Shown one piece after another: positions 1 through 41,112 of a stretch of DNA of 41,112 bases (positions are counted from its first letter, which is position 1; every line of letters starts with the position of its first letter). Source of the DNA: Sphaerobacteraceae bacterium (lineage in GTDB: Bacteria > Chloroflexota > Chloroflexia > Thermomicrobiales > Thermomicrobiaceae). The notes below the pieces were generated by a model. It was not told where the DNA came from. It ran no database searches and was given only the letters and a program-made list of their open reading frames with translations. Made by a program: the position numbers and the translations under genes. Location: NCBI GenBank assembly GCA_007695115.1, contig REEK01000094.1, positions 1-41,112 on the forward strand. Reading direction: 5' to 3'.

Positions 1-60
1 GCTCCAGATGAGTGCGGGGGCAGGCACAGGAACTCCTGAACAACGCGAAGCCTCTACCCA

Positions 61-167
61 ACGTCATGCTGAGCTTGTCGAAGCATCTCTCCCCTTCGCA
101 CGGCAACCGGTTCCGAAACATCAGCCCGGCCGCACACGAGATCTTTCGACTTCGCTCAAGATAACGT
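61..167. repeat. Palindromic dispersed repeat, copy 1 (107 bp)
   Basis: The unit starts and ends with ACGT. Its left arm reads CTGAGCTTGTCGAAGCATCT and its right arm AGATCTTTCGACTTCGCTCA, which are imperfect reverse complements, so the unit can fold back on itself. The middle is GC-rich and less conserved. A copy of identical length lies at 213-319 (period 152 bp) and a diverged one near 23708-23813. It resembles REP/MITE-like non-autonomous repeats. No transposase is in the window. Confidence 0.85.
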
Positions 168-212
168 GGGGGGGAAAGGCTCACGATAACGTGGGGTAAT
201 GCGCACCCACGC

Positions 213-319
213 ACGTCATGCTGAGCTTGTCGAAGCATCTCTCCCTTTCGCCTGGTAACCGGTTCCGAACCACGAGCCCGGCCGCGCACGAGATCTTTCG
301 ACTTCGCTCAAGATGACGT
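213..319. repeat. Palindromic dispersed repeat, copy 2 (107 bp)
   Basis: This is the same 107-bp unit as copy 1, with a few substitutions in the middle and AAGATGACGT instead of AAGATAACGT at the right end. The sequence after each copy starts GGGGAAAGGCTC and then diverges. The window itself begins with GCTCCAGATGAG, which resembles what follows copy 2 (GCTCCAGATAG), so another copy probably lies just left of the window. Confidence 0.85.
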
Positions 320-398
320 GGGGGGAAAGGCTCCAGATAGCGTGATGGGAAGGCAGGGCTCACGATTGTGTAAGGTGAAGCGCTAGCACCTCCGCTGA

Positions 399-683
399 TC
401 ACGGGCGTTCGAAGTACAGGTCCCGCCACTCCGGGTTCTCCGCCTCGATCAACGCGATTTTCTTCTCCCGCCGCCAACCCTTCAGCTGCTTCTCACGATC
501 CTTCGCTTCCCGGATACTGGAGAACTCTTCGACATACACCAGCCGGTGCAGGTTGTACCGCTGGGTGAACCCAGTGATCTCGCCGCCCTTGTGCTCGGCA
601 ATACGGCGATCAAGATCGTTGGTTACCCCGATGTACAGCCCACCGGAGCGGTTCGTGGTGATGTAGACGTAGAATGTGGTCAC
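399..683 (-). CDS. GIY-YIG family endonuclease (stand-alone, COG2827 type)
   Basis: This 94-residue protein is a single GIY-YIG domain. The YVY segment at residues 5-7 and LYIGVTNDLDRR at about 16-27 give the two conserved tyrosine motifs and the catalytic Arg of the family; a Glu-rich helix (REAKDREKQLKGW) follows. Length matches the small stand-alone UPF0213/UvrC-like group, whose members cut DNA but mostly have no known role. The start is a GTG preceded by GAGGAAAGG. The stop is about 80 bp from the palindromic repeat array, a possible functional link discussed in the findings. Confidence 0.9.
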   Translation of the reverse strand: MTTFYVYITTNRSGGLYIGVTNDLDRRIAEHKGGEITGFTQRYNLHRLVYVEEFSSIREAKDREKQLKGWRREKKIALIEAENPEWRDLYFERP

Positions 684-768
684 GACCTTTCCTCACATCA
701 CTGATCCCTGATCCCTGCTGGCCTGTTGCGCCGATACTACCAATATGTGGATCCGTACCCGAACGTAC

Positions 769-796
769 TTGCGTACGTACAACGATCCGCTATAAT
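769..796 (+). promoter_or_regulatory. Sigma-70-like promoter with inverted repeat at -35
   Basis: TTGCGT (769-774), a 16-bp spacer and a perfect TATAAT (791-796). An inverted repeat CGTAC-TTGC-GTACG overlaps the -35 element (about 765-778). The expected transcript start falls close to an ATG at 803, but the short frame there is not convincing. Confidence 0.55.
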
Positions 797-977
797 GCCT
801 TGATGAGCGGCGATTTTCGGGGCTGTGCCGCGTGGTCACATCATGGCGTCACGGGCTGGTTTCCCCGCCTGGAAGGCGATTGCCCAGGCCGATCCAGGTC
901 CCCGGGCTTTCAAACTGTCGACACTGTCGGCAAACATGCGTTCCGTTGATCCGACAGAGTGGGCACTTAACACCCTC

Positions 978-1005
978 TTGACATAGCGAACATATGTTCT
1001 ATAAT
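978..1005 (+). promoter_or_regulatory. Consensus promoter with LexA-type box in the spacer
   Basis: TTGACA (978-983), a 16-bp spacer and TATAAT (1000-1005) are both perfect consensus hexamers. The spacer contains the perfect palindrome GAACATATGTTC (988-999), extended to CGAAC-ATAT-GTTCT. This matches the LexA/SOS box known from Bacillus and Actinobacteria (CGAAC-N4-GTTCG) except for the last base. Its position between -35 and -10 is typical for repression by occlusion. The next gene to the right is nrdJ, 380 bp away. Confidence 0.75.
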
Positions 1006-1131
1006 CGATGGTAAATCTGACTCTCTGGCAAGTGTAGACATCCCAATTCCGGGGTTGATACACTAGATGTTGCGTTCCCAGTGGGGTAAGCACGCTATAT
1101 ACGGGATTGACTGATGAAAACGCACTGCCCC

Positions 1132-1161
1132 TTGACAATGCGGAACTCCATTACTATGGAG
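1132..1161 (+). promoter_or_regulatory. Probable nrdJ-proximal promoter with inverted repeat
   Basis: TTGACA (1132-1137), a 17-bp spacer and TATGGA (1155-1160). The inverted repeat CTCCAT-TACT-ATGGAG (1146-1161) covers the -10 element and could be an operator. It does not look like the NrdR box. A leader of about 220 nt would separate this start from nrdJ. Confidence 0.5.
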
Positions 1162-1386
1162 CATTCTGACTGTTGTCACAGCTGAATGGCAGGGCATCGT
1201 TCTCGCGTATCAATGTAGTGCTGCTACCTCGTTGACCGGAGCAGCAATCGACAGTTTCAGATAATCGGCACATTCGCACGGACTAGCAGGCGTGGGCGAG
1301 GCCATGATCACAGGGGTCTTCTCGCTTCAATTACGCCACCCGTTCAAGCAGGGAAGAGCGGGAAGCACAAGGAAGGGGTACGCATA

Positions 1387-4300
1387 ATGGCAGACACCAG
1401 TGGGTTGGTGATCCAGCGGATCTTCACCCAGCCGGGGCAGGACCCGTTTAGCACGATCGAGTGGGTCCAGCGGACCTCCCGAATTTCGAACCCGGATGGC
1501 TCGGTGGTCTTCGAGATGGAAGACGCGGAGATTCCCGCGGTCTGGTCTCAGGTCGCCACGGACATTATGGTTTCCAAGTATTTCCGAAAGGCCGGCGTAC
1601 CGCAGTACGATGAGCATGGCAATCAGATCTTCGGTGAAGACGGCGAGCCAGTTCTCGGGCCGGAGCGCAGCGCAAAGCAGGTGATCTCCCGGCTGGCCAA
1701 CACCTGGCGTCACTGGGGTGAAGAGCACGGCTATTTCGCCTCTCCCGATGATGCCCAGGTATTCGAAGACGAGCTGAAGTACATGCTTGTCCATCAGATG
1801 GCCGCCCCGAACTCGCCGCAGTGGTTCAACACCGGCCTCTCCCACGCTTACGGCATTACTGGCCCGGCGCAGGGACATACCTATGTCGATCCGGAAACCG
1901 ATCAGGTTGTCCAGTCTGCCGATGCCTATACCCGACCGACTCCACACGCCTGCTTCATTCAGTCCGTCGCCGATGATCTGGTCAACGAGGGGGGCATCTT
2001 TGACCTGGCGATCCGGGAGGCACGCGTCTTCAAGTATGGCTCCGGTACAGGGAGCAATTTCTCGCAGCTGCGCGGTGAGGGTGAACCGCTTTCCGGTGGT
2101 GGATCATCATCCGGGCTGATGAGTTTCCTGAAGATCTTCGATCGTGCAGCCGGCGCCATCAAGAGCGGTGGCACCACCCGGCGGGCAGCCAAGATGGTGG
2201 TGGTCGATATCGATCATCCGGACATCGAGGCGTTCATCAACTGGAAGGCCGAAGAAGAGCAGAAGGTGGCGGCACTGATCGCTGCCGGGTACTCGGCCGA
2301 TTTCAATGGAGAAGCCTACGCCACGGTCTCCGGCCAGAATTCCAACAACTCCGTCCGCATTACGGATGATTTCATCCAGGCGGTCATCGATGATGAAGAG
2401 TGGCACCTGACCCGGCGAACCGATGGCTCCGCCCATCGCACCGTGCGAGCCCGTGATCTCTGGCACCAGATTGCTCAGGCAGCCTGGCAGTGCGCCGATC
2501 CGGGTGTTCAGCTGGATACCACCATCAACGACTGGCACACCTGCCCGGTCTCCGGCCGGATCAACGCATCCAACCCGTGCTCGGAGTACATGTTCCTGGA
2601 CGATACGGCCTGCAACCTGGCCTCGCTGAATCTCCTGACCTTCTACAATGTGGAAACCCGGGAGTTCGATCTCGAGCGCTATCGTCATGCAACCCGGATC
2701 TGGACCGTTGTGCTGGAGATCAGCGTGCTGATGGCCCAGTTCCCCAGCCCGTCGATTGCCCGGAACAGCTACGATTTCCGGACGCTCGGCCTCGGCTATG
2801 CAAACCTCGGTTCCCTGCTGATGCAGATGGGGCTGGCCTATGATTCCGAAGCTGGCCGCGCTATCGCCGGTGCCCTGACCTCGATTCTGACGGGCGAGTC
2901 CTACGCAGCCTCGGCAGAGATGTCGGCTGTGCTCGGACCGTTCCCGAAGTATCAGGAAAACCGCGACGACATGCTCCGGGTGATGCGGAACCATCGTCGG
3001 GCCGCATACAACGCCACGCACGAGGACTACGAGAACCTCTCGATCAAGCCAGTCAGTATCAACCCGGATTACTGCCCCGGCGACATGCTGGAAGCAGCCC
3101 GGACCGCCTGGGACCGGGCCATCGAGCTCGGCGAGGAACACGGCTACCGCAACGCACAGGCAACACTGCTGGCGCCAACCGGCACCATCGGTCTGCTGAT
3201 GGATTGCGATACCACCGGTGTGGAGCCGGACTTCGCGCTGGTGAAGTTCAAGAAACTGGCCGGTGGCGGGTACTTCAAGATTGCCAACCAGTCGGTTGAG
3301 CCGGCCCTCAAGGCGCTCGGCTACGGCGAGACCGAGGTGCAGGACATCATGCGCTACCTGCTCGGCACGCTGAGCTTCAGCGAGGCGCCGCACATCAACC
3401 GGGATTCACTGCGTGAGCGTGGCCTGACTGATGACGAGATCAACCGCCTCGAAGGTATGCTGGCGGCCGTGTTCGAGCTTCCATTCGCCTTCAACGTCTG
3501 GACGCTGGGCGAAGAGACGATGAAGCGGCTCGGATTCACCGCAGAGCAGTGGAGCAAGCCAGGATTCAACCTGCTGCGTTCGCTCGGCTACACCTGGAAG
3601 CAGATCGAAGAGGCCAACGACGTGATCTGCGGGATGCAGACCGTCGAAGGTGCTCCGCACATCAGAGATGAGCATCTGTCGGTCTTCGATTGCGCCAATG
3701 CCTGTGGTCGCCACGGTGAACGATTCATCCACTACATGGGTCACGTCAAGATGATGGCAGCGGTACAGCCGTTCCTCTCTGGCGCAATCTCCAAGACGAT
3801 CAATATGCCGAACGATGTCACCGTGCAGGACATCGAGGACTCCTACATGGCGTCCTGGCAGCTCGGCCTCAAGGCAATGGCACTCTATCGCGACGGCTCC
3901 AAGCTCTCGCAGCCGCTCTCGTCCGTCAGCGATTCATCGCATGAGGATGAAGCGGAAGCCGCTGAAGAGCCCGCCGTGGCCGCCGCACCGGAACCGGCCG
4001 TCAAGGTCATCGAGCGACCGAAGCGCCGGCCGATGCCGGGCAAGCGGGGTGGATTCACGCAGGAAGGCCGGGTTGCTGGCCACAAGATCTACCTGCGCAC
4101 CGGTGAGTACGAAGATGGCACGCTCGGCGAGATCTTCATCGACATGCACAAGGAAGGTGCCGCCTTCCGGAGTATGATGAATAACTTCGCTATCGCCATC
4201 TCCAAGGGACTCCAGTACGGAGTGCCGCTGGAAGAGTTCGTGGAAACCTTCACGTTCCAGCGCTTCGAGCCGCAGGGGATGGTTGAAGGCCACCCGAACA

Positions 4301-4770
4301 TCAAGATGGCAACCTCGATCATCGACTACGTCTTCCGGGTACTTGGATACGAGTACCTTGGCCGGACCGACTTCATTCAGGTCCAGCCGACGATCGACAC
4401 CGATCCAACGGAGCTGGGACCACCAGACCCGGGGGGAGCCAGCGCCGCGCCGGAGCATAGCGCTCCGACCGCGGCCGCAACCGCCACTCAGACGCAGGCA
4501 CCGGCGGCAAACGGCACCAATGGGCACAACGGTGCAGCCAACGGAACCAACGGGGGCGATACCAGCCACGAGGAGATCGCCAACCTGGTCGCCGTTGCAC
4601 AGGGCGCGGCACCGGCGGCTCCTGCATCCCAGCCAGACGGTGGCTGGGGCGAGCAGCTCTCCAGCATGATGGGTGATGCCCCGTTCTGCGACATCTGCGG
4701 ACACATCACGATTCGCAACGGTGGCTGCTACAAGTGCCTCAACTGTGGCAACAGCCTGGGGTGCTCGTAG
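1387..4770 (+). CDS. nrdJ: Adenosylcobalamin-dependent (class II) ribonucleoside-diphosphate reductase
   Basis: Reduces ribonucleotides to deoxyribonucleotides using B12 as radical source, so it works without oxygen-dependent activation. Of 1127 residues, the catalytic barrel covers about 100-760. It shows the half-site Cys189 (PHACF), the glycine-rich GSGTGSNFS, the active-site motif NPCSE (396-400) and [15 protein letters not shown] domain follows at about 885-990. After an Asn/Gly/Ala-rich linker (about 1010-1060) the end carries two CxxC pairs and a final Cys (1099-1127), the tail expected to recycle the active-site disulfide. Length fits the long NrdJ form. AAGGAAGGGG lies before the ATG at 1387. 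The upstream region holds a LexA-like box and two other promoters. Confidence 0.97.
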
Positions 4771-4800
4771 ACCGCAAACCAGAGCCTTTCCCCAACGCGA

Positions 4801-4831
4801 AACGGCCAGCCCTGCGGGGCTGGCCGTTTTT
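4801..4831 (+). terminator. Rho-independent terminator of nrdJ
   Basis: A perfect 12-bp stem (4801-4812 with 4817-4828), loop TGCG, ending in a run of five T. It lies 30 bp after the nrdJ stop. The same stem could also serve the convergent minus-strand gene ending at 4889. Confidence 0.92.
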
Positions 4832-4888
4832 CTGTTTCTCAACGCGTGCTGTCGCGGAACGTGTTCGATCGTCAGAAGTCGTTGGCCG

Positions 4889-5305
4889 CTAGCTGTCAGT
4901 GACCCGGATCACCAGCGGCTGAACGTTCCAGTGCGCCATGAGCTCGGAAATCAGATTGCGCAGCTCATTGTCGCTCATTGCGCTGGAGACCGGTTTAACG
5001 CCGCCGGTCGGCATGCTGCTGAACTTCTCCCGATTGGCGGCGGAGCGCACATCGGTTCGCCAGGCAATAACATTCAACTGGGCGAGAATCTGCCCGTCAT
5101 CCACCATCACATACAGGCCGTAGCCCGGATCGAGGTTGATGCCGAAGTAGCCGCCGGACTCGACATTGTCGAAGATTACCGGGTAGCCCGGTTCCGTCCG
5201 GTTAACCCACTCTTCACACATCACCTCGAACATCGGAACCATCCGGTCCCGCAACAGGCCAAGATCATCAATCAGTGCCTGCATACTTCCAGAGTTCGCG
5301 CTCAT
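4889..5305 (-). CDS. Hypothetical protein
   Basis: This 138-residue protein was not recognised. It has no signal peptide or membrane segment. The N-terminal 35 residues look helical; the middle (about 40-85) looks like beta strands with several Gly and Tyr (GYFGINLDPGYGLYVMVDDG); the end is a mixed segment finishing VQPLVIRVTDS. The overall shape would fit a small alpha/beta ligand or stress domain, but no motif supports a function. The ATG is preceded by GGAGGATG with good spacing, so the gene is probably real. It lies 92 bp downstream of the YczE-like gene on the same strand and may share its transcript. Confidence 0.75.
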   Translation of the reverse strand: MSANSGSMQALIDDLGLLRDRMVPMFEVMCEEWVNRTEPGYPVIFDNVESGGYFGINLDPGYGLYVMVDDGQILAQLNVIAWRTDVRSAANREKFSSMPTGGVKPVSSAMSDNELRNLISELMAHWNVQPLVIRVTDS

Positions 5306-5397
5306 TAGTGGTCATCCTCCGCGAATCGATCTCGTTCCGCCTACGTTGCCCCATTATTCACGACCCACCAGCGTGCTGTCGACCGCTCCTGCTCCGG

Positions 5398-6120
5398 CTA
5401 GCTGTCTGTGGAGGCTTTGCGCTGTGCGGCAGTCGGTGTTCGATGCAAGCCAAACACCCGGAATCCGAGTCCCACCGCAGGCCCGATCAGAATGGCATAG
5501 ATCACCGTGCCGTAGCCAAACTGGCCGCCCAGCAGAATCCCGATCACCACCACCGAGCCTTCGATCAGCCAGCGGCTGACCGTAATCGACATGTTGGTCA
5601 GCTCGATCATCGCCAGGTTGAAGCTATCCCGCGGCCCGGCCCCGAAGCCCGCCTTGATATACATGCCGGATGACAAGCCGAGAATCAGAATCGAGAGCCC
5701 GAGCATTGTCAGTTGAACCGGCAGGGAAGTGGCGTAGTCGATCAGGCCGGACCAGACAATCAGGTCCATGAACCAGCCGACCAGCAACATGTTGAAGATC
5801 GTCCCCATTCCGGGTCGAATCCCCACCAGCCAGCTCGCGAGAATCATCACCAGACCAACGCTCTGCGACGCCTGGCCGATGGTCAGCGGAGACTGAATCG
5901 CGATGCCATCATGAAAGACCATCCAGGAGTTCGCCCCGACGTTGGCGTAGATGCTCAGCATCAGTGCCAGCGCGAAGAAGAACAGCCCCACCACCATGAT
6001 GATGAACTGACGGATCCAGGTTCGGGTCTCGTCTGGTGTCCAGTTGCGGAAATTCCGGAGGGATGGCACCTGGGAAACGGAGAATCCACCAGCTTTACGA
6101 CTTTTCGGTAATCGAGCCAT
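5398..6120 (-). CDS. YczE/YyaS/YitT-like integral membrane protein
   Basis: About 240 residues with five or so hydrophobic helices. The segment LSIYANVGANSWMVFHDGIA and the following PLTIGQASQ are typical of the YczE/YyaS group (COG2364), as is GFGAGPRDSFNLA. These are inner-membrane proteins of unknown transport or regulatory role. An upstream ATG at 6183 exists, but the ATG at 6120 (MARLPKSRK) has GGGGGAG at the right distance and was chosen. The N-terminal 40 residues are basic and probably cytoplasmic. Confidence 0.85.
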   Translation of the reverse strand: MARLPKSRKAGGFSVSQVPSLRNFRNWTPDETRTWIRQFIIMVVGLFFFALALMLSIYANVGANSWMVFHDGIAIQSPLTIGQASQSVGLVMILASWLVGIRPGMGTIFNMLLVGWFMDLIVWSGLIDYATSLPVQLTMLGLSILILGLSSGMYIKAGFGAGPRDSFNLAMIELTNMSITVSRWLIEGSVVVIGILLGGQFGYGTVIYAILIGPAVGLGFRVFGLHRTPTAAQRKASTDS

Positions 6121-6272
6121 GCTCCCCCGACGTCCAGAACCCAGAAAACGGATCATCAGCTCAATGACCCGCCCATGCCACATCGGACTATACCATCAGG
6201 CAGGCGCAGACACGGCGGGGTAGGATAGATCCGGAATCGGCGAACGAATGCCGGAAACAGGAGAAATCACCG

Positions 6273-6692
6273 GTGAGCAGCACACAATCACACCCCACCT
6301 GCCCAGATGATGGCTTTCCCCTCGTCGAGCTGAACGGCAAGTACGTCTGTTCCGCCGAACATGCGGACGCGCGCATCGGCGGCCGCAGGATCGTGACAAC
6401 CACGATACGCAATGGCTATCTCTATCTGGAGTTCGACAATCAGACCAGCATCCCGCTGACCTGTCCCTGCTGCGGTGGTCAGCTGCATCTGCGGCAGATC
6501 AGTGCAGAACAGCTCGGGCAGCTCCTGGCCGGGCGGACGGTTGAAGGCTTCCGACACGGGCAATGGGTGAGCCATGATCAGTCCGGAGCAAAGCACCCGA
6601 TTTTCGCGATTCAGTTCAGCGGCGAGGAAGATGTCAATACCCGCACCATGCAGGTTCATCTCGATTCCGTTCGCAATATCTCGGAAACATGA
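6273..6692 (+). CDS. Small putative zinc-binding protein
   Basis: This 139-residue protein was not recognised as a named family. Cysteines at 10 and 26 with His30, and the cluster CPCC at 64-67, suggest one or two metal sites. Between them is a short beta-rich stretch (GYLYLEFDNQTSIPLTC). The start is a GTG preceded by AGGAG with normal spacing. It is divergent from the YczE-like gene (152 bp apart) and stands upstream of another zinc-ribbon gene. The function is not known. Confidence 0.7.
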   Translation: MSSTQSHPTCPDDGFPLVELNGKYVCSAEHADARIGGRRIVTTTIRNGYLYLEFDNQTSIPLTCPCCGGQLHLRQISAEQLGQLLAGRTVEGFRHGQWVSHDQSGAKHPIFAIQFSGEEDVNTRTMQVHLDSVRNISET

Positions 6693-6745
6693 TTGGGACG
6701 GGCAGAATGTGACAGACTACACTGGTCAGCAAGTCACAGGTGTGC

Positions 6746-6751
6746 TATAAA
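6746..6751 (+). promoter_or_regulatory. Extended -10 promoter for the zinc-ribbon gene
   Basis: TGCTATAAA provides an extended -10 (TATAAA at 6746-6751), with a weak -35 TGGTCA at 6723-6728, 17 bp upstream. The leader to the ATG at 6916 is about 160 nt. It contains a hairpin at 6855-6890 (TGACACCGGC with GCC-T-GGTGTCA), which may be regulatory. Confidence 0.45.
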
Positions 6752-6915
6752 ACACAATAGTGGCCAAGGATTTCCGCGTGAATGTCCCCAGGAGACAGAA
6801 GAGGGCCTGTCACCGATCTCATCTCGCCGAGAAACCTGAGCCAGGTAGATACAAATGACACCGGCATATTTCGACGCCTGGTGTCAAGCACCCGTCACTA
6901 AGGAGACCCCAAGAG

Positions 6916-7257
6916 ATGAGTTTCGCTGACAAGACCCTGAACTGCCGTGACTGCAACGCGGAGTTCGTGTTCACCATTGGTGAGCAGGAATTCTATGTCG
7001 AAAAAGGCTTCACGAACGAGCCGAGCCGCTGCCCGGAATGCAGGCGCGCCAACAAGGCACGCCGGCAGCCAGAAGGTGGCAACAGCTACGGTGGCGGATT
7101 CGGCGGACAGCGCCAGGATCGCCAGATGTACTCGGCAACCTGCAGTGAATGTGGAAAGCCAACCGAAGTACCGTTCCAGCCGAAGCCGGATCGACCGGTC
7201 TACTGCAACGATTGTTTCCGCAGTAACCGACCACCGCGTCAGTACGATCGCTACTAG
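6916..7257 (+). CDS. Double zinc-ribbon protein (zf-trcl plus CxxC-x17-CxxC domain)
   Basis: This 113-residue protein has two four-cysteine metal sites. The first uses C10/C13 and C39/C42, as in the 'probable zinc-ribbon' (zf-trcl) domain. The second is CSEC and CNDC at C76/C79 and C97/C100 with exactly 17 residues between pairs, the CxxC-x17-CxxC domain. A Gly/Gln/Arg-rich linker (about 50-70) joins them and the tail is Arg/Tyr-rich. Such proteins are common in Chloroflexota and are suspected nucleic-acid or ribosome-associated factors, but this is not shown. AAGGAG lies 10 bp before the ATG. A strong terminator follows directly. Confidence 0.9.
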   Translation: MSFADKTLNCRDCNAEFVFTIGEQEFYVEKGFTNEPSRCPECRRANKARRQPEGGNSYGGGFGGQRQDRQMYSATCSECGKPTEVPFQPKPDRPVYCNDCFRSNRPPRQYDRY

Positions 7258-7291
7258 ACGATCGCATAGCTGATCCCGAATCAGAATGTTC

Positions 7292-7327
7292 AACGCCCCT
7301 GGCCAGACCCTCGGCCAGGGGCGTTTT
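7292..7327 (+). terminator. Rho-independent terminator of the zinc-ribbon gene
   Basis: A 13-bp perfect stem (7292-7304 with 7313-7325), 8-nt loop, then a T run to 7327. The convergent FHA gene ends at 7383. Confidence 0.92.
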
Positions 7328-7382
7328 TCTGTTCGTCTGTTCAGTTATTCTGCGTGTGCCGGGGGCTCCGCCGCGGAAACCC

Positions 7383-7988
7383 TCAGGGCTGCTGCTGACT
7401 CGGGGGAGGTGCCTGAGCCGGCGGCTCATGACTCGCCTCACCATCCGAACCCACCAGATAGTGGATCGTCAGCGCACCGAGCGTGATCTGATCGCCATGT
7501 TTCAGCACGGCGGCTCGTACCATCGTGCCGTTGATCCGGGTGCCGTTGCGGCTGTCCCGGTCCATCAGCTCGTACTTGCCATCCGGCCGGAGAATCACTT
7601 CGGCGTGGTAGGCAGAAACCGTCGGGTGATCGAGCATCAGATCATTGTTGTCGAATCGTCCGATCTGCACCCGATCCTGGGTGAGCGGGATCGTCTTGCC
7701 CGCAACGATCAGACGGGGAACGGAATACTCCCCGGACTCGGACGATCGGAATCGATCCATCATCTCCGGCTGGAAAATATTCTCCCAGAAGTCAGCCAGC
7801 CGATCGACCAGATTCGGAAGCGCGATGGCAACCGGCGCCGCAAACACGAAAAAGATCGCGGCACCAGAGACTGGCCGGAGCGGGTCCTGCCCGTCTCCCC
7901 TGGCACGGCTATATATCCAGAGTAGCTGTACGAACCAGATAACAACGGAGAGTAAAACGATAATCGCCAGGATCCACTGGGTGCTCAT
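7383..7988 (-). CDS. Membrane-anchored FHA-domain protein
   Basis: This 201-residue protein has two N-terminal hydrophobic segments (about 5-26 and 40-58) and a cytoplasmic FHA domain (about 92-178). The phosphothreonine-binding signature is complete: IGR (109-111), S125 and H128 in VSAYHAE, NGT (148-150) and GDQITLG near 165-171. The tail is rich in Pro and Gln. FHA domains read phosphorylation by Ser/Thr kinases; no kinase of that type is nearby. AAGGGGGATG precedes the ATG. It lies 104 bp downstream of the MFS gene on the same strand. Confidence 0.9.
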   Translation of the reverse strand: MSTQWILAIIVLLSVVIWFVQLLWIYSRARGDGQDPLRPVSGAAIFFVFAAPVAIALPNLVDRLADFWENIFQPEMMDRFRSSESGEYSVPRLIVAGKTIPLTQDRVQIGRFDNNDLMLDHPTVSAYHAEVILRPDGKYELMDRDSRNGTRINGTMVRAAVLKHGDQITLGALTIHYLVGSDGEASHEPPAQAPPPSQQQP

Positions 7989-8092
7989 TCAGCATCCCCC
8001 TTCATCACCCCGGCGACAGAGTATACGCTACAAAAGGCCATCCGTTCCGAACGGAAAGGTACTGTTCTCATTCGCGGTTCATCATCACATCG

Positions 8093-9301
8093 CTACGTAG
8101 TCGGTGCGCTTTGCGCATCATCATTATGAGTATTCCTCCGAGCCAGCCAGAGAATGAACAGTATAGTCGGTATCAACACGATCATGCCGGCGATCATCGG
8201 CAGTTCCGGACGGATCCCGAAGAACCACCCTGCCGCAAACGGTGCCAGAGCAAAGCCCATTCCCGCCATGAACTCGGCCACGATATAGGCCCGGTTCCGA
8301 ATCCGGTCCGGGGTGACATCGCTCAACGTGGCGTACATCACCGAGAATGTGGCCAGAAGTCCGCCTCGCAGGATGAATGCAATAGCGAAGATCCAGAGCG
8401 ACGAGCCGAAGACGAACAATACCAGTGCCGTTGCCACAGAACTGACCGCCAGGCTGTAGCCGAACATCGAGTTCTCGAACACCTTCAGATTGCTCAATAT
8501 CAGGCCCAGCCCGATACTCCCGACCGCCGCCAGCGACCCGAGATACCCGATCTGCCCCACGGACACATCGTGGACATCCTGTAGCAGGTTCGGTACCAGA
8601 GTCACACCGAGGATACTGCAGAATACCACCACGAAGGCCAGCAGCAGAATCATACGGGTGGCACCGTGCCGGAACGCTTCGGAATAGGTCACTGGCGCTC
8701 CCGGCTGCCGTATGATCTCCCGGTTGGACAGCCGAGAGAAAACGATGAACCCGGCAATGTTGAACAGCGCAGCAGCGATGAAGATCGCCCGCAGGCTGAT
8801 CTGCTCAGCCAGGAAACCACCGAGCGCCGGGGTAATCAGCAATGCCGCCGATGGCCCCACATTGAGAATCATCGTAAATGCCCGGACACGCGCTCGACCC
8901 CGTCCGGCCACATCGGCAACCACCGACGAGATAACCGGGAACGATGCCGTAGACCCGGCCATGAGAATCACGCCGGGGAAAAGATGCCACCAGGACTGTG
9001 CGATCGCCAGGAGCGCAAATCCCAGAATCGCTCCCAGACGAGCGACCAGGATCAGGGTCTTTGGCTGAAATCGCTCCATCAGCATGCCGCTCGGCAGCAG
9101 AAACAGCAGCCGGGTGAAGCCCCAGAACCCGATCACGAAGCCGATCTGGGCCGGAGAAGCTCCGAGAGACGCGATGTAGAGCGGCCAGAGCGTCATGAAG
9201 ATGCCAATGCCCGCCTCGTTGAAGAACATCCCCCAGAACATCAGCTTGTTGTCCGGAGCGAGCCCAAGGCTCGGACGCGGAATGCGCAATCCCAGTCCCA
9301 T
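8093..9301 (-). CDS. MFS transporter
   Basis: A 402-residue protein with about twelve hydrophobic helices split by a hydrophilic loop near residue 205 (RLSNREIIRQPGAPVTYSEA). The loop between helices 2 and 3 (SGMLMERFQPK) fits the major facilitator pattern. No substrate can be named; drug or sugar efflux is as likely as uptake. The start at 9301 has GGAAAGG about 14 bp upstream, which is rather far. It is divergent from threonine aldolase (273 bp apart). Confidence 0.85.
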   Translation of the reverse strand: MGLGLRIPRPSLGLAPDNKLMFWGMFFNEAGIGIFMTLWPLYIASLGASPAQIGFVIGFWGFTRLLFLLPSGMLMERFQPKTLILVARLGAILGFALLAIAQSWWHLFPGVILMAGSTASFPVISSVVADVAGRGRARVRAFTMILNVGPSAALLITPALGGFLAEQISLRAIFIAAALFNIAGFIVFSRLSNREIIRQPGAPVTYSEAFRHGATRMILLLAFVVVFCSILGVTLVPNLLQDVHDVSVGQIGYLGSLAAVGSIGLGLILSNLKVFENSMFGYSLAVSSVATALVLFVFGSSLWIFAIAFILRGGLLATFSVMYATLSDVTPDRIRNRAYIVAEFMAGMGFALAPFAAGWFFGIRPELPMIAGMIVLIPTILFILWLARRNTHNDDAQSAPTT

Positions 9302-9508
9302 AGCGGTGTCAGCGAACCTTTCCGCGCGTAATCGAAATCTCCGTCGCGTTCAGCACGGGTCTTCCACACACCCTGACTGTTAACGTCCGGGGACCGCGGA
9401 CGATGCGGTTCAGCAAGCAGCGTTGTGTTGCGACTTCAGGGCGGAGGCACATTTATGGAGACTACTGCAGGAGAACACGCCTCACAAGGCTGATTCAGGT
9501 TGTGGTCT

Positions 9509-9541
9509 GGTCAATCTGGCGATACTCCCTGATAATCAGGG
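9509..9541 (+). promoter_or_regulatory. Possible promoter for threonine aldolase
   Basis: TGGTCA (9509-9514), 17 bp and GATAAT (9532-9537). The -10 is covered by an inverted repeat CCTGAT-A-ATCAGG (9529-9541). The ATG follows at 9575. Confidence 0.45.
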
Positions 9542-9574
9542 CGAACGATAAAGACATGGCCAGAAGGGATTCTC

Positions 9575-10603
9575 ATGATCGATCTCAGAAGCGATACCGC
9601 AACCCGACCGTCACGGGAGATGCGCCAGTTCATGGCCGATGCAGAGGTTGGTGACGAACAGATCCGCGAGGATCCGACCGTCAATCTGTTGCAGGACATG
9701 GTGGCCGAGCTGACGGGAAAAGAAGCCGCACTCTTCCTGCCGTCCGGAACGATGTGCAACGCAATCGGCATCAAGATCCACACCAGACCCGGAGACAAGA
9801 TCATCCTGGAGCGTGATGCGCATCCGTTTACCTCGGAGTCCGGTGGTCCGGCGGTGATGTCCGGCGTGATGACCACACTGGTCGATGGAGACCGGGGTGT
9901 CTTCACCGGTGAGCACATTCGCTCACTGGTTCCCCCGGTGACCTTCCACTCGGCGCCCACAACGCTTGTGCTGTTCGAGAACACGCATAACAAGGGTGGC
10001 GGCCATGTCTGGCCGCTGGAGACGCTCAACGAGGCTGCAGACGTGGCTCACGAGCTTGGTCTGATCACGCACATGGATGGGGCCAGGCTGCTCAACGCCG
10101 TGGTAGCTTCCGATATCCCCGCCCATGTCTGGTCCGAGAAGATGGACACCGTCTGGATCGATCTCTCCAAGGGCCTCGGCGCCCCGGTGGGGGGTGTACT
10201 GGCCGGTACCCGAGACCAGATGGAAGATGCCCGGCGCTACAAGCACATGTTTGGCGGAGCGATGCGTCAGGCGGGCATCGTGGCGGCAGCCGGCGTCTAT
10301 GCGCTGCGCCACAATGTCGATCGCATGGCCGAAGATCACGCCAATGCCCGTCGTCTGGCCGAAGGCCTGGCAGCGATCAACGGGATCGAGCTGGTCTACG
10401 ACACCACCGATACCAACCTGGTCTTCTTCGATGTCTCCGGCACCGGCAAGTCAGCTCCGGATATCGCCGCAGCGCTGAAAGAGAACGGGGTCCTGATGGG
10501 GCCGCAGGGTGCCACACGTTTCCGTGCGGTTACCCATATCGATGTCTCCGCCGAGGACATCGAGACCGCGCTCACCACAATGAACAGGGTCGTCGCTGCA
10601 TAG
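9575..10603 (+). CDS. ltaE: Low-specificity L-threonine aldolase
   Basis: A PLP enzyme that splits L-threonine or allo-threonine into glycine and acetaldehyde. At 342 residues it has the usual length. It begins IDLRSDTATRP, the family's N-terminal signature. SGTMCN (57-62) is the phosphate-binding turn and ERDAHPF (79-85) supplies the ring-stacking His83. HMDGAR (166-171) has the Asp that pairs with the pyridine nitrogen. DLSKGLGAPVG has the PLP lysine at K199. AGAAGGG precedes the ATG. The gene appears to stand alone. Confidence 0.95.
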   Translation: MIDLRSDTATRPSREMRQFMADAEVGDEQIREDPTVNLLQDMVAELTGKEAALFLPSGTMCNAIGIKIHTRPGDKIILERDAHPFTSESGGPAVMSGVMTTLVDGDRGVFTGEHIRSLVPPVTFHSAPTTLVLFENTHNKGGGHVWPLETLNEAADVAHELGLITHMDGARLLNAVVASDIPAHVWSEKMDTVWIDLSKGLGAPVGGVLAGTRDQMEDARRYKHMFGGAMRQAGIVAAAGVYALRHNVDRMAEDHANARRLAEGLAAINGIELVYDTTDTNLVFFDVSGTGKSAPDIAAALKENGVLMGPQGATRFRAVTHIDVSAEDIETALTTMNRVVAA

Positions 10604-10778
10604 ACCCGTTCTCAGAAACGTTGACCGCCGGTAGTCGGCCACCTCCGTGTGGCCCTGAACAGCAACCGTGTACGTGGCGAACGTTTCGGTGGATCCGGGG
10701 CAGACGGAGCTGCCCAGCTACCGACACTGAAGAGGTTGTCGCAGCGTAGCGTCGCTGCCCAATTGAGTCGCAACAAAG

Positions 10779-10812
10779 CGACCCCCTCTCCGGGATTCCG
10801 GAGAGGGGGTCG
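10779..10812. terminator. Strong 15-bp hairpin between convergent genes
   Basis: A perfect 15-bp stem (10779-10793 with 10798-10812) and loop GATT. The T run is poor on both sides (TTTG on the minus strand), so termination is likely but not typical. It lies between ltaE (+) and the transglycosylase-like gene (-). The rest of 10604-10844 shows nothing else. Confidence 0.6.
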
Positions 10813-10844
10813 TCATGTGTATTCAAAAGAGACCTGGATGGGAA

Positions 10845-12581
10845 CTAATTCCGCGGAGCCCGTACCTCGATACGCTGCTCGTAGGGGATGCCCATTGCTT
10901 CGAAGAGATCCCAGTTAACCTCGATGCCCCAGTTAGCCCGCCAGTTGGTCAGATCCTGCTGGGCAACACTGTCCGCGATCGTGCACCAGAACGTCTCGCC
11001 GTTCGGCGCGGTCAGGTGCAGACGCTCTCCGATGATGAAGTCCGGATGAACGCAGTAGTAGCCGTTGGGATCGAACTCCCAGTCGTCGATCGCGTTCCCC
11101 CAGGAGACGTGAAGCTGCATGATGTGCTCCATACGCTCGACCGGGAACGTTTCCTGCCCATAATGGGCGGCTCGGCCAGCGCCAACCCAGTAGAGGTCCG
11201 GATCATCGTCAGCGTCCGGTGCGTCTGAGAATGGCGGCAGCCACGGTGTCGGATCATCGTCTTCATCTGGCTCGATACCGAACGGAGAGGGCTGGCCCTC
11301 ATAGTTGGACGACATCTCCTGCCACTCGGCAATGGCCTGACTGCTCAGGTGAGCCGGTGGTGCATCGAACGATCCCGCTGCATCCTGCCAGGAGAAATAC
11401 TCCTCGATGGCGGCTTCCCAGCTGCCGTTCTGGTTGTGCAGCATCGCCAGCAGGTTTGCACCCATCCGTGTGTTCACGGTCGGATCCAGCGGATAGTCCA
11501 CTCCGCGATCTTCGGCCATCGGCATCGGGATGCCCAGCAGCCCCGCGCGATCACCATTGATCCGGGCCTTTGGATCGAACCCACTGGCAGCACTGGCAAC
11601 GCCTGCCAGCACGAACGGATCTACCCCGTTCCTGATCGCTGCATCGACTATGATCTCGCCGTATGGAACCGAATAGGCCAGCGCATGCAGTCTCGGGCTC
11701 TCTGGCATCGAGAGTTGACGCCACGATCGATAGTGGAGACCCGCGTTCCCGGCTTCGACCTGCCACTGAGCATCGTTTTCCGGGTTGTAGGTGAGGATGC
11801 GTCGCTCGAACGCCTGCACCATCACCTGAGCAGGTTCTCCCCCGATAACGGTATCCACCCAGAACGCGCCGGTTACCGGATGACCGATAATGTAGCGCCA
11901 GTCGAACGGCTGATCGTCCATCCAGTCCCAGAAGACGTCCGGGATATTGAAGCCGAGCGTGCCGTCATAGTAAGCGAAGGCCACATCTGCTGGCGGATTG
12001 TCGAGCGTGCTGGTTGTTCCGTCACTGGCGAGCTTCGTCAGCACGGTCTCGCCAACCTGGTCCGTGGTCCGGTTTTCGTCCTGCCCACCGAGTACGGTGA
12101 ACTGGCCGAGGGTGGCGTAGGTGGGCGAGTCCGGATTATCGATCAGATCACCGGTTACCGGAATGTCGGCCGGCTCGGTGTCGATTGATTCCGAATCGCC
12201 AACCTGAATCTGCCCCAGCATCATCTCCCGGATGAGCAGGCCAGATGTGGCGTACCAGATCGAATCCCAGTCTTCGCCGGGATTGTTGATCTCCATGCGT
12301 GCTTTATCGAAGTAGTACACCGCGCGGTTACCGTCTGGAGATTCCACGTACGGTTCATGAGTGGCGGACCGAATAGATGGACCCCAGATCCAGGATCGAC
12401 CGGAGGCCTGGCGTGCCGCGTCACTATCGGCATCGGCCCAGATGTCCGGGATCGGATCATCGGCAAAATCAGGGGGGACGTCGAAATCCTGCGCGCGCGT
12501 GTCAAAGCTCTGCGCAGAGATACTGACCAGCGAAACGATGAGAATGAGAGCGAAGGCAGCGTGTAAACTCCGCCGTGTCAA
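10845..12581 (-). CDS. Secreted protein with degenerate lytic-transglycosylase-like domain
   Basis: 578 residues with a signal peptide (about 1-23). Residues 60-290 resemble a domain frequent in secreted Chloroflexota proteins (WGP, then YFDKARMEINNP and GLLIREMMLGQIQVGD). Residues 305-400 follow the lysozyme-like transglycosylase pattern (IIVDAAIRNGVDPFVLAGVA; LLGIPM; DPTVNTRMGANLLAML), but the normally catalytic Glu before SGF is Ala332, so it may bind rather than cleave glycan. The C-terminal part (about 475-575) may be a double-psi barrel of RlpA type (LTAPNGETFWCTIAD), which is weak. The start is TTG, supported by GGGGAGG seven bases upstream. It probably acts at the cell wall. Confidence 0.7.
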   Translation of the reverse strand: MTRRSLHAAFALILIVSLVSISAQSFDTRAQDFDVPPDFADDPIPDIWADADSDAARQASGRSWIWGPSIRSATHEPYVESPDGNRAVYYFDKARMEINNPGEDWDSIWYATSGLLIREMMLGQIQVGDSESIDTEPADIPVTGDLIDNPDSPTYATLGQFTVLGGQDENRTTDQVGETVLTKLASDGTTSTLDNPPADVAFAYYDGTLGFNIPDVFWDWMDDQPFDWRYIIGHPVTGAFWVDTVIGGEPAQVMVQAFERRILTYNPENDAQWQVEAGNAGLHYRSWRQLSMPESPRLHALAYSVPYGEIIVDAAIRNGVDPFVLAGVASAASGFDPKARINGDRAGLLGIPMPMAEDRGVDYPLDPTVNTRMGANLLAMLHNQNGSWEAAIEEYFSWQDAAGSFDAPPAHLSSQAIAEWQEMSSNYEGQPSPFGIEPDEDDDPTPWLPPFSDAPDADDDPDLYWVGAGRAAHYGQETFPVERMEHIMQLHVSWGNAIDDWEFDPNGYYCVHPDFIIGERLHLTAPNGETFWCTIADSVAQQDLTNWRANWGIEVNWDLFEAMGIPYEQRIEVRAPRN

Positions 12582-12884
12582 GGATTACCTCCCCTGCACT
12601 GGGGTCGCTCCAGGTGCAAAGTTATCGATTACGCGGGACACGAACGAGGGTATTGTATCCGGAAACCGCTCTGTTGGCGGTATTCGGCTGGTTCATCATT
12701 GAATGACTATCCGACACGAGCCAGCGGCTCGTACCCCATCCGTATTCCCAGACTCAGCGACGAGTCATCCACTATTCTACACTGGACGAACGTACAGTGT
12801 ACATTCACGGAAATGGGCGATCTCCCCCAATACAGGGAATTACTGAGGATCTGCGGGAGGCCTGAGCCTGCTACGCGGTCGGAT
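12582..12884. other. Intergenic region, 300 bp
   Basis: Both flanking genes are on the minus strand. Near 12776-12803 there is ACACTG...CAGTGT and an overlapping GTACA-G-TGTAC inverted repeat, possibly a regulatory site. No gene or clear promoter was found. Confidence 0.4.
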
Positions 12885-14072
12885 TCAGGCTAAGGCTCGA
12901 CGTGGCAGCAGTATCTCGATCGATTGCTGGTTCGGTGACGGCGTGTCGCTATGCACGAAGATCTGTCCATCGTGCCGCCGGATGACGCCGCGACAATACG
13001 CGAGGTCCAGGGAGAGCTGATCGTTGTGATCATTCGAGGGCCTGGTATTGGAGAGCGGTGCCATCAGCACGGCCAGATCTTTGTCAGAAATCACAGATCC
13101 GGCATAGCTGATCTGAACTCGCACGAACACATCGCTATCAGCGATCGCTATTTCTGGAACAGTCTTTTCGTCCAGATACCAGTTGAGCCGGTTGAGGAGA
13201 AAACAGAACGCTTCCTGGAGCGCCTGGTGGTCATGCTCGATCGCCGTTTCCGTATCGCCCGTGATCGGGATGCGATCGATGCAACTCTTCGGCTCATCGA
13301 GACAACTATCCACCGCCCGGGTGATGGTCTGGCCGATCGGCCCCGAATCCAGAGACAGAGGGAACGCCCCACGCTCCAGCCGGCTGACGTCGAGCAGTTT
13401 CTGAACCAGTCCGCTCATCCCATCCACACTGTTGATCGCGGCTTCCAACCGATTGGGAACCCGATCGTGCTGACCTTTGCGGCTAGCCATGAGCGCCAGC
13501 TGGATGTTGCCGCGCATACCCGTCAATGGCGTGCGCAGTTCATGGGCAATGAAACCGAGCAGGTGTGCGGTGGACGCCGCTTCGTCTGCCTCGGAGAAGA
13601 GGCCGGTCAATCGGGCATTCTCGGCAATCAGTCCCGCGGTCATACCGAAAGAGCTGAGGCGGGCCAGTTCATCATCGTCAAAAGGGCGATCTACGGTCAC
13701 CCCGAGACCGAGCGGTGCACCATCGTACATCCCCGCCGGAATTCCAACAAAGCCGGAAGGGTTGCCAGACTCCAGTTGAACCTGCGCAGATTTGCCCAGC
13801 AGCATCCTGGACAATGGAACATGTTCCTGCGCGAGGGAGCGGTGCATCAGATCATCGTCGAACGGATCCAGTGCAAGCCAGTGAAGGCGATCAGAGGCTT
13901 GGTCGAGACGAAACAGTCCAGCCGCACAAATCGGTTTCATTGTAATCAGACCGGCACAGATACCGGTCAGTACGGACTCCGGCGTATCGAATGATCCGTA
14001 CTGTAAGTCATGAACGAGTTGGCCGAAGTGCTCAACAGTCATAGCTCCACGATCATCTCTTGCGTCCAGCAT
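12885..14072 (-). CDS. GAF-type sensor histidine-kinase-like protein with degenerate ATPase domain
   Basis: 395 residues with no membrane segment. Residues about 10-155 look like a GAF sensor domain. A clear HisKA H-box follows (GFIAHELRTPLTG, His177), then a dimerisation helix (KLLDVSRLERG). The remaining part has the order of an HATPase_c domain, but its boxes are damaged. The N-box reads FLLNRLNWYL. The G1 position reads ISYAGSVIS where DxGxG is expected. The G2 position reads LSLDLAYCRG instead of GLGLxIxxG. It probably does not bind ATP normally and may act as a dimerising or phosphotransfer partner. The ATG at 14072 has GGAAGG at good spacing. No response regulator is adjacent. Confidence 0.8.
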   Translation of the reverse strand: MLDARDDRGAMTVEHFGQLVHDLQYGSFDTPESVLTGICAGLITMKPICAAGLFRLDQASDRLHWLALDPFDDDLMHRSLAQEHVPLSRMLLGKSAQVQLESGNPSGFVGIPAGMYDGAPLGLGVTVDRPFDDDELARLSSFGMTAGLIAENARLTGLFSEADEAASTAHLLGFIAHELRTPLTGMRGNIQLALMASRKGQHDRVPNRLEAAINSVDGMSGLVQKLLDVSRLERGAFPLSLDSGPIGQTITRAVDSCLDEPKSCIDRIPITGDTETAIEHDHQALQEAFCFLLNRLNWYLDEKTVPEIAIADSDVFVRVQISYAGSVISDKDLAVLMAPLSNTRPSNDHNDQLSLDLAYCRGVIRRHDGQIFVHSDTPSPNQQSIEILLPRRALA

Positions 14073-14249
14073 GCGACAAACCTTCCGGGGAGTGGCCGAG
14101 GGTATCAGGAGTGATCCCGGGCGGTTGCAATATTAGAATGAGGAAAACGATCACGGGGGCGGGATTGAGACGCTGATGCCGTGATCGTCCCACGGCTGAT
14201 GTACGCATGTGCTGTACCAGAATTTCGAAAGGCTTCAGCAATGCGTAAC

Positions 14250-15752
14250 TCAGCTTTTCTGGACAATCCGGATCGTCTGGAGCGAAGCGTCACGAGGGCC
14301 ACTGATGTACATCCCGGCAGCAGCCGCTTCCTCAAGGTAATCTACGCATGTCGAAGTAAGTTCATCACCCGGTGCAACAACAGGAATGCCTGGCGGATAG
14401 GGGGTTACGATCTCTGAAGAAATCTCCCCGATTGCTTTACGCAGGGGAACAGCGCGAGTTTGCCCGAATGCGGCCTCTCGTGGAGTGATTCGGGGTATCG
14501 CCGAGAAGATCGCCGACCCGCTGGACCGCAGGCTGGGACTGATCAGCTCACCTGCTGGCGCGAGGGCGGAATCTGACTCGGCCAGCCAGCGAATTCCCCG
14601 GATCAGATGTTCCACAGACTGCCGATCGTCACCGATAGTGATATGCACGATCACGCCGGTCAGATCGCTCATCTCAACACCAATCCGGGCGTGATTGCGG
14701 AGAAGGTCTTCGGCCTGAAATCCGGTCAGGCCAAGATGCTGAAGATCGATCATGATCCGGGTCGGGTCGAACCCGGCACCGGGCCTTCCCTCGATCACAT
14801 CAGGTCCAATAATCCGGACTCCGTCGATCTCCCCAAGCTTCGACCGGGCATCCAGCGACAGCTCGATCGTCCGCTCCAGTAGTTCATGTCCATTCAGGGC
14901 CATCTGGCGACGGGCGGCATCGATCGAGGCAGCGATCATCGCGGATGGACTGGTTGTCTCGATCAGCGAGATCGCCGGAGCCACCTCATCCCGGGTAATC
15001 AGATCACCACCAAATGTCATCAGGGAAGACTGGGTCAATCCGGCCAGCAGCTTGTGGATACTGGTCACGGCCGCGCTCGCCCCGGCCTGCACCGCACCGG
15101 GCGGCAAGGCGTGATGAAACGGAAAATGCGGCCCCCACGCTTCATCGACGAAGAGCATCACACCACGCTCCCGGCAGAGGCTGGCAATCTGCGGCAGATC
15201 GGCGCTCACCCCGGTGTATGACGGGCTGATCAGTGCCACGGCTTTCGCGTCCGGGTGCTGATCGAGTCCCAGTCTGACCGATTCCACCGAGACATCCAGC
15301 GTGAGATTGAACTCGGGATGCACATCGGGGTAGAGATAGGCCGGCCGAGCACCGGAGAGGATCAATCCGGACAACAGCGAGGTATGAAGGTTCCGGGCAA
15401 CCAGCACCGTTTCGCCCGCCTGACAGGTCGCCAGAAGAAACGCGATGTTGCCAGTGGAGCTCCCGTTGACCAGAAATGCTGCGTCCTCCGCACCCCAGGC
15501 TGCGGCAGCCAGTCGCTCGGCCTGTGGCTGCATGTTTCGCGTGCGATGGGTGTCATCCACTCCGCCGCCATTCGGAATATCGAGCCCCAGCGCAGCCTGC
15601 CCGAACGCCTCGACCATCTCCGCTGGCGCACCATTGCCGAGCTTGTGACCGGGGGTGGAATACGGAACGATCCCGGCATCACGGTAGGCGAGCAGGCCAT
15701 CGAAGAAAGGGGCAAGCGTCTGGTCAACAGCTTCCGGGTTCCGCTGGGACAC
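14250..15752 (-). CDS. Orn/Lys/Arg decarboxylase family PLP enzyme
   Basis: A fold-type I PLP decarboxylase of the short SpeA/Cad-like group found in Gram-positives (about 480-500 residues; here 500). STPGHKLG (32-39) is the family's N-terminal signature. NGSSTGN (96-102) binds PLP phosphate, DEAWGPHF (203-210) has the PLP-nitrogen Asp, and SIHKLLAGLTQSS holds the PLP lysine K234. The C-terminal domain ends with TPYPPGIPVVAPGDE, also typical. Substrate (arginine, lysine or ornithine) cannot be told from sequence; polyamine synthesis is likely. Start GTG with GCGGAGG five bases upstream. Confidence 0.93.
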   Translation of the reverse strand: MSQRNPEAVDQTLAPFFDGLLAYRDAGIVPYSTPGHKLGNGAPAEMVEAFGQAALGLDIPNGGGVDDTHRTRNMQPQAERLAAAAWGAEDAAFLVNGSSTGNIAFLLATCQAGETVLVARNLHTSLLSGLILSGARPAYLYPDVHPEFNLTLDVSVESVRLGLDQHPDAKAVALISPSYTGVSADLPQIASLCRERGVMLFVDEAWGPHFPFHHALPPGAVQAGASAAVTSIHKLLAGLTQSSLMTFGGDLITRDEVAPAISLIETTSPSAMIAASIDAARRQMALNGHELLERTIELSLDARSKLGEIDGVRIIGPDVIEGRPGAGFDPTRIMIDLQHLGLTGFQAEDLLRNHARIGVEMSDLTGVIVHITIGDDRQSVEHLIRGIRWLAESDSALAPAGELISPSLRSSGSAIFSAIPRITPREAAFGQTRAVPLRKAIGEISSEIVTPYPPGIPVVAPGDELTSTCVDYLEEAAAAGMYISGPRDASLQTIRIVQKS

Positions 15753-15899
15753 GAATTCCTCCGCTTTCCGTTCTGACTGGTCAATTATGATTCCGGTGAT
15801 GGGGATGGCTCTGGTCTGAGTTCCGGACGTCTGGTATTGTACGGCCTATTGGTCAAAGTACGTGACTGCCAGAACCATCGGCGAACGGGAGTTCCTACG

Positions 15900-16685
15900 T
15901 TGTCTGAGAATCCCGAACGAGAACCGCATAATGATGACGAGGTCGATCTCTTCGAAGAGATTCGCTCGTATCTCAACCAGCAATCCGGTGATGAGATCTA
16001 CGAGGACATCCGGGCTGCCTATCAGGGTGCCCAGGGATTCGTGAAGCGTGAACTCCTCGAGATGGAGGAGTACAAGCGCATGCTCCGGGCACTGGAGAAA
16101 CTGCTGGAAGAAGAGTTCAGCGGGATGATCAACCCGAATCTGCGCGGCAGGATGGCCGAGGTGCTCTACACCTACGGACTGGCCCACTACTCCCTTCTGC
16201 AGCACCCAGCTGAGGAAGATGAGGACGATTCCTCATCAGAAGAACCGAACAAGGAGTCCCGCGATGGCTCTGGTTCCCGGCCATTGATCATCTACGATCT
16301 CTGGTTCCCACAGGACATCGCCATCGAACGCGCCCAGGACGGCTACTACATGCACCTGAGTGATGGCCGCATCGATCTGACCCTCTACCTCGGGACCAGT
16401 GCCAACGAGCGCAGCGCGCTGGTGGATCTGGTGGATCACTGGGGCTATGCCGCCGCGGCGGACGCGCCTCCTGGCTCAGTTCAGCCCGGTAACGACCGGA
16501 TTACCCCTATGCTCACCATCGAGCTCGATTACGCTGGCTCCGAACTGATCGACGCCGAGGACCACGTCGATATCATCTTCTTCGACGAGAAAAGTGAACC
16601 GCTGGTCCGGATGCACGCCCGGGCGGCCGAACTCCGCATGATCGTGGATGAGCTGCAGGCGCTGGAGCAGGATTCCAGCAGCTAA
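15900..16685 (+). CDS. Hypothetical acidic two-part protein
   Basis: Not recognised. With the TTG start at 15900 (GGGAG eight bases upstream) it has 261 residues; a further TTG at 15837 in the same frame lacks such a site. Residues about 12-105 are helical and charged (VDLFEEIRSYLNQQ, LLEMEEYKRMLRALEKLLEE), probably a coiled-coil-like dimerising part. An acidic Ser/Glu linker follows (about 122-145). Residues 148-255 form a predicted alpha/beta domain starting IIYDLWFPQDIAIERAQDGY. It is divergent from the decarboxylase gene. No function is proposed. Confidence 0.75.
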   Translation: MSENPEREPHNDDEVDLFEEIRSYLNQQSGDEIYEDIRAAYQGAQGFVKRELLEMEEYKRMLRALEKLLEEEFSGMINPNLRGRMAEVLYTYGLAHYSLLQHPAEEDEDDSSSEEPNKESRDGSGSRPLIIYDLWFPQDIAIERAQDGYYMHLSDGRIDLTLYLGTSANERSALVDLVDHWGYAAAADAPPGSVQPGNDRITPMLTIELDYAGSELIDAEDHVDIIFFDEKSEPLVRMHARAAELRMIVDELQALEQDSSS

Positions 16686-16797
16686 CGGCGAACCACGTAA
16701 CCTGTTCCCGACATCGCGCTTTATCAGGTCGAGACTGCTTTGTTGCAGTGTGCGTGTTCCCGGCGTGTTCGCCGGTCTATGAAGGGAACGGACAATC

Positions 16798-17289
16798 ATG
16801 GTTGAGATGGCAGCTACCCAGGGAGAAGCAGGGAGCCGTTTGCCGACGGTTCAGGTGCTGACCGAGCTCATCACCTTCCGGGTTACCAGCGATCAGACCG
16901 ATGGCGCCTACACGCTGTGTGAAACGATCACTGCACCGGGTGGCGGGGTCCCGCCGCATGTTCAGCACAAGGACACCGAGGCGTTCTACGTGCTGGAAGG
17001 CACCTACACCTTCACCCTCTATGACGACACGATCGAGGCCGGTCCAGGCGAGAGTGTCTTCGTGCCGATCGGGGCGGTACATTCCTTCATGAATCAGGGA
17101 TCAGCACCTGCTCGCATGCTGATCCTCAACTCACCGGGCGGTATTCACGAGGCGTTCTTCAAAGAGGTGGGCGTTCCGGTCGATGATCCGGCAAATGCCC
17201 CGGCGCCAGACATGGAGGCGCAGATCGCCAGAGTGATGCAGGCTGCACCTGCCTACGGGATCGAGATGCTTCCACCGCAAGCCGAGTAA
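16798..17289 (+). CDS. Single-domain cupin (quercetinase-like)
   Basis: 163 residues forming one cupin barrel. Motif 1 reads PPHVQHKDTEAFYVLEG, with H-x2-H where the usual pattern is HxH: the second metal histidine position is Gln, but the following residue is His. The Glu is kept. Motif 2 is intact (GESVFVPIGAVHSFMN). Metal binding is therefore likely but possibly altered. The helical C-terminal tail (about 118-160) is common in this group. GAAGGGAACGG precedes the ATG. Substrate unknown. Confidence 0.85.
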   Translation: MVEMAATQGEAGSRLPTVQVLTELITFRVTSDQTDGAYTLCETITAPGGGVPPHVQHKDTEAFYVLEGTYTFTLYDDTIEAGPGESVFVPIGAVHSFMNQGSAPARMLILNSPGGIHEAFFKEVGVPVDDPANAPAPDMEAQIARVMQAAPAYGIEMLPPQAE

Positions 17290-17313
17290 TCAACGCCGGG
17301 TTGCAGAAACCCG

Positions 17314-18534
17314 TCACTGGCGAGGGGGCACCCCGCTGGTGACGGGTTCGTCCATGTCATCAATGTCATCGACCGGATCGTCGTCTGCGCTGCTGAAGAT
17401 CTCCTGGCCGATTTCACCACCAGTACGCTGCAGAATCTCTTCCAGAATCGCAACGTCAGCCAGCACTTCTCCATCGTCCAGTTTGCCAGCAGCGGCGTTC
17501 AGACCCTCAGTGGCGTACTCGCGGGCAACCTGAGGTTCTCCCTCGATGAGCGCGACCGCCGCCTGCACCCGTCTGATCCGGTGTCGATCAACGATCCGGT
17601 TGCCCATCTGTTCCATCTGTTCGCGAGCAGCTTCGGGGTCCTCGTTGATCCAGGCTTCGACGAATGGCCGTTCGAGCTCCACAATGTGCTCGCGCATCCG
17701 GCCTGGCAAACGATCGGCGTTTTCGTCCAGATACTCGAAATATTCGCGCGCCCGTTCGAGATCACCGGAATCGAGTGCATGCAGGTAGCCAAAGCGATAG
17801 GCGTAGAGGCCTTCGATCGATTCATCCTCATCCCAGATGGCCTGCTCGGCCCATTCGTTCGGCCACTCGTTCGGCCGGCGCCCAACCAGCATCAACGAGG
17901 TCATGGCGATAATGGCAGCCTCACGGTCGGCGTTTCCCCCGGCACGGCTCATCCGCCAGATACGGGGAACGTGACGGTTGATCAGTTGCCAGACGCCAAG
18001 CGTGATCACCAGCACACTGAGACCGAACGTGATCGTCGCGGTCATCCGCGCACGTTCCGGATCATCAGCGATAAAGGCCTGTCCACGGAGAACCGCATGG
18101 AGAAGCTGGATCAGCAGAACATAGGCAAGCACCCCGAGGAAAGATCCGGTCTCCCGCCAGCGAATCCAGCGGCGAAGATCAGCACCCGGTTGCGGGGCGG
18201 TAATCGCTGATCCGGCATAGCGTGCCCAGCGAAGGTTCAATCCGGGTTTGAGTTCTCCATTGACCCGGTGCAGCATGAACGGTCCACTGGTGAAGCGGAG
18301 TATCTGCCCACCACCGAGCTTCGACATCACTGCATGGCCAATCGAGCGTGCGCTGACGATCGGGACGATCAATGCGCCGAGGAGCGCCGGAATCAACAGC
18401 ATCCGTCCAACCGGTGAATCCAGTTGCCCGGTCTGGATGACGACGAACAGTCCACCGTAGACGATGAGCGTCATGATCGGAGGATCGAAGATACGAAACC
18501 GCGTTTCGGCCGGCTGATAGGTTGTTTGCGCCAT
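17314..18534 (-). CDS. Membrane protein, M50-protease-like but lacking HExxH, with helical repeat tail
   Basis: About 406 residues. Four hydrophobic segments lie in the first 200. The stretch SARSIGHAVMSKLGG followed by ILRFTSGPFMLHRVNG follows the layout of small M50 site-2 proteases (HELGH, then GG, then FxxGPxxxxR), but the HExxH is replaced by RSIGH. Residues about 200-390 are helical and TPR-like, with pairs such as RPNEWPNEWAEQAIW and GYLHALDSGDLERAREYFEYL. The acidic tail is short. It is divergent from a gene of the same architecture starting at 18719. Start choice between 18534 and 18555 is uncertain. Confidence 0.7.
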   Translation of the reverse strand: MAQTTYQPAETRFRIFDPPIMTLIVYGGLFVVIQTGQLDSPVGRMLLIPALLGALIVPIVSARSIGHAVMSKLGGGQILRFTSGPFMLHRVNGELKPGLNLRWARYAGSAITAPQPGADLRRWIRWRETGSFLGVLAYVLLIQLLHAVLRGQAFIADDPERARMTATITFGLSVLVITLGVWQLINRHVPRIWRMSRAGGNADREAAIIAMTSLMLVGRRPNEWPNEWAEQAIWDEDESIEGLYAYRFGYLHALDSGDLERAREYFEYLDENADRLPGRMREHIVELERPFVEAWINEDPEAAREQMEQMGNRIVDRHRIRRVQAAVALIEGEPQVAREYATEGLNAAAGKLDDGEVLADVAILEEILQRTGGEIGQEIFSSADDDPVDDIDDMDEPVTSGVPPRQ

Positions 18535-18718
18535 ACACCATCCCAGACTGGACATCTTTTCAACAGTTGAAATATGCCACGCAGCGTAGCACGAAGGTAT
18601 ATGCTGTGGCTCGCGACAGCCGAATCACCGGTTGTCAGGCCGCAGGCTGCGTGTCACCATCCGGGCTGTTGTGGTTTATCAGGCCTGCTTCGTCAGGCGT
18701 CATCCGGGGTTCAGCATC

Positions 18719-19879
18719 ATGAGTCGGCAACAGGATCACATTTCTGGACCACGTAATCGGGAACACCGCTCCGTCTTCTCACGGGTGGTTACTCCGCTCA
18801 ATGTGACGCTCCTCGGCCTGCTCTGCCTGGCATTGCCGGAGATCGACCACCAGATCGCGTCGATTTTCTACTTCGTGCTCAGGCCACTGACGATTCCGAT
18901 TGTGGTGATCGGGGTGGCCGCGGCCGTCTCTCTGCTCGTGATTATCGCCAGCACGATCAGTGGATTGCGACTCAGCTTTCTGGCATTCGGGCCGCTCCAA
19001 TTTCATACCGGCGGAGTTGCCGGGTGGGGCATCGGATTGAACCGGAGCTGGCGGCACTTCATCGGCAGTGTTCTGCTGGTGCCGAAATCGGGCAGCTTCA
19101 GCCCAACTCAGGCAGTGGTCTCGGCCGGCACAGGCCTCGTAAGCAGTTTCGTAGTGCTCATGATCCTGATCTTCGAAGCACGATCCCGGGGCTGGCCCGG
19201 CGTTGATGATCCAGCCCTCGGCACGCAACTAGAGACACTACTCACCGCGGCCCCGGTTGCGGCGGGGATCGTGTTCGTCGCCGAAATGCTGACCGGGGGA
19301 ACGGTGCTCTCCGGTATCCTGCGCGGTACCCCGGCGCAGGCTCAGCGAATGCTTGCGAATATGACGATCGCCTCGCGGATGGCGATTGGACAGCGGCCCC
19401 GAGACTGGGAGACTGAGCTGCTCGAGGAAGCGATCTCGCTGCCGGATTCGACGGCCGATCACCTCATGGGGCTCTGCTTTGCTTACCTGGCTGCTGTTGA
19501 TCATAAGGATCTGGCCGCGGCCAATCAGCACCTGCGCTCGTTCGAACGCTGGCTCCAGGAATCGAGCTCATCCGTCCGACCATACGTGTTGTCATCGCTG
19601 ACTGGTTACGCCTCGCTCTACCACGAGCGGGCCTGGCTGACCGCCGTACACCGGCAGGATCTGGATGGCGCCTCGGAGTACCTCAATCGAGCGGCCGATT
19701 TCGATGTCGCGATCCCGATCGATCTCCGGGTCAAGGCATCGATCCTGGCACTTGAAGGCGATCTGGAGACCGCCCGGGTTGTTGCCCATTCCGGACTGGA
19801 GCGGCTCGACAGCTTCCCCACCATGGAGCGCTGGAGAATTCCGTTCGAGCGGGATCTGCTCAACCGGATACTGGAGTAA
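18719..19879 (+). CDS. Membrane protein, second M50-like pseudoprotease paralogue
   Basis: 386 residues from the ATG at 18719 (GGGG upstream); an earlier in-frame start at 18632 is less likely. Two or three helices are followed by SGLRLSFLAFGPLQFHTGG and a tryptophan/asparagine segment (IGLNRSWRHFIG) that match the M50-like layout, but nothing of HExxH remains. After two more helices comes a helical TPR-like part. It contains QRPRDWETELLEEAISL, which matches RRPNEWPNEWAEQAIWD in the divergent neighbour, and FAYLAAVDHKDLAAANQHL, which matches GYLHALDSGDLERAREYF. The two genes are 184 bp apart and probably arose by duplication. Confidence 0.7.
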   Translation: MSRQQDHISGPRNREHRSVFSRVVTPLNVTLLGLLCLALPEIDHQIASIFYFVLRPLTIPIVVIGVAAAVSLLVIIASTISGLRLSFLAFGPLQFHTGGVAGWGIGLNRSWRHFIGSVLLVPKSGSFSPTQAVVSAGTGLVSSFVVLMILIFEARSRGWPGVDDPALGTQLETLLTAAPVAAGIVFVAEMLTGGTVLSGILRGTPAQAQRMLANMTIASRMAIGQRPRDWETELLEEAISLPDSTADHLMGLCFAYLAAVDHKDLAAANQHLRSFERWLQESSSSVRPYVLSSLTGYASLYHERAWLTAVHRQDLDGASEYLNRAADFDVAIPIDLRVKASILALEGDLETARVVAHSGLERLDSFPTMERWRIPFERDLLNRILE

Positions 19880-19956
19880 CCAACCCGCCAGAAATCACCA
19901 TTTCCCTGCTACAATGCCGAAAATCCACCATTCGGTTATCAGGGAGGAACCCCGCC

Positions 19957-21855
19957 ATGTCCGCTCCAGCTGCTTCGACGCCAGTGCATGATGTCATCGT
20001 GGTTTACAACGTCATGGTTTCAATGCGGGATGGCGTCCGGCTGGCGACGGACATCTATCGCCCGGCAGACGGATTCGAGCCACTGGATGGCGAGTTTCCG
20101 GTGGTCATGGAGCGCACCCCGTACAACAAGAGCAAGCAGGCGGTGATGGAGGAGAAGGGCGAGTTCTACGCTCGCCGTGGGTATGTCTGTGTGGTGCAGG
20201 ACTGCCGCGGGCGTTACCGGTCTGAGGGTGACTTCTATTTCCTTCGTCAGGAAGCCGAAGACGGCTACGACACGGTGCAGTGGATCAATCAGCAACCGTG
20301 GTGCAACGGCAAGATCGGCACCTTCGGGACGTCCTATGCCGCCTGGACGCAGAACGCGCTGGCCTCGCTGAATCCAGACGGTCTGGCGGCGATGTACGTC
20401 AATCAGGGCGGCTACAACGCCCATACCAGCTCGGTCCGGCACAATGGGGCGTTCGAGCTTCGCTTCCTCTCCTGGGCATTCATGGGCGCGGCAACCAGTC
20501 CACAGGCAGCCGCCCAGCCACACATCCAGAAGGTGCTCGCCGCAACCCGCACCCGGGAATGGTTCACCCGATTGCCGCTGAAGCCGGGCCAGAGCCCGCT
20601 CTCACTGGTTCCGGGTTACGAGCAGTGGGCCGCAGACATCATGGGTGCCGGTGATTACAACGGATACTGGCAGCATCCGGGGTTCAGTTTCGAGCACTGG
20701 GCCGGGAATCACTCCGATGTGCCGATCCTCTTCACCGGTGGCTGGTACGACTCCTACACACGCTCTACCCTCGATTGCTTTGTCGATTTCCAGCGCCGGA
20801 AGCGGGGGCCGATTCGGGTCATCATGGGACCATGGACGCATGGCGGGAAGACGCAGGACGTCAGCTTCGCCGGAGATGTCGAATTTGGCCCGGACGCCAC
20901 CATGGGAGCCGCCTTTGCCGATAACTTCCGGGATCACCACCTGCGTTTCTTCGATCACTGGCTGAAAGGCGTCGCCAACGAGATTGCCGACGATCCGCCA
21001 GTCCGGATCTTCGTCATGGGTGGCGGCGGTGGTCACAAGACGCCAGAGGGGCGCCTGTTTCACGGCGGTTCCTGGCGAACCGAGCAGGAGTGGCCCCTTG
21101 CCCGGACGGCGTATACCAACCTCTATTTCGGCGAGGGCGGGCAGCTCGGCACCGCCAGTCCGATTCATCAGCAGGCGTCCAGCAGATTCCGGTTCGATCC
21201 GGACAACCCGGTCCCGACCGTCGGCGGCAACATGTCGTCGCTGTCTGATCTGTTCGATGTCCCGGCCGAGATCGATGCCAAAGTCGATATCGCCGACCGC
21301 TGGGGGCTGATCGTAAGCATTGGTGGGCAGGATCAGCGCACCGGGCCGAACGTTTACGGTGCCGAACCACCGTATCTGCCACTGGCCGCTCGTGATGATG
21401 TGCTGGTCTTCGAGTCGGCGCCGCTGGAGAGCGATCTGGAAGTCACTGGCCCGTTGACCGCAGTGCTCTGGGTTTCGTCGAGTGCGGTCGATACCGACAT
21501 CACCGTCAAATTGATCGATGTCTACCCATCGAGTCCGGATTATCCCGAGGGCTACGCCCTGAACATCTCGGACAGTATCCAGCGGTTGCGCTATCGCAAC
21601 GGCCGGGAACGGGCAGAGTTCATGGAGCCGGGGTCGATCGAGAAGGTCGAGATCGTCATGTACCCGACCAGCAACCGGTTCATGACCGGGCACCGGATCA
21701 GGGTCGATATCTCCAGCAGCAACTTCCCGCGGTTCGATGTGAATCCGAACACCGGAGAACCACTGAATCGAAACGGCCGGAGTGAGGTTGCCATCAACAC
21801 CATCCACCACGACCGCGAGCATCCCTCGCACATCGTGTTGCCGGTGATTCCGTAG
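19957..21855 (+). CDS. CocE/NonD family serine hydrolase (X-Pro dipeptidyl-peptidase S15 type)
   Basis: 632 residues. The alpha/beta hydrolase core starts with MVSMRDGVRLATDIYRP, the family signature. The catalytic triad can be read: Ser126 in GTFGTSYAAW, Asp265 in FTGGWYDSY and His295 in MGPWTHGG. A C-terminal jelly-roll domain (about 400-630) ends with SSNFPRFDVNPNTGE, which is typical. No signal peptide is seen, so it is cytoplasmic. Substrate may be an ester, amide or peptide. GGGAGG lies before the ATG at 19957. The gene stands alone. Confidence 0.95.
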   Translation: MSAPAASTPVHDVIVVYNVMVSMRDGVRLATDIYRPADGFEPLDGEFPVVMERTPYNKSKQAVMEEKGEFYARRGYVCVVQDCRGRYRSEGDFYFLRQEAEDGYDTVQWINQQPWCNGKIGTFGTSYAAWTQNALASLNPDGLAAMYVNQGGYNAHTSSVRHNGAFELRFLSWAFMGAATSPQAAAQPHIQKVLAATRTREWFTRLPLKPGQSPLSLVPGYEQWAADIMGAGDYNGYWQHPGFSFEHWAGNHSDVPILFTGGWYDSYTRSTLDCFVDFQRRKRGPIRVIMGPWTHGGKTQDVSFAGDVEFGPDATMGAAFADNFRDHHLRFFDHWLKGVANEIADDPPVRIFVMGGGGGHKTPEGRLFHGGSWRTEQEWPLARTAYTNLYFGEGGQLGTASPIHQQASSRFRFDPDNPVPTVGGNMSSLSDLFDVPAEIDAKVDIADRWGLIVSIGGQDQRTGPNVYGAEPPYLPLAARDDVLVFESAPLESDLEVTGPLTAVLWVSSSAVDTDITVKLIDVYPSSPDYPEGYALNISDSIQRLRYRNGRERAEFMEPGSIEKVEIVMYPTSNRFMTGHRIRVDISSSNFPRFDVNPNTGEPLNRNGRSEVAINTIHHDREHPSHIVLPVIP

Positions 21856-21938
21856 CGGCCCGAGAGGCCTGTCCATTCGCTCTCAGCGTTACCTGATTCT
21901 CTTTTTCGGAGACCGGGCCGCTCCATCTGCCTCGTCAG

Positions 21939-21970
21939 GCGGACAGGCTGGCGGTTGCCAGCCTGTCCGC
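21939..21970. terminator. Perfect 14-bp hairpin between convergent genes
   Basis: Arms 21939-21952 and 21957-21970 pair perfectly around GGTT. Neither side has a T run. It lies between the CocE-like gene (+) and the secreted protein gene (-), so it may stop transcription from both sides. Confidence 0.55.
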
Positions 21971-21992
21971 AACCTGCAAGGAGATCAGAATC

Positions 21993-23306
21993 CTATCTGG
22001 TATCTGGCTGAGCAGCCTGGCCCGCGCCGATGAGGGTACAGTTCGGATTTTCCCGCAGCGATATGACACCCCTCCCGTCGTCGCGGAATGTCCAGCTTCC
22101 CTCTGGCACATAATCGACCGTGACGGATAGCGACATCGAGCCGCAACGTTTTCCGCTCCGCTCCTCAAGGATGTCGAATGTGCGAATCATCTGGATCTCG
22201 CAGATGACGCCGCCATCACCGTTGATGTCGCATTTACCCCGGCCGCTCACCTGGCCCTCAGCGACCAGGCCGCTCGGAAAGACGCCCCGTACCTTCCCGC
22301 TCATCCCGGCCAGGTTCCGCTCCGAATCGTAGCGAACCTCAACCTGCATATCCTGCAGCATCGCTAACGGATTCGTCGCCGGATCCCAGAGCGTGTCACT
22401 CCGGCCTTCTTCGGAACTGACGAGATTCACCTCGATTTCATGCCGATTGTAGAAGTCAATCTGGACGTTGTCGCCCGGCATCACTCTGGTCGTGGTATCA
22501 GGTCCACCCAGTGCAGTTTGACTATAGAAGAACGACACCTCACCGGTGAGATGGTTCTTCTCGGTCTCTCCGATGTAGCAGGTTGAACCGTCCGCGGCCA
22601 CGTCCAGCGCAAGGCTCGCACGCATGAACGCGAGATCATCCGCCTCTGAATCCATTCCAGAAATCGACTTGAAGCCCCAGACCTGGTCAGCCGAATTGAC
22701 AGTGCTCTCCGCAACAACCGTCATCTCACCGCACTTGCGCTTGTGATCCCGGAGTGATCCAGTCATCTCAAAAATAATCGTGCAGTCATCGCCGATACAG
22801 GTGCCTGATCCGACGACTTTCGCATCCCAGTTCAGCGCACCAACGATGACCTCATCCCCCACGTCCGGGATAAACCAGCCGAGGCGTCCATCGGCGCGGC
22901 CTGAGACCTCGACCAACTGCGTTCGCGAGATCATCCCGGAGGAGTCAGAATCCATATCGGGAACATAGCGCAGGTCTACTCTCATCTGGTGCTGCATCTG
23001 CAGCTCATCACCCGGCTTCCAGAACGTGTCGCTGGCTGGCTGCCGCGTTTCCATGACCGTCATTACCGAGTTGATGGGCTGACTCTGGACACTCGTGCGT
23101 TTCTTCTGGACTCGCCACGTCCAGAGGTCATCAGTTGCGGTGTAGCCGAGCTGGTCCGGCACCACGTTGGCCGTGCCGCCCATAGAGCCAGTCGTATCCG
23201 TTATACGTCGATTCGGCTCCTGCGCAGATCCGGCAGGTAACCCGACAAATGCCGCCAGCAGTGTGAGCACCATGGCCAGTCTGACTGACCGCCAGTTCGT
23301 CTTCAT
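21993..23306 (-). CDS. Secreted protein with an internal domain duplication
   Basis: 437 residues from the ATG at 23306, which has GAGAGGGAAAC upstream; longer frames upstream are unlikely. Residues 1-28 form a signal peptide ending AGSA-QE. The mature part appears to contain two related beta-rich units. The first (about 95-220) runs from LWTWR/FWKPGDELQMQ to SGTCIGDDCTIIFEM and KCGEMTVVAES. The second (about 310-420) runs from LWDPATNPLAMLQ to GRGKCDINGDGGVICEI and RCGSMSLSVT. Each carries cysteines at matching places, probably disulfides. No known family was recognised. Confidence 0.75.
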   Translation of the reverse strand: MKTNWRSVRLAMVLTLLAAFVGLPAGSAQEPNRRITDTTGSMGGTANVVPDQLGYTATDDLWTWRVQKKRTSVQSQPINSVMTVMETRQPASDTFWKPGDELQMQHQMRVDLRYVPDMDSDSSGMISRTQLVEVSGRADGRLGWFIPDVGDEVIVGALNWDAKVVGSGTCIGDDCTIIFEMTGSLRDHKRKCGEMTVVAESTVNSADQVWGFKSISGMDSEADDLAFMRASLALDVAADGSTCYIGETEKNHLTGEVSFFYSQTALGGPDTTTRVMPGDNVQIDFYNRHEIEVNLVSSEEGRSDTLWDPATNPLAMLQDMQVEVRYDSERNLAGMSGKVRGVFPSGLVAEGQVSGRGKCDINGDGGVICEIQMIRTFDILEERSGKRCGSMSLSVTVDYVPEGSWTFRDDGRGVISLRENPNCTLIGAGQAAQPDTR

Positions 23307-23486
23307 GTTTCCCTCTCCGCGGTTCCGAGCGCATGCCTGGAGAACCGCCCCACTCCCGCGTCCGAACTCCATCGCGCATGTCCCAATACGACACGACCCG
23401 GATGCGGCACAACTTATCAACCCGGCGTCCCCCGTCATACCGGCGCCAACCAGCCGACTTGTTCGGGTTTATGCCCGGAATGTCAT

Positions 23487-23514
23487 TAGTATAACCAGTT
23501 GTCATAGGCTTGCA
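23487..23514 (-). promoter_or_regulatory. Promoter for the secreted duplicated-domain protein
   Basis: On the minus strand: TTGCAA (23514-23509), 16 bp, TATACT (23492-23487). It would leave a leader of roughly 175 nt before the ATG at 23306. Confidence 0.5.
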
Positions 23515-23707
23515 ACACTCTGTAGTCATTCAGTGAGAATGACAGGGGGTGAAGTGTTCCGTCGGCCGTCTTCTACTGGGAGAGGGAGAACGCCTTGTAG
23601 GCAGGCTGTGTGGCTTCGACCTTGCCACGTCGACCGCGAGCGGAGTCGGTCTAAGCGCCAATCATTCCGCAACGGACGTCAGAGATCTCTCCACTTCGGT
23701 CGAGATG

Positions 23708-23813
23708 ACGTAGTGAGAGCCTGTCGAAGCATCTCTCCCCTTCGCATGGCTGCCAGTCCTGAACCACTAGCCCTGCGGCGCACGAGATCTTTCGACTTCG
23801 CTCAAGATAACGT
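23708..23813. repeat. Palindromic dispersed repeat, copy 3 (diverged)
   Basis: About 106 bp matching the units at 61-167 and 213-319. The left arm is altered (AGAGCCTGTCGAAGCATCTC); the right arm is well kept (GAGATCTTTCGACTTCGCTC, then AAGATAACGT). A partial right arm, AGATCTCTCCACTTCGGTCG, directly precedes it at about 23682-23702, so this place may hold a truncated extra copy. Confidence 0.8.
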
Positions 23814-23938
23814 GGGGGAGGCTGAAAATGACCACCATTGACATAGGAACGTCCTAGTGGGCGATCGAGATGGCACAGGAGAGGAACAGCACGGCTGGCA
23901 CAGTAGGGGCCGACGCGCGGCTTCGGACCGGACCCGGA

Positions 23939-25129
23939 CTAGGAACGAACGGCCTCGAGGGCGGTCATTACTTCATCGATCAGGTCTTCTGGCTCTTCGA
24001 TGCCGATGGAGAACCGCAGCAGGCCGTCGGTGATGCCCAGCTCGGCTTTCGTTTCGGAATCGACCGAACGATGTGAGGTGGTTGCCGGGTGAACCACGGT
24101 GGTGCCCAGCCCGCCGAGAGTCTCGGCAAAGCGAATCGTCTCCAGGCGACGAACCACGGTCTCCACGGCAGATCGTCCCCCAGCCAGATCGATCGAGAGC
24201 ATACTGCCGTAGCCACCCCGCAGCATTCGCCGGGCAACGGCATGCTGTGGATGTCCTTCCAGTCCGGGATAGCGTACCTGCTCGACCGCCCGATGCCCCT
24301 CCAGGGCCGCAGCGAGCACCTGAGCGTTATGGCTGCTCTGGCGCATCCGGAGCGCCAGGGTCTTCATCCCGCGGAGCACCAGCCAGGCATCGAACGGCCC
24401 GCCAATTCCGCCAAACCGGATCGCCAGCTGACGGATCGGATCGATCAGTTCCTCTGACCCGAGCACCACACCACCAGAGACATCGTTGTGCCCGGCAATG
24501 AACTTGGTAGTGGAGTGGATGGTGATGTCTGCCCCATGTGCCGATGGCGTGGTGTGGATCGGCGTGGCGAAGGTGCTATCCACCACAAATGGCACCCCGG
24601 CTTCCCGGGCGATCTCGCCCAGCGCATCCAGATCGAGCACATTGATGGTCGGGTTGGTGATGCCTTCGACGTAGAGCATCCCGGTCGATTCATTGAGCGC
24701 AGCCCGGACCTGATCGAGATCCAGGGCATCGACGTAGCTCACTTCGATGCCGAACCGCTGGACATCCAGATTCAGCAGATTTCGCGTTCCGCCGTAGACC
24801 TGGTTGCTGGCGACGATCCGATCTCCGGCGGAGAGCAGACCGAAGATTACCGAGCTGATGGCGCTCATCCCGGTGGCGGTGGCCACGCCCGTTTCCATGT
24901 CCTCGAGATCAGCCAGCGTGGATTCCAGCAACCGGTGGTTCGGCATCCCGTAGCGAGCGTAGATATACCCTGGCTCCCGATGCTCGTAGACATCGTCGAC
25001 TGCCGAGACATCCGGGTAGGAGTAGACCGTTGTCTGGTAGATCGGCGCAACCAGCGGCTCAGTGAGTGATTCGATCGGTTCTTCACCTGCATGTGCAATC
25101 CGGGTTCCCGGTTTCCGATGCTCAGCCAC
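23939..25129 (-). CDS. Cystathionine gamma-synthase / gamma-lyase family PLP enzyme
   Basis: A Cys/Met-metabolism PLP enzyme of 396 residues, the usual length. YARYGMPNHRLLESTLADLE near the N terminus matches the family's YxRxxNPT region (here YGMPN). SGMSA-type PLP phosphate loop is present as TGMSA, YGGTRNLL carries the ring-stacking Tyr, VVDSTFATP the Asp, and HSTTKFIAGHNDVSGG the PLP lysine (K209). The end (SVGxE-like SIGIEEPEDLI) is also typical. Whether it makes cystathionine, cleaves it, or degrades methionine cannot be decided. The GTG start at 25129 has AGGAG eight bases upstream and is preferred to the ATG at 25165. It lies 44 bp behind the lipoprotein gene. Confidence 0.93.
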   Translation of the reverse strand: MAEHRKPGTRIAHAGEEPIESLTEPLVAPIYQTTVYSYPDVSAVDDVYEHREPGYIYARYGMPNHRLLESTLADLEDMETGVATATGMSAISSVIFGLLSAGDRIVASNQVYGGTRNLLNLDVQRFGIEVSYVDALDLDQVRAALNESTGMLYVEGITNPTINVLDLDALGEIAREAGVPFVVDSTFATPIHTTPSAHGADITIHSTTKFIAGHNDVSGGVVLGSEELIDPIRQLAIRFGGIGGPFDAWLVLRGMKTLALRMRQSSHNAQVLAAALEGHRAVEQVRYPGLEGHPQHAVARRMLRGGYGSMLSIDLAGGRSAVETVVRRLETIRFAETLGGLGTTVVHPATTSHRSVDSETKAELGITDGLLRFSIGIEEPEDLIDEVMTALEAVRS

Positions 25130-25173
25130 GTCGATCACTCCTGTCCTGTCGAGCCGAATGCCCATCTCCGGCG

Positions 25174-26538
25174 CTACTGGTCGGCAGCAGCACGAACGGC
25201 CTCTTCGCTGGAAGCAGAGAACAGCGTTACGGTGTCCCCATCGGTCTGAACGATGTGATAGCGGTCATTTCCAGCATATACGCCGTCAGTTGCCTCATAA
25301 TCGGCCATCGTCTGCAGCAACAGATCTTCGAACACCAGCGCAGCTTCCTCATCGGCCCAGATGTTTCGGGCCACGGCGACCACGTCAGTTCCATCTTCAT
25401 CTTCGTACATGGCGAACCGTGATCCGCGCCAGCTTTCCAGCGCCTCATACGGATCAGCCACGCCATTCTCTTCCAGCATGATCATCAGATCGAAGGTGCC
25501 GACCGTACCAGTGTCGTAGAGCACCCAGCTATCGCCAAGCAGGGAATCCAGATCGGGAAGCTCGACCTCGACCGGCGGCGCGACGGTTCCATCCATGAAC
25601 CCCGACGGGTTCATCACTTGTTGAGTAGATACCGGCGGATCTTCGAGGAATTGATCGATGACGTTCAAATCCCCGGCAAACGCATTGATCATGAACATCG
25701 GGCCCTCGATATACGGGAAAGAGAAGGACTCGACGATATACCGGGGGAGTTCATCGAGCATGGCGCTGGCTTCATCGTCCATTACGGCTTCGAGCAGCTC
25801 ACGCTGGTACTCCACCAGCTGATCACTATCGAGATAGGCCAGCGCATAGAGTTCCTGGGTCAGGACCGCATCGCCCTCGAGCATCGCCAGGAAGGCAAAC
25901 ATGGCATCGTACTCGTCCTCTTCCATCTCCATCATCCGGTCGCCGACGTTGAAGTGCTGATCCTGAAGAGCATGGGTGATCTCGTGCGCCAGAAAGACTT
26001 CTTCCATCGCGCTGAGGTCTTCGCTCTCGGCGACGACGTAGACCGTCTCGTTCTCGAACATATACAGGCCGTAGATGTCCGATGCCTGGACATCGATCAG
26101 CATCTCTTCGAGTTCGATATCACGATCATCGAGCAGTCGGAGAATCCAGTAGAGATCAATCTCTGACTGAGTGATCTCGGTCTCCTCTTCGAGGAGTTCC
26201 AGCAGCTCATCGCGGCTCATGATCTCCACGTTGAGCTCTTCGAGCACCTCCAGCCCGCGAAGTTCGGCCACGTTGGCAGCAACCTCATCGACAAACTCAC
26301 CGAGATCGACGTCGGAATCGGCTTCTTCTGGTTCCGGGGTTACGGTTGGTGTTGGTTCCGGAGTCGGGGTCGGTTCCGGTTCAGGGGTCGGAGTTGGATC
26401 CGGTTCCTGCTCGTCGACAACAGCCGTCGCGGTGGGAGTTGGATCGGCTTGATCGGAATCGTCCGTCGCGTCATCAGCGGTTGTGGTACACGCTGCCAGA
26501 ACGAATAACAGCACCAGGAGTAAACTGACACGTCGCAT
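25174..26538 (-). CDS. Lipoprotein metallopeptidase-like protein (HExxH), copy A
   Basis: 454 residues from the ATG at 26538 (GAGG upstream). The signal peptide ends in lipobox LAAC (Cys17). A long Thr/Pro/Glu repeat linker (about 30-75) separates the anchor from the body. The body has the zinc motif HEITH (185-189) in VFLAHEITHALQDQHF and a downstream Glu (LEGDAV, E221), the gluzincin pattern. The rest is acidic and not recognised. A similar gene lies directly upstream, sharing VFLAHEI-x-HALQDQHF, EGDAV, PPVST-x-QV and LxTMADY. It is probably exposed on the outer face. Targets are unknown. Confidence 0.85.
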   Translation of the reverse strand: MRRVSLLLVLLFVLAACTTTADDATDDSDQADPTPTATAVVDEQEPDPTPTPEPEPTPTPEPTPTVTPEPEEADSDVDLGEFVDEVAANVAELRGLEVLEELNVEIMSRDELLELLEEETEITQSEIDLYWILRLLDDRDIELEEMLIDVQASDIYGLYMFENETVYVVAESEDLSAMEEVFLAHEITHALQDQHFNVGDRMMEMEEDEYDAMFAFLAMLEGDAVLTQELYALAYLDSDQLVEYQRELLEAVMDDEASAMLDELPRYIVESFSFPYIEGPMFMINAFAGDLNVIDQFLEDPPVSTQQVMNPSGFMDGTVAPPVEVELPDLDSLLGDSWVLYDTGTVGTFDLMIMLEENGVADPYEALESWRGSRFAMYEDEDGTDVVAVARNIWADEEAALVFEDLLLQTMADYEATDGVYAGNDRYHIVQTDGDTVTLFSASSEEAVRAAADQ

Positions 26539-26634
26539 CAGGGCCTCTTTCCACGCGATAGACAAGACATGCAGCCTGAGGCGCCGTCTTACGGGTTAGG
26601 TTCCATCGCGCGAAGTATAAGGGGAGGGGGGACC

Positions 26635-26662
26635 CCGCGCCACAGCCGGAGCTGTAGCGCGG
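26635..26662. terminator. Hairpin after metallopeptidase lipoprotein copy B
   Basis: CCGCGC-CACAGC pairs with GCTGTA-GCGCGG around CGGA, with one mismatch. It starts 13 bp after the stop of the upstream gene on the minus strand. No T run follows, so it may only partly end transcription. Confidence 0.4.
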
Positions 26663-26674
26663 AGGCGAACGGAG

Positions 26675-28063
26675 CTATTGCATATCAGCGGCGTCGAGGA
26701 GTGCATCCGGATCGGTCGATGACATCAGGTTGAGCGTGTCTCCATCCTGAATCACGACGTGGTATCGATCATCAGCCATCCACACGCCATCTTCCTCGTC
26801 GTAGTCGGCCATCGTCTCTAGCAACTGGTCTTCGTAAGCTGCCGCCTGATCTTCGTCTTCCCAGACGGTAGAAACAGCGACCAGAGACTGATCGTCCTCC
26901 GAGATGTAGAACTCGTACCAGTCACCGCTCCAGCCATCGAATGCAACGACCGGATCGGTGGCTTCATTCTCGAACAGAATCATAAACAGCGTGAATGCAC
27001 CGAACGTGCCCTCTTCAGACATCTCCCAGGTGTCGCCCAGTCGATCACCAAGGTCTGGCATTTCGACATCGACGGGATCATCGAGCTCGCCCGCAATGTA
27101 CGCCTGTGAATTGATCACCTGATAGGTGGAGACTGGCGGGTTTTCGATGTATTCGTCCATGTTGTTGAGATCATCCCCGACGACCTGTGACATGAACTCT
27201 GGCCCTGCGGAATACGGGAAGACAAACGTCTCCAGGTAGTAGGACGGGATGTCCTCGATTGCGGCCATCGTTTCTTCATCCTGCTGGGCTGCCATTGCGT
27301 CTTGCTGATACTCCATCTGCTGTTCTTCATCGAGGTACGTCTCAGCGTATTGCTGCTGAGAGATAACGGCGTCGCCTTCGAGCATCGAGCGGAAGGAGAG
27401 GGCCGCATCGCCATCCGGCAGCAGTGATTCGAGCCGGCCGAGATCAAAGTGCTGATCCTGAAGCGCATGGACGATCTCATGAGCGAGGAACACCTCTTCC
27501 ATGGCGCTCAGTTCATCATCGTCGCTCACAACCACGGTCTCGCCGGTCTCCGGATCATAGAATCCGCCAACATCTGCCACCTGCAAGTCGATCAGCATCT
27601 GCTCAACATCTTCATCGGGATCCGGAATAAGGCGGAGCAGCCAGTCACGATCAATTTCGTGCTGCTCGAGCTCGATACTGTCCTCGAGGTAGTCTCGCAG
27701 TTCATCCTGCGTCATAACGATGAGGTCAATGTCTTCGAGCAATTCCAGCCCACGCATCTCGACGACATTTTCCGTGATCGTGTCGACACGTTCGCTCAGA
27801 TCAGCGGTGTCTTCTGTTGCATCATCGTCGGTCGCATCGTCTTCTGGTTCCACTGCATCGTCGTCGTCATCATGTATGGCGTCATCCTCATCGTCCGGAA
27901 CCGGGGTAGCAGTTGGTTCCGGGGTCGGCTCTTCGGCGATCTCCTCAGTAGGAGTCGGCTCGGGTTCGGCCACGTCATCGGTTGCATCATCGTCAGTTGC
28001 CTCGGCACAGGCCGCAATAGCCAGTAGCAGAGTCAGCAAAACGGCAAAACCAATACGTCGCAC
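26675..28063 (-). CDS. Lipoprotein metallopeptidase-like protein (HExxH), copy B
   Basis: 462 residues from the GTG at 28063, which has AGGAGG five bases upstream; the ATG at 28102 is less likely. Lipobox IAAC (Cys19) is followed by an Asp/Glu/Pro/Thr-rich linker (about 20-90). The zinc motif is HEIVH (195-199) and the third ligand candidate is Glu229 (LEGDAV). The body aligns along its length with copy A but differs in the linker and in a Met/Gln-rich segment near 235-265. The pair therefore arose by tandem duplication and diverged, and both zinc motifs are intact. Confidence 0.85.
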   Translation of the reverse strand: MRRIGFAVLLTLLLAIAACAEATDDDATDDVAEPEPTPTEEIAEEPTPEPTATPVPDDEDDAIHDDDDDAVEPEDDATDDDATEDTADLSERVDTITENVVEMRGLELLEDIDLIVMTQDELRDYLEDSIELEQHEIDRDWLLRLIPDPDEDVEQMLIDLQVADVGGFYDPETGETVVVSDDDELSAMEEVFLAHEIVHALQDQHFDLGRLESLLPDGDAALSFRSMLEGDAVISQQQYAETYLDEEQQMEYQQDAMAAQQDEETMAAIEDIPSYYLETFVFPYSAGPEFMSQVVGDDLNNMDEYIENPPVSTYQVINSQAYIAGELDDPVDVEMPDLGDRLGDTWEMSEEGTFGAFTLFMILFENEATDPVVAFDGWSGDWYEFYISEDDQSLVAVSTVWEDEDQAAAYEDQLLETMADYDEEDGVWMADDRYHVVIQDGDTLNLMSSTDPDALLDAADMQ

Positions 28064-28101
28064 AGGCACCTCCTCAGCTCGTTCGCGGTCAGTCAGGAAC
28101 A

Positions 28102-28115
28102 ACTAAATGTTTAGT
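28102..28115. promoter_or_regulatory. Palindrome upstream of lipoprotein copy B
   Basis: ACTAAA-TG-TTTAGT, a perfect inverted repeat 38 bp before the GTG start of the minus-strand gene. It may be an operator. No clear -35/-10 pair was found beside it. Confidence 0.35.
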
Positions 28116-28299
28116 GGAAATCAGGAAAGTACAGCCTGATGCGCCGAAACATCGAATGGTTCCTATACACTCTTTCCACTTCATCCTATCATGCAATAGT
28201 TCGTTTAGCGCAAACGATCAGTCTTCCCGAGCGAACGTTGCACCGATGTGCCCGGAGTGCTACGCTCTACGGTTGTTGGTGCCGCACAGGCACACAGAT

Positions 28300-28402
28300 T
28301 TTCGAGGCAGCAACTGGCTGCTTCATTGTTTCCGGAGTACTCCGCCGGGCTGATTGCGCCCGGGGAGGATGACGGACCACCTGAGGGTGAGGGTTACGTT
28401 TC
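28300..28402 (+). promoter_or_regulatory. Structured leader before rplY
   Basis: Three inverted repeats lie in the 100 bases before the rplY start: GCAGC-AACTG-GCTGC (about 28307-28321), the perfect palindrome CGGAGTACTCCG (28333-28344), and CCGGGC-TGATTGC-GCCCGG (28345-28363). The last could sequester nothing obvious but may act as an attenuator or protein site. The remainder of 28116-28300 shows no gene. Confidence 0.35.
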
Positions 28403-29062
28403 ATGGTAGAACACAGAAAATTGACCGCTGAGCCACGTGAAGTGCTCGGCAAGAAGGTCAAGCAGCTCCGTCGAGACGGCATTCTGCCGGCCGTGGTCTA
28501 CGGACCGATGGTCGAAGGTGCGGACTCAGTGCAGGTCGATGGCCGTGAGTTCGGGTTCGCCTTCCGCGACGTTGGCTACACCAGCCTGATCGACCTCTCG
28601 GTTGGCAGCGACAAGAGCATACCGGTCTTCGTTCGTGAAGTTCAGGTTCACCCGGTACGGCGAGATATTCTCCACATCGATTTCTATGCACCAAACATGA
28701 GGCTTCCGGTTGAAGCCAACGTCCCGGTGTCGATTGTTGGAGAGTTGGCCGATGAAGTCGAAGCCGAGTTGACGCTTGGCCTCTTCGAAGTCACGGTCAG
28801 CGCACTACCGGATTCCATCCCGGATGAGCTCCAGGCAGATATCTCCGGTCTCAAGGAGATCGGTGATCAGATCACTGCTTCCGAGCTTCCGTTCCCGGAG
28901 GGCGTTGAATTTGTCGGTAACGACGATGATCTCATCGTCAAGCTCGACCCGATCCGTGAGGAAGAGGAAGAGCCGGAAGAGGAAGTCGCAGAGGGCGAAG
29001 AGCCGGAAGTTGTTGGCGAAGACGAAGATGCCGACGGCGATGGAGATTCCGAAGAGGAATAA
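28403..29062 (+). CDS. rplY: 50S ribosomal protein L25 / general stress protein CTC
   Basis: 219 residues. The N-terminal L25 domain (about 3-93), which binds 5S rRNA, begins LTAEPREVLGKKVKQLRRDG and contains ILPAVVYG. The C-terminal CTC/TL5 beta domain (about 97-185) reads LPVEANVPVSIVGE and ends with DDLIVKLDPI. The last 35 residues are almost all Glu, Asp and Gly, as is common in long L25 forms. GAGGGTGAGGG precedes the ATG. The gene is monocistronic with its own terminator. Confidence 0.96.
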   Translation: MVEHRKLTAEPREVLGKKVKQLRRDGILPAVVYGPMVEGADSVQVDGREFGFAFRDVGYTSLIDLSVGSDKSIPVFVREVQVHPVRRDILHIDFYAPNMRLPVEANVPVSIVGELADEVEAELTLGLFEVTVSALPDSIPDELQADISGLKEIGDQITASELPFPEGVEFVGNDDDLIVKLDPIREEEEEPEEEVAEGEEPEVVGEDEDADGDGDSEEE

Positions 29063-29105
29063 TCCCCAGCGATCGCCTGACTCGCGTCTTGCGAGCCAGA
29101 CCCAG

Positions 29106-29143
29106 AAACCCCGGAGTGGCTATTCCGCCACTTCGGGGTTTTT
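29106..29143 (+). terminator. Rho-independent terminator of rplY
   Basis: A 14-bp stem with one G-T pair (29107-29120 with 29127-29140), loop TATTCC, then five T in all. The stop of the convergent gene lies at the base of the stem. Confidence 0.9.
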
Positions 29144-29662
29144 CGTTGTCCCGCTGGAGCGGTCTGCGGTAGACAACGTTGCCGTTAGCAATGGGGCCAG
29201 CGCACCGGGCGAGAGCTTCGCCGGGAGTGTCACGCCGCTGCGCCGGGCCAGAACGACACTGGCGACACCGATTGCACCGGCCGCCAGCGCCCGGAGTTTC
29301 CATCGACTGCGACGATCTTGCCGCAGTTGCGACTTCAGCACATCCGGAGCAATCGACCACGAGCTTGCACTGCGGATCGTTACTCGCCGGATGAACGGCA
29401 CATCGATGTCAACTTCCACCTCGGACAGGGTCACGCCACTGGCGCCATCAGTCGACGGCAGGATCTGTGAAACGAGCGGGCGAGACTCCGGGAGGCGATT
29501 CCGGTTCGCCATCCGGAGAACATCCGGTAACGCCTGAGCCACCGCACGGCCAATCGGAGAACCCAGCCAGGTACTCAACCCCGAGAGGCGACCGTTTCCC
29601 GTACCGGTGCTGATCTGATCTGGCATATCGTTCGATCTCATTGCTGGCAGGTTCCTGCTCAT
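29120..29662 (-). CDS. Small hypothetical protein with one membrane segment
   Basis: 180 residues from the ATG at 29662 (GGAG eight bases upstream); a longer frame to 29776 would overlap the neighbour. The N-terminal half is polar. The middle (VEVDIDVPFIRRVTIRSAS) may form strands. One hydrophobic segment at about 140-158 (RALAAGAIGVASVVLARR) is flanked by basic residues. No family was recognised. The stop lies inside the convergent rplY terminator stem. It starts 35 bp behind the CpXC gene, so both may form one operon. Confidence 0.65.
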   Translation of the reverse strand: MSRNLPAMRSNDMPDQISTGTGNGRLSGLSTWLGSPIGRAVAQALPDVLRMANRNRLPESRPLVSQILPSTDGASGVTLSEVEVDIDVPFIRRVTIRSASSWSIAPDVLKSQLRQDRRSRWKLRALAAGAIGVASVVLARRSGVTLPAKLSPGALAPLLTATLSTADRSSGTTKNPEVAE

Positions 29663-29696
29663 CTGGCTACTCCAATACCGGCTTGAGCCGGCGCTC

Positions 29697-30239
29697 TCAG
29701 GCTGTTGTTGAAGGATCTTCTCCGCCTTCGGGCGTTTCAGGTTCGAACGCTTCCCTGGCAAGGGTGCGCTCTTCATAACGCTTCACTGCCGCAGCCCGGC
29801 GGGCGTTCCACTCTTCCTGCGCAGCGGCAACTGCCGCTTCACCACCCAGGTATTTGTCGATCAGTTCCTGTAGCCCGAACACGACATCGACCCGGACATC
29901 GGTCTTGCTATACCGCATGATCAGATCTTCGAACCGCTTGAAATAGTAGTTCTCGCCGCCTCCGGCTTTGTATTCCCAGGCTGGTCGAACCTGAACGACT
30001 ATGTTCTGCTCTGGATCGTAGTACTCGAACGTGGTGTCGATGTATTGCTTGAGCTTGCAATGTGGGCAGTACGATTGATGCATGGTGTTGAGCAGAATAC
30101 CGAGACGAGCATCCGGGTCCGTACCAGCGTTGACAAAGCGGGCAATCGGTGGCTGCCATTTCGACTGGCATCGCCGGCAGACAACCTCGAACTCCATGAG
30201 TCTGGTTTCGAGTGTTTGTTCTTCAACCGTGTCGCTCAT
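29697..30239 (-). CDS. CpXC domain protein
   Basis: 180 residues from the ATG at 30239 (AAGGGGG upstream). A CpXC zinc-binding domain occupies the N-terminal two thirds: CRRC (21-24), FVNAGTDPD, CPHC (58-61) and YYDPEQNIVVQV, all typical. The C-terminal part is helical and charged (LIDKYLGGEAAVAAAQEEW). Proteins with this domain are frequent in Chloroflexota and Firmicutes, and their role is unknown. Confidence 0.88.
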   Translation of the reverse strand: MSDTVEEQTLETRLMEFEVVCRRCQSKWQPPIARFVNAGTDPDARLGILLNTMHQSYCPHCKLKQYIDTTFEYYDPEQNIVVQVRPAWEYKAGGGENYYFKRFEDLIMRYSKTDVRVDVVFGLQELIDKYLGGEAAVAAAQEEWNARRAAAVKRYEERTLAREAFEPETPEGGEDPSTTA

Positions 30240-30389
30240 ACTGCTGGCGCCCCCTTCACGATCGTTACCCATTGCCTACACATCTGTTCAGTTGACCCGT
30301 CACCGCTCAGCCCTGCGGACATGCCGGGTGAACCGGCCGGACTGGATTGTCTGCTGACACTCCCTGCCTGGACCACCTGTTGACCCGCG

Positions 30390-30420
30390 ATTATAGAATA
30401 CCGGGCTGCCATTGAGTCAA
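30390..30420 (-). promoter_or_regulatory. Possible promoter for the CpXC gene
   Basis: On the minus strand: TTGACT (30420-30415), 19 bp and a perfect TATAAT (30395-30390). The spacer is long. The rest of 30240-30563 shows no gene. Confidence 0.4.
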
Positions 30421-30563
30421 TGCTGGACGTCACCCTGTACCATCACCGGGAATGTTTGCGCGCTGTTGACCGTTACCGACGAAGGGAATCGGGCGCAGGT
30501 ACAGCACAACGATCAGCGTATTCATGCTGACCAGAACAGGTGGAGAAAGGGAACGGTGTATTG

Positions 30564-31118
30564 ATGAAGATACTGGGAGTCTCGGGCAGTATTCGCAAGA
30601 AATCGTTCAATCGTGGACTCTTGAAGGCTGCCAGCGAGGTGGCGCCCGAGGGTGTGGAGATCGAACTCTACGACGTAGCCGATATCGAGCTCTACAACAA
30701 TGATGTGGAGAACGTAGCTACACCGGCATCCGTTGAGGCATTCAAATCGGCGATTGCGGAGGCAGATGCCCTGCTGATCGCCTGCCCGGAATACAACGGC
30801 TCATTTACCGGCGTGCTGAAGAATGCAATCGACTGGGCGTCCCGGCCGGTCTCCAGCACACCGCTGATGGGCAAGCCGACCGCGATGGTTGGCGCCTCTG
30901 GTGGACCGTCGGGAACCGCCCGGGCACAGGCCGCGCTGCTACCGGTGCTGATGGGATGCGGGGCTGTCGTCATGCCGAAACCGGGTGTGATGGTCCGCAA
31001 CGCGGGGAGCCTCTTCGATGATGAGGTCAACCTGACCGATCAGGATACGAAGGATCGCCTTCGCCAGCAGGTCGAAGCACTGGCAGTCTTCGCTGGAAAG
31101 CTCAACGGCCCCGCCTGA
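30564..31118 (+). CDS. NADPH-dependent FMN reductase family protein
   Basis: 184 residues, a flavodoxin-like quinone/chromate/azo-reductase type enzyme. The FMN phosphate loop GSIRKKSFNRGLL (about 8-20) is complete. CPEYNGSFTGVLKNAIDW (about 74-91) is the second flavin-binding signature, and GKPTAMVGASGGPSGTARAQ the third. It transfers electrons from NADPH to flavin or quinones. The ATG at 30564 was chosen; a TTG at 30561 and a GTG at 30540 are in frame and have comparable ribosome sites. It is convergent with the selenoprotein gene. Confidence 0.92.
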   Translation: MKILGVSGSIRKKSFNRGLLKAASEVAPEGVEIELYDVADIELYNNDVENVATPASVEAFKSAIAEADALLIACPEYNGSFTGVLKNAIDWASRPVSSTPLMGKPTAMVGASGGPSGTARAQAALLPVLMGCGAVVMPKPGVMVRNAGSLFDDEVNLTDQDTKDRLRQQVEALAVFAGKLNGPA

Positions 31119-31160
31119 TCAATCAGGCTATTTCCCACGTATACCGTACGAGCCGCATCC

Positions 31161-31197
31161 GGAACGATCAGGACAACAGTTTGTTCCTGATCGTTCC
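31161..31197. terminator. Long hairpin between convergent genes, overlapping the selenoprotein stop
   Basis: GGAACGATCAGGA (31161-31173) pairs perfectly with 31185-31197; three more pairs continue inside after a one-base bulge. The stop codon of the minus-strand selenoprotein gene (31168-31170) lies inside the stem. No T run follows on either strand. Confidence 0.5.
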
Positions 31198-31911
31198 CAG
31201 ATGCTCGCCTCGTGACCACATCTCCCTGGCACGCTGGAAATCATCGATCGCCTTCTGCCCGGCAAGGTTCAGACCCGCCGTGAACGCATCATCATCCACC
31301 CACCGGAAGCCGTAGAGCTCGGCGTAGAACGGATTCTGACGCAGGCCACTCCGGCGTCGATCGATCGCCGTGAAGTGATAATCGAGCGCAAACCGGATCG
31401 TCGGCGGGTCTGTCCAGTTGGCCCGGAACAGCACCGTATGGGCGGTGTTGAGGATGTAGGTCATGTTCGGCAGTGTTCCGAACGCCCGGTGCGTTGAGCC
31501 CTCCAGATCATCAACCAGGATCTTTCGGCTGACTCCGACGATCTTCTGAAAATCCCGGGCATGCTGGAGCTTCTGCTCGAAGCTCGTGTGGGCAGGATAG
31601 TGCTCCCCGGGATGAGCCTCACGGGTATAGATGAAGACGGATTGCACCCCCCGATCGGCATAGTCTTCGACCATATCATCGAGTGCTGGGCACGCCAGCG
31701 TGCAGTATGGTCAGGTCAGTGAGCCGAACTCGAGAATCGTTATGCCCTGTCTGGTCAGGTCCCGCAGATGAACTGGTTCTCCTGTGTCCAGGTCAGTCAA
31801 CACGGTCTCCGGCGCAGTGGTTCCGATCTTGACGATATCCGGAAATCGAGCAAAATCCTCGACATCGCTCTCTACCGGAAAGTCAGGGGTGTTGTAATCC
31901 TCTTCAGTCAC
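31168..31911 (-). CDS. Deiodinase-like thioredoxin-fold selenoprotein (in-frame TGA = Sec67)
   Basis: Two open frames (31911-31711 and 31674-31168) are in the same frame and joined by one TGA at 31711-31713. Read through, the gene gives 247 residues. The joined sequence is FGSLT-U-PYCTLACP followed by VQSVFIYTREAHPGE. This is the iodothyronine-deiodinase-like pattern (FGSxTU, then YxxEAHP), with Sec exactly at the TGA and a resolving Cys70 (U-x-x-C). Nothing else disrupts the frame. A SECIS-like hairpin lies at 31671-31710. The start is a GTG overlapping the stop of the cupin gene as GTGA. No substrate is known; redox work on halogenated or peroxide compounds is conceivable. A nonsense mutation is the alternative. 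Confidence 0.85.
31671..31710 (-). promoter_or_regulatory. Bacterial SECIS-like hairpin after the TGA
   Basis: Read in the mRNA: right after UGA, CCAUA (31710-31706) pairs with UAUGG (31675-31671). Above an internal loop, GCUGG (31699-31695) pairs with CCAGC (31689-31685) around the loop CGUGC. The apical loop begins 17 nt after the UGA and has G in its second position and GU inside. This fits the general model of bacterial SECIS elements. The fold was done by hand. Confidence 0.6.
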
Positions 31912-32465
31912 GAAACTCGCTCATTCCTTATTGCTGCCAATCTGATTCGGTATCCAAGCACCCCTCCGAGCCGGGCCAGCAGCCGGATGACAAAGTCCGG
32001 GGGGCGTGCCGACACTGAAATGTCCCGATACTCCTTGAAGATCAGCGCCACATATATCCCGCTCCGGACACCTGTGAGGCTTGTTATCTTCCCTTCATCG
32101 ATCAATCTGGCTGTCGCGGAAAGGAACTCCTGGCCGCGTAATCCGGGATCCAGAGAATTCATCACCTCAACAGGCTCCTGCCCGCGCACGTTCAGATCAT
32201 GGACCACTCCGGGTGGTATCTCACATTTGTCACCTGGGCCGACCTCGTAACGGCGGCCAGCAACTGACATTTCGAGAACCCCCGCGTTCACATCATACGT
32301 CTCCGTCTGTGCTGGATGGTAATGCGGCGGGAGCGAGAAGCCAGGCCCGAATCTGGCCCGAGTGATGAGTGGCGCGTGCGGCAACGACTCTGGATCGGAT
32401 GTTTCAAACGAAAATTGCGCGGGAAACACGGGGGCGTAGTCGATTGTGTGGCAGAAGGTGGTCAT
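31908..32465 (-). CDS. Cupin domain protein, translationally coupled to the selenoprotein
   Basis: 185 residues. Cupin motif 1 is perfect (GFSLPPHYHPAQTETYDVNAG: HxH, Glu, Gly); motif 2 is GDKCEIPPGVVHDLN with its His. So a divalent metal site is expected. The C-terminal 60 residues, with a basic hydrophobic segment near the end (FVIRLLARLGGVLGYRIRL), are not part of the usual barrel and may touch the membrane. Its stop TGA overlaps the GTG start of the deiodinase-like gene, so the two products are probably made together. The large histidine kinase ends 60 bp upstream. Confidence 0.88.
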   Translation of the reverse strand: MTTFCHTIDYAPVFPAQFSFETSDPESLPHAPLITRARFGPGFSLPPHYHPAQTETYDVNAGVLEMSVAGRRYEVGPGDKCEIPPGVVHDLNVRGQEPVEVMNSLDPGLRGQEFLSATARLIDEGKITSLTGVRSGIYVALIFKEYRDISVSARPPDFVIRLLARLGGVLGYRIRLAAIRNERVS

Positions 32466-32524
32466 ACTGGCTACCTTCCCTCGGTCACGTGCTCTGGTTC
32501 TGCCGGGTCCCGCCTGTTGTCCCT

Positions 32525-35500
32525 TCAGCGGTCCGTTTCTGACTCGTTCTGCGCGATGATCTCCTCGGAAATTGCCGTGTATTCTCGCGGAAGCAGGATA
32601 GCAAAGCGGGAGCCGATACCGGGTTCGCTCTCGAGCCAGATGATGCCGCCATGCCGGGTAACGATCTGCTGGGAAATATAGAGTCCCAGACCTACGCCGC
32701 TGATTGCCCGCTGAACCGTCTCACTTCTGGCAAACGGGCGGAACAGCTGGCTCTGTTCCTCTTCCGGAATCCCGATACCCTGATCGATGACGGCGAATTC
32801 CACCTGATCATTCTCTGCTTCCGAGATGGTGATCCCGATGGCTCCACCATCCGGGGAGTATTTGACCGCGTTGGAGATGAGATTGGTCAGCACCTGATCC
32901 AGCCGGTCTGGATCCCAGACGCCATTCATCTCCTCCGGACCGCTGATCACAAAGTGATGCCGTGGGTCTGGCTCGGCCGGATACTCGAACCGGCTCACCA
33001 CCATCCGGACCAGCTCCACCAGATCGGTCGGCTCTGGCCGAAGCTCCAGTCCCCGTTGCTGAATTCTGGAGACATCCAGCAAGTCGGCAATCAATGTCTC
33101 GAAACGGGAGAGTTGCTCCTGCAGCTGATCAGCCAGCCGGATCAATCGATCTGGATCCGTGGTTGGCCGGCGCAGGAGTCGGCTGAGAATCTGCCCATAC
33201 CCCTTGACGGTGGTCAGCGGGGTCTTGAGCTCGTGCGAGGCAATGGAGAGGAACTCCTCCCGGATTCGTACCGCATCCTGCGCTTCCCGGTAGAGTCGGG
33301 CATTGTCGATCGCCATTGCGGCACGCCGGGTCAGCTCCTGAGCCAGCGCCAGATCAGACGGGCCATAGCGCTCACCGGATTCCGACGCCACGAAGCTGAT
33401 CACCCCGATCGTCCGGCCCCGGGCGACCAGCGGCACATACATGGCCGAATCGATCCCGATGTCTCTGAGGGCGGCGAGATAGGCCTCGTCATTTTCGGCG
33501 AAGAGCTGAAGCACGTCGTCGTCCACATCGGAGAAGAGGATCGGCCGACCGCTCCGCAAGACCTGAGCAACCGGATGATTGCTCTCCGGGTCAACCGGAT
33601 GGTCTTCGTGCATCTGCCGGCCGATCTCTTCTTTCTCCGGGTTGACATCAGCCAACTCCAGCGACTGGATCTGGTTATCGTCTTGCAGCATATCAATGGC
33701 GCAGTAATCGGCCAGGCGGGGAACGGCGAGCCGGGCAACGTTAGAGAGCGTTACCCCGAAATCGAGGCTGGCCGAGAGTTGGGCGCTCGCCTCAGCCAGA
33801 AAGGCGAGCCGGCGTTCGGCGGCTTCGGCTTCGGCACGGGCCGACTGTTCGCGGGCAAGAATCTGTACCCGCTCTTCCTCGACCTGTTTACGCTCGATGA
33901 ACTGCCCGATCTGGCTGCCGAGCGAATCGAACATTCGCAGCATTTCTGGATCACGTTCACGCCGCTGCCGGCTTTGGAATTCGATAATACCGATGATCTC
34001 GTTGCGTCCGATGATCGGCATCGCCGCCACGCTTCTGAATCCGGATTCGAGCGCGCTCTCGCTCCGACGGTACGGGTTCGGCTCGGCCATGTCTTCGATC
34101 CAGTCAGCGGTCTGCCGGGTCCAGATCTGTCCCAGAAAGCCATAGCCGGGGCCGAACCCGTTCTCCTCGCTGGCAGCTTCCAGCGGATGTACTGAATCCT
34201 GACCCACATTCCAGGTCAGATCGAGTTTCATCTCGTTGGAGCCCGGTTGGCGGACCCAGCAGGCAGCCCAGTCCCACTCCAGGCCTTCACAGACTGCTGC
34301 CAGTACATCGGGCAGTGCAGACCGTGGGGATTCAGTCTCTGCCAGGATATGCGTCACCGCATAGCGGGTGCTCCGGCGACGATCGTTCCACTTCTCCTCG
34401 GTCAGGTCGTGAATGTAGAGCGTGTAGACCCAGCTATCACGCATCGGGATACGGGTGAGGGTGAACTCTGCCGGAAAATCGGAGCCGTCCCGTCGTACAG
34501 CCGTAATCTGTACCCGACGTCCATTCAGCGGCCCACCGCCATCCCGGGAGAATGACTGAAACGATGCGGTCCACCACTCGTGCCAGTGCTCGTGAATCAG
34601 GGTCTCGGTAATGTCTCTGCCAATGACTTCACTGGCAAAGCATCGAAACGTCTCCTCAGCGGCAAGGTTGAACTCGAGAATCCGCCCCTGCTGGCTAATG
34701 GTGATGATCGAGTCGAGCGTCATTTCCAGGAATGCCTGGTGGCGCGCCTCGCTCTGCTCAACGGCAACCACGGCGGCTTTCTGATCCCGGAGGTCAGCAA
34801 ACCGGACCACCGCGCCATTCACCTCGCCCGAGGCTTCGACATTCGGCACCACCGTCAGCTCGACCGGAAACGACAGACCATCTGGACGATTCAGTTGCAC
34901 TTCATGAAATTCGGTCGCTTCGCGCTCAGCCGCAGCCAGCAGATCGTTCTGCTCTGCGGATTCAGGTAAGTGGAAGAGACTGGAGACCGGCATACTGATG
35001 ACATCATCGGGATCACTGCCAATCAAGTCTGCGCCAGCCTGATTGATGTAGCGGCAACGGCCGTCTGTATCGATACCGATAACGCCGTCCCGCGCAGACT
35101 CGGCTATCAGATCCCTGAGCCGGGCATGATCCGAGATCGAAGATGCGGTGGTTGAGGCATTGTACTGGCCAATCAGTCGGGCAAACCCGAGGAGTGTTGC
35201 GTGTTCGCGATCGCCCGGTTCCCACGGATCTTCAGCACAGGCGACCAGCGCTCCACCATCTTCCAGTGCGGCTGCCATCCAGCGAATGTTCGGCTGCTCT
35301 CCCTCGAAGATAAGCGTGTCTGTCACAACCGTAGAGAGATCGAATTCGGTGGCGGTGGAGATATCCGACCCCTCAATTGCCGCGATCAATCGCTCACGGC
35401 AGACATCGGTCAGGTTGAGGGTCTGGTTGTCGACGATCCGTGCTGATTCATCAGCGTTTGAAAGCACCAGAAGCGCGTGGGGACCATCCAGTGATCGCTC

Positions 35501-35596
35501 AACCAGTTCGAGCAATGAACGGAGCGACGACTCATCGTGCCTGTCGTTCACCGTCTGATTGGGTGTGGAATCGTGGTCGTTTGACGGCGGTGCCAT
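32525..35596 (-). CDS. Soluble multi-sensor histidine kinase (PAS-PAS-GAF-GAF-HisKA-HATPase)
   Basis: 1023 residues from the ATG at 35596 (GGAG upstream), without membrane segments. Order: an unrecognised N-terminal part (1-150), PAS 1 (about 158-270, GVIGIDTDGRCRYINQAG), PAS 2 (about 285-400, DSIITISQQGRILEFN), GAF 1 (about 410-570), GAF 2 (about 598-770), HisKA with His788 (SIASHELKTPLTTVKGYGQ) and HATPase (N-box NLISNAVKYS, DQGIGIP at 938-944, GVGLGL at 967-972). All catalytic boxes are intact. There is no receiver domain and no response regulator beside it. It would sense a cytoplasmic small molecule, light or redox state. It is 60 bp upstream of the cupin/selenoprotein pair and may be co-transcribed. 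Confidence 0.95.
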   Translation of the reverse strand: MAPPSNDHDSTPNQTVNDRHDESSLRSLLELVERSLDGPHALLVLSNADESARIVDNQTLNLTDVCRERLIAAIEGSDISTATEFDLSTVVTDTLIFEGEQPNIRWMAAALEDGGALVACAEDPWEPGDREHATLLGFARLIGQYNASTTASSISDHARLRDLIAESARDGVIGIDTDGRCRYINQAGADLIGSDPDDVISMPVSSLFHLPESAEQNDLLAAAEREATEFHEVQLNRPDGLSFPVELTVVPNVEASGEVNGAVVRFADLRDQKAAVVAVEQSEARHQAFLEMTLDSIITISQQGRILEFNLAAEETFRCFASEVIGRDITETLIHEHWHEWWTASFQSFSRDGGGPLNGRRVQITAVRRDGSDFPAEFTLTRIPMRDSWVYTLYIHDLTEEKWNDRRRSTRYAVTHILAETESPRSALPDVLAAVCEGLEWDWAACWVRQPGSNEMKLDLTWNVGQDSVHPLEAASEENGFGPGYGFLGQIWTRQTADWIEDMAEPNPYRRSESALESGFRSVAAMPIIGRNEIIGIIEFQSRQRRERDPEMLRMFDSLGSQIGQFIERKQVEEERVQILAREQSARAEAEAAERRLAFLAEASAQLSASLDFGVTLSNVARLAVPRLADYCAIDMLQDDNQIQSLELADVNPEKEEIGRQMHEDHPVDPESNHPVAQVLRSGRPILFSDVDDDVLQLFAENDEAYLAALRDIGIDSAMYVPLVARGRTIGVISFVASESGERYGPSDLALAQELTRRAAMAIDNARLYREAQDAVRIREEFLSIASHELKTPLTTVKGYGQILSRLLRRPTTDPDRLIRLADQLQEQLSRFETLIADLLDVSRIQQRGLELRPEPTDLVELVRMVVSRFEYPAEPDPRHHFVISGPEEMNGVWDPDRLDQVLTNLISNAVKYSPDGGAIGITISEAENDQVEFAVIDQGIGIPEEEQSQLFRPFARSETVQRAISGVGLGLYISQQIVTRHGGIIWLESEPGIGSRFAILLPREYTAISEEIIAQNESETDR

Positions 35597-35717
35597 AGAT
35601 TCTCCGCAAAGCCCCAGTCTGAGACGAACAAATCGCACGATTATGCGACCCCGGCTCTCTGGCAACCGGGAGTCACCATTCTATACCACCTGACACGTCG
35701 TCCGTCGCTGCTGGCGA

Positions 35718-37208
35718 TCAACCGATCTCACGCTCGAATGTGGCATCCGGATCGAGCGGCCAAATCGGACGACGAACGTGGGAGAACGTGAGTCGGGAGA
35801 GATCGGCACCGGTGATGCCTGGCCCTTCAACGAGCATGACCCGTTCGGCAATCGGCTCATATGACGCCCGGAAGTGGCCTTTTCCTTTAATTCCGAGAAT
35901 CCGCATCTCTGTCGGTTCGATTCCGTGACGACGGAAGATGTTGAGATCGATCGGGGTCTCAGCGCGCTCGGAAATCAGCACCTGGACACCATCGATCCGG
36001 ACAACCGCCGACGGCCCGAGATCCACCTGTACGCCCGCGTGCATCGGTCCCCGATTTACATACTTGCCATCGGAGAGCGTCTGCACATAACCACTAGCCT
36101 CGAGCGAGCGGCCGTGCAGTTCATCGATCTTCCCGCCGAGTGTCAGCTCTACCGGTGACCCGACACCTGCCTGCCGGCAGACCTCGACCGATTCCGGGTC
36201 TTTCACCAGAGCGACCGCGGCTGACCGGACCTGCTGTTTGAGCAGGAAACGGAGCAGTTCCACACTGTCGCCCGGGCCACCAGTCCACGGGTTATCCCCG
36301 ATGTCGACCAGCACCAGTGGGCCGGTCTCGATACTGCGCAGGGCTGCGGCCGCCTCGTCCCATGTCGAGACGCCACCGAGGAAGTCATCCCGCTGCTTCC
36401 AGGCGAAGTTCGCCAGGTCCCAGGACAGGGTTTCGGCGAGCGCTGGATCATTATCAGTGGTCACGATGACGCTGAAGCCGCACTCCGGGACGTCAGCCGG
36501 GGGAAACCCGCCAGCCACCGTGACGTTGAGCACTTCCGGCACCTCTTCGATCCGGAAGGCGCGCTCCAGAATCGCGGCCATCGGGCCACCTGTTGTCGCC
36601 ATATTCTGCGAAGTCGGCATCATCGGTGGTTTCACCAGTGATGCCGATGGCGTGATCTCTCCGTTGATAATCCGGATGATTGCCGATCCCGCCTCACGAG
36701 CACGCTCCCGCTGATCGATGTGGGGGTAGGTATCGAAGCCGATCAGCAAGTCGGCATGGTCCACCATCTCCTGGCTGATGTTGGCATGGAGATCGAGTGT
36801 AGCGACGATCGGAACGCGCTTGCCCACCTGTTCCCGGATCGAGCGCAGGATATACCCGTCGGCATCTGGCTGATGCTCCGCCACCATTGCCCCGTGCAGG
36901 CCGAGCAGGATGCCATCGACCTTCCCGGCGCTGGCAATCCCGCGCAGGAGCTCGATCAGCAGCGTCTCCAGCGCCTCTTTCGTGACCATGCCAGAGGGCG
37001 TCGCCCAGACCGCAAGTGTCGGGATCAGGTCGAAGTCATACTCGTTGGCCGCGTCCAGAAACCCGGCGATCGGGGTTGCGGTATTCTGCAGCGCCGGGAA
37101 CATTGCCTTCCCGCGATGGACACCAGAGCGCTCGAACGCGGCCAGATCGGTCGGCACTGCACTGAATCGGTTGGTCTCATGGGAGAGTTCTGCCGCGATA
37201 ATCCGCAC
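35718..37208 (-). CDS. M81 family metallopeptidase (MlrC-like)
   Basis: 496 residues, the usual length. The DUF1485-type N-terminal domain begins with AELSHETNRFS and has LLGLHGAMV (His105), DLHANIS (Asp139, His141) and GFDTYPHID (His163), the zinc-site residues of MlrC-like proteins. The C-terminal MlrC domain includes DIGDNPWTGGPGDS and GIKGKGHFRASYEP. The name comes from microcystin degradation, but most members hydrolyse unknown amides or cyclic amides. Start GTG with GGAGG seven bases upstream, inside the end of the BKACE gene. The two genes are 2 bp apart and form one operon. Confidence 0.93.
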   Translation of the reverse strand: MRIIAAELSHETNRFSAVPTDLAAFERSGVHRGKAMFPALQNTATPIAGFLDAANEYDFDLIPTLAVWATPSGMVTKEALETLLIELLRGIASAGKVDGILLGLHGAMVAEHQPDADGYILRSIREQVGKRVPIVATLDLHANISQEMVDHADLLIGFDTYPHIDQRERAREAGSAIIRIINGEITPSASLVKPPMMPTSQNMATTGGPMAAILERAFRIEEVPEVLNVTVAGGFPPADVPECGFSVIVTTDNDPALAETLSWDLANFAWKQRDDFLGGVSTWDEAAAALRSIETGPLVLVDIGDNPWTGGPGDSVELLRFLLKQQVRSAAVALVKDPESVEVCRQAGVGSPVELTLGGKIDELHGRSLEASGYVQTLSDGKYVNRGPMHAGVQVDLGPSAVVRIDGVQVLISERAETPIDLNIFRRHGIEPTEMRILGIKGKGHFRASYEPIAERVMLVEGPGITGADLSRLTFSHVRRPIWPLDPDATFEREIG

Positions 37209-37210
37209 GA

Positions 37211-38050
37211 TCAGGCCTCCGGCTGGAATGCCGGCAAGCCGAGCATCTCGCGGGTCTCGGCTGGCGTGGCTACCGGGCGTTCCAGCTCGTTGCAGAGACG
37301 GGCAACGCGGGCGACCAGTTGCTGGTTGCTCTCCGCCAGCACCCGGTATGAGTAGTAGATGTTGTCTTCGATACCGGTCCGGGGATGGCCACCCATCGCC
37401 AGAGCGATTGCGTTCATGGGGAGCTGGTGACGGCCGATTGCGCAGACTGACCAGCGGGATTGTTCCGGCAGGGAATTGACCATCAGATTCAGATGATCCA
37501 CCGTCGCCGGTGCACCACCCCGGATGCCGAGCACGAACTGGAACCAGAACGGCGGCTCGATCAGCCCTTGGTCAATTATCCGTTTCGCGTTCTCGATCAT
37601 CCCGGTATCGAAGCACTCGATCTCTGGCTTGACGCCGTACTCCTGCATCTCCCGGGCGAGCTTGTCCAGAAACTGCGGGGAGTTGACGAAGACGCCATCG
37701 CCGAAATTGACCGATCCACAGTCATAGGATGCGATCTCCGGACGAACCCGGACAGGGGCAATGCGCTCGTCTTCGGTCAGCCTGCCAACCCGGCCGCCGG
37801 TAGACATGTTGATGATCATGTCGCAGCCCGGTTCTGCCCGAACAAGCTCCTGAACCCGGGCGTAGCGTTCCGGATCACAGGTGGCGAGCTGATCCTCATC
37901 CCGGACGTGGACGTGGAGAATCGAGGCCCCGGCCTTCCAGCTGGCGATCGCCTGCTCAGCAATCTCCTCCTCGGTGATCGGCACGTTTGGCGTCTGCTCA
38001 CGGGTGGTAATGCCGCCAGTTGTCGCGACAGAAATAATCGCCTTATCCAT
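37211..38050 (-). CDS. BKACE family 3-keto-5-aminohexanoate cleavage enzyme-like protein
   Basis: 279 residues. BKACE enzymes condense a beta-keto acid with acetyl-CoA and split it to acetoacetate and a CoA ester. The zinc ligands are recognisable as His46 and His48 (ASILHVHVRDE) and Glu228 (GIEDN). SVCAIGRHQLPMNAIALAMGGHPRTG carries the conserved Gly-Arg and Gly-Gly-His-x-Arg-x-Gly elements. Whether the substrate is 3-keto-5-aminohexanoate or another keto acid is open. AGAAGGAGA precedes the ATG. Next to an M81 amidase-like gene, it suggests a catabolic pathway for an amide or amino compound. Confidence 0.93.
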   Translation of the reverse strand: MDKAIISVATTGGITTREQTPNVPITEEEIAEQAIASWKAGASILHVHVRDEDQLATCDPERYARVQELVRAEPGCDMIINMSTGGRVGRLTEDERIAPVRVRPEIASYDCGSVNFGDGVFVNSPQFLDKLAREMQEYGVKPEIECFDTGMIENAKRIIDQGLIEPPFWFQFVLGIRGGAPATVDHLNLMVNSLPEQSRWSVCAIGRHQLPMNAIALAMGGHPRTGIEDNIYYSYRVLAESNQQLVARVARLCNELERPVATPAETREMLGLPAFQPEA

Positions 38051-38117
38051 AGAGGCTGGGTCTCCTTCTCAGCTCGAAACGGTCTGCCCGGATTCGGCCA
38101 CATGCTGTGGTCTGGTC

Positions 38118-38146
38118 ATCATAGACGAAACCGACGGATCTGACAG
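38118..38146 (-). promoter_or_regulatory. Promoter for the BKACE-M81 operon
   Basis: On the minus strand: CTGTCA (38146-38141), 17 bp and TATGAT (38123-38118). It gives a leader of about 65 nt. The palindrome at 38175-38188 lies just upstream of it and could also act here. Confidence 0.5.
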
Positions 38147-38169
38147 GCGCAGCTTAACAAAATCCTCAC

Positions 38170-38198
38170 TTGCACATATCGTGATATGGTGATAGCCT
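38170..38198 (+). promoter_or_regulatory. Promoter and operator of small gene 1
   Basis: TTGCAC (38170-38175), 17 bp and a weak TAGCCT (38193-38198). The spacer begins with CATATC-GT-GATATG (38175-38188), an inverted repeat almost identical to one in the promoter of small gene 2. Confidence 0.5.
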
Positions 38199-38269
38199 TC
38201 TAACAGTAAACGAACGGCGGGCCGAACCCGCAGCGCGACCTGGTCACGCGAAGCCGAAGGGAAACGACG

Positions 38270-38434
38270 ATGTTTCGACGACTACAGAGCATGATGGCCT
38301 GGAACGCCCACTACCGGGTAGATAACGATCGATTCGGCAATTACTACGGCTCGATGGCCGCACGCAACTACGCCCGTGGCGAGGCAAAGCGGGACATCGA
38401 TGTCGCCATGTACCGGTTGAACATCCGAATGTAA
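38270..38434 (+). CDS. Small protein 1 (54 aa), paralogue of the next gene
   Basis: A short gene with GAAGGGAAAC before its ATG and its own promoter. The product begins MFRRLQSMMAWNAHYRVDN and ends VAMYRLNIRM; it is basic and aromatic-rich. It shares with the next small protein D-x-x-F-x-x-YYGS, then Gly, then EA-K/R-RD. No signal peptide, membrane helix or cysteine is seen. No known family was recognised. Its length is below most gene-caller limits. Confidence 0.75.
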   Translation: MFRRLQSMMAWNAHYRVDNDRFGNYYGSMAARNYARGEAKRDIDVAMYRLNIRM

Positions 38435-38453
38435 TTCCGGCGAGTTTTCGGAC

Positions 38454-38482
38454 TTGACGGTATCACGATATCGCGATATAGT
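38454..38482 (+). promoter_or_regulatory. Promoter and operator of small gene 2
   Basis: TTGACG (38454-38459), 17 bp and TATAGT (38477-38482). The perfect palindrome ATATCGCGATAT (38468-38479) covers the end of the spacer and the -10. With TATCACGATA just before it, it forms two overlapping half-site pairs. The same core, ATATCGTGATAT, lies in the promoter of small gene 1. Confidence 0.65.
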
Positions 38483-38541
38483 TTGTACGTAATGATGACT
38501 AACTGCGCGTAAGCGCACCGGAGTCGAGAGGAAACAAGACA

Positions 38542-38730
38542 ATGGCAAAGATGAATCGCTTCAGGAACATGTTCAGCAACACCAGCACGCAGTTTGGCGG
38601 AGACAGTCTCTTCCAGTCGTACTACGGCTCACTGCTGCAGGACCGCCAGGAAGGCGGCCCGAACGCACAGGAAGCCCGCCGCGATTTCGAGCAGATCCGC
38701 TCTTCGCTGAGCCGACTCTCGGTCTACTAG
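38542..38730 (+). CDS. Small protein 2 (62 aa), paralogue of the previous gene
   Basis: A product of 62 residues with GAGAGGAAAC before the ATG. It reads MAKMNRFRNMFSNTSTQFGG at the start; the middle DSLFQSYYGSLL matches NDRFGNYYGSMA of small protein 1, and AQEARRDFEQI matches GEAKRDIDVA. The C-terminal half looks helical. No cysteine, signal or membrane helix. No known family. It is separated from small gene 1 by 107 bp with a separate promoter, so each can be controlled on its own by the same regulator. Confidence 0.8.
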   Translation: MAKMNRFRNMFSNTSTQFGGDSLFQSYYGSLLQDRQEGGPNAQEARRDFEQIRSSLSRLSVY

Positions 38731-38832
38731 ATCGCTGAGCAGCAAGCCCGTCTGCCGGACTGACTGGCGCGTCCGGCGGAATTCGAAACAGACAAGATCC
38801 TTACTCCCATAAGGTATCCACCCACACCACCC

Positions 38833-38867
38833 GCGGACCCGGCCCACACCCGGGTCCGCATTTTGTT
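38833..38867 (+). terminator. Rho-independent terminator of the small genes
   Basis: A perfect 10-bp stem (38833-38842 with 38850-38859), then ATTTTGTT. The distance from the stop of small gene 2 is about 100 bp. The remaining bases to 39017 hold TTCATTG...CAATGAA, an inverted repeat with 20 bp between its arms (about 38928-38961), which may be an operator for the ABC genes. Confidence 0.8.
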
Positions 38868-39017
38868 AAGCCCCCGCTGCGCTGATATCTCTGCACTCCA
38901 ACTACGCATACCTGTACCAACAATTCCTTCATTGAGGTTTTCTTTAACGCTTCGCAATGAACTGGCAATATTGGCGAGCCCATAGTCCGTAGAGTCACTC
39001 CAGTGAGGAGGACTCGT

Positions 39018-39983
39018 ATGTCGGACGCGCAGCAAGCACTCGATCCAGGAGCTGGCAGGACAGGGGTCGATCTCGGTTTCCGGGAGCGAATCAGTGGATG
39101 GCGCCAGCGTGCCGGCCGTTCAGAAGTCATCCTCTTTCTGCTCTTCATCGCTCCCAACATGATGCTGTTCTCGGTCTTTACCTTCTGGCCGATGATCTAC
39201 AACATGTATCTCAGCACCGTTCGCTGGGACATGATCTCGCCCACCCGGCAGTCGGTCGGAACGGCGAATTTCGAGTACCTCCTGACCCAGGGAAGCTTCC
39301 ACAACGTTCTGCTCAATACCTTCTACTTCACTGCTGGCGCGGTTGGTGGAACGCTCATTCTGGGACTGCTCTTCGCTTTGCTGCTGAACCAGCCGCTTCG
39401 GGGCCGCGATGGCGTCCGGGCGGTTGTCTTTGCGCCAACGCTGCTCAGCGGGGCGGCGATCGCGATCGTCTGGATCTACATGTTCGATCCGCGATTCGGG
39501 ATCATCGCTCAGATGCTGGCCCTGAGTGGGATCACCTCGCCACGCTGGCTGAACGACCCGAGCTGGGCGATGGTCGCGATCATCATCGTCTACGTCTGGA
39601 AGAACCTCGGGATCACCCTGGTGATCTACCTTGCCGGCCTTCAGGCGATTCCGAAAGAGCTCTACGAAGCGGCGAAGATCGACGGTGCCGGTCCACTCCG
39701 GACCTTCTGGTCGGTCACCCTGCCGATGCTCTCCCCGATCACATTCTTTCTCTTCGTCACGTCGCTACTCAGCTCCTTCCAGGCCTTCGACATCATCCAC
39801 GTGATGACGTCCGGTGGCCCGGTGGAATCAACGATGACGCTCATCTACTACGTCTACGAACAGGGATTCGTGGTCTTCAATGCCGGCCGGGCTGCGGCTG
39901 CCGCTCTGGTGCTGTTCGTGATCATGTTCGTGATCACCATCCTGCAGCTCCACTACAGCGAACGGAAGGTTCACTATGGATAG
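39018..39983 (+). CDS. Carbohydrate ABC transporter permease (MalF/UgpA type)
   Basis: 321 residues with six membrane helices. The ABC-permease EAA loop is KELYEAAKIDGAGPLRTFWSVTLPMLSP (by position about 215-242), with the Gly that contacts the ATPase. The hydrophilic N terminus of about 35 residues carries an Arg-rich stretch. AGGAGG lies before the ATG at 39018; a GTG at 39003 is less suited. It is the first gene of the ABC operon and overlaps the second permease by 8 bp. Confidence 0.95.
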   Translation: MSDAQQALDPGAGRTGVDLGFRERISGWRQRAGRSEVILFLLFIAPNMMLFSVFTFWPMIYNMYLSTVRWDMISPTRQSVGTANFEYLLTQGSFHNVLLNTFYFTAGAVGGTLILGLLFALLLNQPLRGRDGVRAVVFAPTLLSGAAIAIVWIYMFDPRFGIIAQMLALSGITSPRWLNDPSWAMVAIIIVYVWKNLGITLVIYLAGLQAIPKELYEAAKIDGAGPLRTFWSVTLPMLSPITFFLFVTSLLSSFQAFDIIHVMTSGGPVESTMTLIYYVYEQGFVVFNAGRAAAAALVLFVIMFVITILQLHYSERKVHYG

Positions 39984-40824
39984 ACGCCGTCCGTTCAACG
40001 CACGTGCGATGAGCTGGCAGGTGGTCGGGTATCTGGCGATGGCCTTCATCGTGATCATGATGGGCATCCCGCTGTTCTGGATGCTGACCGGATCACTGAA
40101 GACCCTGGGTGAGATCTACACCTTTCCGCCCGTCTGGATCCCCAACCATCCGCAGTGGAGCAACTTCTCCGATGCCTGGAACCGGGCACCGTTCGAGCGC
40201 TTCTATCTCAACAGCATCATCACCACCTTTATCGGCATGTCGATCGAGCTGGTGAATGCCACGCTCACCGCCTATGCGCTGGCATTCCTGCGATTTCCCT
40301 ACAAGCGGCTCGTCTTCATCCTGATTCTTGCCGCGCTGATGATTCCGAGCCAGGTGACGATTCTGCCGAACTTTCTGACGATGGCGAACCTCGACTGGGT
40401 CAACACCTATCAGGGGATCATTCTCCCGGGCGCGTCGGTCGCCTTTGGGACTTTCCTGCTGCGCCAGTACTTCATGGGATTGCCGAAAGATGTGCTGGAT
40501 GCCGCCAAGGTCGACGGCTGCAGCCACCTGCGCCTGCTCTGGTCGGTGGTGATCCCGATGTCGAAACCGGTGCTGGTGACGTTCGGGCTGCTCTCGATTG
40601 TCTGGAAGTGGAACGAGTTCCTCTGGACGCTGGTGATTACCAACACGCTCGATATGCGAACGCTGCCGATCGGTATCGCCTACCTGTTCGACGTCGAAGG
40701 CAACACCCAGTGGGGTGTGGTGATGGCGGGAACGATCTTCGTTGTCGCACCGATGCTCGTGATCTTCCTTCTGGCGCAACGCTACATCGTCGAAGGAATT
40801 ACCGCGGGTGCAACCAAGGGTTAG
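39976..40824 (+). CDS. Carbohydrate ABC transporter permease (MalG/UgpE type)
   Basis: 282 residues with six membrane helices. The EAA loop is KDVLDAAKVDGCSHLRLLWS followed by VVIPMSKP. MIPSQVTILPNFLTMANLDW and GTFLLRQYFMGLP are typical of the MalG-type permease. It forms the membrane pore together with the preceding gene, whose last 8 bp it overlaps. No ATPase gene lies in the window; a shared MsiK-type ATPase elsewhere is common in this importer class. Confidence 0.95.
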   Translation: MDRRRPFNARAMSWQVVGYLAMAFIVIMMGIPLFWMLTGSLKTLGEIYTFPPVWIPNHPQWSNFSDAWNRAPFERFYLNSIITTFIGMSIELVNATLTAYALAFLRFPYKRLVFILILAALMIPSQVTILPNFLTMANLDWVNTYQGIILPGASVAFGTFLLRQYFMGLPKDVLDAAKVDGCSHLRLLWSVVIPMSKPVLVTFGLLSIVWKWNEFLWTLVITNTLDMRTLPIGIAYLFDVEGNTQWGVVMAGTIFVVAPMLVIFLLAQRYIVEGITAGATKG

Positions 40825-40909
40825 TGGCCACTGGAGGCCGTAACTGCGAGATGCGTCACGCCGGGTGGCCTGACGCCTGGTCTGAATGATCGAGGAGAGG
40901 ACACGGGTT

Positions 40910-41112
40910 ATGCTCGACAAGCGGATGAACCGCCGCACGCTCGTCACCGGTATGGCCGCTGGTGCCGCATCGATGGCACTCCTGGCTGCCTGTGGTGATG
41001 AAGATACCCTGCCAGATGGCGACGACAGCGTTGCCGCGGAGGCTGAGGAAACTGACGACGAGCCAGTGGTTGCCGACGAAGGCGACGATGAGGAAGAAGA
41101 GATCGAAGAATC
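40910..41112 (+). CDS. Sugar ABC transporter substrate-binding lipoprotein, truncated by window end
   Basis: The first 67 residues only. The frame starts with ATG after GAGGAGAGG. The signal reads MNRRTLVTGMAAG... with a twin-arginine pair and the lipobox LLAAC; the anchoring Cys is residue 28. A very acidic linker (Asp/Glu-rich) follows. The family is inferred from the position behind two permeases. The order permease-permease-binding protein is the reverse of the common arrangement. Confidence 0.85.
   Translation, partial: MLDKRMNRRTLVTGMAAGAASMALLAACGDEDTLPDGDDSVAAEAEETDDEPVVADEGDDEEEEIEE

Follow-up and report, generated by a model that had tools for sequence, protein, structure and literature searches.

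A deiodinase-like selenoprotein gene with an in-frame TGA and a covarying hairpin in a Thermomicrobiaceae bacterium

Introduction

Bacterial deiodinase-like selenoproteins were first reported in 2005 from the Sargasso Sea metagenome, in a study that described a bacterial SECIS, found selenocysteine (Sec) as well as cysteine forms and suggested a redox role (PMC1088965). Reviews of 2022 and 2026 list these proteins as PF00837 members with a UxxC motif (PMC9312934, PMC13188914). Since the family has been described from 2005 onwards and again in later reviews, the gene analysed here belongs to an already known kind, and the first-pass annotation of this DNA was correct in stating that bacterial members exist. 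The gene lies in a 41,112-nucleotide stretch (hereafter the window; contig REEK01000094.1) of a Thermomicrobiaceae assembly. In the literature searched, of which coverage was partial, we found no report of a deiodinase-like selenoprotein in Thermomicrobia.

Results

On the minus strand, positions 31911-31168 form one reading frame, with a sole internal stop (TGA, 31713-31711) and a terminal TGA at 31170-31168. The list of open reading frames breaks it into two entries, 31711-31911 (66 aa, GTG start) and 31168-31674 (168 aa, starting at an internal ATG), with no stop among the intervening codons. The first-pass annotation had described two minus-strand frames in register, joined by a single TGA, and its coordinates, register and peptide all proved right: the joined protein (gene at 31168..31911, 247 residues from a GTG start) carries FGSLT-U67-PY-C70 and then FIYTREAHPGE, the in-frame TGA at 31711..31713 being read as Sec67. 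The open frame exceeds chance, 180 open codons being expected with a probability of ~0.003 in a random frame of the same composition. Automated annotation is likely to miss or split such a gene.

We next placed the protein within its family. As a query it matched PF00837 (T4_deiodinase) at 40.2 bits (gathering cut-off 27), and 19 of 20 family members matched the same profile at E<=0.001. In the tree, the U-x-x-C proteins group into a single supported clade (97/96) whose members all have Sec. The AlphaFold2 model (pLDDT 89.8) predicts a mainly helical C-terminal extension past the thioredoxin-fold core (~residues 171-247; 31171..31401, minus strand), with helices at 169-187, 207-214, 219-233 and 236-246, and a conserved G-x-K-A-V/I-x-x-F stretch runs through this extension in the alignment (A2). 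The query also matches NCBIfam NF038285 (deiodinase_rel) over residues 28-164 (E 6.8e-14), but membership was rejected at 52.1 bits against a cut-off of 250, NF038285 being longer (347 positions). A PF00837 match on another contig of the same genome (C127) was likewise rejected as a second deiodinase, with its lipoprotein-like N-terminus and thioredoxin-like C-x-x-C (NFWAGQCPPC). No homologue of the selenoprotein was found in the phage records searched.

Several homologues depart from the Sec form. Cys stands in the Sec column of L044 and of P0002, a protein from a Mycolicibacterium plasmid, and Ser, Gly, Asp and Ala stand there in L037, L038, L042 and L035 (genomes G038, G013, G347 and G185, respectively). 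SelA is present in the genomes of L037, L038, L042 and L044; the first three also have a strong tRNA-Sec match, and that of L044 is marginal (47.9 bits). The Ser-, Gly-, Asp- and Ala-type proteins may retain the fold without the redox centre. Loss of Sec to non-redox residues instead of the usual Cys is unusual and may deserve more attention. The Gly-type L038 gene (L068:1428-5707) sits between UbiD-type decarboxylase and hydantoinase A genes, on the same strand and tightly packed, which suggests a catabolic operon. On the Mycolicibacterium vanbaalenii plasmid NZ_CP126902.1 (L070:3246-5216), a gene for a Cys-type deiodinase-like protein overlaps one of the carboxymuconolactone decarboxylase family, and a glutaredoxin-domain gene comes next, a set that looks like a redox module. 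One Sec-TGA homologue (L040:1501-2073, G080) is without ~38 core-domain residues, which reflects either decay of this copy or a faulty assembly.

The active site was then compared residue by residue with animal deiodinases. Seven Dio3 residues were tested (S167, T169, U170, Y197, E200, H202 and H219), whose active-site, hydrogen-bond anchor and proton-relay roles are taken from published work (PMC7506546, PMC11592359), and all seven are identical in the query, which has S64, T66, U67, Y95, E98, H100, P101 and H108, that is, SxTU, YxxEAHP and the second His. The substrate side is different. The Dio3 pocket residues W207, D211, Y257, F258, E259 and R260 are not kept: Tyr105, Leu147 and Pro148 stand at W207, Y257 and F258, and D211 is without counterpart. 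Nor does the query keep the long loop D, and its substrate-covering omega loop is 9 residues shorter; R275 of Dio3 could not be aligned. The earlier label of deiodinase-like therefore applies to the fold, the relay residues and the descent but not to thyroid-hormone binding, for which the tested pocket residues are not conserved. The proximal Cys168 and distal Cys239 of Dio3 are replaced by Leu65 and Val127, and the query must therefore be recycled in another way than the animal enzymes. The only cysteines of the query are Cys70 and Cys74. The first-pass annotation had proposed Cys70 (codon at 31702..31704, minus strand) as partner of Sec in a U-x-x-C redox pair, and this candidate resolving cysteine is conserved across the whole subclade, in all 11 UPYC/UPPC homologues.

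The reading that best fits these comparisons is a Sec-dependent reductase with the thioredoxin/peroxiredoxin fold, within the bacterial deiodinase-like family, and with a substrate that is probably other than thyronine. We consider it likely that the product is a deiodinase-like bacterial selenoprotein whose foremost candidate function is that of a soluble Sec-dependent thiol oxidoreductase, or peroxidase-type enzyme, acting on something other than thyronine. In the mechanism that we propose, SelB with Sec-tRNA and the hairpin described below would insert Sec at UGA67; a Ser64-Thr66-Tyr95-Glu98-His100-His108 network would activate the Sec67 selenolate, which would attack an oxidised or halogenated small substrate; Cys70 would resolve the oxidised selenium to give a Sec67/Cys70 selenenylsulfide, and thioredoxin or another thiol would then reduce it.

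A true reductive dehalogenase, in which Sec67 would abstract iodine or bromine from an environmental haloaromatic and protons would come through the His/Glu network, seems to us unlikely but is the first of the alternatives. The full Dio3 relay is kept, including the equivalents of H202 and H219 and the Glu200 anchor, and the His-Pro of EAHP (His100 and Pro101) is invariant across the homologues of alignment A2, even among those without Sec; against this stand the loss of the thyroxine-pocket residues, the shortened omega loop and a neighbourhood without dehalogenation genes. A broader version is somewhat less probable still: a Sec-dependent bacterial dehalogenase that would combine the deiodinase relay with an environmental halogenated substrate and U-x-x-C turnover, and from which Sec-free Ser, Gly and Asp derivatives with binding or structural roles would have arisen repeatedly among related lineages that use Sec.

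It is quite improbable that the protein is an ordinary peroxiredoxin or ResA/TlpA-type thioredoxin that only resembles a deiodinase. With the single query sequence, AhpC-TSA overlaps the deiodinase match at a nearly equal 39.5 bits, and ResA structures come close behind when the AlphaFold2 model is searched with Foldseek. Nevertheless, Dio3 and Dio2 are the top hits in that structural search, and a profile of 20 homologues likewise finds Dio3 (1.1e-21) and then Dio2 (3.6e-16) ahead of any thioredoxin. Moreover, the Dio3 alignment extends over the YxxEAHP...PxHxSxE segment, whereas the ResA matches leave it uncovered.

The joined sequence was aligned with deiodinase-like proteins, as had been advised, and the Sec column reads TGA in the close homologues, in every one of them, and Sec170 in mouse Dio3. 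In alignment A2, TGA occupies the Sec67 codon of the query and of 14 further homologues, at ~29 to 97% identity (L025 and L029, identical in sequence, were counted once). Two TGA-type homologues, at 96% and 79%, come from further Thermomicrobiaceae assemblies. Others stand at 31-47%, among them one in an Acidobacteriota assembly (46%) and one in a SAR202 assembly (41%), and TGA-type homologues also occur in several genomes from the same phylum. Because the TGA recurs in independent assemblies, a base-calling error at 31711-31713 is excluded. Compared with the 79% relative, dN is 0.18 and dS 1.85 upstream of the TGA, and dN 0.12 and dS 1.07 downstream, a dN/dS of ~0.1 on either side that indicates equal purifying selection. 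With the TGA conserved and dS far above dN on both sides, neither a base error nor a decayed gene is an explanation.

A bacterial SECIS is described as a stem-loop that directly follows the UGA and whose small apical loop contains G (PMC1088965). A hairpin of this form, GCUGG-CGUGC-CCAGC (31685..31699, minus strand), is found 11-25 nt past the UGA (11 nt spacer), with G and U in its apical loop, and its conserved pairing and covariation make it a probable bacterial SECIS. All five base pairs are kept in 11 of 11 U-x-x-C homologues and three of them show substitutions on both sides, a count that excludes L039 as well as four more distant relatives, L036, L041, L043 and L045; in these four the five-pair register fails and another register folds. 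The covariation score is 0.578 against a shuffled mean of 0.141 and at most 0.109 for slid versions; paired cells reach 100% in the hairpin register vs 27-53% in slid versions. When each sequence was recoded synonymously, five pairs of five appeared in only 2-18% of trials. Codon choice alone is insufficient for the paired changes, because at some of them the encoded residues differ as well, with Leu...Ala in the window and Met...Ser in L030-L032. Folded alone, the single hairpin sequence is not better than shuffles (z 0.37), so only covariation counts as evidence for it. An Rfam scan of the window gave no match.

We finally searched the source genome (3.68 Mb in 186 contigs, 98.5% complete) for the Sec machinery, on which the first-pass annotation had made its reading depend, and all components are present: SelA (429 bits), SelB (361 bits), SelD (367 bits) and a tRNA-Sec with anticodon TCA (74.7 bits). 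The SelD gene itself has an in-frame TGA (context ACAG-U-ASKLG). SelA was also found in 10 of 10 tested relatives of the same family or order, and the Sec trait is therefore old in the lineage. Genomes with TGA-type homologues have tRNA-Sec and SelA in nearly all cases. Among the others, SelA was not found in G270, a genome not obviously incomplete; neither SelA nor an above-cut-off tRNA-Sec was found in G217, and there was no clear tRNA-Sec in G258 (best 47.3 bits), both of these genomes being incomplete.

By sequence, the evidence that the TGA at codon 67 encodes selenocysteine is strong. A real stop, through pseudogenisation, sequencing error or two separate proteins, is accordingly extremely improbable: the stop itself is all that favours it, together with the second frame's start at the internal ATG (31674), and it is opposed by TGA conservation over Thermomicrobiaceae, SAR202 and Acidobacteriota assemblies, by selection on both sides, by the conserved hairpin and full machinery, and by an N-terminal piece that would finish right before the active-site residue. 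We give as little credit to decoding of UGA67 as another amino acid by suppression or an altered code, for which no support was found: TGA is the terminal stop of 11 of the window's 22 open reading frames of 300 aa or longer, hence there is no general recoding, and a dedicated tRNA-Sec, SelA and SelB are present.

The genomic neighbourhood was considered as a functional lead and rejected, as it is not conserved beyond the genus. Upstream lies a Cupin_2 gene (31908..32465, minus strand; Pfam Cupin_2, 50.3 bits), whose stop and the selenoprotein gene's GTG start overlap in GTGA. The 79% relative (L025) has no gene at this position, and the cupin gene must therefore have been gained or lost inside the genus. 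Elsewhere in the window, 25174-26565 and 26675-28102 (minus strand) are adjacent paralogues with lipoprotein-like N-termini and an HEI(T/V)HALQDQHF motif (HExxH, metalloprotease-like), and neither has a Pfam match.

Discussion

Among the closest known proteins are mouse Dio3 (4TR3) and Dio2 (9H48), with ~20-23% identity to the query. They share with it a thioredoxin/peroxiredoxin-type fold, SxTU, YxxEAHP, the second loop His and an active Sec, as predicted here. The query differs from the animal enzymes in the extra Cys at U+3, in added C-terminal helices and in the fact that no membrane anchor is seen; its probable SECIS is of bacterial type and lies inside the coding sequence, unlike that of Dio3 and Dio2. 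Because the relay is kept and the tested thyroxine-pocket residues are lost, an ancestral deiodinase role becomes testable with a soluble bacterial protein.

ResA/TlpA and AhpC/TSA proteins share the core fold and the position of the active-site residue, but they are without the EAHP...H insertion and have C-x-x-C or a peroxidatic Cys where the query has U-x-x-C.

The query's Thermomicrobiaceae lineage has relatives that, going by isolate names, presumably come from soda-lake sediment. It is in this host lineage that the query differs from the known bacterial deiodinase-like selenoproteins, with which it has in common PF00837, a U-x-x-C Sec and a probable SECIS directly past the UGA; to these it contributes a well-supported case in which the Sec machinery is complete and the probable SECIS covaries.
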